Part shown: one piece after another, positions 1 to 64,000 of the stretch | How the letters are laid out: each line of letters begins with the position of its first letter | How positions within the stretch are numbered: position 1 is the stretch's first letter | Assembly (NCBI GenBank): GCA_016932335.1 | Contig: JAFGCZ010000004.1 | Coordinates: 1-64,000, forward strand | Source: Opitutales bacterium | GTDB taxonomy: Bacteria; Verrucomicrobiota; Verrucomicrobiia; Opitutales; Oceanipulchritudinaceae | Reading direction: 5' to 3' | DNA length: 64,000 nucleotides | The notes under the pieces: generated by a model | Told to the model about the DNA's origin: nothing | The model's input: the letters and a program-made list of their open reading frames with translations, nothing else | Databases searched by the model: none | Translations under genes and position numbers: made by a program

Positions 1-121
1 AGCTCGGCGCCCACTGCCCCAGGATCGCATCCGCAAGGTTCCCCAAGCTTGCGCTCTTCGCCCTCTTGAGTATGCAGCCCGCAAATATCTAGGGGGCTAT
101 ATAGAAGGTAGAGATACTCGT

Positions 122-154
122 ACAACAAAAGACCCGGGATACCACTCCCGAGTC
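122..154 (-). terminator. Rho-independent terminator downstream of xylA
   Basis: Read on the minus strand, a 9-bp stem (GACTCGGGA / TCCCGGGTC, one T-G wobble) closes a 6-base loop and is followed by a T-rich run. It lies about 40 bases after the xylA stop codon and fits the end of the xylose transcript. Confidence 0.7.
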
Positions 155-191
155 TCTTGTCTACTTCTATTAACTACAGATGGTATAAGGA

Positions 192-1529
192 TTAGATGAA
201 ATCATTGATGATCTGCTCGTAACGTTCCTGTTTACCGGAAGTCAGGCCGGGCTGGCCGCCATTCTTGCCGATTTCATAGGTTGCTTCCAGATCCAGCTTG
301 CCGTCTTCCCAATCCTTGCCCAAGCCGCTATCAAAAGTAGCGTAGCGGTCTGCACGCATCTTCTTGTAGGGGGATTCGTTGAGAATCTTTTCTGCGGCAA
401 GTGCGGCACGGGCAAAGGTGTCCATCCCGGCGATGTGCGCAATGAAAAGATCTTCCAGATCAGTGGAGTTACGACGTGTTTTGGCATCGAAGTTAACACC
501 ACCGCCCTGGATTCCCTTGTCGTCGCCAAGGATCACAAGAAGGGCTTCAGTCAACTCATTTATATTGTTCGGGAACTGGTCTGTATCCCAACCATTTTGG
601 TAATCACCACGGTTGGCATCTATGGAACCAAGCATACCGGCATCAACTGCAGTCTGCAATTCATGCTGGAAGGTATGGCCGGCCAATGTGGCATGGTTCA
701 CTTCAATGTTGATCTTGAAGTCTTCCATCAGGTCATACTTTTGCAGGAAGCCCAGAACGGTTGCTGTGTCGTAGTCGTACTGATGCTTGGTCGGTTCGCA
801 AGCTTTAGGTTCTACAAAGAAAGTTCCCTTGAAGCCTTGCTTGCGGGCATAGTCACGGGCATTGGTCATGAAGCGGGCCAAGTGTTCCTGTTCACGCTTC
901 ATGTCGGTGTTGAGCAAGCTCATGTAACCTTCGCGGCCACCCCAGAATACGTAGTTTTCACCACCGAGAGCAATTGTTGCATCAATCGCATTCTTCAACT
1001 GAGCACTTGCATAAGCAACTACGTTGAAGTCAGGGTTTGTGGAAGCTCCATTCATATAGCGCGGGTTGGAGAAAAGATTGGCTGTACCCCAGAGGAGTTT
1101 AACTCCGCTTTCACTCATCTTGCCCTTGGCATACTCCGTAATGGTCTGAAGGCGCTTTTCAAATTCAGCAAAAGTATCCGCTTCGTCAATCACGTCTACG
1201 TCGTGGAAGCAGTAATACGGGGCACCAATCTTGGTAATAAACTCAAAAGCTGCGTCCATCTTGTCTTTAGCACGTTGCACTGCACAATCAGCAGACAGCC
1301 AAGGGTAGAACGCCTTTGTGGAAGCACCAAATGGATCAGCACCGGCACCCGGACAGAAGGTGTGCCAGTAGGCAATGGAGAACTTGAAAAGGTCCTTCAT
1401 CGGTTTACCGCAAACGAGCTTGTTCTCGTCGTAGTAGCGGAAAGCCAGCGGATTGTCGGTTTTAGGGCCTTCAAACTTAATTTGAGGAATCCCCTTGAAG
1501 TATTCTTTGTCGCCGAGTGTCAGTTTCAT
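192..1529 (-). CDS. xylA: Xylose isomerase
   Basis: Cytoplasmic, metal-dependent isomerase converting D-xylose to D-xylulose. The 445-residue length matches class II xylose isomerases. Visible family motifs are [14 protein letters not shown] (about 55-68), the catalytic FHDVD (108-112), the metal-site stretch [18 protein letters not shown] and IDANRGD. It follows xylB with a 27-base gap, so the two are very likely one transcript, with a terminator just downstream. The start is ATG on the minus strand at 1529. Recognition is confident from full-length motif agreement. Confidence 0.97.
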
Positions 1530-1556
1530 AAAAGAATGTAAGTTAACAGTTAAAGA

Positions 1557-3035
1557 TTAGATTCGGGCTGTCAGTTCAGCCTTCCAGTTTGCGTAGGCTG
1601 CCTGCAGCGGTTCCTTCATCACATCAACGGGAGAAGTCTTGCCCACTTGTCGAATAGAGCCAAAAGCTTCTTCGCGTGTCTTGTAAATACCGGCACCGAA
1701 GCCGGCACCACGGGCAGCACCGGCGGAACCATCGGTATCCAGCAGATCAATTTCTGCCCCGCTTAAGGTTGCCAGTGTTTCCCGGAAAAAGTCGCAGAGG
1801 AAGAGGTTGGCCTTGCCCGCACGAATATTCTGCGGCACCACACCCATTTCCTTCATAATTTCAATTCCGTAAATAAAGGAGAAGGCGATGCCCTCCTGTG
1901 CCGCACGGCACATGTGGGCCCGATTGTGCCGGTTGAAGTCCAGCCCGGCAAAGGCCGCTCCGATATTGCGGTTTTCCAGCATGCGTTCGGCACCATTGCC
2001 AAAGGGCAGCACGCACAGCCCTTCCGAGCCGGGGGCTACACTGCGGGCCAAATCGTCCATCTCTTTATAGGATACATTGCCCAGCAGGCGGCGCACCCAG
2101 GAATTGAGAATGCCTGTGCCGTTCACGCAAAGGAGTACCCCAAGGCGTGTTTGTTCGCTACTGTGGTTTACGTGGGCAAAGGTATTTACGCGGCTTTGCG
2201 GGTCAAATTTGCGTAGATCGCTTACCCCGTAGACTACTCCTGACGTACCGCCGGTTGCGGCAATATCGCCCGATTCGAAAACATTTAGAGAAAGTGCATT
2301 GTTGGGCTGATCTCCCGCTCTGTAACTGACCGGAATGCCTGCCTTGAGGCCCAGTTCCCGGGCGGCAGCAGCGCACACACTTCCCTGGTGGCCGAAAGTC
2401 GGCACGGTGGGGCACAATTTCTCTTCATCCAATCCATAGTATTCCAGGAGGAACTTGGCCGGTTTTTCCTCGGCAAAGTCCCAGAACATCCCTTCCGAAA
2501 GTCCGGATACCGTTGTTACGGCATCTCCGGTCAGCTTCATGGCGGCAAAATCCCCCGGAAGCATGATCTTATCGATCTTCGCATACAGTTCCGGTTCGTT
2601 GTCTTTAACCCATTTCAGCTTGGATGCCGTAAAGTTGCCGGGGGAATTGAGCAGGTGGCTCAGGCACTTTTCCGCACCCAGATCGGCAAACGCAGCGTTG
2701 CCGATTTCCACGGCTCGGCTGTCGCACCAAATAATGGAAGGGCGTAAAACCTGTTGGTTTTTGTCTACACACACCAAACCGTGCATCTGGTAGGCAATAC
2801 CGATGGCCGCTACCTCTTGGCCGTCAATGCCGCCTTCACGCAGTGCCCGTTTGGTTGCATTGACAATGTGTTGCCACCATTCATTCGGATCCTGTTCGGC
2901 AAAACCGGGCTGCGGAGAGCGGATAATGGCTTCTCCGTCCGGCTCTTGCGCGGACGCTTTGCAGAGTTTGCTCTCTGCATCGACAAGGGATACTTTGATG
3001 GAAGAACTTCCAATATCAATGCCCAATAAATACAT
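1557..3035 (-). CDS. xylB: Xylulokinase
   Basis: FGGY-family sugar kinase that phosphorylates D-xylulose to xylulose 5-phosphate, feeding the pentose phosphate pathway. The N-terminal phosphate-binding loop LGIDIGSSSIKVSL (about residues 4-17), the sugar-site WCDSRA and the C-terminal ATP-site region (GSAGAARGAGFGAG) are all present, and 492 residues is the usual length. It is the first gene of a xylB-xylA pair. A 138-base upstream gap with direct repeats separates it from the AraC-type regulator, which suggests its own regulated promoter. Other FGGY kinases are close relatives, but adjacency to xylA settles the substrate. Confidence 0.95.
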   Translation of the reverse strand: MYLLGIDIGSSSIKVSLVDAESKLCKASAQEPDGEAIIRSPQPGFAEQDPNEWWQHIVNATKRALREGGIDGQEVAAIGIAYQMHGLVCVDKNQQVLRPSIIWCDSRAVEIGNAAFADLGAEKCLSHLLNSPGNFTASKLKWVKDNEPELYAKIDKIMLPGDFAAMKLTGDAVTTVSGLSEGMFWDFAEEKPAKFLLEYYGLDEEKLCPTVPTFGHQGSVCAAAARELGLKAGIPVSYRAGDQPNNALSLNVFESGDIAATGGTSGVVYGVSDLRKFDPQSRVNTFAHVNHSSEQTRLGVLLCVNGTGILNSWVRRLLGNVSYKEMDDLARSVAPGSEGLCVLPFGNGAERMLENRNIGAAFAGLDFNRHNRAHMCRAAQEGIAFSFIYGIEIMKEMGVVPQNIRAGKANLFLCDFFRETLATLSGAEIDLLDTDGSAGAARGAGFGAGIYKTREEAFGSIRQVGKTSPVDVMKEPLQAAYANWKAELTARI

Positions 3036-3106
3036 TGGCTATGTAGGGGGTTAAGGGTAATATGAAGTAGTCTACGGGGATAAGCCTATCTATCTCCGAT
3101 ATAACG

Positions 3107-3166
3107 GCCCATATTATAGCATCTTCAAAATGTCTTTTCCTTCACTATTGCCCCAAAATATAGCAT
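3107..3166 (-). promoter_or_regulatory. Direct repeats upstream of xylBA, candidate AraC-type operator
   Basis: On the minus strand two similar sequences, ATGCTATATTTTGGGGC (3166-3150) and ATGCTATAATATGGGC (3122-3107), lie about 43 bases apart start to start, roughly four helical turns, upstream of the xylB start. AraC-family activators typically bind paired direct repeats, and the neighbouring gene encodes one. Binding is inference; the repeats are seen. Confidence 0.45.
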
Positions 3167-3173
3167 AATTGTC

Positions 3174-4115
3174 TCATGCTATCCGGTGCGTGTATTGATT
3201 TCTGTATTCTGAGGGCGTCAGGTTAATACTTTTTCGGAACTGTCTCGCAAAATAGTTTCCGTCAGAGAATCCACAGGTATATGCAATTTCTGTAATGCAT
3301 TGATCCGTCGTTCTTAAGAGCATCTGAGCTCGCTGCAGACGGATATGGATTAAATAGTCAATGAGCGACTCTCCGGTGGCTTGTTTGAAGAGGCGGAAAA
3401 GGTGGCTGCGGGAGAGGTGGGAGATCTCCGTAAAGTCCTCTACAGTCCACTGGCGAGCATAATCACCCTCCATTGCTGCGATTACTTTACTGACTTTCAA
3501 CAGTGCCTGAGCCTCCACCCGTTCCGTTTGCGCATACTGCCGCGATACGTAAGTAGTCAGCTCCAGCAGCCCGGAAAGCAGAAGCGCCTCAAAGCCCACT
3601 TTTGCCTTGGCCTCTTCCTCCATCATCGTTTCCGTAATCCGCTCCACATTGGCAATCGCTGTTCTATCTAGATGCAGGCGGCTGCTGAACTTGTGGCTGC
3701 GCCGAAAATGTGGCTCAAGGAGAAATACCGCACTGTAGCCTGGTATTTTACGCAACGCATCAAAGGGCAGGGGGAGTTGTTTGGGATCATACATCACATT
3801 TAACAACGTCAACTCTTTGCGCTCCGAGAACCAGTGCACCTGGCTGCCCTGCAGCAAAAATACATCCCCCGGGCTGATCGGAAACGCATCGCCCTCTAGA
3901 TGGTGTTTTCCCTGACCTTCCAATACGATGGCCAGTTCGCTGAAATCGTGGAAATGCGGTGTTTCTGTAAAATCGTTGGGGTGGGCCGCTTTCCCGCTTT
4001 TGTCTGTCCGCACCCGTTTTACGGTGATCGGAAGGCTGTTCTTTTGAAAGTAATACGCACCCAACGCCTGCACCGGCGGCGTTGCTTTCTTTGCCCTGCT
4101 CTTGTTTCCACCCAT
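3174..4115 (-). CDS. AraC-family transcriptional regulator, probable xylose activator
   Basis: The N-terminal half is a cupin-like ligand domain (the PHFHDFSELAIVLEGQGKH region, then PISPGDVFLL). The C-terminal half is a double helix-turn-helix AraC domain (SHLFRLFKQATGESLIDYL, then ITEIAYTCGFSDGNYFARQF). The architecture matches RhaS/MelR-type activators of 280-320 residues rather than the periplasmic-fold E. coli XylR. It lies directly upstream of xylBA on the same strand, so control of xylose use is likely but inferred from position. A sensor of another sugar cannot be excluded. Confidence 0.88.
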   Translation of the reverse strand: MGGNKSRAKKATPPVQALGAYYFQKNSLPITVKRVRTDKSGKAAHPNDFTETPHFHDFSELAIVLEGQGKHHLEGDAFPISPGDVFLLQGSQVHWFSERKELTLLNVMYDPKQLPLPFDALRKIPGYSAVFLLEPHFRRSHKFSSRLHLDRTAIANVERITETMMEEEAKAKVGFEALLLSGLLELTTYVSRQYAQTERVEAQALLKVSKVIAAMEGDYARQWTVEDFTEISHLSRSHLFRLFKQATGESLIDYLIHIRLQRAQMLLRTTDQCITEIAYTCGFSDGNYFARQFRKSINLTPSEYRNQYTHRIA

Positions 4116-4194
4116 AGCTGTCGGTTACAAATTGCGCGCACCGTAGAGGCTTTTACAGCCTCTGGCAAACGTATTGTCGATTATTACCTATCCT

Positions 4195-5190
4195 TCAATG
4201 TTTTTTAACATCCTCGGCGGCCTGTCTGCCGTAGCGGTTGGCCAGTAGCGCACAGTAGAAAATCTGCATCGGGTGGTAGAGAATAATGGGCAGTAGGATC
4301 ATCCCCAGGGCCGGATCTCCTCCAAAAATGACTTGTGCCATGGGCACGCCTGCGGCCAGTGTCTTTTTGGTGCCGCAAAAAACTGCGGCCACCTCGTCCT
4401 CCCTGTCAAATCTGCATCGTCGGGCAATCTGTTGGATCAGGCTGGTCATAAAGACCAGCACCACGGCGCATAGAATCAATGCTGCGGCCAACAATCCCAC
4501 CGAAAACTTTTGCCAGATGCCATCAACCACCGAATCGCAGAACGCACTGTAGACAATCAGCAGAATCACAAAACGGTCCACCAGGTGTACGAGCTTCTTA
4601 TGCCGTTCGGTAACGCGCAGCAACAGCGGCCGTAATAATTGCCCGGCCACCATGGGCAGAAGCAGCAGTTTGGAGATCGAAAGTATCGATGCCAGCGGAT
4701 CCATGTTCGCTCCTTCCAGCCCCATAAATAGATGCACCAGCAAAGGCGTAATAAAAACGCCCAACACACTGGAAAGCGATGCGTTAAAAATCGCCCCCGG
4801 CACATTGCCCCGGCCGATACTGGTCATGGCGACCGAAGAGGAAATCGTGCTTGGCAGAACAAATAAATAGCAGAATCCGAAGGCCAGCGCAGTGGGCATA
4901 TGATGCAGAAACAGCTTTCCGAAAAGAACCCAAAGCAATGGGTAGATGATAAACGTGGCCGATTGGCTGCAAAGGTGCAGGCGCCAGTTGGAAACCCCCG
5001 CTTTTATGGCCGAAGGAGAAAGCGCCAGCCCGTGAAGAAAAAAGATCAGGGCAATTCCCGCCTGCGTGATTTGCTGCAGGTGCAGCACGCCTCCTGCGCG
5101 ACCCCAGTCCGCACTCACGGTGGCCAGCGCAATGGATGCTCCCATGCCCACCAGAAACCACTCTTTTTTAACTTTTCCCCAAAGGTGCAT
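4195..5190 (-). CDS. SBF-like (bile acid:Na+ symporter family) membrane transporter
   Basis: A 331-residue, strongly hydrophobic protein with about ten membrane segments. The repeated segments, FFLHGLALSPSAIKAG, LPSTISSSVAMTS and FCGTKKTLAAGVPMAQ, are typical of the SBF-like family (PF13593, YfeH type). Members carry organic anions with sodium, but the substrate here cannot be read from sequence. The start codon lies one base after the stop of the upstream methyltransferase, so the two are co-transcribed. Its place next to the xylose genes does not make it a xylose carrier, since this family is not known for pentose transport. Confidence 0.8.
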   Translation of the reverse strand: MHLWGKVKKEWFLVGMGASIALATVSADWGRAGGVLHLQQITQAGIALIFFLHGLALSPSAIKAGVSNWRLHLCSQSATFIIYPLLWVLFGKLFLHHMPTALAFGFCYLFVLPSTISSSVAMTSIGRGNVPGAIFNASLSSVLGVFITPLLVHLFMGLEGANMDPLASILSISKLLLLPMVAGQLLRPLLLRVTERHKKLVHLVDRFVILLIVYSAFCDSVVDGIWQKFSVGLLAAALILCAVVLVFMTSLIQQIARRCRFDREDEVAAVFCGTKKTLAAGVPMAQVIFGGDPALGMILLPIILYHPMQIFYCALLANRYGRQAAEDVKKH

Positions 5191-5191
5191 C

Positions 5192-5926
5192 TTATGCCTT
5201 TACCCCTCCAAATGCCGCAAAGCAGGAATTCTTATGTAGAAGCTCTACAGTGCTGAATCCTACTTTTTTCATCAGCTCCAGTTGAAACGTTACAGGCCTG
5301 GGGGAGTCCTCCTTTTCGGTGTAGGCAAACACCTTTTCCCGATACTCCGGGCCACCCATACGCTCAAGGTATGCTCCATAGCGTTTCCACATGATGGCCT
5401 GCACCGGAGGTAATTCATGGGAGATGTAGTCTGTTACCCAGAACGAACCGCCCGGTTTCAGTAAATCGTAAATCTTGGAAAATACAGAAAACCAGTCTTC
5501 ATCCTCTCTCAAGTGGTGGAGCACCGCTGCAGCCAAAATTACATCATAACGACCCGAAACTAGTTCTACTGTTCGGAAATCTCCATGATGCAGATTGATC
5601 TGAGTCTTGAATACAGCGCTGATGCGTTCCTTGGCTCTTTGCAGCATTGGAAAACTCAAGTCATTTAAATCGCAAATAAAATCATTCTCGTAGCTTTGTA
5701 AGAGTTTCAGCGTGTTGTTGCCTGCTCCGCATCCGATATCCAGCACCCGCTCGATCATTGGCGTTGTGGCAATGGCTGCTCCGGTAATCAATTCCATTGC
5801 CAGAGGCGCATCAATCGTCGCAGTCTGACCTGTTTCCAGATTCGAGAAACGTTCCACATCCACATCAAAACGCTCCCGGATTTCCTCAATCGTAGACTTT
5901 GCCTGCAAAGGAATTTTCTCACTCAT
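5192..5926 (-). CDS. Class I SAM-dependent methyltransferase
   Basis: Rossmann-fold methyltransferase of 244 residues. Motif I VLDIGCGAGNNTLKLL (about 66-81) binds S-adenosylmethionine. Motif II is around FICDLNDLS, motif IV is YDVILAAAVLHHL, and the strand after the LLKPGGSFW turn is present. The overall pattern resembles small-molecule methyltransferases (UbiE/CmoA-like); the substrate is unknown. It heads a two-gene unit with the SBF-like transporter, which might export or import a methylated compound (inference). Confidence 0.75.
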   Translation of the reverse strand: MSEKIPLQAKSTIEEIRERFDVDVERFSNLETGQTATIDAPLAMELITGAAIATTPMIERVLDIGCGAGNNTLKLLQSYENDFICDLNDLSFPMLQRAKERISAVFKTQINLHHGDFRTVELVSGRYDVILAAAVLHHLREDEDWFSVFSKIYDLLKPGGSFWVTDYISHELPPVQAIMWKRYGAYLERMGGPEYREKVFAYTEKEDSPRPVTFQLELMKKVGFSTVELLHKNSCFAAFGGVKA

Positions 5927-6054
5927 GAACTCTCTGCATAACGACCGACAGTTTCTCTCTCAACAAAAATTGAGGCAGTTGTTCATTCCTTTACCGTTTT
6001 TCTCTGAGGGCAAACAGCAACGAAGAATACGTAAGAGGTAGATTTTTTACATCA

Positions 6055-6072
6055 AGATTTAACGTTAAATCT
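6055..6072. promoter_or_regulatory. 18-bp perfect palindrome, candidate LacI-type operator
   Basis: AGATTTAACGTTAAATCT is a perfect 18-bp palindrome with a central CG, as in many LacI/GalR-family operators. It lies about 67 bases upstream of the GH95 start. The inner 12 bases, TTTAACGTTAAA, recur at 8657-8668 before the GH2 gene, and a LacI-type regulator is encoded in the same locus at 21728-22729. The repeats are seen; regulator identity is inferred. Confidence 0.65.
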
Positions 6073-6138
6073 ATGCAATTTGGTTGCCTCTCAGGGAATC
6101 TCTGTGGTAGTTAAAACTTCCCCATACCCTTTAAACTG

Positions 6139-8616
6139 ATGGATCTTTTCATGAAACACCGCTCTACTGCCTTTTTATGCCTGCGTACAAGCCTGCAGGC
6201 TGCCGTGTTAGCCTTCACATCGCTGGGGCTGTCCCTGCACGCCCAACCGGATGCCGGAGATCACCTTTGGTACGATGCTCCGGGGGTTGTTCCTGTAACC
6301 GAAGGGCTTCCCATTGGCAACGGTCGTATGGGAATGTTGATTACCGGGCAGGTAGCACACGAACGGATCGTCCTCAACGAGGATTCCGTCTGGAGTGGGT
6401 ATGTCTATCGGCAGTCTAACAATCCCGCTGCCGCAGCCGCCCTTCCGGAAATTCGTAAAGATCTTTTTGCCGGCGATACCAGAGCCGCTCAGGACCTTGT
6501 CAACCGCACCCAGATTTCCGGTCAGGGCGAGAACGACACCGCTATCATGGAGTCCTATGGCACTTATCAGATGCTTGCGGCACTGCGTCTCGATTTTCCT
6601 CACGAGCAGGCTCAGGAATATGCCCGTGAGCTGAATATGGCCGATGCCCTTGTTGAGGTCAGCTATTCGGCAGACGGCGTCACCTATACCCGCGAAGCTT
6701 TCAGCAGTTATCCGGATCAGGTTATGGTCATGAAATTAGAGGCCGATCAGCCCTCCGCATTGAATTGTGCGCTTTATCTTGAGCGTCCCGATACACCGGC
6801 AGTTATCCGCCTGGTGGATGACTCTACTATCGAGCTAACCGGGCAAATGCCCGAGCCCAAAGGAATTTCCGGTTTGCGCTATGCCTGCCTGCTGACGCTG
6901 GAACATACCGGCGGCACGCTGACAGCGGAAAACGGCAAGCTGATTCTTTCCGGCGCCGATTCTGCCATTATACGTATTACGGCCGGCACTTCATACAAAG
7001 GCCTGGATGCCTGGCCCGATTATTTAGGTGAGGATCCTTTGCCCAAGGTGGCCGATACGATGAAGGCGGCACAAGCGCGCTCTTACGAAGCACTCAAAGC
7101 CGCCCATGTGGCCGATCACCGGGCGCTCTACAACCGTGTCAGCCTGGACCTCAATCACAATGGTGATCACGCGGCCGATGTGCCCACTTCCCAGCGCCTG
7201 CAAATGGTGCGCGACGGGCTTACCGATACCACTTTGATGGAGCAGTACTTCAATCTCGGTCGCTACCTGCTGATTGCTTCTTCCCGCCCCGGTTCGCTCC
7301 CGGCAAACCTGCAGGGAATTTGGAGTGATGCCATTTTCGACGAAAAAACAGGCCATTGGGTCTACTACACACCATGGAATGGTGATTACCATACCAACAT
7401 CAATGTGCAGATGAATTATTGGCCCGCCGAGGTAACCAACCTCAGCGAATGTAGTGAGCCTTTGACTGACCTCATTTTGGGTATGGCTAAACCGGGAGCA
7501 GAAACCGCCCGTATTCAGCATGATTGCCGGGGGTGGACGGTGCACACTACCCATAATGTTTGGGGCTTCACCGCTCCGGGATGGGTCGCCTCATGGGGCC
7601 ACTTTCCCATGGCCGGCCCTTGGATGGCGACTCACCTTTGGGAACATTATCTGTTTACTCAGGATCTGCACTACCTCAGGCGCGTTTGGCCCACGATAGA
7701 AGGTTCTGCTCGTTTTACCATCGATTGGCTGGTTCAAGACCCCGAAAGCGGATTGCTGGTTTCCGGTCCCTCTGCATCGCCCGAGAACCGTTTTACCTTG
7801 CCCGATGGGTCCACCGGTTATTTCTGCATGGCACCAACCATGGATCAGATGCTGGCCTGGCAAATCCTCAACATTGCCGCAGAAGGGGAGCAACTGCTTG
7901 GAACGGAAACCGATCTTTCTAGGGAGGCGCTTGCCGCATTGGCTAAGCTGAAAATGCCGCAAATTGGCGCGGATGGTCGTATGCTCGAATGGTCCGAGTC
8001 TTATCCAGAGCCTGAGCCGGGGCATCGCCACATCTCTCATCTCTACGGCTTGCACCCCGGGAACCAAATTACCTGGGCTCAAACTCCTGAATTCATGGAG
8101 GCTGCGCGGAAAACCCTGGAATACCGGCTCTCTCACGGGGGGGCATACACCGGATGGAGCCGTGCCTGGGTCATTAACTTCTGGGCACGCCTTGGAGATG
8201 GAAATGAAGCCTACGATAATCTCCTGGCTCTTTTGCGCCAGTGCACATTACCCAACCTCTTCGATACCCATCCGCCATTCCAGATTGACGGCAATTTCGG
8301 TGCCACTGCCGGGATATGCGAACTGCTCGTGCAGAGCCACGAGACCGATGCTTCTGGAAATCCCTTAATCCGGCTTTTACCGGCTTTGCCCAAGGCCTGG
8401 GAGAGCGGTTCTGTAGAGGGGCTGAAAGCACGCGGCAATATCACGGTAAACCTTTCCTGGGTAGGTGGGATTCTTTCTGAAGCCACGCTGATTTCTCCGG
8501 TGGATTGTTCTCTTACTCTTGAGGTTTCGAGTGGTAAGCAGCAACAGATCCATTTGACGGCACAGCAACCCTACATTTATGTTTTGGATACTGCTCCCTG
8601 CTGTACCGTCCTTTAA
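6139..8616 (+). CDS. GH95 alpha-L-fucosidase
   Basis: Secreted glycoside hydrolase of 825 residues; an N-terminal signal peptide runs to about residue 36 (ending SLHAQ), and a start at Met5 (6151) is possible. The N-terminal beta-sandwich begins with LWYDAPG and GLPIGNGRMGMLI. The (alpha/alpha)6 catalytic part has MNYWPAEVTNL (about 425-435), SPEN (about 547-550) and IDGNFG (about 716-721), the regions that hold the conserved Asn, Glu and Asp of GH95. The family removes alpha-1,2-L-fucose (some members alpha-L-galactose) by inversion. It is the first gene of the glycan locus, behind an 18-bp palindrome. Substrate linkage is inferred. Confidence 0.93.
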   Translation: MDLFMKHRSTAFLCLRTSLQAAVLAFTSLGLSLHAQPDAGDHLWYDAPGVVPVTEGLPIGNGRMGMLITGQVAHERIVLNEDSVWSGYVYRQSNNPAAAAALPEIRKDLFAGDTRAAQDLVNRTQISGQGENDTAIMESYGTYQMLAALRLDFPHEQAQEYARELNMADALVEVSYSADGVTYTREAFSSYPDQVMVMKLEADQPSALNCALYLERPDTPAVIRLVDDSTIELTGQMPEPKGISGLRYACLLTLEHTGGTLTAENGKLILSGADSAIIRITAGTSYKGLDAWPDYLGEDPLPKVADTMKAAQARSYEALKAAHVADHRALYNRVSLDLNHNGDHAADVPTSQRLQMVRDGLTDTTLMEQYFNLGRYLLIASSRPGSLPANLQGIWSDAIFDEKTGHWVYYTPWNGDYHTNINVQMNYWPAEVTNLSECSEPLTDLILGMAKPGAETARIQHDCRGWTVHTTHNVWGFTAPGWVASWGHFPMAGPWMATHLWEHYLFTQDLHYLRRVWPTIEGSARFTIDWLVQDPESGLLVSGPSASPENRFTLPDGSTGYFCMAPTMDQMLAWQILNIAAEGEQLLGTETDLSREALAALAKLKMPQIGADGRMLEWSESYPEPEPGHRHISHLYGLHPGNQITWAQTPEFMEAARKTLEYRLSHGGAYTGWSRAWVINFWARLGDGNEAYDNLLALLRQCTLPNLFDTHPPFQIDGNFGATAGICELLVQSHETDASGNPLIRLLPALPKAWESGSVEGLKARGNITVNLSWVGGILSEATLISPVDCSLTLEVSSGKQQQIHLTAQQPYIYVLDTAPCCTVL

Positions 8617-8656
8617 TTCTGTTTACGGCTTTCAAATGATTGCAGGAAAATCTCAG

Positions 8657-8668
8657 TTTAACGTTAAA
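8657..8668. promoter_or_regulatory. Second copy of the TTTAACGTTAAA palindrome
   Basis: The perfect 12-bp palindrome TTTAACGTTAAA, with one extra symmetric pair broken by a mismatch, sits about 38 bases before the GH2 start codon. Its core is identical to the palindrome upstream of GH95, so the two genes are probably controlled by the same DNA-binding protein although each has its own upstream region. Confidence 0.6.
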
Positions 8669-8705
8669 TTAATTAAGTTTTAAGAAGACCTCAACCCCTG
8701 ATTCT

Positions 8706-11534
8706 ATGTCTATTATTCGCTCTTCCATAACTTTTATGGCTCTTTTTTCAACCACTGCGTTGCATGCAGACCGCTGTGTTACACTGCTCGACGACGGGTG
8801 GCAATTCAACCACGGCGAAGCCTCACCCGCAATACTTTCGCCGGCATTTGATGCAACCTCCTGGGAATCGGTTACCTTGCCACACGACTGGGCAATTGGG
8901 GGCGCATTCAATATAGAGGAGCACGGTTCCACCGGTAAGCTCCCCTGGAAAGACGTTGCCTGCTACCGCAAAATGATCCGTGTGGATGCTGCGGATCAGG
9001 GAAAGCGTTTTTACCTCGATTTCGACGGTGTTATGGCGTTCCCAAAAATCTATCTCAACGGGGAGCTGATCAGCCAATGGGATTACGGATATACTCCTTT
9101 TCGTGTCGATTTAACGGACCACTTAAAGTTTGATGTGCCCAATATACTGGTGGTTGAAGTGGACCCTAGAGAATGGAATTCCCGCTGGTATCCCGGAGCC
9201 GGTATCTACCGGAAAGTGCAGCTGGTTACCTGCGAGCCAATGCACATTGCCCGATGGGGTACTTTTGTGCAGCTCAACCATCCGCAGTCTTTGGATTCTG
9301 TAAAGGTTGAAACGGTTCTGGAGAACTTTACCGGCAACACGGAGGATACCATCCTGCAGCTTCAGGTTCTCAATGCAGAGGGTGTTGCTGTCCAGACTGT
9401 GAATATTCCTGTGCGTTTGCATTCTGGAATGCAAACCAACGCTCAGACGGTTCTTTCTGTTCCAAATCCTGTTGCCTGGGATGTCGATAATCCCTACCTC
9501 TACACCTTGAAATCGACCCTCAAGCAGGGCGATGCTGTGCTCGATTCTTCCGAAACCCGTTTCGGTCTGCGCAGTATTCAATTTACCGCCGACGATGGCT
9601 TTATTCTCAATGGGCGTCGGGTTCAGTTCAAGGGGGTTAACCTGCACCACGATCTTGGTCCTCTGGGGGCTGCGTTCAATAAGCGCGCGGCCCAGCGTCA
9701 GTTGGAAATTATGAAGTCTATGGGCGTTAATGCCCTGAGAACCAGCCACAATCCGCCTGCATCCGAGGTCTTGGATCTCTGTGACGAAATGGGAATCCTT
9801 GTCTGGGACGAAGCCTTCGACAAGTGGGATGGGACCGCCGGCCGCAGGGCTGTTGACGACCCCCCTCTGGAACCCTACGGGAAACGACATCTGGAGTCCT
9901 ACATGCTTCGCGACCGCAACCACCCGTCTGTGATTGTCTGGTCGGTCGGCAATGAAATTCCCCCGGGCGAGATGGGTATTACCCCTGAAAACGTGGAAAC
10001 TATGGTGCGCCTCGCTAAAGAACTGGATACATCCCGCCCCATTGGCATGGGCTGCCATATCCCGTCGCTCAGCTATGGCGGTAATTTCGATTCCCTGGAT
10101 TTAACAGGCTGGAATTATGCCCGCCGCTACATGACATCCCGCAGCGTCTATCCGGAAAAACCCATTATCTACAGTGAATCCGCTTCTGCCTTGAGCACTC
10201 GAGGATTTTATAGCTTTCCGCTTGATACGCGTCATACGGATTATCTGGAGAACCTGCAGGTTTCATCATACGACCTGACCGCAGCGCCTTGGTCGGACAT
10301 AGTGGATGTTGAGTTTGATCTCATGGAAAAAGATTCCTTCGTTCAGGGAGAGTTTGTCTGGGCGGGTATCGATTACTTGGGAGAGCCGACTCCCTATGAT
10401 GCGCAGTCCAGAAGCTCCTATTTTGGTCCAGTGGATTTGTGTGGTTTTCCCAAGGATCGCTACTACCTTTATCGCAGCCACTGGCTTCCGGAAGAGAAAA
10501 CCATTCATATCCTGCCTCACTGGAACTGGCCGGATCGGGTAGGGCAGAAGGTTCCTGTTTTTGTCTATACCAACGGAGATTCCGCAGAACTCTTCCTAAA
10601 TGGAAAATCCCTTGGTATGCGCCATAAAGGTGACGTTCCTCCGCGTCCGGAAAATATGGCCCTGAAGGCCACGGCAACGGTTAGCTCTACGGCACCGGGA
10701 ACAGATCTTTCTTCACTGACAGATGGAAACAACGATACGCTCTGGATGGCAGCTCAGCCGGGGGGTAATCAATGGGCGCAGCTCGATTTTGGGCGACCCG
10801 TGGCATTGGGATATGTCGGGTTTAATATGATGGATTGCGAGAAGTACTTTGCCTATACCTTGAGTGCATCTGTTGATGGTGAAAATTGGGAGCCGTTAGC
10901 TGTAAAAGGAATTAGTGAACTTCCCCTCTATGGTGGCGCAGACCGTGTTTTCCATACGGTGGATATCGAGGCTCAATTCCTTAGAATTGAATTTACCGGA
11001 ACAGATTCCGAGACGCGTACTGCCGGTATTCGTAATGTCTATGCCTACGCTGAGCCATGTGAATCCGACTACTACGATGTAACCTATAAATACCGTCTCC
11101 GCTGGAACGATGTCACCTACGAGCCGGGGGAGCTTAAGGTCGTCGCTTATAAAGATGGAAAAGTGCTTGGCGAAGAAACAGTCCAGACCGCCGGAGATCC
11201 GGCTCAGGTTGCTCTGACGGCAGACCGCACCATGCTCTCTGCGGATGGAGCAGATCTGGCTTTTATTACGGTGGAAGTTACCGATAAAGCCGGCATTGCC
11301 TGTCCTACAGCACAAAACAAGGTTCAGTTTAGCGTTACCGGGCCGGCTGTGATTGCTGGTGTCGGCAACGGCAACCCGCAGTCTTTTGAACCATTCCAGG
11401 TGGCTTATAGAAACCTCTTTAACGGTAAGGCCCTGCTGATTGTTCGCACTCAGAAGGGGCAATCCGGAAAAATTACGGTCAAAGCTGTTTCCGAAGGGCT
11501 TAAACCGGTGCAGACTACTTTGCAGGCTCAGTAA
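8706..11534 (+). CDS. GH2 beta-galactosidase with a CBM32-like domain inserted in DUF4982
   Basis: Secreted 942-residue GH2 enzyme; signal peptide about 1-20 (ending ALHA). A jelly-roll sugar-binding domain (about 20-180), an Ig-like domain (about 190-285) and a TIM barrel follow. The acid/base Glu is E417 in SVGNEIPP and the nucleophile is likely E491 in IIYSESAS. A DUF4982-type domain starts near 600 (VFVYTNGDSAELFLNGKSLG), is interrupted at about 652-785 by an F5/8 type C (CBM32-like) domain, and resumes at YRLRWNDVTYEPGELKVVAY. A Big/invasin-like domain ends the protein. It probably releases beta-galactose from polysaccharide; galactose specificity is inferred from architecture and neighbours. 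Confidence 0.9.
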   Translation: MSIIRSSITFMALFSTTALHADRCVTLLDDGWQFNHGEASPAILSPAFDATSWESVTLPHDWAIGGAFNIEEHGSTGKLPWKDVACYRKMIRVDAADQGKRFYLDFDGVMAFPKIYLNGELISQWDYGYTPFRVDLTDHLKFDVPNILVVEVDPREWNSRWYPGAGIYRKVQLVTCEPMHIARWGTFVQLNHPQSLDSVKVETVLENFTGNTEDTILQLQVLNAEGVAVQTVNIPVRLHSGMQTNAQTVLSVPNPVAWDVDNPYLYTLKSTLKQGDAVLDSSETRFGLRSIQFTADDGFILNGRRVQFKGVNLHHDLGPLGAAFNKRAAQRQLEIMKSMGVNALRTSHNPPASEVLDLCDEMGILVWDEAFDKWDGTAGRRAVDDPPLEPYGKRHLESYMLRDRNHPSVIVWSVGNEIPPGEMGITPENVETMVRLAKELDTSRPIGMGCHIPSLSYGGNFDSLDLTGWNYARRYMTSRSVYPEKPIIYSESASALSTRGFYSFPLDTRHTDYLENLQVSSYDLTAAPWSDIVDVEFDLMEKDSFVQGEFVWAGIDYLGEPTPYDAQSRSSYFGPVDLCGFPKDRYYLYRSHWLPEEKTIHILPHWNWPDRVGQKVPVFVYTNGDSAELFLNGKSLGMRHKGDVPPRPENMALKATATVSSTAPGTDLSSLTDGNNDTLWMAAQPGGNQWAQLDFGRPVALGYVGFNMMDCEKYFAYTLSASVDGENWEPLAVKGISELPLYGGADRVFHTVDIEAQFLRIEFTGTDSETRTAGIRNVYAYAEPCESDYYDVTYKYRLRWNDVTYEPGELKVVAYKDGKVLGEETVQTAGDPAQVALTADRTMLSADGADLAFITVEVTDKAGIACPTAQNKVQFSVTGPAVIAGVGNGNPQSFEPFQVAYRNLFNGKALLIVRTQKGQSGKITVKAVSEGLKPVQTTLQAQ

Positions 11535-11574
11535 CCTGAGTCTGGCTGATTGGGGAATGCGTAATCCCCTTAAG

Positions 11575-11606
11575 AGCGGATGCCTTTAAGGGATCCGCTT
11601 TTTTTC
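11575..11606 (+). terminator. Rho-independent terminator after the GH2 gene
   Basis: Stem AGCGGAT/ATCCGCT with an 11-base loop, followed directly by seven or more T residues, 41 bases after the GH2 stop. It ends the GH95-GH2 part of the locus. Confidence 0.8.
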
Positions 11607-12414
11607 GATCATTTTGGAGAGGATGCTCAATCACATGAAACCCTGTAGCGAGAACGTGGATTTTTCCGATTATTGTCAAAAAAATCTATTTTCCTTTGTT
11701 TGTTAAAGCGTTCACCTTAGTGAACAATTAGGATTGTATGTAATTTATTTTGACTCAGTCGATTGTGGAACTTGTTATAAACGTTTGTGTTACAGTTGTC
11801 TTTCGGGAATCGTTCATCAGTTAAATTTAGATTCTTTTCAGACTCTTTTACGGCCTTTGCCGCTCCTCGCTAACACGCCTAAACCCTCTAAAAAGGCTGG
11901 ACAACACGCCATTAATGTCCTACGATCCCTGTTCATACCCTCGAAATTCCCTTATTAAATTTGTTAACCAAACTGTTTTGATGCTGTTTCTTCCCCGAAT
12001 ATTCTTCTGCTTATATAATCAAAACCATACTTTCGTTTTCGAAAGGTAGGTTTTTTTTCTTATTCTGATTTAACGATAATCTTTTGTTGTCGCTTGCTGC
12101 GCTCAAGAAATTCCCCTTTATCGTATTCTAAACCAAACTATTGTAATGACGTCTCTTTCTCGAAAGAAACTATCATACATTTATCAAAATTCTCTCCTCG
12201 CAGGCTTCCTGTCTTTGCCTGTTGCTGACCTTTTTTACAGATCGTTTTGATTTAACATTAAGTTGTAACCAAACCTCTACATCTGAAAGCCACCCCCTTT
12301 ATGTGTATCGTCGTACCCTGTTGGCGAATGCATACCCCGGAGCGCTTTATGCCTGCTTCAAGGCATCTATCTCCGACCGATCCTGTCTCTATAGTATAGT
12401 AAACCAAACAAACT
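11607..12414 (+). other. Long leader region before the first TonB receptor
   Basis: About 800 bases without a convincing gene; the open frames here lack plausible codon use. It holds a short inverted repeat GTTCAC-CTTA-GTGAAC (11710-11725), four copies of AACCAAAC (11966, 12131, 12267, 12402) at intervals of 165, 136 and 135 bases, and two CG-centred hairpins, CTTTCG-TTTT-CGAAAG (about 12030-12045, followed by eight Ts) and CTTTC-TC-GAAAG (about 12156-12167). The sequences around the first two AACCAAAC copies are alignable over about 50 bases. A structured 5' leader with possible attenuation is the best reading; no protein is proposed. Confidence 0.5.
12030..12062 (+). terminator. Hairpin plus T-run inside the TonB receptor leader
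   Basis: CTTTCG-TTTT-CGAAAG forms a 6-bp stem with a 4-base loop, and a run of eight Ts follows six bases later. The stem is short, so termination would be weak. It could be an attenuator in the long leader rather than the end of a gene, because no gene lies immediately upstream. Confidence 0.4.
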
Positions 12415-15400
12415 ATGAAGCATAAAAACACAACCAAACTACTCCGAGCCTCTGTCTTCGGGATGACGTTGCTGCCGACCGTTCTTGTTGGTCAAGATGC
12501 AGCCGTTGCCGATGACGAAGTGCTTTGGATGTCGCCCTTTGAGGTGACCTCAGAAAGCGTCAGTGGGTATACCTCCACTGAAACCCTCGCCGGAACACGT
12601 ATTAAGACTGATCTGAGAGACTTGGCTCAGTCCATTAGCGTTGTTAACAGCCAATTCCTCCAGGATACTGGGGCTACCAGTTCAGAAGATTTACTCGTTT
12701 ATACTTCCAATACTGAAGTTGGTGGTATTTATGGTAACTTCTCCGGTGTAGGTGGAGTTTCTACTTATAATGAAAACTCAAAGCTTCTCCGCCCCAGCGA
12801 AAATACACGTGTTCGTGGATTGGATGCTGCTGATAATACCCGTAACTACTTCCTCTCTGAAGCTCCTTGGGATGGATACAATGTTGACCGTGTGGAAATG
12901 CAACGCGGCCCGAACTCCATTCTCTTTGGGGTGGGTAGTCCTGCCGGTATCGTTAACGTTACTTCCAAAGCAGCCTTCTTTGATAACGAACGCAAAGTTG
13001 AGCTTCGTGTAGATGATCAGGGAAGCCTTCGCGGTTCTTTTGATATCAATCAGGAGATCATTGAAGACGAACTCGCTGTTCGCTTGATTGCTCTGGATGA
13101 GCACACCGAGTATCAGCAGGATCCTGCTTATGAAAAGGACAAGCGTATCTATGGTGCTCTTCGCTATGAACCGAAGTTCTTTGGTGCGGAGAATCCCACT
13201 TCCATCAATGTGAACTTTGAACATGGTTCTATTGATGCCAACCGCCCGCGTTCTTTGCCTCCTATTGATGGCTTGAGCCCTTGGTTCATGACTGGTGAAT
13301 CTGTTACTAAAAATGGTGTTGTTTATGACAACATGAACAAGATGACACTGGATCCGATTACCACATGGAATCAATACGGTAACAACAGTTATTATGGTGA
13401 CAGCAAAACCTATCCTTGGTTTATCGAAGCCAATCTGGGACGTATGTTCAATAACAATATTGGACAGTTCTATGTAATGGAGAATGGGGTTGCTGTTCTT
13501 GACCGGACAATGTCTCCGAAATTGGGCACAAACATGGGCCGCGATTCTGACGGAAACATTGATGGTACTATCGGCGCCGCAGAGTTTTCTAAGCTCTGGG
13601 GTATTGCAACCTACAGTTCCTTCGCCCGCGACAACATTCCTGGTGGTCAGTTCTATTCCAACGTGTCTCTCTCTGATCCGACCGTTTACGATTTTTATAA
13701 TAAGTTGATAGATGGTCCGAATAAGAAGGAATGGCAGGATTGGGATACCGTTAACTTCTCCATTGCTCAGACCTTCATGGACAATCGCTTCGGTTTCGAA
13801 GTTTCCGGTTTCTTCCAAGAATATGAAGAAGGTCAGTATGGCTTCCTCAATGGTGACCAATTCATGATCTCCGTAGACATCAATGAGAAATTGATGGACG
13901 GTTCGGACAATCCGAATGTCGGTCGTGCTTATGTCTCCAATAGTTCTCAGTACGGTAACGTTATGAACTTTGTGGATCGCGAAGATTTTCGCGCAACCGC
14001 ATTTGCTGACGTTCGCTCTACTGATTTCTTTGAAGAAGGTTTGTTAACCCGCATCTTGGGACACAGTCTTATTTCCGGTTTGGTTTCCCGTGACGTTCGC
14101 AAGAATGACCAGCGTCAGTTTAACCGTTGGGCTTCAACTCCAACCTTTACTGATGTTACCGGTCAGACTGGTGATATTACCAGTGGTCTTCGTGCTTATG
14201 ATTGGATCACTTACCTCTCTGATACCGACCTTCGTGATACCTCCATCACATCTCCTTCCGGTTTGAATCTGTCGAATGTTTCAACGATCATTGATCCTAC
14301 CGGTTCTGTTGATCTGCTTTACTTCGATTCTACTTGGATTGCGGGACCTGATGTGGCATTTGATGATCCCTACACCTACTATACCCATGACTCAGATGGG
14401 AATCTTGTTCCGAATGAGGGAACTCAAGCTGATAATCTGGCCAACTATTATGGCTGGAGAACCAGTGAATTTGAGGTAATTGGTGCTGAGCACGGAGATA
14501 TCGACCAGCTCTATTCATCCATTACTAAGTCACGTAACACAATTAAATCTCAGGCGATTACTCTTCAGAGCTATTTGTTCGATGAATCTCTGGTATTTAC
14601 TTACGGATGGCGTAAGGATAAGGTTAAAAACTTGAGTCGTCAGGGTCCTAAGGGTGAATACGACGTTGCCAGTCCTGATTTTTCTGTTGTTGAAAACGAC
14701 GGATTCACAGGTGTTAAGATGGACGAAGGTCAAAGCCGCACATGGGGCTTGGTGTTTCACGCTCCTGAGTATGTTACCAAGCACTTACCGTGGGATATGC
14801 AGCTTTCAGCCTTCTACGGCCGAGGAGAAAACTTCAAGGCTGATGCTCCTCGCGGTGACGTTTTCGGTAACCAGTTGGTAAATTCTCGCGGGGAAACCGA
14901 AGACTATGGTTTTGTCGTTTCCGTTTTGGATAATCGTGTGTCCCTGAAAACCACCTGGTACGAAACCAAAGTTTATGATGGCACTCTCGCCGGTGACAGT
15001 GCTGGTTTCTCAAGCAGCCTTTACTATGTATGGGCTCTGCCTTACTGGGGCGCAACTCACGCTCTGGCCGCATTGGATGGTATTCACGATCCTCAACTGC
15101 GTCAGGGGAGCTGGGGTTGGCCGTGGAATGGCATTGCTACAATGCCTAATCCAGACTATGATCCAACTGTTGATGGATCGCAGGCAACTATTCCAGATAC
15201 TGAGCGTATCTTCGAAATCGTTCAGGATTTCTTCGCCAGTTTCCCTCTGGATCAGCATTTCGTTGATGAGTATGGCCTTGGTATGAATGTAGCTGCAATG
15301 CATGCTGCTGCTGCCAATGCTACTTATGATAATCAGGCGTCCTGGCAGGCATTCTATGACTCCATTCCTACTTATGGTGTGGATGGTAAGGGTGCTGGCG

Positions 15401-16110
15401 ATGGCCTTGGCCTTCAGCCGCTCTATGCAGGTCGCTTGAAGAGCTTCGGTGCTGCTCCGGTAGCCAGCTGCGATACTGTTTCCAAGGGGATTGAGTTCGA
15501 GTTGAATGCTCGCATTACAGACAACTGGAATGTGATGTTGAATGTCTCCAAGACTGAATCTACCCGTACAGACATAAGTGACACCATCGAAGAATGGATA
15601 GACACCTATACGGCGTTCATGGCTGGTGATGCCGGCTTGATCAACCTCTGGGGTGGTTCTCCGTTCCGTAGTTCTTGGGCTAATAATGTGTTGACTCCGT
15701 TCTCCACTCTGAAGAGCCAGATTGGTACTCCTGCTCCTGAAATCTCACCCTGGCGTGCAAACTTGGTAACTAACTACAACTTCTCTGAGGGCTTCCTCAA
15801 GGGAGTTAACCTTGGCATGGCCTATCGTTGGGAAGATGAACGTATCTTAGGTTATGCCTATGATGAGGTTAATAACGCAATTGATGTTACCAAACCATGG
15901 AAGGGTGCATCAGAAGACCACCTCGACCTTTGGGTTGGTTATGGTTGCCCTCTCACCGAGAAGATCGATTGGCGCATTCAGCTGAATGTTAAGAATGTTG
16001 GTGAAAGCGATCACTTGGTTCCGGTTAATATGCAACCGGATGGTAGTGTAGCTCTCTCTCGTATTGCTTATGGAACATCCTGGTTCGTAACAACGACCTT
16101 CACGTTCTAA
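12415..16110 (+). CDS. TonB-dependent outer-membrane receptor (large, Opitutales type)
   Basis: A 1231-residue outer-membrane beta-barrel transporter. The signal peptide ends near VLVGQDA (about residue 28). A short N-terminal stretch SPFEVTSESVSGYTSTETLAG carries the SPFEV and TLAGTR signature common to Verrucomicrobia receptors and may include the TonB box. The plug domain (about 45-190) has VRGLDAADNTRNYF and RVEMQRGPNSILFGVGSPAG. The rest is barrel, ending in the aromatic ...VTTTFTF. No SusD-like partner is adjacent. It probably imports oligosaccharides released from galactan or a fucosylated glycan (inferred from neighbours). It is preceded by a long leader and followed by a strong terminator. 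Confidence 0.92.
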   Translation: MKHKNTTKLLRASVFGMTLLPTVLVGQDAAVADDEVLWMSPFEVTSESVSGYTSTETLAGTRIKTDLRDLAQSISVVNSQFLQDTGATSSEDLLVYTSNTEVGGIYGNFSGVGGVSTYNENSKLLRPSENTRVRGLDAADNTRNYFLSEAPWDGYNVDRVEMQRGPNSILFGVGSPAGIVNVTSKAAFFDNERKVELRVDDQGSLRGSFDINQEIIEDELAVRLIALDEHTEYQQDPAYEKDKRIYGALRYEPKFFGAENPTSINVNFEHGSIDANRPRSLPPIDGLSPWFMTGESVTKNGVVYDNMNKMTLDPITTWNQYGNNSYYGDSKTYPWFIEANLGRMFNNNIGQFYVMENGVAVLDRTMSPKLGTNMGRDSDGNIDGTIGAAEFSKLWGIATYSSFARDNIPGGQFYSNVSLSDPTVYDFYNKLIDGPNKKEWQDWDTVNFSIAQTFMDNRFGFEVSGFFQEYEEGQYGFLNGDQFMISVDINEKLMDGSDNPNVGRAYVSNSSQYGNVMNFVDREDFRATAFADVRSTDFFEEGLLTRILGHSLISGLVSRDVRKNDQRQFNRWASTPTFTDVTGQTGDITSGLRAYDWITYLSDTDLRDTSITSPSGLNLSNVSTIIDPTGSVDLLYFDSTWIAGPDVAFDDPYTYYTHDSDGNLVPNEGTQADNLANYYGWRTSEFEVIGAEHGDIDQLYSSITKSRNTIKSQAITLQSYLFDESLVFTYGWRKDKVKNLSRQGPKGEYDVASPDFSVVENDGFTGVKMDEGQSRTWGLVFHAPEYVTKHLPWDMQLSAFYGRGENFKADAPRGDVFGNQLVNSRGETEDYGFVVSVLDNRVSLKTTWYETKVYDGTLAGDSAGFSSSLYYVWALPYWGATHALAALDGIHDPQLRQGSWGWPWNGIATMPNPDYDPTVDGSQATIPDTERIFEIVQDFFASFPLDQHFVDEYGLGMNVAAMHAAAANATYDNQASWQAFYDSIPTYGVDGKGAGDGLGLQPLYAGRLKSFGAAPVASCDTVSKGIEFELNARITDNWNVMLNVSKTESTRTDISDTIEEWIDTYTAFMAGDAGLINLWGGSPFRSSWANNVLTPFSTLKSQIGTPAPEISPWRANLVTNYNFSEGFLKGVNLGMAYRWEDERILGYAYDEVNNAIDVTKPWKGASEDHLDLWVGYGCPLTEKIDWRIQLNVKNVGESDHLVPVNMQPDGSVALSRIAYGTSWFVTTTFTF

Positions 16111-16139
16111 TCTAATCTCGCTTTTATAAAGCAATTCTC

Positions 16140-16170
16140 AGAAGCCCCGGATTTCCGGGGCTTCTTTTTT
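16140..16170 (+). terminator. Strong rho-independent terminator after the first TonB receptor
   Basis: An 11-bp perfect GC-rich stem (GAAGCCCCGGA / TCCGGGGCTTC) with a 2-base tip, followed by six or more Ts, 30 bases after the receptor stop. It separates the first receptor from the GH53 operon. Confidence 0.9.
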
Positions 16171-16206
16171 GTATGAAAATGGAGCGATTTTGAGCTCTTT
16201 TTGTAA

Positions 16207-16233
16207 AACAGTTTTATTTTTAATAAAACTGTT
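16207..16233. promoter_or_regulatory. 12-bp perfect inverted repeat before the GH53 operon
   Basis: AACAGTTTTATT - TTT - AATAAAACTGTT is a perfect 12-bp inverted repeat with a 3-base spacer, between the preceding terminator and the GH53 start about 73 bases downstream. It lacks a following T-run on either strand, so an operator is more likely than a terminator. It does not match the TTTAACGTTAAA palindrome, so it may bind a different regulator. Confidence 0.5.
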
Positions 16234-16306
16234 GACTAAAGCGGCGTTGTCCTTTTTGATAAACCCGTTCCCGGAAAACGGTTTACCCCCAACTATTACC
16301 CCTCCT

Positions 16307-17419
16307 ATGTTTTCTTCGCCGCTACCTCTTCCAGGGTTGCTGAAATTGGCAGCCTGTGTTGCATCCTTTGCCTTGCCCGGTCTGCTTTTTTCTCAGGCTG
16401 AAATGGCTTTTGTCTACGGTGCCGATGTTTCTGCACTGCCCGTGCACGAGGCAAAGGGTGCCGTTTATCGCAATGCCTCCGGCCAGGCCGCAGATGCACT
16501 GTTTCTGCTCAAAGAAGCCGGAATGGATTGCATGCGCCTTCGCCTCTTTGTTGAGCCCGATGGTGAGGGCATCGTCACTAATGACCTGGAATATACCCTG
16601 CAACTTGCCCGGCGCATTAAAGCGGCTGGTCTTTCCCTGATGCTCGACATCCATTATTCCGATACCTGGGCCGATCCGTCCCATCAGATAACTCCAGCCG
16701 CATGGGCAACGTTGTCTCAGGAGGATCTGGTGTCCTGTGTCGAGAGTTACACACGCGAGGTCCTAGAGCGGTTTGTGAACGAGGGCCTAAGCCCCGAATA
16801 TGTGCAGCTGGGCAACGAGATTACCAACGGTATGCTTTGGCCCAGCGGTCAAGTGGAATTCGGCGAGCCCGACGAAGCTGCCTGGGATCGTCTCGCCGCA
16901 CTGCTTCAGGCTGCGCGGAACGGTTTCCTGCAGGCCTATGGAGATGCACCGTTGCCGGTGAGTATTCTCCATATTGAAAGTACCGGCAACCTGCCGCGCA
17001 CCCGTTGGTACCTTGAGAACGTCATCAATCACCAGCTGACGTATGACGCCGTTGGGTTCAGTTATTACCCGCAATGGCACGGCAGCTTTACCGACCTGCA
17101 GCAAACCCTGAACCTTGCCGCCGAAATCACCAACAAACCGGTTATGGTGGTCGAGACTGCCTGCCCCTGGAAGCAGATGTCCGATTGGGACGAGGAAATT
17201 AGCCTTCAGCACCCGTTCTCTCCGGAGAATCAAAAAGCTTTTCTCGAAAAAATCTTCCGGGTGGTTCGTTCGGTTCCCGAAAACCTGGGTAAAGGCGTTT
17301 TCTGGTGGTACCCCGAAGCCATCCTTACTGAAGACTTGCATGTGTGGTTGGGGGGCGATTGCGCCCTCTTTGATGATGAAGGCCGCATCCTTCCGGCGGC
17401 GGCCGCTGGTTCCCAATAA
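16307..17419 (+). CDS. GH53 endo-beta-1,4-galactanase
   Basis: Secreted arabinogalactan endo-beta-1,4-galactanase that cleaves beta-1,4-galactan such as pectin side chains. I start it at the ATG at 16307, which gives a signal peptide (MFSSPLPLPGLLKLAACVAS..., ending about LLFSQA); an upstream ATG at 16169 lies within terminator sequence. The barrel opens with YGADVSALPVHE, and has MRLRLF and LDIHYSDTWADP. The acid/base is E171 in LGNEITNG and the nucleophile E283 in VMVVETACPW. The length of 370 residues is normal. It leads an operon with the second TonB receptor, symporter and regulator, and sets the likely substrate of the locus. Confidence 0.95.
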   Translation: MFSSPLPLPGLLKLAACVASFALPGLLFSQAEMAFVYGADVSALPVHEAKGAVYRNASGQAADALFLLKEAGMDCMRLRLFVEPDGEGIVTNDLEYTLQLARRIKAAGLSLMLDIHYSDTWADPSHQITPAAWATLSQEDLVSCVESYTREVLERFVNEGLSPEYVQLGNEITNGMLWPSGQVEFGEPDEAAWDRLAALLQAARNGFLQAYGDAPLPVSILHIESTGNLPRTRWYLENVINHQLTYDAVGFSYYPQWHGSFTDLQQTLNLAAEITNKPVMVVETACPWKQMSDWDEEISLQHPFSPENQKAFLEKIFRVVRSVPENLGKGVFWWYPEAILTEDLHVWLGGDCALFDDEGRILPAAAAGSQ

Positions 17420-17452
17420 TTGCTATCCTTATCTACTCCATCCCAAAACTAT

Positions 17453-20269
17453 ATGAACACAACGAAACGCTTATCCTATCGCTTGCCGGCTACCCTTTGC
17501 CTGGCTGTTGCGGCAAGCATCCAGTCTGCCTACGCGCAGACTGTTGAGGAAGATGTCTATATCCTTTCTCCGTTTACGGTCGAATCCAGCCAGGATATCG
17601 GCTACCTCGCTCAGAATACACTTGCCGGCAGTCGCCTCAATACCAGCCTCAAGGATACCGGTGCCGCTATATCGGTTATGACTCCTGAATTCCTCGAGGA
17701 TGTGGGCGCCACCAGCATGAAGGATATTATTCTTTTCTCCAGTAATTCTGTTCCCGACTATGGAGATGCTGCCCCCAATTTCAATGCCAACCCCATGATC
17801 GGAAATCAGGAGTGGATGTTGCGCATCCGCGGGATGGATGCATCCTATGCCCGCAACTACTTCGAAAGCGAAACTCCGTCCGATTTCTATAATGTATCCC
17901 GTGTGGATCAGTCCCGCGGCCCCAATGCCATTCTCTTTGGCTTTGGTTCTGCCGGAGGCATTGTCAACACCACTACCAAACAGGCCAGCCTCGATCCCAT
18001 CGACAATGAAGTCAGCTTTACCATCGGCAGCTGGGACCGCATGCGCGGCACGGTTGATGTCAACCAGGTGGTGCTGGAGGATCGCCTGGCCGTCCGTGTC
18101 AATGCTATGGACGAAAGCTCGCATTCCTGGCGGCAATACGAAACCTATGATGCCTCCCGCATTCACTTGGCGGCAACACTCAAGGTTACGGATAAGTCCA
18201 CCCTCAGGGCTGAGTTTGAAAATGGCGTTATTCGGGACAACGTGGCCCGCCCGTGGTTGATGATCGACCAGACGCTTGCCTGGAACGAGGCCGGAAGCCA
18301 AACCTATGACAGCGCCCAGTGGGACAGCGACAGCGTTACCCAAACCTGGAGCAATCATCTGGTCTACGTTGAAAACGATGGCACCTTGATGGATTGGAAC
18401 GGGATGCCTTTCAGCTATTCCTCCACTCAAAACTGGTCGCACTTGGCCATGACCGATGAGAATCTGGACATGATTCCCATCGATACCAACAGCGCCGGTC
18501 CGGGGGCTATTCGCAAGAATAATTACCATACCTATACCGCCGCTTACGAAGCCCAGATTACAGACGATTTCAGCGTAGAAGTGGCCTATAATCATCAGTG
18601 GAACAGCTTCCGCGGATACGATGCCAATGCCGGAAACCTTACCCGCTATACCTACATGGGCGATGCTACCTGCCTCTGGGCCGATGCCAGCAACTACCTG
18701 CCCACCTGGTCCGAAAATCCATACGCCGGAATGTACTACCTGGAAAACAACTGGACGCGCAGAACCTCCTGGACAGAGGTGGACAACCTGCGGGCCACCG
18801 CTGCCTACGATTTGGATCTGGAAAAGCTGGGGCACCACCGCATTGCCGTAATGGCCGCCCGCTCCTGGAGAGACAGCTACAACGTGGAGGAATCAGAGGT
18901 ATTTCTTGGCTCACCCTATGCCACAGAAGCAGAGTTTGACTCCAACCGCGTGTTCCGCCGCTATTACTTTACCGAAGGCGATGCTTCCGATATCCGCGTT
19001 CCGTCCTGGCAGTTGGATATTGTCAACATGACCGATCCCGTTACCGGTCAGACACTCACCTCCGGCTGGGTTCCCAATCAGGACATAACGAACTCCGATC
19101 AGGTGCAGGATACCTTTATGGCTGCCATTCAGAGCTACTTCTGGAGCGATCGTATCGTGACCACTCTCGGATATCGCCATGATGAATTGGACTATTCCAG
19201 CCTTGCCACTACCCGTAACAGCGACGGTGTGCTCGAACTGGACCCCAACGATGTCAATCAGCGCGATTTCAGTGCAAATACAGTTTCCTTGGGTGCCGTG
19301 GTTCACCTGACCGACAGCATTTCCGCTTACGCCAACCATTCCAACAGCCGCAGCTTACCCAATACCAGCCAGCGCCTGATTGGTGCGGATGTTCCGCCCA
19401 TGCCGGAAGGCATCGGCTACGATATGGGGCTCAAGTTCGACTTCTTCGGCGGCAAACTCTATGCCACAGTCAATTACTACAAAACCGACTACGAGAACAC
19501 CACGGAGTGGGGCAATATCGAGGCTTCTGTAACCACGCTCAACAACCGGGTGCTGGCGGCATTCTTGGATGATGGGCTGATTTCTGAATCCGAATACAAT
19601 TCCCGCCTGCTCAACGCCAACGCTTACCTGCAGGATCGCAAGTCCGACGGGTGGGAATTCGAAGCCATTGCCAACCCCAACCGCAATTGGAGAATTACCG
19701 CAAATTTCTCCATCAACAATGTTGTTAAATCCAATATTATGAGCGAAGTGGTCTCCTGGGCCGACGAAGCTACTGCCTATTGGGTGGATACCGCGGGGGA
19801 AGATTACCTGCTCAGCGGTGAATCTTGGGATATTCTTGGAGACAACATCGGCTGGATGATGGATTATATCAACGAGGAGGTTGCCTTTAACGGACGTCAG
19901 GCCCGTGGCGAGCGTGAATACGGGGCCAGCCTCTACACGCGGTATACCTTCACCGACGGCTTTGTCAAAGGGCTCTATATCGGTGGCGGTGCTCGTTATC
20001 AAAGCCCCAACGCCGTCACCTACAGTGATGAGGATGTCCTCATCGAAGGGCGCGATATGCTCCTCTTCGACCTCATGTTCGGTTATGACTTCAACCTCAC
20101 CGATGGAGACGATCCCGTTAAGATGAGCCTGCAGCTCAATATTGCCAACCTCTTCGACGAGGATAAGTATCAGATCTACACCACCTCCTGGTGGAACGAT
20201 GCACTCGTTGAACGCCTTGGCCTGCAGGAACCTCGCAAGTTCACCTTCACGACCAAGTTGAGCTTCTAA
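17453..20269 (+). CDS. TonB-dependent outer-membrane receptor (second)
   Basis: A 938-residue receptor starting at the ATG at 17453; an upstream TTG is possible but the ATG gives a clean signal peptide ending SAYAQ. It repeats the family signature (ILSPFTVESSQDIGY, then TLAGSRL) and the plug features IRGMDASYARNYF and RVDQSRGPNAILFGFGSAGG. It ends in the aromatic KLSF typical of outer-membrane barrels. It is only moderately similar to the first receptor and about 290 residues shorter. It sits between GH53 and the symporter with small gaps, so galactan oligosaccharide uptake is the likely role. Confidence 0.92.
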   Translation: MNTTKRLSYRLPATLCLAVAASIQSAYAQTVEEDVYILSPFTVESSQDIGYLAQNTLAGSRLNTSLKDTGAAISVMTPEFLEDVGATSMKDIILFSSNSVPDYGDAAPNFNANPMIGNQEWMLRIRGMDASYARNYFESETPSDFYNVSRVDQSRGPNAILFGFGSAGGIVNTTTKQASLDPIDNEVSFTIGSWDRMRGTVDVNQVVLEDRLAVRVNAMDESSHSWRQYETYDASRIHLAATLKVTDKSTLRAEFENGVIRDNVARPWLMIDQTLAWNEAGSQTYDSAQWDSDSVTQTWSNHLVYVENDGTLMDWNGMPFSYSSTQNWSHLAMTDENLDMIPIDTNSAGPGAIRKNNYHTYTAAYEAQITDDFSVEVAYNHQWNSFRGYDANAGNLTRYTYMGDATCLWADASNYLPTWSENPYAGMYYLENNWTRRTSWTEVDNLRATAAYDLDLEKLGHHRIAVMAARSWRDSYNVEESEVFLGSPYATEAEFDSNRVFRRYYFTEGDASDIRVPSWQLDIVNMTDPVTGQTLTSGWVPNQDITNSDQVQDTFMAAIQSYFWSDRIVTTLGYRHDELDYSSLATTRNSDGVLELDPNDVNQRDFSANTVSLGAVVHLTDSISAYANHSNSRSLPNTSQRLIGADVPPMPEGIGYDMGLKFDFFGGKLYATVNYYKTDYENTTEWGNIEASVTTLNNRVLAAFLDDGLISESEYNSRLLNANAYLQDRKSDGWEFEAIANPNRNWRITANFSINNVVKSNIMSEVVSWADEATAYWVDTAGEDYLLSGESWDILGDNIGWMMDYINEEVAFNGRQARGEREYGASLYTRYTFTDGFVKGLYIGGGARYQSPNAVTYSDEDVLIEGRDMLLFDLMFGYDFNLTDGDDPVKMSLQLNIANLFDEDKYQIYTTSWWNDALVERLGLQEPRKFTFTTKLSF

Positions 20270-20272
20270 ACA

Positions 20273-21715
20273 ATGGATTCTTTTCAACAAACGGACAGTT
20301 TGTCGACTGATCACACTCCAAAGGATACACGGTCTTCGGACCGTGTATCTTTGGGGGAAAAAGTTGCCCTGGGTGCCGGTTATCTCCCTGTCTTTCTCGG
20401 TAATGCAGCGATCAACAGCATTGCTTTGCCCTTTTATCAGATGACCATGCACATGAATCCCGCATTGTTGGGCGGTGTCCTCTCACTTCCGCGTATTTGG
20501 GATGCCGTAACCGATCCGGTCATGGGCTATGTTTCCGATAACGTCCACACCCGTTGGGGGCGTAGAAGGCCCTTCATCTTTATTGGCGCTATTCTTCAGG
20601 CCTTTGCTTTTGGAGCCATCTGGATGGCTCCGGGTTCCTGGGGAGATACCGGGAAAGCCGTATATCTGGCCGCCGCCCTCATCCTTTTCTACACGTGCTA
20701 CACGATTTTCTCCGTTCCCTTGATGGGGCTCACTTATGAGATGACTCCGGATTATAAGGAACGCACCAATGTCACAGCCTTTGCCGGGTTCTTCAATAAA
20801 GTGGGAGAGATCGGCTACAGTTTCCTCTTTCCTTTGGCCTGTTTGGCTTTTTTCGGATCGGTCATTACCGGGGTTCGGATTATTGGCTGGGCCACCGGTT
20901 TTATCTTTTTTGGATTGGTGGGTATTCTTCCGGCGCTCTTTGTCAAAGAGCGCTATTATACCCGAATCGGTTCCAAACAGGAGAAGGTCCATTTTTGGTC
21001 CAGTCTGGGAGCCTCCTTCCGCAATAAAGCTTTTCTCATCATCATAGGCCTTACAGTATGTCAGGTGCTTGCCGGAATGTTGGCCAGCAGCACCGACTAT
21101 TACCTCATCGTTTACTATATGTTCGATGGAGACATCGCCAAAGGATCTCAATGGAAGGCTTACCTTTCGGTGGGCTATGCCATTGTCGGAGTGCTTTCCA
21201 TCTTTCCGGTCAACTATTTTGCCAATCGCTATGGCAAACGGGCTACCCTCAGCGCGATCTTTGCCATGGTTTTTCTTGGGGCAGTTGGTAAGTGGGGTTT
21301 CTATACACCCGGTAATCCCTGGAAAATTCTCCTCGATCCGCTTCTTTGCGGGCCCATTTGGACCGCTATCAACGTGCTCATGCCATCCATGTTGGCCGAT
21401 GTTTGCGACGATGATGAACTTCGCCACGGTCAGCGTCGCGAGGGCATGTTTGGTTCCATCTTTTCCTGGATTCAAAAAGTCGGATTTTCTCTTTCCATGC
21501 TCGGCATGGGGATTGCCTTGAAGTTTTCCGGCTTTGATGCTGCTCTTGGTGGTGGTCAATCCCCCGAAAGCATCCTCACGCTTCGTCTTTTCCTCTCTAT
21601 TTCTACTGCGGTCTGGTCCAGCGCCGCTATTGGGCTGCTCTTCTTCTATCCTTTAACGCAAAAACGTGCCTACGAAATCCGCGATGCTCTGGAATCGCGC
21701 AGAGGCACCGTGTGA
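20273..21715 (+). CDS. GPH-family sugar:cation symporter (MFS)
   Basis: Inner-membrane carrier of 480 residues with about 12 hydrophobic segments. The signature RIWDAVTDPVMGYVSDNVHT followed by RWGRRRPFI (about 72-101) is typical of the glycoside-pentoside-hexuronide family (MelB/LacS type). It would move galactosides or galacto-oligosaccharides into the cytoplasm. It starts three bases after the receptor stop, so it is translationally coupled, and it is followed by the LacI-type regulator. Substrate is inferred from the locus. Confidence 0.9.
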   Translation: MDSFQQTDSLSTDHTPKDTRSSDRVSLGEKVALGAGYLPVFLGNAAINSIALPFYQMTMHMNPALLGGVLSLPRIWDAVTDPVMGYVSDNVHTRWGRRRPFIFIGAILQAFAFGAIWMAPGSWGDTGKAVYLAAALILFYTCYTIFSVPLMGLTYEMTPDYKERTNVTAFAGFFNKVGEIGYSFLFPLACLAFFGSVITGVRIIGWATGFIFFGLVGILPALFVKERYYTRIGSKQEKVHFWSSLGASFRNKAFLIIIGLTVCQVLAGMLASSTDYYLIVYYMFDGDIAKGSQWKAYLSVGYAIVGVLSIFPVNYFANRYGKRATLSAIFAMVFLGAVGKWGFYTPGNPWKILLDPLLCGPIWTAINVLMPSMLADVCDDDELRHGQRREGMFGSIFSWIQKVGFSLSMLGMGIALKFSGFDAALGGGQSPESILTLRLFLSISTAVWSSAAIGLLFFYPLTQKRAYEIRDALESRRGTV

Positions 21716-21727
21716 TTTTCAACCTCC

Positions 21728-22729
21728 ATGAGTTCACAAAACAAAAATACCACTGCTTCAGTTTCACCCAAAGGTGCCAAAAAAGTCACTATCTACGATC
21801 TGGCCCGCCACACCGGCTTTTCTCCGGGAACTGTCAGCCGTGTATTGAACAACCGCGACCGCGTTAAGCCGGAAACACGGGAAAGAATTCTTCAGGCCGC
21901 CAAAGAACTCGACCTCAAGCCTCAGGTATCTGTCCGTTCCCGCCAGGTGGCCATCATCTCGGAGCCGACTTATACCGACCGTATCGAAGGGTATGCGGCT
22001 ACGCTCACCGCCCATCTGGCATTTGCCGCTTCTCGCAGGAATATGGGGATTGTCTTGCCCTCTGACCCTTTTGAGCAACTGCCCGGCCTTTTTCTCGACG
22101 GTATTATTGTTGTTACCTCCAATCAAAAACTTCTCCGGCTTGTTGGGGAAATGGAGGAACGCATCCCCGTAATTTATATGGATCATTTTGAGAAAATGGA
22201 GGGGCGTTACCGCGTCTGTTCCGATCACTACCGTTCCGGCTACCTTGCCGCGGAGCATTTTCTGGCTCGCGGGAAAAAACACCCCGCCTTTTTCGGAGGC
22301 GAGGGGCAGGCCTTTTCCGAGCGCCTCAGAGGCTTTAAAGATGCCCTCATGCAGTCCGCTCATCCGCTCAACGAAAAACTCTATGTGCAGGCTTCTGCCG
22401 GAACCCACCAAGCGGTAATTACCCGGCTGGTTCGTGCAGGAGCCGATGCCGTCTATGTCCCAGGAACCAGTTTTCAGGCCATGGAATGCCTCCACTTGTT
22501 AACCTATATCATGGGGCTCAGTGTCCCCGACGATATTTCCCTCATTGGCGGAGAGAACGAAGGCATTTCCGAAATTCAATGCCCGCCGCTGACCACAGTT
22601 GAAGAGCCTCTCAAAGAAATGGCCGAGGTCGCTGTAGAAATGCTCGATCAGTGCACGGGAGGTGATCCGGTTACCCAGCCTTCGCAAATCCTGCCGGTCA
22701 AACTTATCGAGCGAAACTCTGTTTCCTGA
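21728..22729 (+). CDS. LacI-family transcriptional regulator
   Basis: A 333-residue repressor-type protein. The N-terminal helix-turn-helix VTIYDLARHTGFSPGTVSRV (about 22-41) with hinge LNNRDRVKPETRERI is followed by a periplasmic-binding-like sensor domain (DGIIVVTSN, YMDHFEK, PDDISLIGGENEGISE). It lies 13 bases after the symporter gene. The best candidates for its binding sites are the CG-centred palindromes at 6055-6072 and 8657-8668. The effector is probably galactose or a galactoside (inference). Confidence 0.93.
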   Translation: MSSQNKNTTASVSPKGAKKVTIYDLARHTGFSPGTVSRVLNNRDRVKPETRERILQAAKELDLKPQVSVRSRQVAIISEPTYTDRIEGYAATLTAHLAFAASRRNMGIVLPSDPFEQLPGLFLDGIIVVTSNQKLLRLVGEMEERIPVIYMDHFEKMEGRYRVCSDHYRSGYLAAEHFLARGKKHPAFFGGEGQAFSERLRGFKDALMQSAHPLNEKLYVQASAGTHQAVITRLVRAGADAVYVPGTSFQAMECLHLLTYIMGLSVPDDISLIGGENEGISEIQCPPLTTVEEPLKEMAEVAVEMLDQCTGGDPVTQPSQILPVKLIERNSVS

Positions 22730-22799
22730 TCTTTGATCTCAACTCTTATTCATTCTGAAGCCACTTCCGGGTGCTTCTTGCCTTGCTCACACTCATAAC

Positions 22800-25031
22800 A
22801 TGCATCAAGATATTTTACAGGATTGGGACTTCTCATACGAAGATTCCCCCAATCAGATTTCACGCGTATGCCTCCCTCATAACCCCGTCCCTGTCGGCTT
22901 GGACGGGCAAAATCACTGGCAGGGACGGTGCTGCTACCGGCGAACCCTTCAGGTTGTGTCGCCGGCCCCCGATAGCCTTTACAAGCTCTACTTTGGAGGT
23001 GCTATGCACACCGCTGTTGTTTACATCGACGATCAGGTGGTGCTAGTCCACGAAGGTGGCTATTTGCCTTTCGAGGTAGACGTTACCGCATACCTCCGCG
23101 ATGGTTTGCCCCATCTCCTCATTGTCTGCCTCGATAACACAGACAACTTTGACATCCTTCCCGGGAAGCCCCTCGCTGAGTTGGATTTCTGCTGGTATGG
23201 CGGCCTCTATCGCAATGTGGAGCTGAGAACCTATCCGGCCGTTCATATTACCGAACTGGTCAGTGCCGGGAAAGTTGCCGGAGGAGGTATCTTTATCCGC
23301 ACCCTCAATGCCACCGAGGAGAGTGCAGAAATATCAACTGGTGTTCACGTGTTCAATTCTGGAAATGCAGTAGTTCCACTCCTTGTTTCCCTCTCCCTGT
23401 TCTATGGTGAAAAATGCCTCACAGAGATTCCTGCTGCTCGTGCGCAACTCGGACCTCAGAAAGACAGGCAGTTTGATTTCAATTTTCGGGTGAAGAATCC
23501 TCACCTTTGGGATTTACAAAACCCGCACCTCTACCACATCAAAGTCTGTTTGTCGGATGAATGCAGTGGTACCGTTCTGGAAGAGCGCTGGGAACGCTTC
23601 GGCATTCGCCGGGTGAGCATGTCTCGCAGTGGCGGTTTGGTGCTCAATGGGCAGCACATTCGACCGCGTGGAGCCAATCGACACCAGGATCATCCTTGGG
23701 TGGGATATGCCGTTCCCGATCAGGCCCAGCGCCGCGATGCACTCCGCATGAAACAGGCCGGATTCGACTATGTCCGTCTTTCCCACTATCCTCAGGCTCC
23801 GGCATTTCTCGAGGCCTGCGACGAGCTCGGTATCCTCGTCATGAATTGTATCCCGGGCTGGCAGTTTTTCGGTGAAAGCCGCTTTGAAGAACATGCCTAC
23901 CGTGTGGCCCGCGAGCTTGTCCGCCGGGATCGGAATCACCCCTGTGTTGTCCTTTGGGAGCTTTCCCTGAATGAGACTCCCATGCCCGAGGCGTTTATGC
24001 AACGCCTGCAGGCCATCGGGCACGAGGAATACCCCGGAGACCAGATGTTTACCTGTGGCTGGCTCGATGCCTACGATGTATTTATCCACTCGCGCCAGCA
24101 CGAGCGCATTCATTCATGGCAAAATGGAGACAAAGCACTGGTAGTCGCTGAGTATGGCGATTGGGAGTACTATGCCTCCAACGAAGGATTCGACCAGAAG
24201 AAAGGCCTTGGCTTACTCGATGCCGATAAAAACAGCCGTGTGCTGCGCAGAGAAGGAGAGAGGCCTATGCTGCAGCAGGCAGCCAACTTTGCCGAGGCGC
24301 TGGAGGACACCCTGGCCTCACCCGCACTCACCGACGGGCTCTGGTCCATGTTCGATTATCCCCGCGGCTATGAACCTGCCCGTGCCGCCTGTGGCGTTAT
24401 GGATGTCTTTCGCCTGCCCAAATTTTCCTACTTCTTTTATCAGAGCCAGCGCTGGCCATATCTCGATGAAATGGGCCGGGTAGAGGATCTCACCATCTAC
24501 ATTGCCTCTCATTGGACTCCCCAATCCTCCTTGAATATTACGGTGTTCTCCAACGCAGAGTATGTGGAGCTCTTTCTCAACGATGAATTGCTGGGCCAAA
24601 TGATGCTCTCATCCAGGGATTTACCGCACGCACCTTTCCACTACACAATGGATCGTTTTATACCAGGCACCCTCAGAGCGGTTGCCTATATTTCCGGAAA
24701 AACCGTAGGAGAGCACCGTGTTACCACTCCGGATACCCCGGCTAAAGTTTCGATACTTCCGGATACCTGCGGGCTCGCCCCTGCGGATGCTCAGGACCTC
24801 TTTTTTGTGCACCTTCGTCTGGAGGATGCACAAGGCAATCTCTGTGTTGACTCTCACCCTGTGGAAGCTCAACTGAAGACCTCTTCCGAGTTGTTCGTGG
24901 TCAGCCCTAAAACTGTGCTCACCGAGGCCGGTATTGCCTCCTTTCTCGTTCGCAAAGAGCAGGGACCCATTCAGGGAGCATCGCTCACTGGTACGATCTC
25001 CGGATATGTACCGGTGGCTCTATCCTTTTAG
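22800..25031 (+). CDS. Cytoplasmic GH2 family glycosidase, probable beta-galactosidase
   Basis: A 743-residue GH2 enzyme without a signal peptide, so it acts in the cytoplasm. Domain order: jelly-roll (about 1-150), Ig-like (about 155-275), TIM barrel (about 280-570), then C-terminal beta domains with a Big-like end. The acid/base is likely E392 in LSLNETP and the nucleophile E451 in VVAEYGDW. The second half of the barrel is more divergent than in LacZ, so specificity (galactoside, arabinoside or other) is open. It follows the regulator by 70 bases and probably finishes oligosaccharides brought in by the symporter. Confidence 0.85.
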   Translation: MHQDILQDWDFSYEDSPNQISRVCLPHNPVPVGLDGQNHWQGRCCYRRTLQVVSPAPDSLYKLYFGGAMHTAVVYIDDQVVLVHEGGYLPFEVDVTAYLRDGLPHLLIVCLDNTDNFDILPGKPLAELDFCWYGGLYRNVELRTYPAVHITELVSAGKVAGGGIFIRTLNATEESAEISTGVHVFNSGNAVVPLLVSLSLFYGEKCLTEIPAARAQLGPQKDRQFDFNFRVKNPHLWDLQNPHLYHIKVCLSDECSGTVLEERWERFGIRRVSMSRSGGLVLNGQHIRPRGANRHQDHPWVGYAVPDQAQRRDALRMKQAGFDYVRLSHYPQAPAFLEACDELGILVMNCIPGWQFFGESRFEEHAYRVARELVRRDRNHPCVVLWELSLNETPMPEAFMQRLQAIGHEEYPGDQMFTCGWLDAYDVFIHSRQHERIHSWQNGDKALVVAEYGDWEYYASNEGFDQKKGLGLLDADKNSRVLRREGERPMLQQAANFAEALEDTLASPALTDGLWSMFDYPRGYEPARAACGVMDVFRLPKFSYFFYQSQRWPYLDEMGRVEDLTIYIASHWTPQSSLNITVFSNAEYVELFLNDELLGQMMLSSRDLPHAPFHYTMDRFIPGTLRAVAYISGKTVGEHRVTTPDTPAKVSILPDTCGLAPADAQDLFFVHLRLEDAQGNLCVDSHPVEAQLKTSSELFVVSPKTVLTEAGIASFLVRKEQGPIQGASLTGTISGYVPVALSF

Positions 25032-25064
25032 TTATACTGGTTTCATTCCCTCTAACCTGATAAA

Positions 25065-25103
25065 GAAAAGGCTCGAAGCATCCAATGCTTCGAGCCCTTC
25101 TTT
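25065..25103. terminator. Bidirectional terminator between GH2 and the DEAD-box helicase
   Basis: A 12-bp perfect stem GGCTCGAAGCAT / ATGCTTCGAGCC with a 3-base loop is flanked by A-rich sequence on the left and CTTCTTT on the right. It lies between two convergent genes and can serve both strands. Confidence 0.85.
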
Positions 25104-25129
25104 AAATTAAACAATAACTCAGCAAACGC

Positions 25130-26863
25130 TTACTTACGCTTTTTGAATCCCTTTTTGTCTTTGGGGAATCCTTTTCCGCCTTTTCCCCGTTTGGGAGGTT
25201 CAGCAGAAAATGGGCGTATTTTCAGCGGTTGTCCGCAGACTTGAATTTGCTTGATGTCGGCGAGCAATTCCTTGGGCATTCCTTCGGGCAGATCTACCGT
25301 ACTGAAACGTTCGTAGATTTTGATCCCTCCGATATACTTGCTGTCCAGGCCGGCTTCATTGGCAATGGCTCCAACGATGTTACCGGGTTTTACTTTATGT
25401 TCGTAACCAACGCTGATGTGGTAGCGCTCCATTCCCGGAGAAGGTGAGTCGAACCCTTTTTGATCTCTGTCAGAGCGCTTAGGCTTTTTCTGCAGATCGT
25501 CCAGATTTCGGTTCATCTCGCGTACTTTTCGCTCCGTATCCTTTTGCAGCAACAGAGGTTGATCTCCCTGTAAAAGGATGGCCAGGGCTGCTGCAATATC
25601 CAGCGATGGAGTGTCATTTTCCAGCCGGAACTGCTCAATCATCTCCTTGTAAAAAATCAGCTCTTCCGGCTCGTTGGTCAGCACATTGGAGATGTTTTGC
25701 TTAAATTTGGCGATACGATAGTTGTTGATCGTGTCCGATGTTGGCATATCCATGCGCTCAATCGGCTGCTTGGTAGCGCGTTCAATAGAACGCAACAAAT
25801 GGTGTTCGCGCGGCGAGACAAATAAAATAGCGTCACCACTGCGTCCGGCGCGGCCTGTGCGACCGATGCGGTGGATATACGATTCCGTATCCTGAGGAAT
25901 ATCGTAGTTGATTACGTGGCTCACGCGGTCCACATCCAACCCGCGGGCGGCTACGTCCGTGGCGATGAGGATATCCAGCTTGCCGCCTTTAAAGTTTTCG
26001 ATGATCTTTTCGCGCCGATTTTGCGGAATGTCTCCATTGAGTGCTGCAGTGCTGAACCCGCGGGCCTCCATCTTATCTGCCAGCGCTACCGTTTCTGTTT
26101 TGGTGCGGACAAAGACGATGATGCCGTCGTAATCCTCCACTTCAAGAATTCGTGTCAAGGCGTCCAGCTTATGCAATCCGGTGACTCCCCAGAAACGCTG
26201 GCGAATCGTAGACGCGGTAGCGGTTTTTACCTTAATGGTAATGTACTCGGCATCCTGCAGGTAATTGTCGGCAATGCGGCGGATTTCCCGCGGCATGGTT
26301 GCCGAAAACAGGGCAATCTGGCGTTCATCGGGGGTTTGCTCCAAAATCCATTCTACGTCATCAATAAAGCCCATGCGCAGCATTTCGTCGGCTTCATCCA
26401 GCACCAGGCAGCGCAAGCCGTCCAGTTTCAGGGTGCCGCGGCGCATGTGGTCCATGACGCGTCCGGGGGTTCCCACCACTACGTGCACTCCACGGCGCAA
26501 AGCTTTTAACTGACCTTCGAACGCCTGCCCGCCGTAAATCGGCAACACATGGAATCCGCTGATATGGGCGGCATACTTTTGAAAGGCTTCGGCTACCTGA
26601 ATCGCCAGTTCTCGGGTAGGTGCAAGCACCAGGACCTGAGGATCTTTCTGCGATAAATCCAGATTGCTCAACAAAGGCATGGCAAATGCCGCGGTTTTTC
26701 CGGTACCCGTCTGGGCTTGTCCCAGCACGTCCTTACCCTCAAGCATGTGAGGAATAATTTCGGCCTGAATCGGAGAAGGCGTTTCGTAGCCAACATCTGC
26801 GATGGCTTGCATAACGGCATCGGAAAGTCCCAATGCACTAAAAGAGAGAGAAGATGAATTCAT
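25130..26863 (-). CDS. DEAD-box ATP-dependent RNA helicase (DeaD/CsdA type)
   Basis: RNA helicase of 577 residues that unwinds structured RNA, probably in ribosome assembly or cold adaptation. Motifs: Q motif near 28-33 (PSPIQA), motif I AQTGTGKT (50-57), PTREL, DEAD (156-159), SAT (187-189), and HRIGRTGRAGR in the second RecA domain. After a charged linker the C-terminus has a DbpA-like RNA-binding fold (about 470-545, with NIVGAIANEAGLDSKYIG), then a Lys-rich tail ending KKGFKKRK. This layout matches DeaD/CsdA more than RhlE. Confidence 0.93.
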   Translation of the reverse strand: MNSSSLSFSALGLSDAVMQAIADVGYETPSPIQAEIIPHMLEGKDVLGQAQTGTGKTAAFAMPLLSNLDLSQKDPQVLVLAPTRELAIQVAEAFQKYAAHISGFHVLPIYGGQAFEGQLKALRRGVHVVVGTPGRVMDHMRRGTLKLDGLRCLVLDEADEMLRMGFIDDVEWILEQTPDERQIALFSATMPREIRRIADNYLQDAEYITIKVKTATASTIRQRFWGVTGLHKLDALTRILEVEDYDGIIVFVRTKTETVALADKMEARGFSTAALNGDIPQNRREKIIENFKGGKLDILIATDVAARGLDVDRVSHVINYDIPQDTESYIHRIGRTGRAGRSGDAILFVSPREHHLLRSIERATKQPIERMDMPTSDTINNYRIAKFKQNISNVLTNEPEELIFYKEMIEQFRLENDTPSLDIAAALAILLQGDQPLLLQKDTERKVREMNRNLDDLQKKPKRSDRDQKGFDSPSPGMERYHISVGYEHKVKPGNIVGAIANEAGLDSKYIGGIKIYERFSTVDLPEGMPKELLADIKQIQVCGQPLKIRPFSAEPPKRGKGGKGFPKDKKGFKKRK

Positions 26864-26994
26864 TTTGTGATGTACGGTTGCAAAGCCAAAACGTTTGCTG
26901 CGATCAACTCAATACACAGAAATGAATACGGGCCTTGGTCCATGACGTTTGCAAAGGCAGCGTGCCCCGCAAAAGGGAGCGATAAGGCCAGCAC

Positions 26995-28143
26995 TTATTT
27001 CCCTTGTCGAGATAAAAGTGGCACAGCTTCAATTATTTGTGTTTCAACCAGTTCCTGAATCATATCCGGGAAATTGCCGTGTTTCTGAAAACTCTCCAAT
27101 TGACGGCGAGCTCCAGAGGGCTTCTGCAGAATGCCGGGAAGAAGGTTTAATTCCGCCTCGCAACCCAACTGTTTACTGTAGGGGATGAGCTTTTCATACA
27201 GCTCATAGGCGAGTATACGCACCGGAACTGCTTTTTGGGTTACCGCATCTGTCATTTCGGCATTCATGCCGTAACGGGTAGCTTTCCATTTATTTTGTTT
27301 CACCATAATCGGGTGAATATCGTACTGGTAAACGCCTTCGTCTATCTGCTCGCTGAGCGCCACTACCAGACACTGAATCAGGGCCGTCAGCATCGACACC
27401 GTTTCCATATCGGGCGGTAAATCGCAAATGCGCACTTCTACCGTTCCCAGGCGCGGGTGCGGGCGCACATCCCACCAGATTTCCCGGATGGAGTTGATAA
27501 AACCGCTTTGGATCGAGTGGTTCACGATCCAGCAGTATTCCGAGTAGTTCCGCATATTGGGCGGCAGGCCTGCCGCCGGAAGCTGCTCCATGATTTTGCA
27601 GCGGTGCGACTGCAGCCCCGTGTTGCGCCCGACCCAGAAGGGGCTGTTTACAGAAAGTGCCAGCAGGGTGGGTAAATGCCGCATCAGGCGGTCGATCACC
27701 ATCACTGCCTTATCTCCGCTGTCGACCCCCACGTGTACGTGCATGCCAAAGGTTACAATCCTTCTCGCGGTATCCTGCATTTTATCCACCAATTGTTTAT
27801 AACGCTTGTCCGGGGTAATGCGTTGTTCCATCCAGGTGGAGAAAGGGTGGGTTGCCGCCCAGAAAATCCGTGTGTCCAGCTGCTTTACCAGTGCGTCAAC
27901 GATCGCCAGCTTGCTTTTCAAATCTGAAATCACCTCGCGGACATGGAGAAAGGCACTGGAATTGATTTCGATGTAGGACTGCATTAATTCCGGCTTGGCC
28001 CATTCCTGTTCATCGGGCAGCAGTTTGAGCACATCCAGGATCACTGGATTCAGCGCCCAGCTGTTTTGTTCAACCAGTTGCAGTTCCAGTTCTACTCCCA
28101 CGGTGGGACGATTACAGTGTGTGAATTCCAGTTTAGGGTCCAT
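26995..28143 (-). CDS. YbdK-type carboxylate-amine ligase (glutamate-cysteine ligase 2 family)
   Basis: ATP-grasp-like GCS2-family enzyme of 382 residues. I start it at the ATG at 28143 (MDPKLEFTHC), which overlaps the end of the upstream amidohydrolase by 11 bases. Family features are TVGVELELQLVE near the start, TFGMHVHVGVDSGDKAV and a conserved ARG-like region WWDVRPHPRLGTVEVRICD. Such proteins show weak glutamate-cysteine ligase activity in vitro, and the cellular product is uncertain. Coupling to an M20 amidohydrolase suggests a shared peptide or amide substrate (inference). Confidence 0.87.
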   Translation of the reverse strand: MDPKLEFTHCNRPTVGVELELQLVEQNSWALNPVILDVLKLLPDEQEWAKPELMQSYIEINSSAFLHVREVISDLKSKLAIVDALVKQLDTRIFWAATHPFSTWMEQRITPDKRYKQLVDKMQDTARRIVTFGMHVHVGVDSGDKAVMVIDRLMRHLPTLLALSVNSPFWVGRNTGLQSHRCKIMEQLPAAGLPPNMRNYSEYCWIVNHSIQSGFINSIREIWWDVRPHPRLGTVEVRICDLPPDMETVSMLTALIQCLVVALSEQIDEGVYQYDIHPIMVKQNKWKATRYGMNAEMTDAVTQKAVPVRILAYELYEKLIPYSKQLGCEAELNLLPGILQKPSGARRQLESFQKHGNFPDMIQELVETQIIEAVPLLSRQGK

Positions 28144-29350
28144 CTTCAGGGGTATGGGTGGAGGCCAGATGCACCGCGCAGTGCGCCAATACGTGTGCAC
28201 CGATTGATAAGGAACCTTCGTCTATGTCGAAGAAAGGAGAATGCAGCGGGTAGGGCGTTGTTCCGGGGCTTCCGCAGCCCAGCCGGAGCATACAGCCGGG
28301 AATGTGTTTCAGGTAATTGGCAAAGTCCTCTCCCCCCATGCTACATTGTTCTATAGGAATGATGTTATCGCGCCCTACGACTTCCTGCGCGGCAATTCGG
28401 CAGGTGCGTGTTATTTGGGGGTCATTAAGCACATTTCCCAGATTCGCCGGAAAATCAATTTGAATGGAAACCCCGTGGACCAGCCCCACCGCGTGCCCCA
28501 ACCGTTCCAGCCAGGCCTTCATTTTCTGCGCGGTTTCCGGCGCCACGCTCCTCAGGGTGCCTCTCAGTTGAGCCCGCTCCGGGATTACATTCGGGTTGAT
28601 CCCGCTTTGGAAAACTCCAAATGTCAGAATCGAGGGATCTCGTGAATCGCTGATTCGGGGGATTTCCGCATAGGTCTGTTGCACAAAACTGGCTGCGGCC
28701 GCCAACGGATCGTGGGCCTGGTGAGGCCTGGCCCCATGCCCGCCGCAACCTTCCACTTGCACTGAAAATTCTACGCAATTGGCTGTCAGTGCTCCTTCCC
28801 GGTAAGCCACCGTTCCTACGTTGTAGTAGGGATCAACATGCAGCGCCACGATACAGTCGACTCCGTCAATGGCTCCCGCATCCATCATTTCCAGGGCTCC
28901 CGTGGCGGTTTCTTCTGCCGGTTGAAAAATGGCCCGCCAGCTGATCTCCTGTAAATGCTCCCTGTTGCTGTACAATCCCAAGGTGGCTCCCAGCAGCATT
29001 GCCGTATGCGCATCGTGCCCGCAGGCATGCATTCGGTTCCGTTCACGGCTGTGGTAAGTTACCGTTTTCTCATCCTGCATACGCAGTGCATCAATATCCG
29101 CCCTTAGCGCCACCCGGTAGGGAACGCTCCCCTCAGGATGGGAATCAACAACGACTCCACGCCCCGAAGGCGCTATGCGAAACGGCACATTGTGCTCTTC
29201 CAGAATATGCACAATATAGGACGTTGTTTTAAACTCCTCGCCGCTGGGTTCTGGATGCCGGTGCAGATAACGCCTCCAGTCACGAACGTGCGTCGCCAGC
29301 TTCCTCAGAGAAGCATCCACACCGTCAAGCAATGCTTTGGAGTCTGTCAT
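28133..29350 (-). CDS. M20D-family amidohydrolase
   Basis: A 405-residue cytoplasmic metallo-amidohydrolase of the hippurate hydrolase/N-acyl-amino-acid deacylase type. Metal and catalytic motifs: the LHRHPEPSGEE start, ACGHDAHTAMLLGA (metal His/Asp), FQPAEET (catalytic Glu), ALHVDP, and the C-terminal MGGEDFANYL. The dimerisation domain lies about 180-300. It is translationally coupled to the ligase-like gene downstream. The substrate (N-acyl amino acid or N-acetyl-diaminopimelate) cannot be decided. Confidence 0.9.
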   Translation of the reverse strand: MTDSKALLDGVDASLRKLATHVRDWRRYLHRHPEPSGEEFKTTSYIVHILEEHNVPFRIAPSGRGVVVDSHPEGSVPYRVALRADIDALRMQDEKTVTYHSRERNRMHACGHDAHTAMLLGATLGLYSNREHLQEISWRAIFQPAEETATGALEMMDAGAIDGVDCIVALHVDPYYNVGTVAYREGALTANCVEFSVQVEGCGGHGARPHQAHDPLAAAASFVQQTYAEIPRISDSRDPSILTFGVFQSGINPNVIPERAQLRGTLRSVAPETAQKMKAWLERLGHAVGLVHGVSIQIDFPANLGNVLNDPQITRTCRIAAQEVVGRDNIIPIEQCSMGGEDFANYLKHIPGCMLRLGCGSPGTTPYPLHSPFFDIDEGSLSIGAHVLAHCAVHLASTHTPEDGP

Positions 29351-29485
29351 GTCGGTTCTCTATAAGAATAGCCTGCATTCTTTGTTTTGCAATGCCTAAC
29401 TCGATTCCCTAAAACGGTACTGTTTTTATCACTGGCGGTTGCATCGGGCATTACTTTGCATTACCTTCCTCGAACATTCTCACCT

Positions 29486-29998
29486 ATGAAAAATAAATAC
29501 ACTCAATCCTTCCTCTTCCTCCTTGCTTTTTGCTTTGCCGCTCCGGCTATGTTTGCCGAGGCTCCCAAGGACGTCATCAAGAACGACCTCGTCAAAGCGG
29601 TCGACGGTAACTTTGTTCCCGCTACCCTTGATGCCAACGTGAAATACATTGCCCTCTATTTTTCCGCCAAATGGTGCCCTCCCTGCCGTAAATTCACCCC
29701 CAAGCTGGTTGAATACTACAACAGCATCAATGCTCAGGAGAAACAGTTCGAGGTTGTTTTCTGCAGTGCGGACCGCGATCCTGAGGGGATGATTAGCTAC
29801 ATGTCCACCTACGGCATGAAATGGCCTGCCCTCAAATATCAGTCACGCGACCTGCTTGGTCATTATGCCGGCGACGGTATTCCCTGCCTCGTTCTCATTG
29901 ATGCCAACACCGGTAAGGTCATCAGCGATTCCTATATCGACGGCGAATACCGCAGCCCCTATCCCGTGTTGGAAGAGATCAAGGCTCTGCTCAAGTAA
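29486..29998 (+). CDS. Secreted thioredoxin-like protein (nucleoredoxin/TlpA type)
   Basis: A 170-residue exported thioredoxin-fold protein; the ATG at 29486 gives a signal peptide ending MFAEA (about 25). The redox motif WCPPC is at 63-67 in YFSAKWCPPCRKFTPKLVEYY, a tryparedoxin/nucleoredoxin-like pattern, followed by VFCSADRDPEGMISYM and a cis-Pro region GIPCLVLID. It probably reduces or isomerises disulfides in the periplasm. It stands alone, with a terminator downstream. Confidence 0.88.
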   Translation: MKNKYTQSFLFLLAFCFAAPAMFAEAPKDVIKNDLVKAVDGNFVPATLDANVKYIALYFSAKWCPPCRKFTPKLVEYYNSINAQEKQFEVVFCSADRDPEGMISYMSTYGMKWPALKYQSRDLLGHYAGDGIPCLVLIDANTGKVISDSYIDGEYRSPYPVLEEIKALLK

Positions 29999-30022
29999 GC
30001 ACTGCACCCATTTTTTTTGCGA

Positions 30023-30051
30023 AAGCCTCTTCCTCTGAAGAGGCTTTTTTT
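30023..30051. terminator. Terminator between thioredoxin-like and AEC transporter genes
   Basis: A 10-bp stem AAGCCTCTTC / GAAGAGGCTT with a 4-base loop and a T-run downstream; the minus-strand side also has a T-rich run. It lies between convergent genes. Confidence 0.85.
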
Positions 30052-31030
30052 ATGCAATGAGCCACAATCCAAGCAAAATCCACAAAGGAATGGTTATCAG
30101 GCTGACCAGTGTGGTGCTCAATACGGTTCTTAATCCGATATCGCTGTTGGCTCCATAGTAGCGAATCAGCACAAAGGGGAACAGCGCACTGGGCATGGCG
30201 GCCTGAATAATGACCACCACCTTCAATTCGTGCGAGATGGGCGCCCATACGGCAATGGCTAAAAAGAACAGCGGCAGAAGCCCCAGGCGAAGTACGCAGG
30301 CCGCCAACGATACATTCAGCTGCTTCCACAGGCAGGTGCTCTTGGCGGCATCCCACAGAGATGAGCCGCACACCACAATGCCCAATGTTACTGCACAGCC
30401 ACCGAGTGCGCTGACGATCTGACAACCGACTTTATACGATGCGCTGAATAAAACCGGGGCATCCCCGGAAAGCCAGCTGTGTAAACCGCTAAGGTTCATA
30501 AAAAGCCCCAAAAACAGGCCCAACAGCGGCGGTGAGAGTAGCTTTTTGGCCCAGTTTTTTCCCAAACCTCCGGTCAGAATCAGAATACCGATGCTCCAGA
30601 ATACCAGCTCCACTCCAAGGTTGTGGACAAAAAGCACCCCGATCATATCGCTGTCGGGGTAGAGGCTTTGAATGAGGTAAATCGGAGTGTAGCCGTAGTT
30701 GTAGATTCCGGCGGAAAAGGCAAACGTGCGTTGATCCGATCCCAGCTTCATTCCAAAGAGCGGGCTCAATTTCAGGCAGAAGAATAGCCCCAACAATATG
30801 GTTACGGCACCGATTATCGGTGCGGCAATTACATTGCCCCCGGTTGAAAGTGCTTTATTCCCGATAATCGAAGTGACGATCAGTGCCGGATAGAAGACGT
30901 TCAGCAGCAATTGCATGATGCGCTGATCCGTGTCCGGATTCAGCCAGTTGCGGCTGCGGAAGAAGGCTCCTACCAACAGCAAACCAAATACAGGCGCGGT
31001 CGCCTGCAGTATAGTGGCAAAAAGATTCAT
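30050..31030 (-). CDS. AEC (auxin efflux carrier) family transporter
   Basis: A 326-residue inner-membrane protein starting at the ATG at 31030 (MNLFATILQATAPVFGLLLV); the longer open frame upstream overlaps the preceding gene and reads as non-membrane sequence. About ten membrane segments fall in two inverted repeats, with the family's broken-helix regions around NYGYTPIYLIQS and AAMPSALFPFVL. The substrate is unknown; bacterial relatives move malate or other organic acids. It lies 11 bases downstream of the methylase gene. Confidence 0.82.
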   Translation of the reverse strand: MNLFATILQATAPVFGLLLVGAFFRSRNWLNPDTDQRIMQLLLNVFYPALIVTSIIGNKALSTGGNVIAAPIIGAVTILLGLFFCLKLSPLFGMKLGSDQRTFAFSAGIYNYGYTPIYLIQSLYPDSDMIGVLFVHNLGVELVFWSIGILILTGGLGKNWAKKLLSPPLLGLFLGLFMNLSGLHSWLSGDAPVLFSASYKVGCQIVSALGGCAVTLGIVVCGSSLWDAAKSTCLWKQLNVSLAACVLRLGLLPLFFLAIAVWAPISHELKVVVIIQAAMPSALFPFVLIRYYGANSDIGLRTVLSTTLVSLITIPLWILLGLWLIA

Positions 31031-31041
31031 TGTTCCCCCTG

Positions 31042-31704
31042 TTAGACAGGGGAGCCAGTAAACAACCTTTTCAGTCGGTCTGCAAGCCCGTGTTTCTGTA
31101 CGCTGCGTTTTAGTACAAAAACCAGTTCCGGCGCCCGCCGCTTCGTCCCGATCGGTGCGTAGCGGTGCACCCAGGCTTCGTCTTCGGGTAAGTGTTCCAC
31201 CCAATTCACCACGGCTTCAGTCTCCCGAATGCCCTGATGGTGCCCGGGATAGCAGGCAATGCTTAAAACACCTCCCTTGGTCAGTAGGTGGAAAGCCTGA
31301 TCCAGTGCCGCCGCGGTGCTCTCTGCCTCGGTGGTAATGTTTTTATCGCCACCGGGCAGATAACCCAAATTAAACATAATGGCCTTAATCTTCCCCTTAT
31401 ATGCTCCGGGAATATGGCTCTGCATCTGTGCGTGGCTGCATTCAAACAGCTGAACGTGATCTGCCGAGCCGTCTTGGAATAACCGGTTACGGGCAATCTG
31501 TAACGCATCCGCCTGAATCTCGAAACCAAATACCAGGCCTTTGTTCCCCACCAACGCAGCAAGACGGGCGGTGTCGTTTCCATTGCCTACAGTGGCATCC
31601 ACTGCAATGTCTCCTGGTCTCAATACTTCGGCTATACGGGCATGGGCCAGTTCTGTGATGGAAACAGTTTGTTCCTTATAAAGGGGCGGTTCAGGAGTAA
31701 TCAT
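31042..31704 (-). CDS. MnmM/YtqB-like SAM-dependent tRNA methyltransferase
   Basis: A 220-residue class I methyltransferase of the rRNA_methylase (PF06962) family, to which B. subtilis YtqB (MnmM), a tRNA wobble-uridine modification enzyme, belongs. Motifs: DATVGNGNDTARLAALVG (about 36-53) for SAM, MFNLGYLPGGDKNITT (about 112-127) as the family signature, and ACYPGHHQG near 155. It is co-directional with the AEC gene and the lipoprotein upstream. The tRNA role is transferred from the family, not shown here. Confidence 0.85.
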   Translation of the reverse strand: MITPEPPLYKEQTVSITELAHARIAEVLRPGDIAVDATVGNGNDTARLAALVGNKGLVFGFEIQADALQIARNRLFQDGSADHVQLFECSHAQMQSHIPGAYKGKIKAIMFNLGYLPGGDKNITTEAESTAAALDQAFHLLTKGGVLSIACYPGHHQGIRETEAVVNWVEHLPEDEAWVHRYAPIGTKRRAPELVFVLKRSVQKHGLADRLKRLFTGSPV

Positions 31705-31731
31705 GGGTGCTCAGGAAGGCGCTTTTTAGAC

Positions 31732-32115
31732 TTACTTCCCTTCGGCGGCTTCTTCTTTAGCTTTTTTCTCCGCTAATTGCTGGGCTTCCTTACGCATGGG
31801 TTTAAATTCCCAGCGCTGTTCCGCCTCATTCCAAGTGCGGAATTCATACTCAGGATCTATGTACTCAAATTTTCCGGTATCCAGATTGTAGGCTCTATAC
31901 TCTTCCCGGTTCATATCGAAGGTCTGTTGGTCGTTGTAGGCCTCGTTTTGGGCCTTCATTTCATTATAGTAACCTTCATTGTCAGTTTCTCCCCGAAGAA
32001 AGCGTGCTGTCGGCGAATTATGGATACTGTCTTTTACGGTATCGCTGCTGCAGCCGCTGAATAAAAGCAGGCTCAGTAGAAAAATCCCTGCTGGAATGGC
32101 TTTAATGGTATTCAT
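31732..32115 (-). CDS. Small predicted lipoprotein
   Basis: A 127-residue protein with a lipobox (LLFSGC, Cys about 22) after a hydrophobic signal. The mature part is charged and contains the repeated WNEAEQRWEF-type phrase and a Lys/Glu-rich, helix-prone C-terminus. I do not recognise the family. It is probably anchored to a membrane in the periplasm. It lies between mnmM-like and dapF-like genes; no function is proposed. Confidence 0.7.
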   Translation of the reverse strand: MNTIKAIPAGIFLLSLLLFSGCSSDTVKDSIHNSPTARFLRGETDNEGYYNEMKAQNEAYNDQQTFDMNREEYRAYNLDTGKFEYIDPEYEFRTWNEAEQRWEFKPMRKEAQQLAEKKAKEEAAEGK

Positions 32116-32156
32116 AGGATTGATGGAGTAATAACGTTATTTAGTAATTAAAATCG

Positions 32157-33017
32157 TCAACAGGCTGTCGAGGCAGTCCAATGCACGGCCTCATCGGCCA
32201 ATTCAAAAGTGCCCACAAAGGTTACAGATCCCGTCATCGTCACCGCATAAGTATCGTTGATCTCCAGTTGCAGCGTCCCTCCGGGCATGTGCACTGTAAT
32301 CGCTTCATCCACCAGTCCCAGTTTCTTGGCTACACTGCCCGCAGCGCTGGAGCTGCTTCCCGAGGCCAGTGTATATCCCGCTCCGCGCTCCCAAATTTCG
32401 ATTTGGATATTCTTTCTGTCCAGTACCTTGAGCAGTTGCACATTGATGCGTTCGGGAAAGAGTTCCAAATTGTTTTCCAACAACGGGCCGATTTCGCAGG
32501 CCAGAGCTTTGCTTACTTCTGTCATTGGTAACACACAGTGCGGATTCCCGATATTGGCGCAGCAAAAATGGTAGAACTTTTCCTTCAGTTCTATGCTTTC
32601 CATAATCACTTCACGCGATTCTCCTGTGGCCGGAATATCGTCGCTCAAAAAGCTGACTGTTCCCATTTCCACGCGAATCAAATCCTTTTGGAATACGGTG
32701 CAGGTAACAACACCTCCCAGTGTGTCCACGGTAAAGGGGGTGTTCAGTGACACTTTTCCAGTGTCATAGAGATAGCGGCAGAAAATACGCAGTCCGTTGC
32801 CGCTCTTTTCGGCTTCACTTCCATCTGGATTCAAAATCTGCAGGCGGAAATCGGCTCGGTCGCTGCTTTGTGGTCCATAAAGAATGCCATCCGAGCCCAG
32901 TCCAAAATTCCGATGGCAGATACGCACCGTGGCGGCGTTGTCCGGGATTGTTGGGCTGTCTTTGGGGTCCAAAACCAGGTAGTCGTTTCCTAATGCGTGG
33001 TATTTAGTGAAGTGCAT
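32157..33017 (-). CDS. DapF-like protein with Ser at both catalytic Cys positions
   Basis: A 286-residue member of the diaminopimelate epimerase fold, starting at the ATG at 33017 (MHFTKYHALGNDY). Family regions are FTKYHALGNDYLVLD, GSDGILYGP, NPDGSEAEKSGNGLRIF and ERGAGYTLASGSSSSAAG. In known DapF enzymes the two proton-transferring residues are Cys, in ..MCGNG.. and ..LACGTGA... Here they are S72 (codon AGC) and S219 (codon TCG). Cys-to-Ser DapF mutants are reported to lose epimerisation, so this protein may have another isomerase activity or an altered mechanism. It lies next to aroQ. Lysine or murein precursor synthesis is thus only tentative. Confidence 0.85.
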   Translation of the reverse strand: MHFTKYHALGNDYLVLDPKDSPTIPDNAATVRICHRNFGLGSDGILYGPQSSDRADFRLQILNPDGSEAEKSGNGLRIFCRYLYDTGKVSLNTPFTVDTLGGVVTCTVFQKDLIRVEMGTVSFLSDDIPATGESREVIMESIELKEKFYHFCCANIGNPHCVLPMTEVSKALACEIGPLLENNLELFPERINVQLLKVLDRKNIQIEIWERGAGYTLASGSSSSAAGSVAKKLGLVDEAITVHMPGGTLQLEINDTYAVTMTGSVTFVGTFELADEAVHWTASTAC

Positions 33018-33064
33018 GTGACCGTTATTCAATGAATTCTCGTTTACAAAGACAACGCAATATT

Positions 33065-33499
33065 TCAGCTGTACATGGCCAGATAATGCAGCGCGGCCAT
33101 ATATCCCTGAATGCCCAACCCGCTGATAACTCCAATGCTCACGCCTGCGGTGTAGGAGTGGTGGCGGAAAGATTCCCGTTTGTAGATGTTTGAAAGGTGC
33201 ACCTCTATAAAGCTCATGCCGCTCCCGGCAATAGCATCGCGTAACGCCACGCTGGTGTGGGTATAGGCACCGGGGTTGAAGATCACACCTTTGATTCCCG
33301 AGTCGGCTGCTTCATAAATGCGGTCGATCAGTTGTCCTTCGTGGTTCGATTGAAAATGCTCCAGCTTGACCCCCATCGACGTAGACACTTGATCCAGCAT
33401 CGTCTGGATATCTTCCAGCGTATTGCGGCCGTAAATTTCCGGTTCGCGTTTGCCGAGTCGGTTCAGGTTGGGTCCATTCAGTACCAGTATCTTTTTCAT
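33065..33499 (-). CDS. aroQ: 3-dehydroquinate dehydratase, type II
   Basis: A 144-residue cytoplasmic enzyme of the shikimate pathway that dehydrates 3-dehydroquinate. Signatures: ILVLNGPNLNRLGKREPEIYG (Asn and the catalytic Tyr of the lid), QSNHEGQLIDRI, NPGAYTHTSVALRDAI and EVHLSNIYKRESFRHHS with the catalytic His. Length and motifs are canonical. It lies between the Nif3-like and DapF-like genes on the same strand. Confidence 0.97.
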   Translation of the reverse strand: MKKILVLNGPNLNRLGKREPEIYGRNTLEDIQTMLDQVSTSMGVKLEHFQSNHEGQLIDRIYEAADSGIKGVIFNPGAYTHTSVALRDAIAGSGMSFIEVHLSNIYKRESFRHHSYTAGVSIGVISGLGIQGYMAALHYLAMYS

Positions 33500-33524
33500 A
33501 GGGTGTCCAGTTTACAAAGTTGTC

Positions 33525-34277
33525 TTACAGAGGACAGTTTGTGGAGATAAATTCCCAGGGCACACCAAAGTGCTCGGAGATTTCCTGCGCCAGCGCTTTT
33601 ACGCCAAAGGTTTCCGTTGCATAGTGCCCACACGGGTAAAGGTTCAAATTCAGCTCCTGAGCCATGTTGAAATGGTGTTGCTTCAGCTCTCCCGTAATCA
33701 GGGTGTCCACTCCTTCGCTCAGTAGATCCTCGACTACAGAGGCACCGCTTCCGGTCAAGATCGCTACCTTTTCAGGCTTTTCCGAGCCGAATTCCATGGC
33801 ATCCATCACTCCCAGCAGGTTTTCCAGCTTATCGCGCAAAACACTGCGGTTCTCTCCGCAGGTGGCGATTACCCCCAGATCTGTTCCTTCATAAGGAAAG
33901 GCGCTGCGTTCTACTGCCAGCCCAAGAGCTTTGGCCAGCAGGGCATTGTTGCCTATCTCGGGGTGGGCATCCAACGGAAGATGGCTGCTGTAGACCGCCA
34001 GATTATTTTCCATGAGCAGGCGGATTTTGTCATAATTGACTCCTGTCAGAGGAATCGGCGGTACCCAAAATACCCCGTGGTGAACAATCAGCAGATCAAT
34101 CTCACGGTCAATTGCTTCCTGAAAAGGCACCAGCCCGGCGTCCACTGCTGCCCCGATTTTACTGACGTTGCCATCGTTGCTTACCTGCAGCCCATTTACC
34201 GCTCCTTTGAAGTCACGGATTTCTTTCCGACGGGTGCGGGTGTCGCAAAAATGGACAATATCTTCCAACTTAGGCAT
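33525..34277 (-). CDS. Nif3-like dinuclear metal center hexameric protein
   Basis: A 250-residue protein of the Nif3/DUF34 family; I start it at the ATG at 34277 (MPKLEDIVHFCD). The metal site shows in LIVHHGVFW, the YSSHLPLDAHPEIGNNA stretch, and the C-terminal GHYATETFGVKAL. The family forms a toroidal hexamer with two metals per subunit and may act in metal insertion or damaged-metabolite repair; the reaction is unsettled. It is co-directional with aroQ 26 bases downstream. Confidence 0.9.
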   Translation of the reverse strand: MPKLEDIVHFCDTRTRRKEIRDFKGAVNGLQVSNDGNVSKIGAAVDAGLVPFQEAIDREIDLLIVHHGVFWVPPIPLTGVNYDKIRLLMENNLAVYSSHLPLDAHPEIGNNALLAKALGLAVERSAFPYEGTDLGVIATCGENRSVLRDKLENLLGVMDAMEFGSEKPEKVAILTGSGASVVEDLLSEGVDTLITGELKQHHFNMAQELNLNLYPCGHYATETFGVKALAQEISEHFGVPWEFISTNCPL

Positions 34278-34338
34278 ATAGGCATTCTCGCAGATTGTGC
34301 TGCAAAAACAACCCAAAACCTTTCTTCCGCGGTACAAA

Positions 34339-34366
34339 TAAAACGCTCACACAAGTGCGAGCGTTT
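34339..34366 (-). terminator. Terminator hairpin after the pspABC operon
   Basis: A 12-bp stem with one mismatch (AAACGCTCACAC / GTGCGAGCGTTT) and a 2-base loop, with TATTTGT following on the minus strand. It lies between the end of pspC and the Nif3-like gene. Confidence 0.6.
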
Positions 34367-34397
34367 ATCCCCTAATAATAGTTATATGTCCAATCGT

Positions 34398-34781
34398 TCA
34401 AGAACGATGAAATCTGCGTTCCCAGTCGAACTCCTTCTGGGTAACGGTGTTTTCCATGCGCCGCGTTCTTCGGTCCAATGAGTCCAGTTTTCTCTGCAGG
34501 CGCAGTAAAGCGCTTTTCCGGTCGCTGCTCAGCGAGTTGTAAAACTCGGTGTCTTCGCTGCTGGAAGGGGTGATTACCGGTTCCGGCTTCATCAGAAAAG
34601 CCAGCACAAAGTAGACCAGCAGCATCCCCGAGGAAGTCAGTCCGCAGGAGATTATAAACGCTACCCGAATCAGTCCCACATTCAGCTCCGACCAGTCGGC
34701 CAATCCCTGGCAGACTCCAAACAAAGCTCCTTTGCGGGAACGGTAAAGCGGGCGGTCTCTCCCTCCAAAATAGTTGCTCAT
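34398..34781 (-). CDS. pspC: PspC-domain membrane protein
   Basis: A 127-residue inner-membrane protein. The PspC domain is at about 11-70 (RSRKGALFGVCQGLADWSEL, then IRVAFIISCGLTSSGMLLVYFVL). The C-terminal part is charged with helix-prone repeats. In the phage-shock response PspC helps sense membrane damage and binds PspA or its partners. Gene order pspA-pspB-pspC on one strand with pspF divergent supports the name. Confidence 0.9.
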   Translation of the reverse strand: MSNYFGGRDRPLYRSRKGALFGVCQGLADWSELNVGLIRVAFIISCGLTSSGMLLVYFVLAFLMKPEPVITPSSSEDTEFYNSLSSDRKSALLRLQRKLDSLDRRTRRMENTVTQKEFDWERRFHRS

Positions 34782-34799
34782 AAGAAAAAGAGTTGGTGG

Positions 34800-35057
34800 C
34801 TAAAGTTGCTCTCGACCTTTGACTTTCTCGCGGTCGATAAGAATGGTTTCCAGCGTTTCGATACGGTCTTCCAGATCGTTCAACGTCCGGTTCATCTGTT
34901 GGATAATGCGCGTGTCGTCTTCATCGTTGTGTCGGTTGCTACGGTGTTTCCCGCGCATCATGGCAAAAAGAATTACCAAGGTGATACAGATCGATGGAAT
35001 TCCGAAGATGATGAATACAACGACTATACCGGTTAAATTGTCCGAATCTATGTCCAT
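34800..35057 (-). CDS. pspB: PspB-like small membrane protein
   Basis: An 85-residue protein: one N-terminal membrane segment (GIVVVFIIFGIPSICITLVI) followed by a basic stretch and a coiled-coil-prone tail (MNRTLNDLEDRIETLETIL). It matches the PspB layout (TM plus leucine-zipper-like tail), though its sequence is diverged. It lies between pspA and pspC, 18 bases from pspC. The name rests on size, topology and place. Confidence 0.82.
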   Translation of the reverse strand: MDIDSDNLTGIVVVFIIFGIPSICITLVILFAMMRGKHRSNRHNDEDDTRIIQQMNRTLNDLEDRIETLETILIDREKVKGREQL

Positions 35058-35096
35058 GTTTAAGTCCTCAGGTGATTAAGCGTTTCCAAATATGGA

Positions 35097-35765
35097 TTAC
35101 TCTTTGTCCTGAGACAATTCTTTCTTCAACGCTTCCAGTTCGTCTTCAATCTTTTCGTCCTTCTCCAGTTTTTCGAATTCGTCTTCCAGAGTGGGTTTGC
35201 GGCCGAAGTTTACGAGGTCGGCGTCGGCTTCCATGTGATCGATTTTGTTCTCGAAGTGGTCGAAGCGGGCCATCACATCGGATGTGTCCGCCTTGCGGAT
35301 CTTCATCTGAGTGCTCTTATGCTTGGTGGCGGCAATGTGGCGCTGTACCAGCACGCGATGTTTGTTGCGGGCCCCGGCCAGTTTCTCTTCCAACTGCTTG
35401 ATGTCGCTCTGATACTGTTCGACAATTTCTGTCAGATTGTTAATCTCATTCTGGCGATTTTCCACTTCAGCCAGGTAGTTGCGCTTTTCCACAAGCGCTT
35501 CGCGGGCCAAATCTTCGCGGCCTTTTTCTACAGCCAGGCGGGCTTTTTTACTCCAGTTTTCGGCGCGTTCTCTGGCTTCTTCCAGAGTGCGGTTGACCCG
35601 GGTGCGAGAAGCCATGGTCGAGGCACAGCTGGCTTTGATTTCCACCAGTGTATCTTCCATTTCCTGAATCATCAGGCGGATTAGCTTCTCCGGGTCTTCG
35701 GCCTTGTCCAACATGGCATTGATGTTGGAGTTTACGATGTCACGGAATCTTGAAAAAATGCCCAT
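35097..35765 (-). CDS. pspA: Phage shock protein A (PspA/IM30 family)
   Basis: A 222-residue, almost entirely helical membrane-binding effector. The start GIFSRFRDIVNSNINAMLDK is the amphipathic helix; the family stretch KLIRLMIQEMEDTLVEIK follows. It protects the inner membrane and, when not bound, inhibits PspF. It is the first gene of pspABC and has a sigma-54-type promoter upstream, divergent from pspF. Confidence 0.95.
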   Translation of the reverse strand: MGIFSRFRDIVNSNINAMLDKAEDPEKLIRLMIQEMEDTLVEIKASCASTMASRTRVNRTLEEARERAENWSKKARLAVEKGREDLAREALVEKRNYLAEVENRQNEINNLTEIVEQYQSDIKQLEEKLAGARNKHRVLVQRHIAATKHKSTQMKIRKADTSDVMARFDHFENKIDHMEADADLVNFGRKPTLEDEFEKLEKDEKIEDELEALKKELSQDKE

Positions 35766-35821
35766 TGTTTTATCTTTCTTGTTTTCGGGTTCTTCGGGTG
35801 AATGTTTGTATGCCCATCACT

Positions 35822-35837
35822 TGCAGTCGCTATGCCA
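35822..35837 (-). promoter_or_regulatory. Sigma-54-type promoter for pspABC
   Basis: On the minus strand TGGCATA-GCGA-CTGCA matches the -24/-12 consensus TGGCAYR-N4-TTGCW except for one base in the -12 element; the invariant GG and GC are present. It lies about 57 bases before the pspA start and fits activation by the divergent PspF, a sigma-54 activator. The transcription start is not shown. Confidence 0.7.
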
Positions 35838-35968
35838 GTTTTTTTAAACCCAGCGATTTTACTTCTGTACCAATGGGTTATGAAGATATTTTACAGAGAT
35901 TCTTTTTTATTGATTGCTATTTCAGTAAAATAAACCGATGTATGGTGAAATTTACCACGACTGTTTCT

Positions 35969-37075
35969 ATGTCATACCGCGATCCTTATTCCGACCCTTC
36001 CCACAGTTCTTTACCCGAGGCTCTGGGCCAATCCGAGCCCTTTATTGAATTTCAGCAGAATTTGTCAAGGGTGGCCAAAGTGGACCGCCCTGTGCTCATT
36101 GTCGGTGAGCGTGGTACCGGCAAGGAGTTGGCCGCATCCCGCCTGCACTACCTTTCGGCTCGTTGGGATGGCCCTTTGGTTGCCTTGAATTGTTCGGCCT
36201 TGGCCCCTTCGGTGCTCGAATCCGAGCTCTTTGGCCACGAGTCTGGCTCTTTTACCGGAGCCAATAAGCGTCGCGAGGGGCGTTTTGAAGCGGCCAAAGG
36301 AGGCACGCTCTTTCTCGACGAAATCGGCCTCATTCCCATGGTTATTCAGGAGAAAATTCTCCGTGCCGTGGAATACCGTTGCTTCGAGCGCGTAGGTGGT
36401 ACTGAATCCATCCGTGTCGATACCCGCATCATTGGTGCCACCAATGCAGATTTGCGGGGATTGGCCAATTCCGGAAAATTTAAACGCGACTTGCTCGACC
36501 GACTCTCTTTTGAAGTCCTTTTCCTGCCTCCGCTACGTTACCGTGAGGACGATATTATGCTGCTGGCTCAGCATTTTTCCGCCAGAATGGCTCAGGAACT
36601 GGGCCGCCCCGATATTCCTGAGTTTCACCCCAACGCCGTGCGCACTTTGATGAACTATGAGTGGCCCGGTAATATACGTGAGCTTAAGAATGTCGTTGAG
36701 CGTGCGGTCTACCGCAGCGAATCTCCATTGATTGAGGAGATTGACCTCGATCCTTTCCAGTGCCCCTGGGAGGTTCTTCTTGACCCTTCCGGCTCCGCCA
36801 GCGATGCCGCAGCTGCTCCGCAAAAAAATGCGAGTGTATCTGAAGTCAAAGTGGTGGAGAAAGTTGTGGAATCTTCTCTGACGCTTGCCGAAGGCCAGTG
36901 TCTGACTGATGCCGTGCGTGAGCTGGAACTAAACGCTATGAAAGATGCATTGCTTCAGGCACAGTACCATCAGGGCGATGCGGCCAAACGCCTTGGGCTT
37001 TCCTACCATCAGTTCCGCGGTCTCTACCGCAAATATAAGGAAGAGTTGGACGCTGCTGCGCCAGCCCAGTCCTGA
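35969..37075 (+). CDS. pspF: PspF-type sigma-54 activator
   Basis: A 369-residue enhancer-binding protein starting at the ATG at 35969 (MSYRDPYSD), matching the usual PspF start without a receiver domain. AAA+ features: Walker A GERGTGKE (about 42-49), GAFTGA loop as SFTGANKRR, Walker B GGTLFLDEIG, and the sensor R-finger region LLDRLSFEVLFLPPLRYRE. The C-terminal HTH (about 325-362) carries DAAKRLGLSYHQFRGLYRKY. It activates psp transcription with sigma-54 and is inhibited by PspA. It is divergent from pspABC, as in enterobacteria. Confidence 0.93.
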   Translation: MSYRDPYSDPSHSSLPEALGQSEPFIEFQQNLSRVAKVDRPVLIVGERGTGKELAASRLHYLSARWDGPLVALNCSALAPSVLESELFGHESGSFTGANKRREGRFEAAKGGTLFLDEIGLIPMVIQEKILRAVEYRCFERVGGTESIRVDTRIIGATNADLRGLANSGKFKRDLLDRLSFEVLFLPPLRYREDDIMLLAQHFSARMAQELGRPDIPEFHPNAVRTLMNYEWPGNIRELKNVVERAVYRSESPLIEEIDLDPFQCPWEVLLDPSGSASDAAAAPQKNASVSEVKVVEKVVESSLTLAEGQCLTDAVRELELNAMKDALLQAQYHQGDAAKRLGLSYHQFRGLYRKYKEELDAAAPAQS

Positions 37076-37384
37076 TTACTGGGGTAGGGCTATCCGTTGC
37101 TTTTCTGGATCTGGATGTTGTTTGTAGAAACTGGCGGCATGGCCTACCATACCGCAAAGGCAACTTTCCGTGGCAGTTTCCAGTTCAGTGCACAGGGCTT
37201 CCTTCTCAGTCTTGGGGCGGGTCGTAAAACGCACTTTAATCAACTCGTGCTGTTCCAGCCCGCGTTGCATCTGGCGAATTACATTTGCTGTAATGCCGGC
37301 TTTGCCCACAAAGATTTCTGCTTTCAGGCCCATGGCCATACCGCGGAAATGCTTCTTTTGGGTGCTGTTTAAGGTTTGTTGCAT
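37076..37384 (-). CDS. YhbY-family RNA-binding (CRM domain) protein
   Basis: A 102-residue protein of the CRM/YhbY fold with the GxxG-like loop (GKAGITANVIRQM) and an N-terminal basic region MALGLK-like (GMAMGLKAEIFVGKAG). It binds ribosomal RNA or pre-50S particles in relatives. It lies four bases after alaS, so it is probably translated with it, and ends head-to-head with pspF. Confidence 0.88.
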   Translation of the reverse strand: MQQTLNSTQKKHFRGMAMGLKAEIFVGKAGITANVIRQMQRGLEQHELIKVRFTTRPKTEKEALCTELETATESCLCGMVGHAASFYKQHPDPEKQRIALPQ

Positions 37385-37388
37385 GAAA

Positions 37389-40055
37389 TTAGGAAAATTG
37401 AGTTTTAAAGCTATTGAGCACGGTTTTTACGTCTTCGTCTCCGGAAAATCCGCCCATGGCAAAGTCTGGTTTGCCGCCTCCACGGCCACCCAGTTTACCG
37501 GTCAGTTCACGAACGATGTCGCCGGACTTGTAGCCGGCGGCAATAGCAGCTTCTGAGGCCATACAAAGTAAACTTCCCTTGCCTTCGTTGACGCCGGCCA
37601 GAACTACCAAACCGCCATCAAGAGCCTTGCTTACCTGCACTGCCAACGCACGCATAGCATTGGCATCACCAGATTTGACAACGGCAGCAACCACCTTCAG
37701 ATCACCCTTGCTCAGAGCGCTTCCGGCCAGCTCTTCAGCTTCGTTTGCCGCACCTTTTTGCTGGAGGGCTTTCAGCTCCTTTTCCAGTTTCTTGTGGGTT
37801 TCCAGTTGATGGTTGAGGCGCTCTTCAATCTGCTCGGGTTTGCAGGAAAGCTTGGCGGCCAGACTGTGCAACAGTTGATATTGTTCCTGAACCAGCGTAA
37901 ATGCACTTTCTCCCACTACGGCTTCAATGCGACGCGTTCCGGCGGAAATGGCCGATTCGCCGACAATCTTCAGCAAACCGATTTCCCCGGTGGCTTTCAC
38001 GTGAGTGCCGCCGCAGAGTTCTTTGGACCAGCCGCCCATGTCCACTACGCGGACCACGTTGCCGTATTTTTCTCCAAAAAAGGCGATGCAGTCTTCCGGC
38101 TTGTCATCAAAAGCCACTTCATACCACTGAACGCTGTCGTTGGCCAGAATCAGGCGGTTGGCAATGGCCTCGATTTCCTGTAATTGCTCTTTGGTTGGTT
38201 GCTCGTAATGGGCAAAGTCAAAACGCAGGCGCTCCGGTGTTACCAGAGATCCGGCCTGCCGCACGTGGGTGCCCAGCACTTTGCGCAGTGCATGGTGCAA
38301 AATATGTGTTGCGCTGTGGTTGCGCTGGATTGCTCTGCGGCGCCCCATATCAACGCTCAGGTAAGCCTGCTGGCCGACCAATCCGGTGCAGGCACCGGCA
38401 ACTTCGTGCAGGTGGCGTCCGGCTCCGTCCTTAATCGTATTGCCGATGGCATATTCCTTGCCATTAATTTCCGCATAGCCGGTATCGCCTAGCTGACCTC
38501 CCATTTCCGCATAGAACGGGGTCTCTGCAAATACAAAATAGCACTTATCGTCGTGTACCAGCACATCCTCTACCTTGGTGGCAAAGCTGACGCAGGCAGC
38601 TTCTTCAAATCCTTTAAAGGGAGTTGCGTGGGCCGCATCGGCATCCACCACGTCAATCACTTCCTTTTTCTGGGCTGCGCGGGCACGTTCACGCTGTTGT
38701 TCCATCTCGCTGTTGAATCCGGCAACATCTACGCTCAAGCCGCGTTCCTCGGCAATAATCTGGGTCAAATCCAGAGGGAAGCCGTATGTGTCATAGAGGG
38801 TAAAGGCATCGGTCCCGCTGATCTGTTCCGGGTTGGTTGCAAAAATGCGTTCCAGCAGCTGCATCCCGCGGTCGATGGTGCGGTCAAAAGCACTTTCTTC
38901 AGCCTGGATCACTTTGGTGATGACTTCCTGCTGGGTTTTCAGCTCGGGGAAGATTGGACCCAGTTTATTGACGGTTGGGGCCACCAGTTTGGTGAAGAAA
39001 CCGGCTTCCAGCTTCAGGCGGCGTCCATACATAACCGCTCTGCGGAGAATGCGGCGCAGCACATAGTTACGCCCGTCATTGCCCGGCAGAATACCGTCGG
39101 CAATGGCACAGGAAAGGGTGCGGATGTGGTCGGCCAGCACGCGGAAGACAACGTCGCGCATTTCTGCGTCAGTCAACTCCTTGCGGGCCTGGGGCAGGGT
39201 GGCGCCATAGCTTTGCCCGCACATATCTCCGATTACCTTGAAGATATCGCCGAACAGGTCGCTGTCGTAATTGCTCGGCGGGCGGCTGAAATCCTTGAAT
39301 TCCTTGGTCGTTGCCATGATCCCGGCAATGCGCTCGAAGCCCATGCCCGTATCCACGTGTTTTTCCTTCAGCGGTTCAAAAGAACCGTCTTCCTTGGCGT
39401 TGAACTGAATAAAAACATTGTTCCAAAGCTCAATACACCAGGGGCTGTCCGCATTGACCATACTGCCGTCCGGGTTTTCCGCACGCAGATCCATATGGAT
39501 TTCCGAGCAGGGACCGCAGGGGCCTGTGTCGCCCATCATCCAGAAATTGTCTTTCTTGCCGCCAAAGTGGATGTGCTTTTCCGGATCAAGGCCGGCTCCT
39601 TCAAAAATGCCTTTCCATACGCCGTAGGCTTCTTCATCGAACGAGGCCGGATCTCCGTCACCGGGCTTGTAGACTGTGGCATAAAGGCGTTCCTTGGGGA
39701 AGCCCCAGACTTTGGTTAGCAACTCCCAGGACCATTCCAGCGCTTCCTTCTTGAAGTAATCGCCGATGGACCAGTTGCCAAGCATTTCGAAAAAGGTGTG
39801 GTGGTAGGTGTCAAAACCCACATCGTCCAGGTCGTTGTGCTTGCCACCGGCGCGGATGCACTTCTGTGTATCGGCCAAGCGTCGACTGCTCGGTGTGCGC
39901 TCACCCAGGAAGTAGGGCACAAACTGATTCATTCCTGCGTTGGTAAACAGCAGATTCGGTGCAGACGGCATCAGGCTGGCACTGGGGACAATTTCGTGTC
40001 CCTGACTTTGGAAAAAATCAAGAAAGCTTTGGCGGATTTCAGTTGAAGTCATCAT
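37389..40055 (-). CDS. alaS: Alanyl-tRNA synthetase
   Basis: An 888-residue class II synthetase that charges tRNA-Ala. The N-terminal catalytic domain (about 1-250) has the motif 2/3 stretches (TNAGMNQFVPYFLGERTP, GDTGPCGPCSEIHMD). The tRNA-recognition domain is around 250-460. The editing domain shows its metal site HSATHILHHALR and CGGTHVKATGEIG, and the C-Ala domain ends GRGGGKPDFAMGGFSG. Length is standard. The start may be at either of two Met codons. Confidence 0.98.
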   Translation of the reverse strand: MMTSTEIRQSFLDFFQSQGHEIVPSASLMPSAPNLLFTNAGMNQFVPYFLGERTPSSRRLADTQKCIRAGGKHNDLDDVGFDTYHHTFFEMLGNWSIGDYFKKEALEWSWELLTKVWGFPKERLYATVYKPGDGDPASFDEEAYGVWKGIFEGAGLDPEKHIHFGGKKDNFWMMGDTGPCGPCSEIHMDLRAENPDGSMVNADSPWCIELWNNVFIQFNAKEDGSFEPLKEKHVDTGMGFERIAGIMATTKEFKDFSRPPSNYDSDLFGDIFKVIGDMCGQSYGATLPQARKELTDAEMRDVVFRVLADHIRTLSCAIADGILPGNDGRNYVLRRILRRAVMYGRRLKLEAGFFTKLVAPTVNKLGPIFPELKTQQEVITKVIQAEESAFDRTIDRGMQLLERIFATNPEQISGTDAFTLYDTYGFPLDLTQIIAEERGLSVDVAGFNSEMEQQRERARAAQKKEVIDVVDADAAHATPFKGFEEAACVSFATKVEDVLVHDDKCYFVFAETPFYAEMGGQLGDTGYAEINGKEYAIGNTIKDGAGRHLHEVAGACTGLVGQQAYLSVDMGRRRAIQRNHSATHILHHALRKVLGTHVRQAGSLVTPERLRFDFAHYEQPTKEQLQEIEAIANRLILANDSVQWYEVAFDDKPEDCIAFFGEKYGNVVRVVDMGGWSKELCGGTHVKATGEIGLLKIVGESAISAGTRRIEAVVGESAFTLVQEQYQLLHSLAAKLSCKPEQIEERLNHQLETHKKLEKELKALQQKGAANEAEELAGSALSKGDLKVVAAVVKSGDANAMRALAVQVSKALDGGLVVLAGVNEGKGSLLCMASEAAIAAGYKSGDIVRELTGKLGGRGGGKPDFAMGGFSGDEDVKTVLNSFKTQFS

Positions 40056-40217
40056 GGCGGGATGGACAAAAATAGAGTTGCCGGATAGTGGACGTAAGGG
40101 GCTTACATTACAAGTAGTCGCCTCGAGGTGAAGTAAAAAAGTGAATCCTTTTTCAGCAATAGCTCTCTTTTTCTAAGTGCTTTACTCCCGAGTCCCTCTT
40201 CGCTAGCCTCCGCTCTC

Positions 40218-40877
40218 ATGCATTCCCTCCCGCAAGCGGTCATTTTTGATATGGACGGCCTCATGCTCAATACCGAGCAGTTGGCCTATTCCGTGCTTAC
40301 GCGCACCGTAACCGATCTGGGTGGCGACAGTTTCCCTTTGGAGGTTTACCGTAAGCTTGTCGGTTGTTCTGCGGAAGCCGTGGCCGGTATTCTCAGCGAA
40401 AACATGGGCGCCGCTTTTCCCGTTGACGAAATTCTTCCAGTCTGGCGCGAGAACTACCGCAAAACCGTTGAAGAATGCCCTCTTCCCGTAAAACCGGGGA
40501 TCTTTGAATTGCTCGAGTTTCTTGAGCAAAACCACGTCCGCCGCGCAGTGGCAACTTCCACCGCCTTACCCCTGACCACTCAGAAACTTAAAAAAGTCGG
40601 TTTGTTTTCACACTTTGAATCCTTTGCCACCGTCGACAAAGTGCCCGCCGGCAAACCGGCCCCCGATGTTTATCTGCTGGCCCTCCGCCAACTCGACCTC
40701 TCCGTGGAGCACTGCCTGGCCCTCGAAGATTCTCCCAACGGAGTACGTGCCGCCCACGCCGCCGGCCTACGCGTGGTTATGGTTCCCGATATGATCGCGC
40801 CAACTCCCGAACTCGAAGCCATGGCCCACAACATTCTCCCATCACTCAACCACGTGCGCAGCTGGCTTTCTGAATAG
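40218..40877 (+). CDS. HAD-superfamily phosphatase (beta-phosphoglucomutase-like)
   Basis: A 219-residue hydrolase. The nucleophile motif is FDMDGLMLNTE (about 11-21), motif II is ATSTA, the Lys is in PAGKPAPDVYL, and motif IV is LEDSPNGVRAA. The cap is the helical subclass I type, as in sugar-phosphate phosphatases and phosphoglucomutases; the substrate is unknown. It is a single plus-strand gene, convergent with the GNAT-like gene. Confidence 0.88.
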   Translation: MHSLPQAVIFDMDGLMLNTEQLAYSVLTRTVTDLGGDSFPLEVYRKLVGCSAEAVAGILSENMGAAFPVDEILPVWRENYRKTVEECPLPVKPGIFELLEFLEQNHVRRAVATSTALPLTTQKLKKVGLFSHFESFATVDKVPAGKPAPDVYLLALRQLDLSVEHCLALEDSPNGVRAAHAAGLRVVMVPDMIAPTPELEAMAHNILPSLNHVRSWLSE

Positions 40878-40901
40878 TTTTCCTGCTCAGATCTTTTCGT
40901 C

Positions 40902-41933
40902 TTACTGCGCGGAGGAACGCTGCATTAAGGTGTCGATCATACAATCCAGCACATAATCATAAAGCCTTCTGCCTTCGTCGCCGTAGGTCTGAATGGCCGT
41001 CATTTGGATGGGATCTCTCAGCCACTGCATAAAAAAGCTGTCTTTTCCCTGAGCAACATGCGGCATGATTCCTGAAAAAGAAAAACCCAATGCTGCCGCT
41101 ACATCATGGATATGGGGGGCCGAAGGGCTTGCCAGCGGGGCAAAAATAAAGATGGAGTCGCGATTATATCCGCGACATTCCTCGAGGGCATGCTTCAGCT
41201 GCTCTTCCAGATCTGCTCCGTCGCTTTTAATAAGAATATCCGAAATGTTTTCTCGCTGGTGGGGAGAGTGGCGTAGCACCAGATCGGCTTTTTTCGGCAG
41301 AGCGCCCCGGTTTCCCGAAGCATAAGTGCGCGGCAGATCCAGCCAACCGTAGATTTCTTCAATCATTGCCTGATGCTTTTCCGGAGGATATACCGTCATC
41401 GGGCTGTGATCGTAGGCTTGGTAATAGTTGATGGAAGTTCCCTTCTTTTGCCCTGTGGTCAGCATCTGCTGAGCATCCAGCCCTTGCGGAATAAGATTCA
41501 TAAACATAGAGCAAGGCATCATATCAATCATCTTGGTGGCTTTTTGAGACATCTTGTGCGTGGTTACGCAAAAGTCCATTAATCCGGGCACTTGAAGGTC
41601 CGCCGCCACTGCTTTCACTTTTGCTCCCAGCTTCATGCTCAGGCCGGGGCAGCGGTATTCATGGTCGATAAAAGCCAATTCTATGACCGGAACCATGGAG
41701 GTCCACTCGTGCCGCATCAGGCAGAGATGGCCGATCAAGGCACCGCTTCCCGGATCCTCTCCGATAATGGGAATGTAGCTGCCCTCTGCATAGGCGTCGG
41801 CCATGGCCTGTGCATCATAGATAAACTCGTTGTGAGTGTCTCCATAGCATTTGCGGGCTAATTGACAGATCTTTTCCAGTTCTCCGATCTCCGGCACGCG
41901 GACAATCGGTTCTGTTACAGTAGGGCGGCTCAT
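40902..41933 (-). CDS. GNAT-like protein of unknown function
   Basis: A 343-residue protein. The N-terminal part (about 1-140) has the N-acetyltransferase layout, with ELEKICQLARKCYGDTHN, a strand-rich core and IELAFIDHEYRCPGLSMKLG at the acetyl-CoA site. The remaining 200 residues are unrecognised, with a second half beginning near YYQAYDHSPMTVYPPEKHQ. I cannot name a substrate. Divergent neighbours to the right are the small Cys protein and the partner-switching operon; similar proteins are met near such systems, but a link here is only suggestive. Confidence 0.6.
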   Translation of the reverse strand: MSRPTVTEPIVRVPEIGELEKICQLARKCYGDTHNEFIYDAQAMADAYAEGSYIPIIGEDPGSGALIGHLCLMRHEWTSMVPVIELAFIDHEYRCPGLSMKLGAKVKAVAADLQVPGLMDFCVTTHKMSQKATKMIDMMPCSMFMNLIPQGLDAQQMLTTGQKKGTSINYYQAYDHSPMTVYPPEKHQAMIEEIYGWLDLPRTYASGNRGALPKKADLVLRHSPHQRENISDILIKSDGADLEEQLKHALEECRGYNRDSIFIFAPLASPSAPHIHDVAAALGFSFSGIMPHVAQGKDSFFMQWLRDPIQMTAIQTYGDEGRRLYDYVLDCMIDTLMQRSSAQ

Positions 41934-42123
41934 TGCAATACATGTTTCACTTTGCCGGGTTTGCGGTCAACTGAGAATGTCAGATATTATTTCTTTTGTT
42001 AGTCTGTAAAATAATTGTTATAACTCATCTATTTTTATTTCCAAATTTGAGGTTATGAGGGATTCAGCTTATGCTTATCTGTTCTCTCTAATACACTCTC
42101 CAACCTCTAAAGGAATCATAACT

Positions 42124-42351
42124 ATGGCCAGCTGTGAATGCATCGTCATGTGCCCCTTCTTCAACGATCAGATGGATGGAATGCCGGAAATCGCTGAAAA
42201 ACTGAAAGAAAAATACTGCCTCGGAAGCAATGTGGATTGCGCCCGCTATCTGATCCGCCAGCAATTCGGTGCCCAGGCCGTTCCCGGCGACCTTTTTCCC
42301 AACGATAAAAAAGCCGCTCTACGCCTGATTCACGATAAACTCAGCGCTTGA
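42124..42351 (+). CDS. Small Cys-containing conserved protein
   Basis: A 75-residue soluble protein starting at the ATG at 42124 behind an AAAGGA ribosome-binding site. Four cysteines, C4, C6, C10 and C31 with a fifth at C39, lie in SCECIVMCPFFND and YCLGSNVDCARYL. Proteins with this C-E-C...CPFFND and CARY pattern occur widely in several phyla, and I suspect a metal site, but function is unknown. It stands alone and has its own terminator. Confidence 0.75.
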   Translation: MASCECIVMCPFFNDQMDGMPEIAEKLKEKYCLGSNVDCARYLIRQQFGAQAVPGDLFPNDKKAALRLIHDKLSA

Positions 42352-42380
42352 TCTGGCGACCTATGCAAGATTTAGCTTAT

Positions 42381-42410
42381 GCGCCTCTATTTCTTGGAGG
42401 CGCTTTTTTA
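42381..42410 (+). terminator. Terminator after the small Cys protein
   Basis: Stem GCGCCTC / GAGGCGC with a 9-base loop and a following run of T residues, 29 bases after the stop codon. Confidence 0.85.
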
Positions 42411-42442
42411 TGCATGAAACAAGAGAATTTAAATTATATGAA

Positions 42443-42464
42443 ATGAATAATTGACCTTATTCAT
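42443..42464. promoter_or_regulatory. 8-bp inverted repeat upstream of the partner-switching operon
   Basis: ATGAATAA-TTGACC-TTATTCAT is a perfect 8-bp inverted repeat with a 6-base spacer, between the terminator and the first operon gene. It may be an operator; the TTGACC spacer resembles a -35 element but I see no convincing -10 at the right distance. Confidence 0.4.
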
Positions 42465-42549
42465 GCATAACGTTTTCCTAGGGGGTATCTCGGATCGATG
42501 AAGCTTCCATACGGATGCCTCTTTTGATCCGACTGGAATAAGTTTATCT

Positions 42550-43557
42550 ATGATTTTCCTTCCCATGCTGCTTATTAAACGGGTTATCCCTTTCTGTGCC
42601 TTTCTTCTGCTGCTGATTTCCCTGAAAGCCCAGGAAGAGACGCTCTCCCCACTCACTTTTACGCCCCAATGGCTTCCCCAGGCGCAGTTCGCCGGGTTCT
42701 ATATGGCGCAGGAAAAAGGCTTTTACCGCGATGCCGGATTAGAGGTCAGTATTGTTCACCCGTCTGCTTCGGTTATGGCCACTGAACAGCTGAAAAGAGG
42801 CGAGGCCGATGTGATTTCTCTTTTCCTCGTTACAGCCCTTTCCAAGCGTTCCGTGGATTTTCCTCTGGTCAACATCGCTCAGCTCTCACAAAACTCTGGG
42901 CTGCTTTTTGTGGCTAAGAAATCTGCCGGGATCCATTCTCTGGAGGATTTTAACGGCCGACGGGTGGGTATCTGGAAAAGCGGGTTTGATGAGATTCCTA
43001 AATCCCTCTTCAGGGAAAACAACTATGAGATCCAGTGGGTTCCTCTGCTTTCATCCATCAATATGTTTTTGGCCGGCGGAATTGATGCCATGACTGTTAT
43101 GTCCTACAACGAGTACGATCAGATCATCAATGCCGGTATCAATCCTGATGCGTTGAGTGTCTTTGCCTGTTCCGACTATGGCTACAACATCCCCGAAGAC
43201 GGCCTCTATTGTCTGCAGAGCACTTTGCAGAATCGTCAGGAGGATTTGCAGCGCTTTGTCCGCGCTACCGAAAAAGGGTGGGCCTATGCCGATACTCACC
43301 GGGAGGAAACCCTTTCTGTGGTTCTGCGCATCATGACCGATGCCCATGTAGCCACCAATTATGCTCACCAGAAATGGATGCTGGAAAAAGTCCTCGAGTT
43401 ACATCAGCCCGGCTCCAAACACGTAAGCTCTGGAGAACTGGCCGAACCCGATTTCTATAAGACGTTGCGCCTCTTACTCGAAGGGGGCTATATCAGTGAG
43501 AAAATAAGCTTTCAGGAGTTTCATCGCAATCTGATGCAGGATCAGGAGGTAAAATGA
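42550..43557 (+). CDS. NMT1/THI5-like substrate-binding protein
   Basis: An exported 335-residue binding protein. The signal peptide runs about to residue 28 (LLLISLKAQ); a start at Met6 (42565) is also possible. TPQWLPQAQFAGFYMAQEKGFYRDAGLEV is the family's opening and LEDFNGRRVGIW the second lobe. The family binds pyrimidine or aromatic precursors and alkyl sulfonates. No permease or ATPase follows it directly. The next gene, overlapping by four bases, is a SpoIIE phosphatase, so it may deliver ligand information rather than solute (inference). Confidence 0.85.
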   Translation: MIFLPMLLIKRVIPFCAFLLLLISLKAQEETLSPLTFTPQWLPQAQFAGFYMAQEKGFYRDAGLEVSIVHPSASVMATEQLKRGEADVISLFLVTALSKRSVDFPLVNIAQLSQNSGLLFVAKKSAGIHSLEDFNGRRVGIWKSGFDEIPKSLFRENNYEIQWVPLLSSINMFLAGGIDAMTVMSYNEYDQIINAGINPDALSVFACSDYGYNIPEDGLYCLQSTLQNRQEDLQRFVRATEKGWAYADTHREETLSVVLRIMTDAHVATNYAHQKWMLEKVLELHQPGSKHVSSGELAEPDFYKTLRLLLEGGYISEKISFQEFHRNLMQDQEVK

Positions 43558-45506
43558 GCTTACATCCCCAAAAATCCATTGTCGCGAGGATTCTCTTTTA
43601 CGTGCTGCCGCCGTGCGTAGTTCTCTTTCTCGTTTCTCTATCCATCTTTTATGTGTCCTCCAAGCGGACCATAGAGGAGATGACTCACCGCAATGCGGAG
43701 TTGATTACCGAGCGCACCGTGCTGCGCACCGAACAGGTGCTTAAATCCATCGAGAAGATTACCGAGAACAACATCTGGTTGCTGGAAAACGGGGAGCTCG
43801 ACGAAGCAGATATAGAGGCTTTTACCAGCCGTATTGTGCGCGATAATCTGGAAATCCTTGGATGCGCTGTAGCCTATGCTCCGGACTCTTTTTCCGATCC
43901 TCAAAAAGCCTTTACACGTTACAGCTACCGTCACCTCGGTCGGATTACATCCCGGGGTCTGGATAACGAAACCTACGCCTACTCGCTGCAGGATTGGTAT
44001 CAGCTCCCCGCTACGCTGGAACGGGCCTGCTGGGTGGAACCTTATTTCGACACCGGAGGAGCCGATGCCCTCATCAGCACCTATGCCGTTCCCTTTTATC
44101 GCAGAACCAACGGCAAAAAAGAATTTGCCGGAGTTTTTGCCATCGATGTGTCTCTGGATTGGCTCACCTCGATTGTCTCATCCGTTCGTATCCTCGATAC
44201 CGGTTATGCGGCGCTCATCAGCCGCAATGGAACTTTTGTGACGCACGAGGATAAAGACCTCATCATGAATCAGACTATCTTTAGCTATGCCGCAGAGCTG
44301 GAAAGTCTCCTCTTGAGGGAGATCGGTCGGGATATGCAAGCAGGGAACAGAGGTTTTGCCACCATTCGCCTGCAGGAGGTGGATTGGGTCATTGCCTATA
44401 TGCCTATGCCTTCCAATAACTGGATCTTGGCGGTGGTTTTTCCCAAGGCGGAGATGTATGCACCCTTGCGTCGTATTACCCTGATTCTGGTGGTTCTGCT
44501 CGTTGTTGGGTTAGGTCTTCTCAGCTTCATTGTTATTCGCATGGTCACTCATCAGCTGGCTCCGTTGCACGGCTTTACCGAAACCGTGCATAAGATTGCC
44601 GGAGGTGACTTCGATGTTCCGTTGCCCGATATTCGCACTGAAGATGAAATGAGAGATCTACACGATTCCTTTGCCCGAATGCAGTGCGACCTCAAAGAAT
44701 ACATTTCAAACCTTCAACTGACGACTTCGGCCAAAGAGAAAATCGAAAGCGAACTGCGCATTGCCCGGGAAATTCAGATGGGCATGATTCCCAAAATATT
44801 CCCTCCATTCCCCAACCTGAATGAGCTGGACCTTTTTGCTATCCTCGAACCGGCTAAGGAAGTGGGAGGAGATCTCTACGACTTTTTCCTGCTGGATGAG
44901 TCGCACCTTTGTGTGGCCGTTGGCGATGTTTCCGGTAAAGGTGTGCCGGCCTCCCTCTTTATGGCAGTTACCCGGACGTTGTTGCGTTCCATTGGCCCCA
45001 GACAGTCATCTCCTGCGGCTATGGTGTCCGTGCTTAATCGGTCGCTTTCTCAAAACAACGAATCGAGCATGTTTGTTACCTTTTTCCTCGCCATTCTCGA
45101 TTTGCAAACCGGGCAGCTCAAATACACCAATGCAGGTCATAATCCACCGGTTTGGTTGCATGCTGGAGGGACTCCCGAACGTTTTGACACGGCCAAAAAC
45201 ATCCCTGTCGGTTTGTTTGAGGAACATGCCTACGGTGAGCATGAATGCACGCTGCTGCCCGGCGATGGTCTTTTCTTCTACACCGATGGGGTAACCGAGG
45301 CGGAGAATGCACAGAAAGAACTCTTTTCCGACGAACGGCTTATGCAGTGTTTGGGCAGTTCTACGGATCCTGACCCGCGCAAAGTTATTGAGTGCGTCAG
45401 AGCTTGTGTGGACACTCATGTGGCCGGCAACGAACAATCCGACGACCTGACCATGCTCAGCCTCATCTACTATGGCAACTCTCATGAAAAGCACCTTCAA
45501 AATTGA
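43554..45506 (+). CDS. Membrane-bound SpoIIE-type phosphatase with dCache and HAMP domains
   Basis: A 650-residue signalling protein: membrane segment (about 9-35), extracytoplasmic dCache-like sensor (about 40-300, with GYAALISRNGTFVTHED), second membrane segment (about 305-330), HAMP (about 330-385), and PP2C/SpoIIE phosphatase (about 415-650, with EVGGDLYDFF, VGDVSGKGVPASLFM and ADFFYTDG-type stretch FFYTDGVTEAEN). It would dephosphorylate the STAS antagonist, freeing it to bind the kinase. It overlaps both neighbours by a few bases, so it is translated with the binding protein before it and the kinase after it. Confidence 0.93.
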   Translation: MSLHPQKSIVARILFYVLPPCVVLFLVSLSIFYVSSKRTIEEMTHRNAELITERTVLRTEQVLKSIEKITENNIWLLENGELDEADIEAFTSRIVRDNLEILGCAVAYAPDSFSDPQKAFTRYSYRHLGRITSRGLDNETYAYSLQDWYQLPATLERACWVEPYFDTGGADALISTYAVPFYRRTNGKKEFAGVFAIDVSLDWLTSIVSSVRILDTGYAALISRNGTFVTHEDKDLIMNQTIFSYAAELESLLLREIGRDMQAGNRGFATIRLQEVDWVIAYMPMPSNNWILAVVFPKAEMYAPLRRITLILVVLLVVGLGLLSFIVIRMVTHQLAPLHGFTETVHKIAGGDFDVPLPDIRTEDEMRDLHDSFARMQCDLKEYISNLQLTTSAKEKIESELRIAREIQMGMIPKIFPPFPNLNELDLFAILEPAKEVGGDLYDFFLLDESHLCVAVGDVSGKGVPASLFMAVTRTLLRSIGPRQSSPAAMVSVLNRSLSQNNESSMFVTFFLAILDLQTGQLKYTNAGHNPPVWLHAGGTPERFDTAKNIPVGLFEEHAYGEHECTLLPGDGLFFYTDGVTEAENAQKELFSDERLMQCLGSSTDPDPRKVIECVRACVDTHVAGNEQSDDLTMLSLIYYGNSHEKHLQN

Positions 45507-45897
45507 GAATAAAATTGAGGTTCTGGCCGACTTTGCCGAAGCGTTTCAACGTGAGGTGGAACCGTGGAATTTGCCGCCTGCGCTTCAGATGAACCTCGAT
45601 CTGGTTCTTGAGGAGGTGCTTTCCAACATTATTCACTATGGGTTTTCCGATCAGCAGCTTCATTGGATTGAGATCCATGCCGTTTACGAAAACGGAACCG
45701 TAATGCTTCGCATCAGTGATGATGGCGTGCCCTTTGATCCTACAGAAAAGGCAGCCCCCGATTTGACCCAATCCATCGAAGACAGGCCCGTTGGCGGGCT
45801 TGGCATTTTCCTGGTCCGCAAACTCATGGATCAGGTTACCTATTTACGCGAAAACGATCACAACATTTTAATCCTCGAAAAAACGATTTCCTCATGA
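45484..45897 (+). CDS. RsbW-like anti-sigma kinase (HATPase_c)
   Basis: A 137-residue GHKL ATP-binding protein; I prefer the ATG at 45484 (MKSTFKIENKIEV), four codons inside a longer frame. The N-box is in LDLVLEEVLSNIIHYGF, and the G1/G2 boxes are in DDGVPFDPT and GGLGIFLVRKL. It would phosphorylate a STAS antagonist and perhaps bind a sigma factor. It overlaps the phosphatase end and the STAS gene start (ATGA). Confidence 0.9.
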   Translation: MKSTFKIENKIEVLADFAEAFQREVEPWNLPPALQMNLDLVLEEVLSNIIHYGFSDQQLHWIEIHAVYENGTVMLRISDDGVPFDPTEKAAPDLTQSIEDRPVGGLGIFLVRKLMDQVTYLRENDHNILILEKTISS

Positions 45898-46223
45898 AAA
45901 TTACCGTTACCGAAGCAAACAACTACAGTATTTTGGACCTCGAAGGCCGCATTGATGTAACCGGAAGCCCACAGCTGGAAAACGAAGTCACTCGCCGGAT
46001 CGATGCCGGGAAAAATCGCCTCGTCTTCGATTGCAGCGGCGTGGATTACATCAGCAGCTCCGGCCTGCGTGTGTTTCTTTTTACCCAAAAAGTGCTTACC
46101 CGGAGTTCTGGAAAACTGCATGTCTGCTGCATGAAAAGTGAGATTAGGGATATTTTTGAAATGACGGGATTGCTTGGCCTGTTCAGTGTTTTTGAGACGC
46201 GTGAAGAGGCTCTAAATTCCTGA
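45894..46223 (+). CDS. STAS-domain anti-sigma factor antagonist
   Basis: A 109-residue antagonist of the RsbV/SpoIIAA type. It has the LEGRIDVTGSPQLENEV opening and DYISSSGLRVFLF, with the Ser phosphorylated by RsbW-like kinases. It forms the third piece of a complete partner switch with the two genes before it. Confidence 0.92.
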   Translation: MKITVTEANNYSILDLEGRIDVTGSPQLENEVTRRIDAGKNRLVFDCSGVDYISSSGLRVFLFTQKVLTRSSGKLHVCCMKSEIRDIFEMTGLLGLFSVFETREEALNS

Positions 46224-46228
46224 TCCCT

Positions 46229-48124
46229 ATGGTTTTGCGGAAAATTTTTACAGCACTGTTTGCGTTGTTACTGACAGCAGGCATTCTCCTCGTTTCCGAT
46301 CTGGACAATCGGCAGCACTCAAAAGACACCGGTATTCGCAAGGATGGCCATTACAGGATAGGCATTACCTACTTCGGCCCGGATGCGTCTTTCGATATGG
46401 TGGTCGACGGTCTACTCCACGGGTTGGCCGATTTGGGCTATGTTAAAGACAAAAACCTTTCTCTGGTTATGGCTCACGCCAATGGCGAGATTTCCAATTT
46501 GCCCTTGATTCACCTCAATATGGATAATTCAGATGTTGATCTGATTATTCCAACGTCTACCCCGGGTATTGCCTCGGCTGTTACCACGGTAAAAAAGCAC
46601 CCCATGGTTTTTACCATGACGTATACGCCGCTCGCCGTCGGTGTCGGCAAGAGCTTTACCGATCATTTGCCGAATCTAACGGGCCTGGCCTCTTTTCCGC
46701 CGGTGGAGAAAACCTTCGATTTTATCTGTGAATCCTTCCCCGGAGCAAAACGCATTGGCACTCTCTACAATTCTTCCGAAGCCAATTCTCGGAAAGTGGT
46801 GGAAGTGGCCCGTGCCTATGCCGAATCATTGGGGATCGAGCTCGTGGAAACAACGGTCGTCAATACCTCCGAAGTCTATCAGGCGATGGAGTCTTTGGCT
46901 CAACGCAATGTGGATGCCGTATGGATTACCGGAGACAATACTGCCCTGCAGGCCTTCCATGCCGTTGTTAAAGTTTGCAATGCCCGTGAACTCCCCCTCG
47001 TGGTCAACGATGTAGAATACACAGAACAGGGCGCCCTGGCTGCTGTTGGCATTGGCTGGTACCAGACGGGTTACCGCACTGCGGATTATGTGGCTCGTGT
47101 TCTCGAGGGAGCGAACCCGGCCGATATCCCCATAATCAATTATGTGGAGGAAGCTGTTGCCATTAACCGGGAACTGGCCGCCCAGAGAAGCATTGTTTTC
47201 CCTGAGAAATATACGGCTCAGGAAACCTTTAAGCCGAAAAAGCAGTACCGCTTTGCCATGGTCCACTATGTCGATAGCCCAAACTCAGAGGATGTGGAAG
47301 ACGGTATACGGGATGGGTTGAGCGCATTGAACTGGGTTGAGGATGTAGACTTTACGCTGCAGTCATTTAATGCCCAGGGCGATATTTCCACCATGAACAG
47401 CATCTGCGATGCGGTTATGGGCAAGCCGTGGGATTTAGTCTTTGTCAGTTCCACGCCCACTACTCAGTTACTCGCCAAAAAAGTCACTCATGCTCCCGTG
47501 GTTTTCACCGCTGTAGGAGATCCTGTTGCTGCGGGATTGGGTAATTCATTTGAAGACCACCTGCCCAATATTACGGGTATTTCAACCCTCAGCGATTTCG
47601 ATGGGCTTTTGCTGCTGCTTCAGGAAACCATGCCAGGAGTTAAAACCATCGGTACCGTGTTTACTCCCGGAGAGATCAATTCGGTGGCGTATAATACCCG
47701 TTTTCAGGCCGCTGCCCGCGCCCGTGGAATGAAGCTTATCTCCATGCCGGCCAATTCTGTAACGGAGGTATCCGACGCCGCCTTGTCTCTGGCCGCTCAG
47801 CGGATAGATGCCTTTACGCAGATCTCCGACAATCTTACGGCAACTTGCAGCTCGACCATTATCAAAACGGCCTACGATAACCATATTCCTTATTTCGGCT
47901 TCATCTCCAGTCAAATCAATCAGGGTGCTGTCGCTTGTTTTTCCCGCGATTATTATCGCTGTGGTGTCGAGGCTGTGGATTTGGCGGTGGAAATCCTTCA
48001 GGGAAAGGATCCTGCAGAGATTCCCTACCGCATGATGGGCAAATCGAAGGTCTCTGTAAATGAGGAAGCAGAACGCTATTTTGAGGTTAAAATCCCTGAG
48101 CATTACTTGAAGGAAAACCCATAA
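46229..48124 (+). CDS. Tandem (two-domain) ABC-type substrate-binding protein
   Basis: A 631-residue exported protein containing two copies of the ABC_sub_bind (PF04392, TrpX-like) domain. An N-terminal hydrophobic segment (about 8-24) precedes repeat 1 (about 45-330) and repeat 2 (about 345-620). Both carry the same phrases, for example LADLGYVKDKNLSL vs LNWVEDVDFTLQSF, VFTMTYTPLAVGVG vs VFTAVGDPVAAGLG, and DHLPNLTG vs DHLPNITG. Duplication within one chain is unusual. It starts five bases after the STAS gene and overlaps the next start codon (TAATG). Ligand unknown; aromatic or nucleoside compounds are typical of the family. Confidence 0.88.
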   Translation: MVLRKIFTALFALLLTAGILLVSDLDNRQHSKDTGIRKDGHYRIGITYFGPDASFDMVVDGLLHGLADLGYVKDKNLSLVMAHANGEISNLPLIHLNMDNSDVDLIIPTSTPGIASAVTTVKKHPMVFTMTYTPLAVGVGKSFTDHLPNLTGLASFPPVEKTFDFICESFPGAKRIGTLYNSSEANSRKVVEVARAYAESLGIELVETTVVNTSEVYQAMESLAQRNVDAVWITGDNTALQAFHAVVKVCNARELPLVVNDVEYTEQGALAAVGIGWYQTGYRTADYVARVLEGANPADIPIINYVEEAVAINRELAAQRSIVFPEKYTAQETFKPKKQYRFAMVHYVDSPNSEDVEDGIRDGLSALNWVEDVDFTLQSFNAQGDISTMNSICDAVMGKPWDLVFVSSTPTTQLLAKKVTHAPVVFTAVGDPVAAGLGNSFEDHLPNITGISTLSDFDGLLLLLQETMPGVKTIGTVFTPGEINSVAYNTRFQAAARARGMKLISMPANSVTEVSDAALSLAAQRIDAFTQISDNLTATCSSTIIKTAYDNHIPYFGFISSQINQGAVACFSRDYYRCGVEAVDLAVEILQGKDPAEIPYRMMGKSKVSVNEEAERYFEVKIPEHYLKENP

Positions 48125-49344
48125 TGGAAAAGAATCTTACAATTGTTCAATCTGCCTCCGAAGGACGCTTGTTCCTGGATGTTTCCGGGCGGCTCGATGC
48201 CAACTGGGCAGGCTACCTCGATGATACCTTGCGCAAGGCTATAGAAGAGGGCCACTATGTGGTTGGGCTTGATCTCTCCAAGGTGCAGTTTCTCAGTTCT
48301 GCCGGAATCCGTACTCTGGTTAAACAGCACAAAGCTTTTTCCGCAGTCTCCGGGGTGTTGTCCATTACTGCTTATTCGGAAAACGTTGGTTCTGTTCTCG
48401 ATATGGTGGGAATGCTCCAGCTTTTCCTGCCTGCGGAAACAGCGGCTTCCGAGGCGCTTTTATCTGTTCCTACCGAAGAGGTTCTTCGCGAATATGGATA
48501 CACTTTTAAGGTCTGCCATAGCGGAGATGCCTGTGCTCAGGTGAGTTCCCGCGGGAACCCGGGACTGCTTGCTCAGGCCGGATTTACTGCTGCCGATGAC
48601 GCTTTGCTGCGCCTTGAAAAACCTTTCTTTGGGTTGGGACTAGGGGCTTTGGGCAGTGATTTTGACGACTGTAAATCGCGTTACGGCGAGTTTATTGCCT
48701 TGGGCGATCATCTTGCCTATGTGCCTTCAGATGCTTCCGGTAAACCGGATTACATGACCCGTATAGGAAACCTGATTCCTGAGATTCACACCCTTTATTC
48801 TCTGGGCGTGGAAGAGTCCTTCAGCAGGGATTTTATTTTTACTCCGGAAACGGAAAAAAGCATCGAGTTGAGCCGACTTTTGCAGATTGCTTTTAAACTG
48901 AATGATTCTGAAGACATCGCCTTTCTCATGTTTGCAGAAAGTGCCGGTCTCGTCGGAGCTAACCTTTTGCAGTCTCCCGTGGAGGGCACTGTACCATTTT
49001 CATTTCCCGAAGTGCGGGAACGCGTGAATTTCACTACAGAGCCGATCCACAACAAAGCGCTTTGTGTGCTCTTTGGGCTTGCCTGCCGCAAGGCTCCGCA
49101 GGCATTGAACCCTTTTTTGCGTCCTCTGATGGAGGGAGTTCTGGGGCATGTGCATGCGGCTGTTTTCCCCTATATGCCGTTGCAGAAAGAACAGCTTGAA
49201 TACCGTTCTACACTGGAACTCCTTTTCGAAAAATCCGAGGTGCTTGATGTGCTTCACCTGCTTCGCGATTCCCGGGAAAGTGTTGGGTTGGGCGAAAGCC
49301 TGTTCCGTTCCGGCCATTGCTGGACTGCCGGTCTAAAATTCTAA
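48124..49344 (+). CDS. STAS domain fused to an unknown C-terminal domain
   Basis: A 406-residue soluble protein. Residues about 1-110 are a STAS domain (VSGRLDANWAGYLDDTLRKA; VQFLSSAGIRTLVK with the phosphorylatable Ser). The remaining about 290 residues I do not recognise; a stretch FGLGLGALGSDFDDCKSRYGE and a helical C-terminal half stand out. It may act as a second antagonist or bind the transporter or another partner. It lies between the tandem binding protein and the permease, which argues for signalling coupled to transport. Confidence 0.75.
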   Translation: MEKNLTIVQSASEGRLFLDVSGRLDANWAGYLDDTLRKAIEEGHYVVGLDLSKVQFLSSAGIRTLVKQHKAFSAVSGVLSITAYSENVGSVLDMVGMLQLFLPAETAASEALLSVPTEEVLREYGYTFKVCHSGDACAQVSSRGNPGLLAQAGFTAADDALLRLEKPFFGLGLGALGSDFDDCKSRYGEFIALGDHLAYVPSDASGKPDYMTRIGNLIPEIHTLYSLGVEESFSRDFIFTPETEKSIELSRLLQIAFKLNDSEDIAFLMFAESAGLVGANLLQSPVEGTVPFSFPEVRERVNFTTEPIHNKALCVLFGLACRKAPQALNPFLRPLMEGVLGHVHAAVFPYMPLQKEQLEYRSTLELLFEKSEVLDVLHLLRDSRESVGLGESLFRSGHCWTAGLKF

Positions 49345-49362
49345 TTTTTCTGGAGACAAGAT

Positions 49363-50301
49363 ATGACGCTTCTCATCGGTTCCGTTATCATTGGCCTAAT
49401 CCTATCCCTGCTGGCATTGGGGATTTTTATCAGTTTCAAAATTTTTGACTTTCCTGATATCACCGTTGAAGGCTCTTTTACCTTTGGCGCTTCGGTGGGG
49501 GCTGCACTCATCGCCGGAGGAATGAATCCTTTGCCGGCCAGTTTGCTTGCTTTTGCTGCAGGAATGCTTGCCGGTACCTTGACCGGTGTTATCCATACCC
49601 GCTTTAAGATCAATCCTCTACTTGCCGGTATTCTTGTTATGACCGCCCTTTACTCCGTGAACCTACACGTGATGGGCCGCAGCAACGTGCCCCTTATCAA
49701 CGACACCACCATCTTTACCTGGATCGATCAGTTCTCTGTTTGGGCTTCAGGCAAGGGAACCAAGTTGAATGTTCTCGGGTGGATGGTTCCGGCAAAGGAT
49801 TTGTGGACTCTGCTGTTTTGTTTATTCGGCGTTTCCTTCTTCAGTCTCGTTCTCTGGTGGTTCTTTAAAACCAATATTGGTTCGGCTATGCGGGCCACCG
49901 GAGATAACTCCCAGATGATTCGGGCGCTTGGTGTGAACACCAACGGAATGATCATCTTCGGTATCGCTCTTTCCAACGGCGTGGTAGCCCTTGCCGGAGC
50001 CTTGCTGGCTCAATATCAGGGCTTTGCCGATGTGCAGATGGGTATTGGAATGATGGTTTGGGGGCTGGCCAGTGTAATTATTGGAGAAGCCCTCATCAAC
50101 GATCGCAGCCTTGGTTTACTCATCTTCGGAGCCGTTGTCGGTTCGGTGCTCTTCCGTCTGTTGGTGGCCATTGCCCTGCGTTGGGGACTCAATCCGAACG
50201 ATTTAAAAATTATTACTGCGCTTTTCGTCTTTATTGCACTGATCCTTCCAGGTTTGCTCAACAAACGCCATGCCCTCAAAGGAAAGAAAGCCCATGCTTA
50301 A
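49363..50301 (+). CDS. ABC transporter permease (BPD_transp_2/TrpY type)
   Basis: A 312-residue inner-membrane permease with about nine membrane segments. The opening PDITVEGSFTFGASVGAALI is the family signature of permeases that partner ABC_sub_bind proteins. The EAA-like loop is GSAMRATGDNSQMIRALGVN. It overlaps the following ATPase gene. Confidence 0.92.
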   Translation: MTLLIGSVIIGLILSLLALGIFISFKIFDFPDITVEGSFTFGASVGAALIAGGMNPLPASLLAFAAGMLAGTLTGVIHTRFKINPLLAGILVMTALYSVNLHVMGRSNVPLINDTTIFTWIDQFSVWASGKGTKLNVLGWMVPAKDLWTLLFCLFGVSFFSLVLWWFFKTNIGSAMRATGDNSQMIRALGVNTNGMIIFGIALSNGVVALAGALLAQYQGFADVQMGIGMMVWGLASVIIGEALINDRSLGLLIFGAVVGSVLFRLLVAIALRWGLNPNDLKIITALFVFIALILPGLLNKRHALKGKKAHA

Positions 50302-51106
50302 AGTTCAGCAGATTCACAAAACGTTTAATCCCGGTACGGTCAACGAGGTCAGAGCCCTGCAGGGCGTGGATTTTCAAATTGAAGAGGGGAGCTTTGTCTG
50401 TGTGCTCGGCACCAACGGCTCGGGTAAGTCGACCACGCTCAATGCCGTGGCCGGTACATTCCTCGTGGATACCGGCAGCATCCTTCTCGATGGTATTGAT
50501 ATCACTTCAATGAATGAACACCAGCGGGCCAAATACATTGGTCGCGTGTTTCAGAATCCATTCAGCGGAACGGCTCCTAACATGTCCATCGAGGAAAACC
50601 TCATGCTGGCCATGAAACGTGGGCGTTTCCGCGGGCTGGGGTGGGGCTTGCCTCGAAAACTGGTCAATGAGTTTAAGGACCTTGTCCGACCACTCAACAT
50701 GGGTTTGGAAGATCGTCTGGAGAATCCTATCGGCAAATTATCCGGCGGTCAGCGTCAGGCATTGACTCTCCTTATGGCAACCTCGGTAAAACCAAAGCTG
50801 CTCTTGCTGGACGAGCATACCGCGGCGCTCGATCCTAAAACTGCGGCAAAAGTAATCGATTTAACGCAGGAAGTGGTGAGCAGAGATCGTCTGACCACGC
50901 TCATGGTTACGCATTCCATGCAGCAGGCCATCAATCTGGGAGACCGTATCATTATGATGCACAAAGGGCGTGTGGCTTATGATTTTCAGGGTGCGGATAA
51001 AAAGCGTCTCAAAATCAACGATTTGCTGGGGCTCTTCGATGAACTACGCCGCAAGGAGTCCATCGATGCCGGTGTGGCTTCTTTTCTGGAAACTTCCTAT
51101 ATTTGA
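50294..51106 (+). CDS. ABC transporter ATPase
   Basis: A 270-residue ATPase, ATG at 50294 (MLKVQQIHKTF). Walker A GTNGSGKST (about 42-50), Q-loop FQNPFSGTAP, signature LSGGQRQALTL, Walker B LLLLDEHTAALDP, and H-loop THSMQQA. It would power the permease before it. It overlaps the permease end by eight bases. Confidence 0.96.
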   Translation: MLKVQQIHKTFNPGTVNEVRALQGVDFQIEEGSFVCVLGTNGSGKSTTLNAVAGTFLVDTGSILLDGIDITSMNEHQRAKYIGRVFQNPFSGTAPNMSIEENLMLAMKRGRFRGLGWGLPRKLVNEFKDLVRPLNMGLEDRLENPIGKLSGGQRQALTLLMATSVKPKLLLLDEHTAALDPKTAAKVIDLTQEVVSRDRLTTLMVTHSMQQAINLGDRIIMMHKGRVAYDFQGADKKRLKINDLLGLFDELRRKESIDAGVASFLETSYI

Positions 51107-51114
51107 GGGTGGTT

Positions 51115-52101
51115 ATGAAAGCATTGTTGCGTGCCTTGGTGGCTCTTTCTCTGGCGGCATTAACGCTGCTTCTGCTGGACCTGAACAACCGAAAAACGGA
51201 TGCCGCAGCGTCCAAACCTCGTATTGCCGTTTTCAAAATGGCTTCTCGGGAGCTTTTGGATGAAACCGAGCGGGGCATCATTGACGCCCTCCGCAATGGA
51301 GGCTACATCGATGGGCAAACCTGCAGCCTGAAATTTTATTGCGCTGAAGGAGATATGCCCACTGCCAACATGATTGCCCAGTCCATCGTCAGTGAGCGCT
51401 TCGACATGGTTTTGACCATCAGCACCCCTGCTCTCCAGACCATGGCCAATGCCAACCGGGAGGGCTCTGTCATGCACGTATTTTCCGCGGTGACCGATCC
51501 CTATGCCTCCGGGGTCGGCATCACCGGAAGCGCTCCCGATCAGCACCCGCCGCACCTTGTCGGAATCGGCACATTTCAACCGGTGGAAGCAGCTATCGAA
51601 ATCGCCAAACAGATGAACCCACAACTCAAGACACTGGGTACCGTCTGGTGCCCTGGCGAGGTCTGTTCCGAGGCCTGCCTGCGTCTGGCCCGGGCTAAGT
51701 GCGGGGAGTTGGGGATTGAGCTTCGCGAAGCCAGTGTGGAAAACAGCACTCAGGTGCTTGAGGCGGCTATGAGCCTGACCTCTCAGGGTGTGGATGCTCT
51801 TTGGCTGGGGGGAGATAATGTGGTAGAAGTGGGCTTCGATCAGCTGGTGGCAGCAGCATCCAGAGCAGAAATCCCCCTCTTTACCAACAACCCCGGTAAA
51901 GTCTATGGCAATACGCTCTTTGGTCTGGGGGCAGAATATTATCGGGTGGGGCAAACCGCCGGAGGCTTGGCCGTCGATGTTCTCAACGGTAAACCTACCG
52001 ATAGCATCGGCGTGGAAAACGTGGTTCCGCGACTCCTCAAACTCAATCCAGATGCCTTGGAGCATATCAATGCCCATTGGGATATTTCAGAATTTCGCTG
52101 A
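51115..52101 (+). CDS. ABC_sub_bind substrate-binding protein (single domain)
   Basis: A 328-residue exported binding protein, ATG at 51115 (MKALLRALVALSLAAL); the signal anchor is about 3-22. It contains one ABC_sub_bind domain with PRIAVFKMASRELLDETERG, the hinge TISTPALQTMAN and FSAVTDPYASGVG. It resembles each half of the tandem protein at 46229. It probably feeds the permease/ATPase pair just before it. Confidence 0.9.
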   Translation: MKALLRALVALSLAALTLLLLDLNNRKTDAAASKPRIAVFKMASRELLDETERGIIDALRNGGYIDGQTCSLKFYCAEGDMPTANMIAQSIVSERFDMVLTISTPALQTMANANREGSVMHVFSAVTDPYASGVGITGSAPDQHPPHLVGIGTFQPVEAAIEIAKQMNPQLKTLGTVWCPGEVCSEACLRLARAKCGELGIELREASVENSTQVLEAAMSLTSQGVDALWLGGDNVVEVGFDQLVAAASRAEIPLFTNNPGKVYGNTLFGLGAEYYRVGQTAGGLAVDVLNGKPTDSIGVENVVPRLLKLNPDALEHINAHWDISEFR

Positions 52102-52346
52102 CGCTGTTCCTCCTTCATATCCCCTGGATAATCGCGTTGTTGCTGTCCGAAGTGCTCTGTATCGCCATTGCCTTAATGCGTGTCGGCAAATTGCCGGCGA
52201 CACACACCGACCTGGCGAAAACCTATGGGTTGTCTCTCTTCATCGGTCTTGCGGCGATTATTGCTTTTTCCGTAACGGCAACCTGGCCCGTGCTTACCTT
52301 CTGCGACATTGGCCTGCTCGCAGATATAGGAATTATCGCCATCTAA
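52077..52346 (+). CDS. Possible small membrane protein at the operon end
   Basis: An 89-residue frame starting at TTG (52077), overlapping the binding-protein gene, with two or three membrane segments (IPWIIALLLSEVLCIAIALM; LSLFIGLAAIIAFSVTATW). Its codon use is acceptable and a hairpin follows its stop immediately. No family is recognised and the start is weak, so it may not be a gene. Confidence 0.4.
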   Translation: MGYFRISLTLFLLHIPWIIALLLSEVLCIAIALMRVGKLPATHTDLAKTYGLSLFIGLAAIIAFSVTATWPVLTFCDIGLLADIGIIAI

Positions 52347-52367
52347 CTGGCCTCTACCGATGGCCAG
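52347..52367 (+). terminator. Weak hairpin at the end of the partner-switching operon
   Basis: Stem CTGGCC / GGCCAG with a 9-base loop right after the last stop codon; the T-run is poor. It may end transcription of the operon. Confidence 0.35.
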
Positions 52368-52410
52368 TCTGTGGACATTCCTTCCTTATCCAGTCTGAAA
52401 AACTAATTCC

Positions 52411-53460
52411 TTATTTTGCCAGGAACTCGCGCAGTAGGGCGCTCAATTCAGTTTGCTTATCCTCTTCGGCAATCTCCAGGAGACTTTTATCCTGAAATTC
52501 GGGATTTGGGTCTGCTCCGTGCTCCAATAGATAGCGAGTCAGTGAAAGATCGTCTTTGCGGATGGAGAGAATCAACGCGTTGGCGTCATCTTTGGTCTTC
52601 AGGTTCACGTCCGCTCCATGCTTAAGGAGCAATTCTATGACCTCCAGATTGCGGGCTATCACCGCTCCCATCAGCGGAGTCATTTTCTTGTCGATGGTCT
52701 GGTTTACATCAGCTCCCGCGTCCAACAGCAGATGGAGCATTTCTATATTCGTCCCCACACAGGCAGAGCCCAATGCGGTGGTTCCTTTTTTGGAGACCGC
52801 ATTCACGTCGGCTCCCTCCTGCAGTAAATATTTGGCTGCGGGTACACTGTTCGTCACTACCGCCTGCATCAGGCTGGTGTAGCCATTTTTATCCACGGCA
52901 TTGGCTTTGCCCCCATGCTTTCGCAACACTTCGGCAATGTCATCTCTGCCCATCATTACGGCCATCATCAGTGGTGTTTGCATCTGTTTGTCCGCTGCAT
53001 TCACATCCGCTCCGTGCTCCAGCAACAAATTCACCAAAGGCAAATTGCCCGCGGCCACCGCTCCGTGAATGGGCCTGATGTCATTCTTGCCTTTGTAGTC
53101 GGCATTGGCTCCGCGCTCAATCAGCAACTCTGCAGGAGCGTTATCCTGTAGAATACAGGCCAGGCAGAGGGGCGTAACACCTTTTGAGTTTTTGGAATCC
53201 ACCTTGGCCCCGGCATCCAGCAGCAAGGTCATCATCGGCACGTCTCCCTTTATTGTGGCCAGGTGCAGCGGTTGCATCCCCTGATCCTTTTTCTCCAACT
53301 GGCTGGTATCTTTTTCCAGAATGGCTTTGGCATCTGCCAGGTTTCCCGAAAGCACCGCCAGAGGCAGCGAATTTTTAACCGATTCGCTCGGGTCTTTTTC
53401 CGCAAAACAGGTGATTACTGACAGCAGCAGGGCGAAGAATGGAAGAAGTGCCTTTTTCAT
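52411..53460 (-). CDS. Secreted ankyrin-repeat protein
   Basis: A 349-residue protein with a signal peptide (ending TCFAEK, about 21) and about nine ankyrin repeats from residue 30 to 335 (for example GMQPLHLATIKGDVPMMTLL, GVTPLCLACILQDNAPAELL, KMTPLMGAVIARNLEVIELL). Such proteins act as periplasmic binding scaffolds; the partner is unknown. It is transcribed toward the partner-switching operon end. Confidence 0.92.
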   Translation of the reverse strand: MKKALLPFFALLLSVITCFAEKDPSESVKNSLPLAVLSGNLADAKAILEKDTSQLEKKDQGMQPLHLATIKGDVPMMTLLLDAGAKVDSKNSKGVTPLCLACILQDNAPAELLIERGANADYKGKNDIRPIHGAVAAGNLPLVNLLLEHGADVNAADKQMQTPLMMAVMMGRDDIAEVLRKHGGKANAVDKNGYTSLMQAVVTNSVPAAKYLLQEGADVNAVSKKGTTALGSACVGTNIEMLHLLLDAGADVNQTIDKKMTPLMGAVIARNLEVIELLLKHGADVNLKTKDDANALILSIRKDDLSLTRYLLEHGADPNPEFQDKSLLEIAEEDKQTELSALLREFLAK

Positions 53461-53541
53461 CGTTGTATATACTGTAGATGTTGTTTGTGTGATGTTACCT
53501 TCTCTGAAACTTTATTTGTCTTGCATTGTCAATTCCACGAA

Positions 53542-53994
53542 ATGAACACCGGTCAAAAATCTGAAACTGGGCGCATTTTGCTCCTCCTGGCATCTGTTGC
53601 CGTTGGCGCCATTGCCCTCCTTCATGTGGCTATTATTATCGGCGGTGCAAGCTGGTACCGCGCCTTCGGGGCAGGGGAGAAAATGGCCTCTCTGGCAGAG
53701 AGCGGTTCCTTGGTTCCTGCATTGTCTACCATCCCTCTGGTGCTGATCTTTGCCCTCTGGTCGCTCTATGCCTATGCCGCGGCCACCGGCAGATTGCGGC
53801 TTCCCTTTATGCGTTTCGTGCTCTGTGCTATTGCCGCGATTTTCCTGCTCCGCGGCTTTTCCGGTATCCCTGTCTATTTCAGCAACACACAGGCTTATAC
53901 TTCCTTTTTCATCATCTCCACCTCCCTGGCCAGCTTCATCATCGGCCTGCTCTATTTTCTTGGCACATTCTTCCGCCGCAGTGAACTAAAGTGA
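53542..53994 (+). CDS. Four-helix membrane protein of unknown function
   Basis: A 150-residue inner-membrane protein, ATG at 53542 (MNTGQKSETG). Four hydrophobic segments lie at about 12-33, 55-75, 84-103 and 118-140. No family is recognised with confidence; small four-helix membrane proteins of this layout are common. It is divergent from the ankyrin gene. Confidence 0.7.
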   Translation: MNTGQKSETGRILLLLASVAVGAIALLHVAIIIGGASWYRAFGAGEKMASLAESGSLVPALSTIPLVLIFALWSLYAYAAATGRLRLPFMRFVLCAIAAIFLLRGFSGIPVYFSNTQAYTSFFIISTSLASFIIGLLYFLGTFFRRSELK

Positions 53995-54088
53995 TTTTTC
54001 TGATTCTGTTTTATTGTTATTTTGATGTTTTCCTCAACTCCTACAGATTGTTCTATGATCAATCCTGAAAACCGAAAGGAACCCGATT

Positions 54089-54211
54089 ATGAGAACAGAC
54101 AGAGGCACGATTACCGAAACCAATGCATATCGTATACCCGGGTGGCGGTACCTGTACCGACTGTTGCGATTGCACCAGTTGCCCCAACTAGGCGTCTTTC
54201 TTTCGTTTTGA
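54089..54211 (+). CDS. Short reading frame overlapping a Cys-rich frame
   Basis: A 40-residue frame (MRTDRGTITETNAYRIPGWR...) begins eight bases after a good AAGGA site. In another frame, 54123-54191, the DNA encodes MHIVYPGGGTCTDCCDCTSC followed by Pro-Asn and a stop: six Cys in the last 13 residues with codons matching the genome's preference for C-ending triplets. A one-base deletion or +1 shift at CCCGGG (54137-54142) would join MRTDRGTITETNAYRIP to GGGTCTDCCDCTSCPN. So the real product may be a roughly 33-residue Cys-rich peptide. No modification enzyme is adjacent. The alternative is a small RNA. Confidence 0.35.
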   Translation: MRTDRGTITETNAYRIPGWRYLYRLLRLHQLPQLGVFLSF

Positions 54212-54222
54212 AAAATGTTCAT

Positions 54223-54250
54223 GCTCACGAAGCGTGAGCTTTGCTTTTGT
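54223..54250 (+). terminator. Terminator of the short unit
   Basis: A 7-bp stem GCTCACG / CGTGAGC with a 3-base loop, followed by TTTGCTTTTG. It closes the unit that begins near 54050 and shows that the short frame is an independent transcript. Confidence 0.75.
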
Positions 54251-54495
54251 TCTGATTCTGTTTACCGGGGTGCTCTTGCCCTCGCAGAAAATATTGCTGA
54301 TTATTTGGTTAAGTGCTGAATCCTCAAAATATCGATTCTTACGTTATTGTGCTTTTTTGTAACTAAGTTGCGAATTCACTTATCTGAAAACTTTTTCTGG
54401 GTATTTATGATAATGAATTGACTTATTTATATGTTGGTCTAGAAATTAGGCATCAGTTACTACCATTAATACTGAGTAATAAGCCTTAGGTGTAT

Positions 54496-54873
54496 ATGAA
54501 TGAAACACAACTGACTTATGTCACCTGCAAATCGCTTCTTAATCAGGGGTTTGAGGTGAGGTTTCCAGAACCTCCGCCGGAATTGAAAGCAGCCAACGCA
54601 GTTCTCAATCCACCTCCTGTTAATCTTACGCTAAGAGAAGTTACAGAGAAGAACAACGAAGACGTCGAAGGTTTTTCTCTCATTTTCCACAGTAAGGAAA
54701 ATCATCTTTTACCTCAAAACACGTATCAATTGCATAATGATACGTTGGGTTCCATGAATATATTTCTTGTTCCCGTGGGCGAGAAGGTAGATGGAGAGGG
54801 CGCTGACCGTAAGGTGACCGGCTACATCTATCAGTCTATTTTTAATGCTCTTAAAAAGAAAGAGAGGGTATAA
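54496..54873 (+). CDS. DUF6916-like protein of the tail-collar cluster
   Basis: A 125-residue protein; ATG at 54496, with an in-frame GTG six bases earlier. Core features are VNLTLREVTEKN, EGFSLIFHSKENHLLPQNTY and FLVPVGEKVDG, which match the DUF6916 pattern seen next to tail-collar (MdpB-like) genes. Function is unknown. It is followed at once by three collar genes, with which it probably forms an operon. The region is AT-richer than the flanking genes. Confidence 0.75.
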   Translation: MNETQLTYVTCKSLLNQGFEVRFPEPPPELKAANAVLNPPPVNLTLREVTEKNNEDVEGFSLIFHSKENHLLPQNTYQLHNDTLGSMNIFLVPVGEKVDGEGADRKVTGYIYQSIFNALKKKERV

Positions 54874-54875
54874 TT

Positions 54876-55415
54876 ATGGCAGATCCTTTTCTTGGGCAAG
54901 TTCGTCAACTGGGATTCAGTTTTGCTCCTCAGGGGTATGCTAAATGTGATGGAGCAACCCTGACGATTGCGCAAAACACGGCGTTGTATTCGCTTCTTTC
55001 AATAAAGTTCGGTGGAAATGGCACAACAAACTTTTGCTTGCCTGATTTACGCGGTCGTGTGCCCATGTTTTCTGCCAATTATGTTCAGGGAACGGAGCTT
55101 GGCGTGGAGTCAGTAACGCTTACCCAAAACACCATGCCCAGGCATACGCATAGCCTTATGTCGATGCCGAGTTCGGGCGATTTTCCTTTGCCGAGGACGC
55201 TTACTGAGCCCATTCAAAAGAAGGTGTTTGCTCAGTCCGTTTTGGCTTCCGATCAAAGTGCGCAAGCTGTTTACGGTGTTCCACAAAACCTCATTTCACT
55301 CCATCCGAATACCTCTACCTATGTTGGTGGAGATCAGTCTCATAACAACCTTCAGCCCAGTCTGGTGATTAACTTTGTGATCGCGCTGCAGGGCTCTTAC
55401 CCTCAACGGTCGTAG
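54876..55415 (+). CDS. Phage tail-collar domain protein, MdpB-like (first of three)
   Basis: A 179-residue protein with a Tail_Collar domain at the N-terminus (LGQVRQLGFSFAPQGYAKCD, FGGNGTTNFCLPDLRGRVPM, about 3-65), then a His-rich turn MPRHTHSLM and a C-terminus with NNLQPSLVINFVIALQGSYP. The family is related to phage fibre collars and cyanobacterial MdpB; members are surface or fibre-like proteins of unknown role. It starts two bases after the DUF6916-like gene. Confidence 0.88.
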   Translation: MADPFLGQVRQLGFSFAPQGYAKCDGATLTIAQNTALYSLLSIKFGGNGTTNFCLPDLRGRVPMFSANYVQGTELGVESVTLTQNTMPRHTHSLMSMPSSGDFPLPRTLTEPIQKKVFAQSVLASDQSAQAVYGVPQNLISLHPNTSTYVGGDQSHNNLQPSLVINFVIALQGSYPQRS

Positions 55416-55430
55416 AAAGGATTACTTATT

Positions 55431-55961
55431 ATGGATGCTTATGTAGGTGAAATTAGAATGTTTGGCGGTCATTACGCTCCGGTTGGCTGGTTGTTGTGTA
55501 ACGGCCAAATCATGTCGGTTACCACATACTCGCAGTTGTTTTCATTGCTTGGAACCGCCTACGGTGGTGATGGAAGAAGTACATTCGGAATTCCAGATAT
55601 GCGTGGACGGGTTCCTGTTCATTATGGAACTGGTTCCGGCCTTACCGCACGGTCTATGGGGCAGCGCTATGGTTCTGAATATGTTACCTTATCTATAGAT
55701 CAAATTCCTGAGCATTCCCATCCCATGATTGCTTCTACCGATACAGCCTATAGCAACTTGCCGGAGGGTCGTGTGCTTGCCGCTGGCCAAGCAGGTGTTA
55801 TTGAGTTTTATGCAGCAACAACAGATGCATCAAAAGTGGTTTTAATGAATGAAAGCGCAGTATTGGCTACGGGTTCAGGCACTCATCATATCAATGTCAT
55901 GCCTAGCCTTGCCATCAGTTTTATTATTGCAACAACTGGAATATATCCTTCACAATCTTAA
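55431..55961 (+). CDS. Phage tail-collar domain protein, MdpB-like (second)
   Basis: A 176-residue paralogue of its neighbour: GEIRMFGGHYAPVGWLLCNG, YGGDGRSTFGIPDMRGRVPV, IPEHSHPM and INVMPSLAISFIIATTG. It is about 40 percent alike by eye. Spacing to the genes on each side is 15-16 bases with good ribosome-binding sites. Confidence 0.88.
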   Translation: MDAYVGEIRMFGGHYAPVGWLLCNGQIMSVTTYSQLFSLLGTAYGGDGRSTFGIPDMRGRVPVHYGTGSGLTARSMGQRYGSEYVTLSIDQIPEHSHPMIASTDTAYSNLPEGRVLAAGQAGVIEFYAATTDASKVVLMNESAVLATGSGTHHINVMPSLAISFIIATTGIYPSQS

Positions 55962-55977
55962 TTAGGAGATATCAACT

Positions 55978-56520
55978 ATGTCAGAACCATTTTATGGCGA
56001 AATAAATATCTTCCCTTATTCCTTTGCACCCTATGGTTGGGCGTATTGTGCTGGATCTTATCTTTCTATTGGTCAATTTAGCGCACTGTATGCGGTTATT
56101 GGCACCACTTATGGAGGAAATGGAAGCACGAATTTCCAAATACCTAATCTGCTAGATAAAGTTCCCCTTGGTTGGGGTTCCGCACCGGGCTTAGTGTCCT
56201 GGCAGATTGGTGATTCGGGTGGTTATTCTTCGATCGCTCTTTCTCAAGAGCAGCTGCCGACGCATACTCATGAAGCTATGGCGTCCATGGATACATTAAC
56301 GAATGAATCTGAGCCAACCGCACTGTCTTATCCTGCTTTTATGGATAAGAAAAATGTCAGCACAATCATGGGCTACAAGACGCCGAGTGCGAATTTGGTG
56401 CCCATGAATTCAAATGCACTTTGTGCTTCCGGTTCTGGCTATGCTCACGAAAATCGTCAGCCGGTTCTTTGTATGAATTATTATATTGCTCTTGAAGGCG
56501 TATGGCCCTCCCGTTCATGA
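55978..56520 (+). CDS. Phage tail-collar domain protein, MdpB-like (third)
   Basis: A 180-residue paralogue: GEINIFPYSFAPYGWAYCAG, YGGNGSTNFQIPNLLDKVPL, LPTHTHEAM and ENRQPVLCMNYYIALEG. It ends the set, followed by a terminator. Three collar copies plus DUF6916 is a layout known from many free-living bacteria and is not evidence for a prophage. Confidence 0.88.
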   Translation: MSEPFYGEINIFPYSFAPYGWAYCAGSYLSIGQFSALYAVIGTTYGGNGSTNFQIPNLLDKVPLGWGSAPGLVSWQIGDSGGYSSIALSQEQLPTHTHEAMASMDTLTNESEPTALSYPAFMDKKNVSTIMGYKTPSANLVPMNSNALCASGSGYAHENRQPVLCMNYYIALEGVWPSRS

Positions 56521-57022
56521 TCTGAACCTTATCCGAACTTGCAATGAGCAATGGGTAAAGCACATTGCTTGTTTTAACTCAACGGAGAATAGAATCGAGA
56601 TCCCTTCGTCTGATGATGTGACCACATTTAGCTAATTTGCGATTAGTTGCCTCGTTAAGCATATAAACAACCAGAACGAGTTCTCCCTTTCTCATTTTGG
56701 GAGAACTTTTTTTCTGGCATTGTTTCTTGGAAATATAAAATAAAAATTCCTGTAATTCTGTTGTTCGTAATTCAGATGCTGATAGTTGAGAATCTGCTTT
56801 CTTATCTTGAAGAATTGTTCCTCAAAGGTCTTTTACTTACCGATTCTCTTTAGGCGTTCCCGTTGTTGCAGTTAAAATGATAGTCCAGTTAAGGGCTGAA
56901 CTTCACCGTTTGGTGTCTTTTTTGAGTTTAAACTTTCCTTTTCTTTAATATTGTCTTACCTTGTTCTCGTTTGAAAAGAGTTCGCCTCTTTTCCCGGTGT
57001 AACCTCTAAGGATGGGAATAAC
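56521..57022 (+). other. Intergenic region after the collar cluster
   Basis: About 500 bases with no convincing gene. It holds the collar-operon terminator (56679-56713). The remaining 300 bases are AT-rich and probably contain the promoter for the next module; GATGGGAATAAC before the ATG at 57023 is the likely ribosome-binding region. Confidence 0.5.
56679..56713 (+). terminator. Terminator after the collar cluster
   Basis: Stem AGTTCTCCC / GGGAGAACT with an 11-base loop, followed by seven Ts. Confidence 0.85.
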
Positions 57023-57538
57023 ATGACTACTCTGACGATCAGCAATGCCTTCGCAGATCTGTTTTCTGCTCCTCTTAAAGCTGTTGTTGAGGCCGAAAAA
57101 GCTTACCTCGAAGTCTGGATCCAGAAACTCGAGTTTATCAAAGCAAACTACAGCAGCGACTTAAGCGCAAAGAAGGTGAACCTGCAGGACCTTATCAGCT
57201 TATATGTGCCTGCCGTTTCTCTGGAGGGGAACATTAAAACCTCTCTGACCATGCGTGTGGCCGGTGTTCAGCAGAAAAGCGGATCGCTTTCCGGCGGGCT
57301 GGCCCTTGGCCCAATACACCTTTCCGGTGGCTTTGGCTTTACCTCCAGCCAGACTCAGGAAAGCATTTTTCAGGCATCCACAGAGTTCTTTCTTTCCAAC
57401 AAGGAGTTCAGCCTGAAAGACTACCTTAAGGCGGCCAACATCGAAGCCGCCACACCGGCAGATCTCGATTCCGCTATCAAGCTGCTCAAGGCAGATTTCT
57501 TTACGCCAACCACTGAGGTTGCACCAACGGAAGGATGA
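57023..57538 (+). CDS. Hypothetical protein, DUF2589-like N-terminus
   Basis: A 171-residue soluble protein. The start, FADLFSAPLKAVVEAEKAYLEVWIQKLEFI, resembles the helical opening of DUF2589 proteins; a Gly/Ser-rich middle (SGSLSGGLALGPIHLSGGFGF) suggests beta structure. No enzyme motif is seen. It overlaps the next gene by the TGATG-type junction. Family assignment is tentative. Confidence 0.55.
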   Translation: MTTLTISNAFADLFSAPLKAVVEAEKAYLEVWIQKLEFIKANYSSDLSAKKVNLQDLISLYVPAVSLEGNIKTSLTMRVAGVQQKSGSLSGGLALGPIHLSGGFGFTSSQTQESIFQASTEFFLSNKEFSLKDYLKAANIEAATPADLDSAIKLLKADFFTPTTEVAPTEG

Positions 57539-57543
57539 TGGAT

Positions 57544-57846
57544 ATGCCTGACGAATCAGCCAACGAACCCATTCCCCTGAGCGATGTGTTGCTCACCCTG
57601 CAGCGCGAGCTGCACCGCGTACAACAGGAGGCCTTGCTGGATGCCGACGGAGGCTCTTATGCTCTGATCCGCGAGGATGTCTCCTTCAAAATGCACTTCC
57701 ATTTTACCCCGGTGGCCGCCCAGGGAGAAGGTGAGGACGAATCGGTCGATGCCATCTTGGTTGATGAACTTGGCGTTCATGAGATGACGCTCGAAGGTAA
57801 GATTTCCCCCGATGTAAAAATTGGAGAAAAAGAAAATGGGCAATAA
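57544..57846 (+). CDS. Hypothetical protein (trypco2/DUF2589-cluster-like)
   Basis: A 100-residue acidic protein; the ATG at 57544 is eight bases after AAGGA, better than the two upstream ATGs. PLSDVLLTLQRELHRVQQEA begins a helix, followed by a beta region with FKMHFHFTPVAAQGEGED. Similar small proteins with this shape co-occur with DUF2589-like genes. Function unknown. Confidence 0.5.
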   Translation: MPDESANEPIPLSDVLLTLQRELHRVQQEALLDADGGSYALIREDVSFKMHFHFTPVAAQGEGEDESVDAILVDELGVHEMTLEGKISPDVKIGEKENGQ

Positions 57847-58243
57847 AACGGCAAGAGAGCGCGCACTGTCGCGCCTGAAAAAGGAGGATCGCGATGAGCG
57901 CCTCCGGCAAAAGGCTCAAACCATTGCTGCCCGTTCCGGGGGAACTCAGGAGGAGATCTTGGTCAAAACCGATGCCCTGGTCAGGGGTACCGAACCCCGC
58001 GGCCCTCTGGAAACTTCTGTCGCCAAAGCCTTCGGCGAGATTATCCGCCAGATCCGTGAGGCCACTCAGGAACAGAGAGACGAAGACGGATCTATCCTCC
58101 GGCCGGCGCATAATTCCGCGGTGGATATCCGCCTGGCCTTTCATTCGCTGGACCTGCAGCAGGAGGGCTTTATCTTTAAAAAAGAGCAGAAGCAAAACTC
58201 CATCGAGCTGGAGCTGGCCACCCGCATTCTTCCCGCGGAATAG
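57836..58243 (+). CDS. Hypothetical protein
   Basis: A 135-residue charged protein; ATG at 57836 overlaps the previous gene end by 11 bases. The first half is highly charged and coiled-coil-prone (ARERALSRLKKEDRDERLRQ); the second (LAFHSLDLQQEGFIFKKEQ) is more strand-like. No family recognised. It ends the three-gene module. Confidence 0.55.
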   Translation: MGNKTARERALSRLKKEDRDERLRQKAQTIAARSGGTQEEILVKTDALVRGTEPRGPLETSVAKAFGEIIRQIREATQEQRDEDGSILRPAHNSAVDIRLAFHSLDLQQEGFIFKKEQKQNSIELELATRILPAE

Positions 58244-58258
58244 CACACCTATTCGTCT

Positions 58259-59590
58259 TTATTCACCTGCCTCAGGATCTTTCGTCTGCTTCAGCAGCGG
58301 CGCCAGTTTTTCTGCTTTGCCGTCAATGGAATCGGGCACTTTCAACCCCAGGATGGAGGCCACAAAAGGATAGATGTGGATGTTCTCCACGGGAGGCAAT
58401 ACCAGCCCGCTTTCAATATTGGGCCCTTCGGCAATGAAGATGGCTCCCATTTCTTTCACTGCATATGGATCAAAGCCGTGCGTCCCCTTCAACTCCCGCG
58501 AATAGGGCGCCTTTTCCGGGCCCATGTACTCGAGGCTGGTGGGCGGGGTGCTGATCAAAATGATGTCGCCGATACGGTCCTTGTTTCGGTAGTTCAGGTA
58601 GTCGGGAATCGTCTCACTGGTGTAGGTGGCAAACTCACTGCGGTTGACCAAAGCCTTGTAAATACGCTCCTTTTCTGCAGGAGATTTCGTATAGATCATG
58701 GCCACCGGACCCAGCCCGGCAAAGAAGTTTTCTCCCAGATCCACAAAATCGCGCACATTGCACACGTTGGATACCGGCGCCATTCCGTGGTCTGCCAACA
58801 CAATCAGGTTGATCGGCAGCTCACTCTTACCAATGTAGTCCCTCAACTCTCCCACCACAGCATCCACGTAACGTACTGCTTTGCCCGTTGCTTCCGATTC
58901 AGGCCCATAGAGGTGCCCCGCGGAATCGGTCAGCGAATAATACAGGAAGATGAGGTGCGGACGTTCTTTCTCCGGTAACTCCAGCCATTTTTCCACCTGG
59001 GCCACCCGCAGAGCGTAGGGCACGCTGCTGTCGTAACGGAAGTAATATGCCGGAGGAGTCAACGGCTCGCCGGCTTCCGAGCCGACCCAGAAGAACGATG
59101 CCGAAAGCATCCCCTGTGTTTCGGCCAGGCTCCACAAAGGAGTGCCGCCATACCAACTGCCGTCCCGCACCGCCTCCTTGTCGCGAATGCGGTAAACGGC
59201 ATCCTTCTCCCGCGAATACATAGTGTTGCCCACCAGCCCGCTGTGGCTCGGGTAAAGTCCCGTGGCAATCGTGTAATGGTTAGGGAACGTTACCGAGGGA
59301 AATGAAGGCAGTAAGCGCCTGGCGTAACTGCCGCTCTCCATCATCGCCTGCAGGTTTGTCGCATGGTGCAGTGTAGGGTAGTCATACCGGAACCCGTCCA
59401 GCGAAACAATCACCACGTAAGGCTGTTCCATGGCCGCATCGCTGTTCTGTGCCCCCGATGTCACCTCGATCGACTCCAGCGTCTCCAACGTCATGGCATC
59501 ATTAAACTGATACAACTCTCCGGAGGCGCCTCTCAAGGGAAAGGGCCATATGCTCAGTGCAAAAAGGGAAATGAGTGGTAGTTTTTTCAT
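58259..59590 (-). CDS. Ectonucleotide pyrophosphatase/phosphodiesterase-like protein
   Basis: A 443-residue exported alkaline-phosphatase superfamily enzyme; ATG at 59590 gives a signal peptide (MKKLPLISLFALSIWPFP). The nucleophile is the Thr in FPSVTFPNHYTIATG (about 95), metal ligands include VSLDGFRYD, LADHGMAP and GTHGFDPY. The family cleaves nucleotide pyrophosphates or phosphodiesters outside the cytoplasm. It is convergent with the hypothetical module. Confidence 0.9.
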   Translation of the reverse strand: MKKLPLISLFALSIWPFPLRGASGELYQFNDAMTLETLESIEVTSGAQNSDAAMEQPYVVIVSLDGFRYDYPTLHHATNLQAMMESGSYARRLLPSFPSVTFPNHYTIATGLYPSHSGLVGNTMYSREKDAVYRIRDKEAVRDGSWYGGTPLWSLAETQGMLSASFFWVGSEAGEPLTPPAYYFRYDSSVPYALRVAQVEKWLELPEKERPHLIFLYYSLTDSAGHLYGPESEATGKAVRYVDAVVGELRDYIGKSELPINLIVLADHGMAPVSNVCNVRDFVDLGENFFAGLGPVAMIYTKSPAEKERIYKALVNRSEFATYTSETIPDYLNYRNKDRIGDIILISTPPTSLEYMGPEKAPYSRELKGTHGFDPYAVKEMGAIFIAEGPNIESGLVLPPVENIHIYPFVASILGLKVPDSIDGKAEKLAPLLKQTKDPEAGE

Positions 59591-59719
59591 GGTATGATTC
59601 AGCACTTCTACGCGTTACCTGCCTGCAAGGCAACTGCTCCAAGGTTACTTTTTTGTAACAGTTAGTTGCCTGCCGGAATTGGCTTGAGCGTTATTCATGA
59701 ACGGTATAAATTATCTGAC

Positions 59720-60445
59720 ATGAATATGTTACGTAGTTGCTTGTTGCCCTGTTCCCTCTTCTTTTCTGCGATGTCACTCCATTCTGCAGAGCCCTCATCT
59801 GAGCAGGATTGCATCGGCGTGTGGTATTTAAGCTGGCAAACGCACACCGCTGTTCCCGAAGGTTGTAACACGGGGCTGGCCTTCAGCGGTTGGGCCGACA
59901 TTGGCAAAGCCTTAAGCGACAGCGAAGCCATCTACGATCAATTGCCCGGAACTAAATTCATCACCATCGGCGGAGGAAATCAGGACGGCGCTTTCACCGC
60001 CGGAGTATTGGAATCCTTGAACCTTTCCATTGCCGAGGGCGAACTTCAGGCTTACTCCGGCATTGCCTACGACATAGAAGAGGGTGATTCCGGGCTGGCC
60101 GACCTCTTTGCCGAATCCTTTAAAATCGCCAAAGCGCAGGGGTTCACGGTTATGGTTACCATCAGTCATTCGGCCCCATACGGAATCCCCGATGCCGCCT
60201 CACTCATGCAACGCATTCTTACCGACCAGAACGTCGATTACATTTCCCCCCAGCTCTATACCACCGGCCGCGAGCCACAAAACGATTACCAAACCATAGC
60301 CGGTGTCGATTGGACCTTATATGCGCAGACAAATGCCAAAATCGTTCCCAGCATCGCCGATGCCGCCCTATACCCCGATGCCCAGGCCTATTTCTTGAAA
60401 CACGGCATCACCCTCTCCGGCTTCATCGAGTGGAACCAGGAATAG
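59720..60445 (+). CDS. Secreted GH18-like TIM-barrel protein
   Basis: A 241-residue exported protein; ATG at 59720 (MNMLRSCLLPCSL), signal peptide ending LHSAE. The barrel shows TKFITIGGGNQDGAFTA, AYSGIAYDIEEGDSG (an Asp/Glu-containing strand end as in GH18-like folds), VMVTISHSAPYG and FIEWNQE. Its active-site DxxDxDxE motif is not complete, so it may be a binding protein or an unusual glycosidase. Stands alone. Confidence 0.6.
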   Translation: MNMLRSCLLPCSLFFSAMSLHSAEPSSEQDCIGVWYLSWQTHTAVPEGCNTGLAFSGWADIGKALSDSEAIYDQLPGTKFITIGGGNQDGAFTAGVLESLNLSIAEGELQAYSGIAYDIEEGDSGLADLFAESFKIAKAQGFTVMVTISHSAPYGIPDAASLMQRILTDQNVDYISPQLYTTGREPQNDYQTIAGVDWTLYAQTNAKIVPSIADAALYPDAQAYFLKHGITLSGFIEWNQE

Positions 60446-60535
60446 AGGAGGGTGAAAACATCACTCAGTCTGGCGATCGGGTCGATTAGCTTACAGATTT
60501 ATCAAAAGCTGAGGTCGTTCTGAGAGAGCAGGAAA

Positions 60536-60973
60536 TTATTTGTTTTTAAATATTATCTTAAGCCAATTGCTTAACTTATTTGTCTTTTTATCCCTTGTTT
60601 CTTTATTTCTCTGAACTTCTGATCTTGTAATGTTTTTGCTGTAGAATGCCTCCTTTAGTCTTTTGTCTATCATTCGTCCTTGAGAGATCTCCTTTTTTGA
60701 CCATTTTTGAGCCCATATAACTTTATTATTTCGAATGAAATAGTGTGATTGGCACGGTAAGTTCCAACTGCCGATCGAAGGTGAAAGAGAAACGGTCTCA
60801 CCATCGTAAATTAATTTCCAGTCAGTCGGAGTGATTGGCGTAATAACGTGGCTTCCGCATCCACAACAACATTTATGGCGGGCTGTTCCGTATTCAACAG
60901 ATATATACAGAACACCTTCTTCTATTTCTTGGGGGATGAATTCAACAAACTTATGGATTAGGATCTGATCCAT
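60536..60973 (-). CDS. DUF6527/BubE-like protein of a ubiquitin-like operon
   Basis: A 145-residue protein. The core (about 1-88) matches DUF6527: HKFVEFIPQEIEEGVLYIS, RHKCCCGCGSHVITPITPTD, SLSPSIGSW and PCQSHYFI. Cys 35-37 and 39 plus Cys74, Ser76 and His77 could form a metal or catalytic centre. The C-terminal 50 residues are Lys-rich with an amphipathic end (NWLKIIFKNK). In ubiquitin-like operons this protein is a proposed processing protease (BubE). It overlaps the E1 gene by 23 bases and ends the operon. Confidence 0.85.
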   Translation of the reverse strand: MDQILIHKFVEFIPQEIEEGVLYISVEYGTARHKCCCGCGSHVITPITPTDWKLIYDGETVSLSPSIGSWNLPCQSHYFIRNNKVIWAQKWSKKEISQGRMIDKRLKEAFYSKNITRSEVQRNKETRDKKTNKLSNWLKIIFKNK

Positions 60974-62126
60974 CTAATTGATCCGTGCTAAGGGTGTAAG
61001 TAAGGTTATTTTCATTTTCTTGATTTAAGTAGAAATGCAGTAGCTTTTTCCATTTTACTACAGCAAGAGAAGCGTTAAGGGCATTCAATTCTGCTATTTG
61101 TATATTAGATGAATATACATCTTCTTCTGTGTCTGCAAGAGAGACGTATTTGCCAACATGACCTCGTAGTGCGGGTGTGCTGGTAGTTGTTCTGATTATC
61201 CCCATGAGGCTATCTCCTGTAGTCTGAATTCCCATTCCAACGTCAATAAATGACTTGCTTTTCTTATCTAGATATCTGAATAACTGCCCCTTGATTCCGC
61301 CTTTGTCTACACTTACAAAAATAAAATCGAGATCATCGAGTAAGCTGAAGTTATCTTCTGATAAGTATACGGAATGAGCGACTATTCCTTTGTGCATATT
61401 TGAGTAAATTAATGAGAAGTAATCAACTTTTTTGGGCTTCTCTAACAACGTCTTAAGTGGAGGAGCACCGGGCGCTCGAAAAGCATTGTGCTGACAGAAT
61501 ATATCGCCGTCAAAGAGGTGAATCTCAGCTACTGGTGTCTTGCTTACAAAATCGAGGATGTATGATCCCGTTCCTCCTAAGCCAATAATCCCTATTTTGT
61601 GGTTTTTAAGTTTTTCGTTTATAGCAGCGAAATGTGACCTAGTAGAATTTGTATCATTGTAGTTGAATACCGAACCCTCTTCATTATCCACCACTGGTTT
61701 GAATGTACGTGCGTCCAGCTCAGGGTTGATTGACTTTGCTGGAGCTGAAATGATTTCGATGTAACGAGTCATTTTGTGGTGGTAGTCTCGGTAACCACCT
61801 GAAGGCTTGTTTGAGAAGGATCGGTTGACAACAAGGTTGCTTCCTAGGTTCTGATTCCTCTCGCTATGCCGTATCGATTCGATAGGTGATCCATGCTTAT
61901 TGCATGGATGTTCCCCGATAAAGAAGGCTATGTGGTGACTCGGGCGTAAGGTTTTATTTCCCGAGAGATCCAGAACCGAGACGAGTGAGCCGAACCGAAG
62001 GGATTGATCTGGTCCAACGTATGGTACGGAATCGATAATAAGATGATTATTTAGAACACGAATCTCGTATCCCTCATTTCGGAGCTGCTGAAGGTCGGCG
62101 TTATGACTTATCAGTGGGTGTGACAT
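60951..62126 (-). CDS. E2-like/E1-like (ThiF-family) fusion protein
   Basis: A 391-residue protein. Residues about 1-150 fit a DUF6791-type E2-like domain, with HPCNKHG around Cys75. From about 165 a ThiF/E1 adenylation domain follows: IGIIGLGGTGSYILDF (about 178-193), acidic turn LFDGDIFCQHNAFR (204-217), VSVDKGG (271-277) and FIDVGMGI. It would adenylate the C-terminus of the upstream ubiquitin-like protein with ATP. Only two Cys are present, C75 and C211, limiting candidates for a thioester. Overlaps the multiubiquitin gene by 26 bases. Activity is inferred. Confidence 0.9.
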   Translation of the reverse strand: MSHPLISHNADLQQLRNEGYEIRVLNNHLIIDSVPYVGPDQSLRFGSLVSVLDLSGNKTLRPSHHIAFFIGEHPCNKHGSPIESIRHSERNQNLGSNLVVNRSFSNKPSGGYRDYHHKMTRYIEIISAPAKSINPELDARTFKPVVDNEEGSVFNYNDTNSTRSHFAAINEKLKNHKIGIIGLGGTGSYILDFVSKTPVAEIHLFDGDIFCQHNAFRAPGAPPLKTLLEKPKKVDYFSLIYSNMHKGIVAHSVYLSEDNFSLLDDLDFIFVSVDKGGIKGQLFRYLDKKSKSFIDVGMGIQTTGDSLMGIIRTTTSTPALRGHVGKYVSLADTEEDVYSSNIQIAELNALNASLAVVKWKKLLHFYLNQENENNLTYTLSTDQLDGSDPNP

Positions 62127-62808
62127 TGAAAATCATCCTGTTTTTAATTTTAACGATATCACCATCGGACATAGTGCCCTGAGGATTTTGTTTGGGACCC
62201 CGTTTGTAGCTAATCGTGTAGGCAATTCGTGCGAAATCAGGATTAGGAAACGCCAGTGAGACTACCTCGGTGTAGGTAATCTTTGATTTTGCTACGAGAT
62301 GTTGCTGCCCATTCACGATAATTTCGATTTGTAGTGGGCGAGTGTAGAATACCGGTCCATCCTTAAATTGAATCTTCTCCTCTGAGGAGAGTGCTTCGTC
62401 GTTGGGGGATTCATAGTCTCGATAGATAGAAAGATCTTCATCGATTTCAAAGATCTGAGAGAGCGTCTCAAGCATAAATTCTTCTAAACCTACAATCTCG
62501 AATTTATCGTCAACGCTTAGAGCCAGTTTTGCTGGTTCTTTGCAGTTGGTATGGTCGTTTTGTCTGTTGCTGACTTTGGAGTAAAAGACGTTGCCTTTGG
62601 CTAGGTTTAGTTCGTCGGGATCGCTAACGAGATAGTCCTTCGGTGAAGAATGATCTCGGTAAATTGACTCGTTATCGGCTATCCCCGATAAACTGCGAAG
62701 GAGTGATCCTTCCACTCTTTGGCGAGGCATTATAACGATTTGATCGTTTACTAGAGCAAACCAGCGAGGGTTCGCTTCCTGTTTTGTATTTAGATTTTTA
62801 TTTGGCAT
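62101..62808 (-). CDS. Multiubiquitin (triple beta-grasp) protein
   Basis: A 235-residue protein with three ubiquitin-like segments: about 15-80, 95-158 and 159-235. The first two share SIYRDHSSPKDYLVSD / SIYRDYESPNDEALSS and VFYSKV / VFYTRP. The third matches the multiubiquitin domain: IIVNGQQHLVAKSKITYTEV, YTISYKRGPKQNPQGTMSDGD and IFNVTPTDKS. It ends in TDKS with no Gly-Gly. It is the likely modifier conjugated by the E1/E2 fusion. First gene of the operon, divergent from the sigma-like gene. Confidence 0.92.
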   Translation of the reverse strand: MPNKNLNTKQEANPRWFALVNDQIVIMPRQRVEGSLLRSLSGIADNESIYRDHSSPKDYLVSDPDELNLAKGNVFYSKVSNRQNDHTNCKEPAKLALSVDDKFEIVGLEEFMLETLSQIFEIDEDLSIYRDYESPNDEALSSEEKIQFKDGPVFYTRPLQIEIIVNGQQHLVAKSKITYTEVVSLAFPNPDFARIAYTISYKRGPKQNPQGTMSDGDIVKIKNRMIFNVTPTDKS

Positions 62809-62836
62809 ATACTCACATAGGACTGCAGTATGTGTT

Positions 62837-62874
62837 TTCGCCGAAAAAAATAAAAATAAAAGAAATACGGCGAA
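62837..62874. promoter_or_regulatory. Inverted repeat in the bub/sigma divergent promoter region
   Basis: TTCGCCG (62837-62843) and CGGCGAA (62868-62874) form a perfect 7-bp inverted repeat spaced by an A-rich 24 bases, so centres lie about three helical turns apart. The left arm is part of a near-palindrome TTTTCGCCGAAAA. It lies between the multiubiquitin and sigma-like genes and is a candidate operator for both. Confidence 0.5.
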
Positions 62875-62960
62875 CTTATGGAGTTTAATCCTAAGTGGTA
62901 GTGGAATTGATTTTATCCTTGCTTACGATATGTGATTATTGGATTGTGATTCATTCAAAT

Positions 62961-63581
62961 ATGAAATCAGACAATATAGACTTTGATGTTCTATTTGCTC
63001 ATAGGGGCGGCTTTGCCATGGCGTATGGGCAGCTCTATGCATATGCGATTGTAGTTATCAGAAAAAGGTCAGGCTTAACGAGAAATGGTAGAAAAGTCGC
63101 TGAATTGGACGCTAAGGAACTCGTGGCTCATGCTCTATCTCGTCTTGTTGAATTGGAGTTATTTGATGATGGAGAGGCGGTCTATTGTCAATTGAGGCGC
63201 TTTATTGATAATTATGTTCATACGCTACAAAAGAGGACTGCAGAGCTTGTTCTTGTTCCAGTGAGTACTGGCAGCTATGAGGAAGATTCAAGGATTCTTC
63301 CTGAGCTAGAAGATATCAATGGAACGATCCCGTCTGATGATGTCGAAAGGAGAGAGGAAAATGATTTATATAGAGATATTCTTGAATCTCTCAAAGCAAG
63401 CTATCCGAGTAATGGAGTGGAACAGCGTTATATTGATCTCGTTTTAGAGGGGTGGTCGGGACGTAATGAGCTTTCTGAGCTCTTGGAAATCAGACCTTCA
63501 CAGTATGACGTTTTATACAAAAAAGTAAGCCGAGCTGCTGTAGCTGCAAAACAAAGATTTTTACAAAGGAAGGCATTATGA
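62961..63581 (+). CDS. Sigma-70-like RNA polymerase sigma factor
   Basis: A 206-residue protein starting at the ATG at 62961 (MKSDNIDFDVLF). The middle (about 40-100) resembles region 2 (DAKELVAHALSRLVELELFD); the end (about 150-205) resembles region 4, with a helix-turn-helix (GRNELSELLEIRPSQYDVLYKK). It is diverged and not a standard ECF. It lies back to back with the ubiquitin-like operon and overlaps the next gene by four bases. Control of the operon is inferred. Confidence 0.7.
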   Translation: MKSDNIDFDVLFAHRGGFAMAYGQLYAYAIVVIRKRSGLTRNGRKVAELDAKELVAHALSRLVELELFDDGEAVYCQLRRFIDNYVHTLQKRTAELVLVPVSTGSYEEDSRILPELEDINGTIPSDDVERREENDLYRDILESLKASYPSNGVEQRYIDLVLEGWSGRNELSELLEIRPSQYDVLYKKVSRAAVAAKQRFLQRKAL

Positions 63582-63979
63582 AGTCTACCTATAAATATAC
63601 AAATGCAATGAACCGTTTGGTTGAGGGTGCGTTTCCTACGGAGGCGGACATCGATGCCATGGATCCCCGTGAGTTGGCTGAATTCTTGTCTGAAAATGGT
63701 GTTGATTTACGCTGCTTTGAGTCCGAAGTCTCTTCCATTAAGTCTAAATTCGAGGGGAAGTTAAATTTTGAAAGAGCTCGAGAGAAACGATTAAGATCAA
63801 CCAAGGGTGAGCGCGTTGTGGATCTTTCATCTATGTCTAAAGAACAGATCCTAGAAGATTTAGTTGGAATATATGGATGTATTGAGAATATTCCTCTAGC
63901 AGCTAGAAATTTTCGGGATTTTAATCGCTCGGAATTGGAAAGCCTTTATCGGGATTTGGTTTTGAAAAAATCTGAATAG
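63578..63979 (+). CDS. Hypothetical partner of the sigma-like gene
   Basis: A 133-residue charged, helical protein (ADIDAMDPRELAEFLSENGV; SSMSKEQILEDLVGIYGCIE). No family is recognised. It overlaps the sigma-like gene by ATGA, so it may be an anti-sigma or chaperone partner. In similar modules a metallopeptidase often follows, but the window ends. Confidence 0.6.
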   Translation: MKSTYKYTNAMNRLVEGAFPTEADIDAMDPRELAEFLSENGVDLRCFESEVSSIKSKFEGKLNFERAREKRLRSTKGERVVDLSSMSKEQILEDLVGIYGCIENIPLAARNFRDFNRSELESLYRDLVLKKSE

Positions 63980-63982
63980 CAA

Positions 63983-64000
63983 ATGGAGATGCGAGAGCCT
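63983..64000 (+). CDS. Possible start of a further gene, cut by the window end
   Basis: ATG GAG ATG CGA GAG CCT begins three bases after the stop of the previous gene and stays open to the edge. It could be the third gene of the sigma module. Only six codons are seen, so the call is weak. Confidence 0.25.

Follow-up and report, generated by a model that had tools for sequence, protein, structure and literature searches.

When the bacterial envelope is under stress, a protease removes an anti-sigma factor and an ECF sigma factor is thereby released, a logic that operates through membrane cascades. Bacterial ubiquitin-like (Bub) operons have reportedly been described by Gong (2025) and Ye (2026).

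For polyUbl operons of type 6e, an earlier study lists a metal-binding protein and notes E1 versions in which another domain replaces JAB (Iyer et al. 2006, PMC1779556). CapH together with CapP controls immune operons, those of CBASS and Bub among them (Lau et al. 2022, via PMC13373217); CapP is activated by single-stranded DNA and cleaves CapH, the repressor of these operons (PMC13373217 and PMC10904395). PMC13373217 also states that phage arrest by Bub operons has not been demonstrated.

Here we analysed a window of 64,000 nucleotides from an Opitutales bacterium (contig JAFGCZ010000004.1, positions 1 to 64,000), at the end of which a Bub-like operon lies divergently from genes for a sigma-like factor, a small protein and a CapP-type protease (Table 1). 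As with CapH and CapP, an ImmA/IrrE protease of the CapP type and an adjoining regulator gene stand where an immune or Bub operon has its promoter; the difference is that a sigma factor and an unrelated small protein occupy the place of the HTH repressor CapH, so that the operon would be activated, with positive feedback, and not derepressed. CapK and CapS, as described in PMC13373217, are likewise a two-gene controller found beside Bub and CBASS and resembling anti-sigma machinery, but they are a kinase and a STAS-domain repressor, with neither a sigma factor nor a protease. The protease/anti-sigma/ECF sigma logic is that of envelope-stress proteolysis, whereas the M78 protease of the window is soluble and predicted to sense single-stranded DNA. 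PprI/IrrE of Deinococcus, a protease of the same superfamily and also activated by single-stranded DNA, cuts DdrO, which is the repressor of a DNA-damage response (PMC10904395) and not the regulator of an adjacent immune operon. A sigma/anti-sigma/CapP switch was not found in the open-licence literature searched, among the matches listed.

Table 1. Genes and putative promoters at the end of the window.
Feature	Position	Strand	Length	Remarks
DUF6527 gene	60536..60973	-	145 aa	third operon gene; Pfam PF20137, E 1.1e-23
DUF6791 and E1-like ThiF adenylation fusion	60951..62126	-	391 aa	Pfam DUF6791 9.7e-56, ThiF 1.2e-8
Multiubiquitin gene	62101..62808	-	235 aa	Pfam PF14452 (Multi_ubiq) 6.3e-16, third domain only
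Putative promoter of the multiubiquitin operon	62818..62843	-		CGGCGAA-N14-TCCTA; proposed to be sigma-dependent
Putative promoter of the sigma, small and CapP genes	62868..62893	+		CGGCGAA-N14-TCCTA; proposed to be sigma-dependent
ECF-like sigma factor	62961..63581	+	206 aa	ATG taken as the start in preference to GTG at 62895
Small helical protein gene	63578..63979	+	133 aa	candidate anti-sigma; C-terminal LAARN-like family motif
CapP-type ImmA/IrrE (M78) metallopeptidase	63983..64762 (in window: 63983..64000)	+	259 aa	HEIGH motif

The ubiquitin-like operon

The DUF6527 gene overlaps the E1 gene by 23 bases and the E1 gene overlaps the multiubiquitin gene by 26, while 152 bases separate the multiubiquitin gene from the divergent sigma-like gene. 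A sequence-only reading of the window had given all of these coordinates, overlaps and the gap correctly, and its assignment of the three operon genes agrees with the Pfam matches in Table 1. The operon is of a known type, that of row 6e of Iyer 2006, and a relative of Bub, as the same reading had proposed: a polyUbl protein, an E1-like adenylation domain and a metal-binding protein, as the DUF6527 product is predicted to be, are encoded together. It differs from that type in that the E1 protein carries DUF6791 where JAB stood, in lacking a separate E2 gene, and in a modifier that ends in Ser; no JAB family was found in the three operon proteins with Pfam, NCBIfam or PADLOC.

The modifier has the three domains that had been claimed for it. 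The first two are related N-terminal repeats of each other (score reached in 0 of 2000 shuffles), and they are followed by the C-terminal Multi_ubiq domain, for which the repeat test found no sequence similarity to either. A solved relative exists (9cd2, 1.2e-14), and the C-terminus reads VTPTDKS, without a Gly-Gly end.

The DUF6791-E1 protein matches NCBIfam NF004805 with 544 bits. Lack of an adenylation fold had been named as grounds for refuting the earlier proposal; the E1 part shows this fold in an AlphaFold2 model (pLDDT 83.8), whose best solved match in Foldseek is Citrobacter BubCD (E 4.4e-13). No conserved cysteine was seen in the E1 part in an alignment of 27 sequences; the modelled DUF6791 consists of helices and four strands followed by a near-invariant cysteine, C75 (25 of 27 sequences). 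As to the E2-like nature that the earlier reading had ascribed to this domain, the DUF6791 profile matched three Prok-E2_E-type sequences only weakly (E 0.048, probability 1.1%).

All three genes are present at 31 of the 34 loci that were fetched by E1 similarity; a modifier match was missing in L046 and a DUF6527 match in L039 and L043, which leaves DUF6527 relatives at 32 of the 34. Among the 33 loci having a modifier gene, 32 have a start codon placed for the identical 26-base overlap. The recurrence of the trio and of this overlap position indicates that the gene set is not a chance association. Its products may attach the modifier to targets.

The divergent genes and their recurrence

On the other strand, the extent given by the sequence-only reading, five genes in all, was right in its coordinates and missed a third divergent gene, that of CapP, which begins three bases past the small gene and crosses the window end. 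The CapP assignment is based on PADLOC capP (1.3e-55), Peptidase_M78 (8.8e-18) and a phmmer match to the solved CapP 7t5t (3e-22, residues 19-259 of 259), which the protease family profile matches at 2.9e-56. The HExxH zinc motif and a downstream Glu (H82, E83, G85, H86 and E113) are invariant in 12 sequences. By analogy with the characterised protease, single-stranded DNA may be the signal for CapP of the window.

The sigma and small proteins of the window are recognised only via their relatives, and alone they gave no Pfam match above the cut-off and none in NCBIfam or PADLOC, HTH families included. In the PDB, the sigma family profile, built from 15 sequences, matches known sigma factors over most of its length, among them SigE, FliA and, as the best, the ECF factor SigH (2.5e-6), and Sigma70_r2 of Pfam is above the cut-off in the proteins of L053 and L073. 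The window sigma is the most diverged member of the family: when it was left out of the profile, its score was no more than 9.2 bits, compared with 5.5 for the highest of 500 shuffles. Its alignment with the sigma protein of L074 begins at residue 1 (29% identity over 196 aa, 2e-17). With a profile built from the 14 other family members, the small protein reached 38.7 bits, whereas no shuffle of 500 exceeded 11.6. No known fold and no convincing PDB match were obtained for it, the helical model being weak (pTM 0.36), and neither the family and PDB searches nor this model revealed a known anti-sigma domain or fold. In the window, its gene and the sigma gene share four bases, the overlap found in 8 of the 13 cassettes counted; the remaining ones have 14-47 bases. 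From this overlap and from its constant linkage to the sigma gene, we infer that the small protein acts as the anti-sigma factor. It may also be the substrate of CapP.

The order sigma, small protein and CapP was found in 18 loci, of which 17 are complete and one (L050) ends at a contig edge. Twelve adjoin a multiubiquitin-type operon, three a CBASS operon, one a Pycsar operon, and two complete cassettes (L095 and L098) adjoin no recognised immune operon. Several were found without a search for ubiquitin genes: those beside CBASS (L073, L094 and L097), that beside Pycsar (L096) and two beside multiubiquitin-type operons (L074 and L093). The sigma module had been taken to be dedicated to the ubiquitin-like operon, which it is not, since the same cassette also accompanies CBASS and Pycsar operons. 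The sigma gene had also been expected to be conserved beside related operons, and the divergent cassette is indeed kept at 7 of the 10 Multi_ubiq operons found in 387 genomes of the phylum of the window, and at 3 of the 34 loci fetched by E1 similarity; in 34 genomes with the E1 gene, matches of the small-protein profile are limited to three, each inside a cassette. Two further loci were left out of the count, L099, whose small protein, at 10.2 bits with the profile, stays below the best shuffle at 12.3, and L100, which has no CapP. At L017, L020, L043 and L049, an HTH protein occupies the place of the sigma factor beside the M78 protease, and the two are fused in L049.

The cassette is present in at least three phyla. 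A plasmid tblastn with the window sigma gave no match, so that relatives were reached via gene order; L096, L097 and L098 are carried by alphaproteobacterial plasmids, and the laboratory strain Cereibacter sphaeroides 2.4.1 has a CBASS-associated cassette on its plasmid pDE, with CCGCATA blocks in the putative twin promoters. In the class of G397, a search of 240 genomes gave no cassette match, a weak negative given that the three alphaproteobacterial cassettes are plasmid-borne, and 219 genomes of the class of G418 gave only the already known cassette. Protein P0002 had no match in phages, and the sigma protein of L096 no relative in viral contigs. Small-protein profile matches within frames of 421-917 aa (order of G410, 11 of the 14 matching genomes) were regarded as spurious and discarded. 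Beside the locus of the window, there is a zeta-toxin gene.

Promoter-like elements between the operons

Two exact copies of the element CGGCGAA-N14-TCCTA face outward from the divergent gap (Table 1), and the 2.1 Mb assembly holds only one more, within a frame of 777 residues that resembles RNase R. This rarity is supporting evidence only, because the element was derived from the very region it is meant to explain. The score of the window pair was reached by 9 of 300 and by 16 of 400 shuffles in two versions of the test, so the twin promoters of the window on their own are of only modest significance (16/400).

Across the cassettes, duplicated outward two-block elements at the 5% level or better were found in 12 of the 18 regions: the window, L037, L045, L048, L050, L073, L074, L094, L096, L053, L097 and L098, while L039, L052, L054, L055, L093 and L095 failed. 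The repeat of L094 resembles a terminator hairpin, and L053 passes only when its region is extended into the annotated sigma start. Such elements were present in 2 of 22 generic divergent regions and in one of five regions from differently arranged loci; with the probable hairpin of L094 left out, the comparison of cassettes with generic regions is 11/17 against 2/22 (Fisher test, 0.0004). The blocks point outward both ways, mostly 18-23 bases apart from start to start (16 in L048), and the shared elements form inverted repeats.

It is important to note that the test was not chosen blindly, because it was loosened after the first version: spacers may differ by one base in the final test, and regions were trimmed. 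Under the first version, the score was reached, of 300 shuffles, by 9 in the window, 15 in L039, 0 in L045, 1 in L048, 0 in L050, 0 in L053, 9 in L054 and 12 in L055, with nothing in L037, L052 or any of five control regions. L054 and L055 passed and L037 failed under the first version only. An identity test over 28 bases, in which only L050, L052, L053 and L054 stood out (0-1 of 300 shuffles), was dropped as too blunt.

A proposed sigma-based switch and its alternatives

The recurring gene order, the sigma and CapP families, the duplicated promoter-like elements and the neighbouring operons are established at the level of sequence. The promoter architecture argues, in line with the earlier proposal that the sigma-like gene regulates the operon, for sigma control, which we regard as well supported. 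We consider it probable that an acquired Bub-like operon is controlled here by a three-gene, damage-triggered switch based on a sigma factor. In this switch, the small helical protein would keep the ECF-like sigma inactive, as an anti-sigma factor; single-stranded DNA from damage or phage replication would activate CapP; and active CapP would cut the small protein and free the sigma. As near-identical promoters face both directions, the sigma recognising them would transcribe both its own operon, in positive feedback, and the ubiquitin-like operon. Elsewhere the same cassette is positioned to drive CBASS or Pycsar operons, or may be replaced by an HTH protein with a protease, as in the known pair of CapH and CapP.

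One alternative is that the sigma-like protein is a CapH-like repressor acting on the inverted elements and cut by CapP, with the small protein as a mere adaptor. The HTH proteins that fill the sigma place by the M78 protease (L017, L020, L043 and L049) and the inverted repeats, which are like operators, would fit this explanation, which we hold to be unlikely: the family profile matches sigma factors across most of its length, outward blocks at the observed distances are unlike compact palindromes, and a separate small protein would be superfluous, yet it is found in 18 of 18 cassettes. We give equally little credence to the possibility that the small protein and CapP form a toxin-antitoxin-like pair, that the sigma autoregulates only this pair, and that the neighbouring operons are mere company in a defence island. 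The solved CapP entry bears the title "CapP toxin", the zeta-toxin gene is close by, and L095 and L098 are complete beside no recognised immune operon; against this, the divergent partner is of multiubiquitin type, CBASS or Pycsar in 16 of the 18 loci and, where twin elements exist, one of them faces the neighbouring immune operon.

Control by a sigma-based switch bears on how bacteria silence, and then switch on, lethal anti-phage operons. If true, a cassette of sigma, anti-sigma and CapP would exert its control through activation and would have positive feedback built in, so that the response may be all-or-none; a single damage signal would tie together ubiquitin-like, CBASS and Pycsar pathways; and every cassette would predict its own promoter motif. 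The combination of a sigma gene, a small protein with the LAARN motif and CapP also offers a search handle for unknown immune operons. With a chance that we put only slightly above even, the cassette represents a fourth, unnamed class of immune-operon controllers, a sigma-type analogue of the SOS response in which single-stranded DNA would lead CapP to destroy a soluble anti-sigma factor, the sigma would fire divergent twin promoters with positive feedback, and the cassette would move between Bub, CBASS and Pycsar operons with promoter pairs matched to its own sigma.

It is very improbable that the ubiquitin-like operon and the cassette have nothing to do with each other and only share an AT-rich island gained by horizontal transfer, for although the island is bounded in composition and the cassette is missing at 31 of the 34 E1 loci fetched elsewhere, the divergent placement recurs at most Multi_ubiq operons of the phylum, the cassette spans several phyla, and the promoter-like elements match both ways. 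The stretch itself is foreign in composition, by which alone its horizontal acquisition, also proposed earlier, is judged: the GC content is 40.6% across the six genes, while bases 1-58000 have 50.8% and the sequences directly on either side 52-56%.

The locus and its ubiquitin-like operon

On re-reading the sequence, the five genes were located where the sequence-only reading had put them; those of the operon overlap by 26 and 23 bases, and the divergent gap is 152 bases. The window covers bases 1-64000 of contig C8 (73,036 bases, from a 2.1 Mb assembly that is 80% complete), and reading on beyond its end revealed a third gene of the divergent module, encoding a metallopeptidase of 259 residues, which begins three bases after the small gene.

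Coordinates of the features discussed in the text (L-numbers are loci fetched from other genomes or plasmids, except L002, which lies in C8)
Sequence	Positions	Strand	Feature
Window	60536-60973	-	DUF6527 gene
Window	60951-62126	-	E1 gene
Window	62101-62808	-	multiubiquitin (modifier) gene
Window	62101-62126	-	modifier end, within the E1 overlap
Window	62961-63581	+	sigma-like gene
Window	63578-63979	+	small gene
C8	63983-64762		metallopeptidase gene
C8	64813-65846 (L002:9814-10847)		stretch containing a zeta-toxin gene
Window	54876-56520		three tandem proteins
L016	3789-7190		protein matching the protease profile
L074	2940-3629		modifier
L095	6534-7052		single HTH protein
L100	2638-6303		related sigma module

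The operon is of a known kind, since row 6e of Iyer et al. 2006 (PMC1779556) covers this operon type, including E1 versions in which another domain replaces JAB. The modifier consists of two related N-terminal repeats followed by a C-terminal Multi_ubiq domain, and among solved structures its relative is the multi-ubiquitin domain protein 9cd2. The E1 protein combines DUF6791 with a ThiF domain; its AlphaFold2 model (27 aligned sequences, pLDDT 83.8) has Citrobacter BubCD as best match (E 4.4e-13), with UBA5, MccB, ThiF and MoeB ranking lower among the 50 structure matches listed, and the adenylation fold on which the earlier assignment depended is therefore present. Across the 27 aligned sequences no conserved cysteine was found in the ThiF part; DUF6791 Cys75 is retained in 25 of them. 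The modifier ends in Ser, without Gly-Gly, in the window and in all 37 relatives of the DUF6791-E1 type that were read, mostly as VTxT[DNV][KRQ]S; in 32 of the 33 loci counted, the bases coding for this end fall within the stretch shared with the start of the E1 gene. The endings seen in other subtypes are QEG (L052-L054) and GGSS (L074). We infer that the operon conjugates the modifier to targets.

The GC content of the six-gene island is 40.6%, compared to 50.8% for bases 1-58000 and 52-56% for the immediate flanks, and it is also low in two other stretches of the contig (45.5% at 53400-57850 and 46.6% at 65988-73036). GC3 is 0.28-0.44 in the six genes; 41 other ORFs of at least 200 aa average 0.579 (sd 0.049), with none below 0.442, though two shorter tail-like genes are at 0.35 and 0.38. 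The composition therefore supports the horizontal acquisition proposed for this AT-rich stretch, short of proof. Upstream of the operon, three proteins of 176-180 aa are encoded in tandem, of which the first is a phage tail collar protein (Pfam, 2.7e-23); two of the three have a low GC3, which marks a second AT-rich patch there. Just past the metallopeptidase gene, where GC is 55-58%, lies a zeta-toxin gene (PF06414, 7.3e-10), accompanied by a gene that we take to be antitoxin-like.

The cassette proteins and their distribution

The metallopeptidase matches the solved CapP structure 7t5t (3e-22 for the window's protein, 2.9e-56 for a profile of 12 proteases) and the PADLOC capP model (1.3e-55), and by these similarities it is CapP. 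In the PDB, a profile built from 15 sigma-like sequences finds the ECF factor SigH (2.5e-6), as well as SigE, FliA and others. When left out of the profile, the window's protein scores only 9.2 bits, against 5.5 for the best of 500 shuffles, but it is clearly related to the sigma of L074 (29% identity over 196 aa, 2e-17), for which the left-out score is 65.3 bits. The small proteins are members of a single family (window member left out, 38.7 bits, against 11.6 for the best of 500 shuffles) whose C-terminal motif is LAARN-like, and their all-helical, low-confidence model returned no known fold in a fold search.

Similarity to the E1 protein brought in 34 loci, and Multi_ubiq matches among 387 genomes of the window's phylum gave 10 operons in 9 of them. 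As the earlier reading expected, the sigma-like gene is conserved beside related operons: within the phylum, the sigma-like/small/ImmA-IrrE protease cassette accompanies 7 of 10 operons, and elsewhere 3 of 34 loci. This order is present in the window, L037 (Herminiimonas), L039 (Planctomycetales), L045 (Methylotenera), L048, L050, L052, L053, L054 and L055, although in L050 the contig ends before the protease. An HTH protein and an M78 protease stand opposite the operon in L017, L020, L043 and L049, the two being fused in L049; L032 is similar, with the protease farther away. In 11 of the 34 loci (L016, L018, L022, L023, L024, L027, L029, L030, L031, L034 and L047), the operon is preceded by a gene in the same direction whose product, 1131-1157 aa long, matches the protease profile, in part weakly. 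In the L016 protein, the only one of these checked, an M78 peptidase domain is joined to UvrD helicase and PD-(D/E)XK nuclease domains, an arrangement suggestive of a CapP-like protease and a DNA-end processor combined in a single chain. Weaker upstream protease matches occur in L014, L025, L035 and L038, and none of these parts was found in the remaining loci of the 34.

Among the phylum's 387 genomes, the small-protein profile matched at 9 places, distributed over 8 genomes; all 9 are in cassettes, seven being seeds of that profile and L073 and L074 being new. It also matched 14 of 399 genomes in the order of genome G410, with cassettes in three (L037, L093, L094) and the other 11 matches discarded as located within long frames; 2 of 294 genomes in the phylum of genome G412 (L039, L095); and 3 of 34 E1-carrying genomes, always in known cassettes. 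L096 (Novosphingobium humi) was found by plasmid tblastn with the L045 sigma. Its own sigma matched 10 plasmid records, L096 among them; of the four further ones examined, L097 (C. sphaeroides 2.4.1 pDE) and L098 (Fuscovulum) were counted and L099 and L100 were left out, and the other five are all from Cereibacter sphaeroides. The total is 18 cassettes.

Neighbouring operons and twin-element results of the 18 cassettes (shuffles of 400 scoring at or above the region; 5% cut-off)
Cassette	Neighbouring operon	Shuffles	Element motif
Window	multiubiquitin, DUF6791-type E1	16, pass	CGGCGAA-N14-TCCTA
L037	multiubiquitin, DUF6791-type E1	0, pass	CGTCCG...CAGTC
L039	multiubiquitin, DUF6791-type E1	62, fail	GCGTCCG...AGTC, related to that of L037
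L045	multiubiquitin, DUF6791-type E1	1, pass	CGTCCG...CAGTC
L048	multiubiquitin, DUF6791-type E1	1, pass	
L050	multiubiquitin, DUF6791-type E1	0, pass	
L093	multiubiquitin, DUF6791-type E1	43, fail	
L052	multiubiquitin, another E1 type	202, fail	
L053	multiubiquitin, another E1 type	5, pass	TGTAACG
L054	multiubiquitin, another E1 type	41, fail	TGTAACG
L055	multiubiquitin, another E1 type (read by eye)	31, fail	
L074	multiubiquitin: modifier (not recognised by Pfam), ThiF protein	0, pass	
L073	CBASS: DncV-like cyclase, E2, NucC effector	3, pass	
L094	CBASS: SMODS cyclase, SLATT effector	6, pass	
L097	CBASS: cyclase, E2, SAVED-HNH effector	1, pass	ATGTCCG...CCGCATA
L096	Pycsar: PycC, E2-domain protein, PycTIR	2, pass	
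L095	no recognised immune operon	nothing found	
L098	no recognised immune operon	1, pass	ATGTCCG...CCGCATA

Multiubiquitin-type operons neighbour twelve of the 18 cassettes, CBASS operons three and a Pycsar operon one, and two have no recognised immune operon beside them; the multiubiquitin share is biased upward because most of the twelve were reached through a ubiquitin-type operon; among the eight cassettes found otherwise (L073, L074, L093-L098), the counts are 2, 3, 1 and 2. Opposite the L095 cassette (genome G1024) stands a single HTH protein in place of a recognised immune operon. The first two modifier repeats of L074 and the window are 39% identical, and the last modifier domain and the E1 gene differ in type; it looks as though the promoter-proximal part moves together with the switch and the distal part is exchanged.

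Twin promoter-like elements and proposed control

Between the window's divergent genes, CGGCGAA-N14-TCCTA occurs once per direction, with 21 bases from start to start in both; the assembly holds three exact copies, the third within a long frame. Two exact blocks with promoter-like spacing, common to both outward strands, were sought in each cassette region and compared with dinucleotide shuffles, and 12 of 18 regions reached the cut-off. In L052-L054 nothing was found in the trimmed region, and a longer one passed for L053 only. The L094 repeat resembles a terminator hairpin; the rate is 11/17 without it and 10/17 when L053's longer region is also removed. By comparison, of 5 regions from loci with other arrangements (L014, L017, L020, L043, L049), one passes, L020, owing to a compact palindrome; of 22 generic divergent regions, 2 do (Fisher 0.0004 against 11/17). 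The motif varies among lineages, yet the two copies at a locus match, the trace that would be expected of an autoregulated alternative sigma factor.

According to PMC13373217, Bub operons are putative immune operons for which phage protection is not demonstrated, 544 of them include 219 with CapW or CapH+CapP and 59 with CapK+CapS, and CapP, once it has bound single-stranded DNA, cuts the CapH repressor; PprI, a CapP relative, is likewise described as single-stranded-DNA-activated in PMC10904395. The cassette shares CapP with the CapH+CapP system, and the sigma/small pair replaces the HTH protein CapH. Single-stranded DNA exposed by damage or phage replication would activate CapP, which would cut the small protein and release the sigma factor, and the latter would then fire both divergent promoters. 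Control of the operon by the sigma factor, as first proposed, is highly probable; that the small protein acts as an anti-sigma is likely, and its cleavage by CapP is slightly less so, though still favoured.

The ubiquitin-like operon and CapP are already known; the sigma/small pair in place of CapH, the twin promoters and the spread across operons appear to be new, and no controller of CBASS, Bub or Pycsar that is based on a sigma factor is named in the titles or abstract openings among the matches listed from the open-licence PMC literature. On the Sphingomonas plasmid L100, a related sigma with a 79-residue partner and no CapP stands back to back with the gene of an S8 serine peptidase and may be a sigma module that works with a different protease; genes for ImuA, DNA polymerase Y and an error-prone polymerase lie close by.
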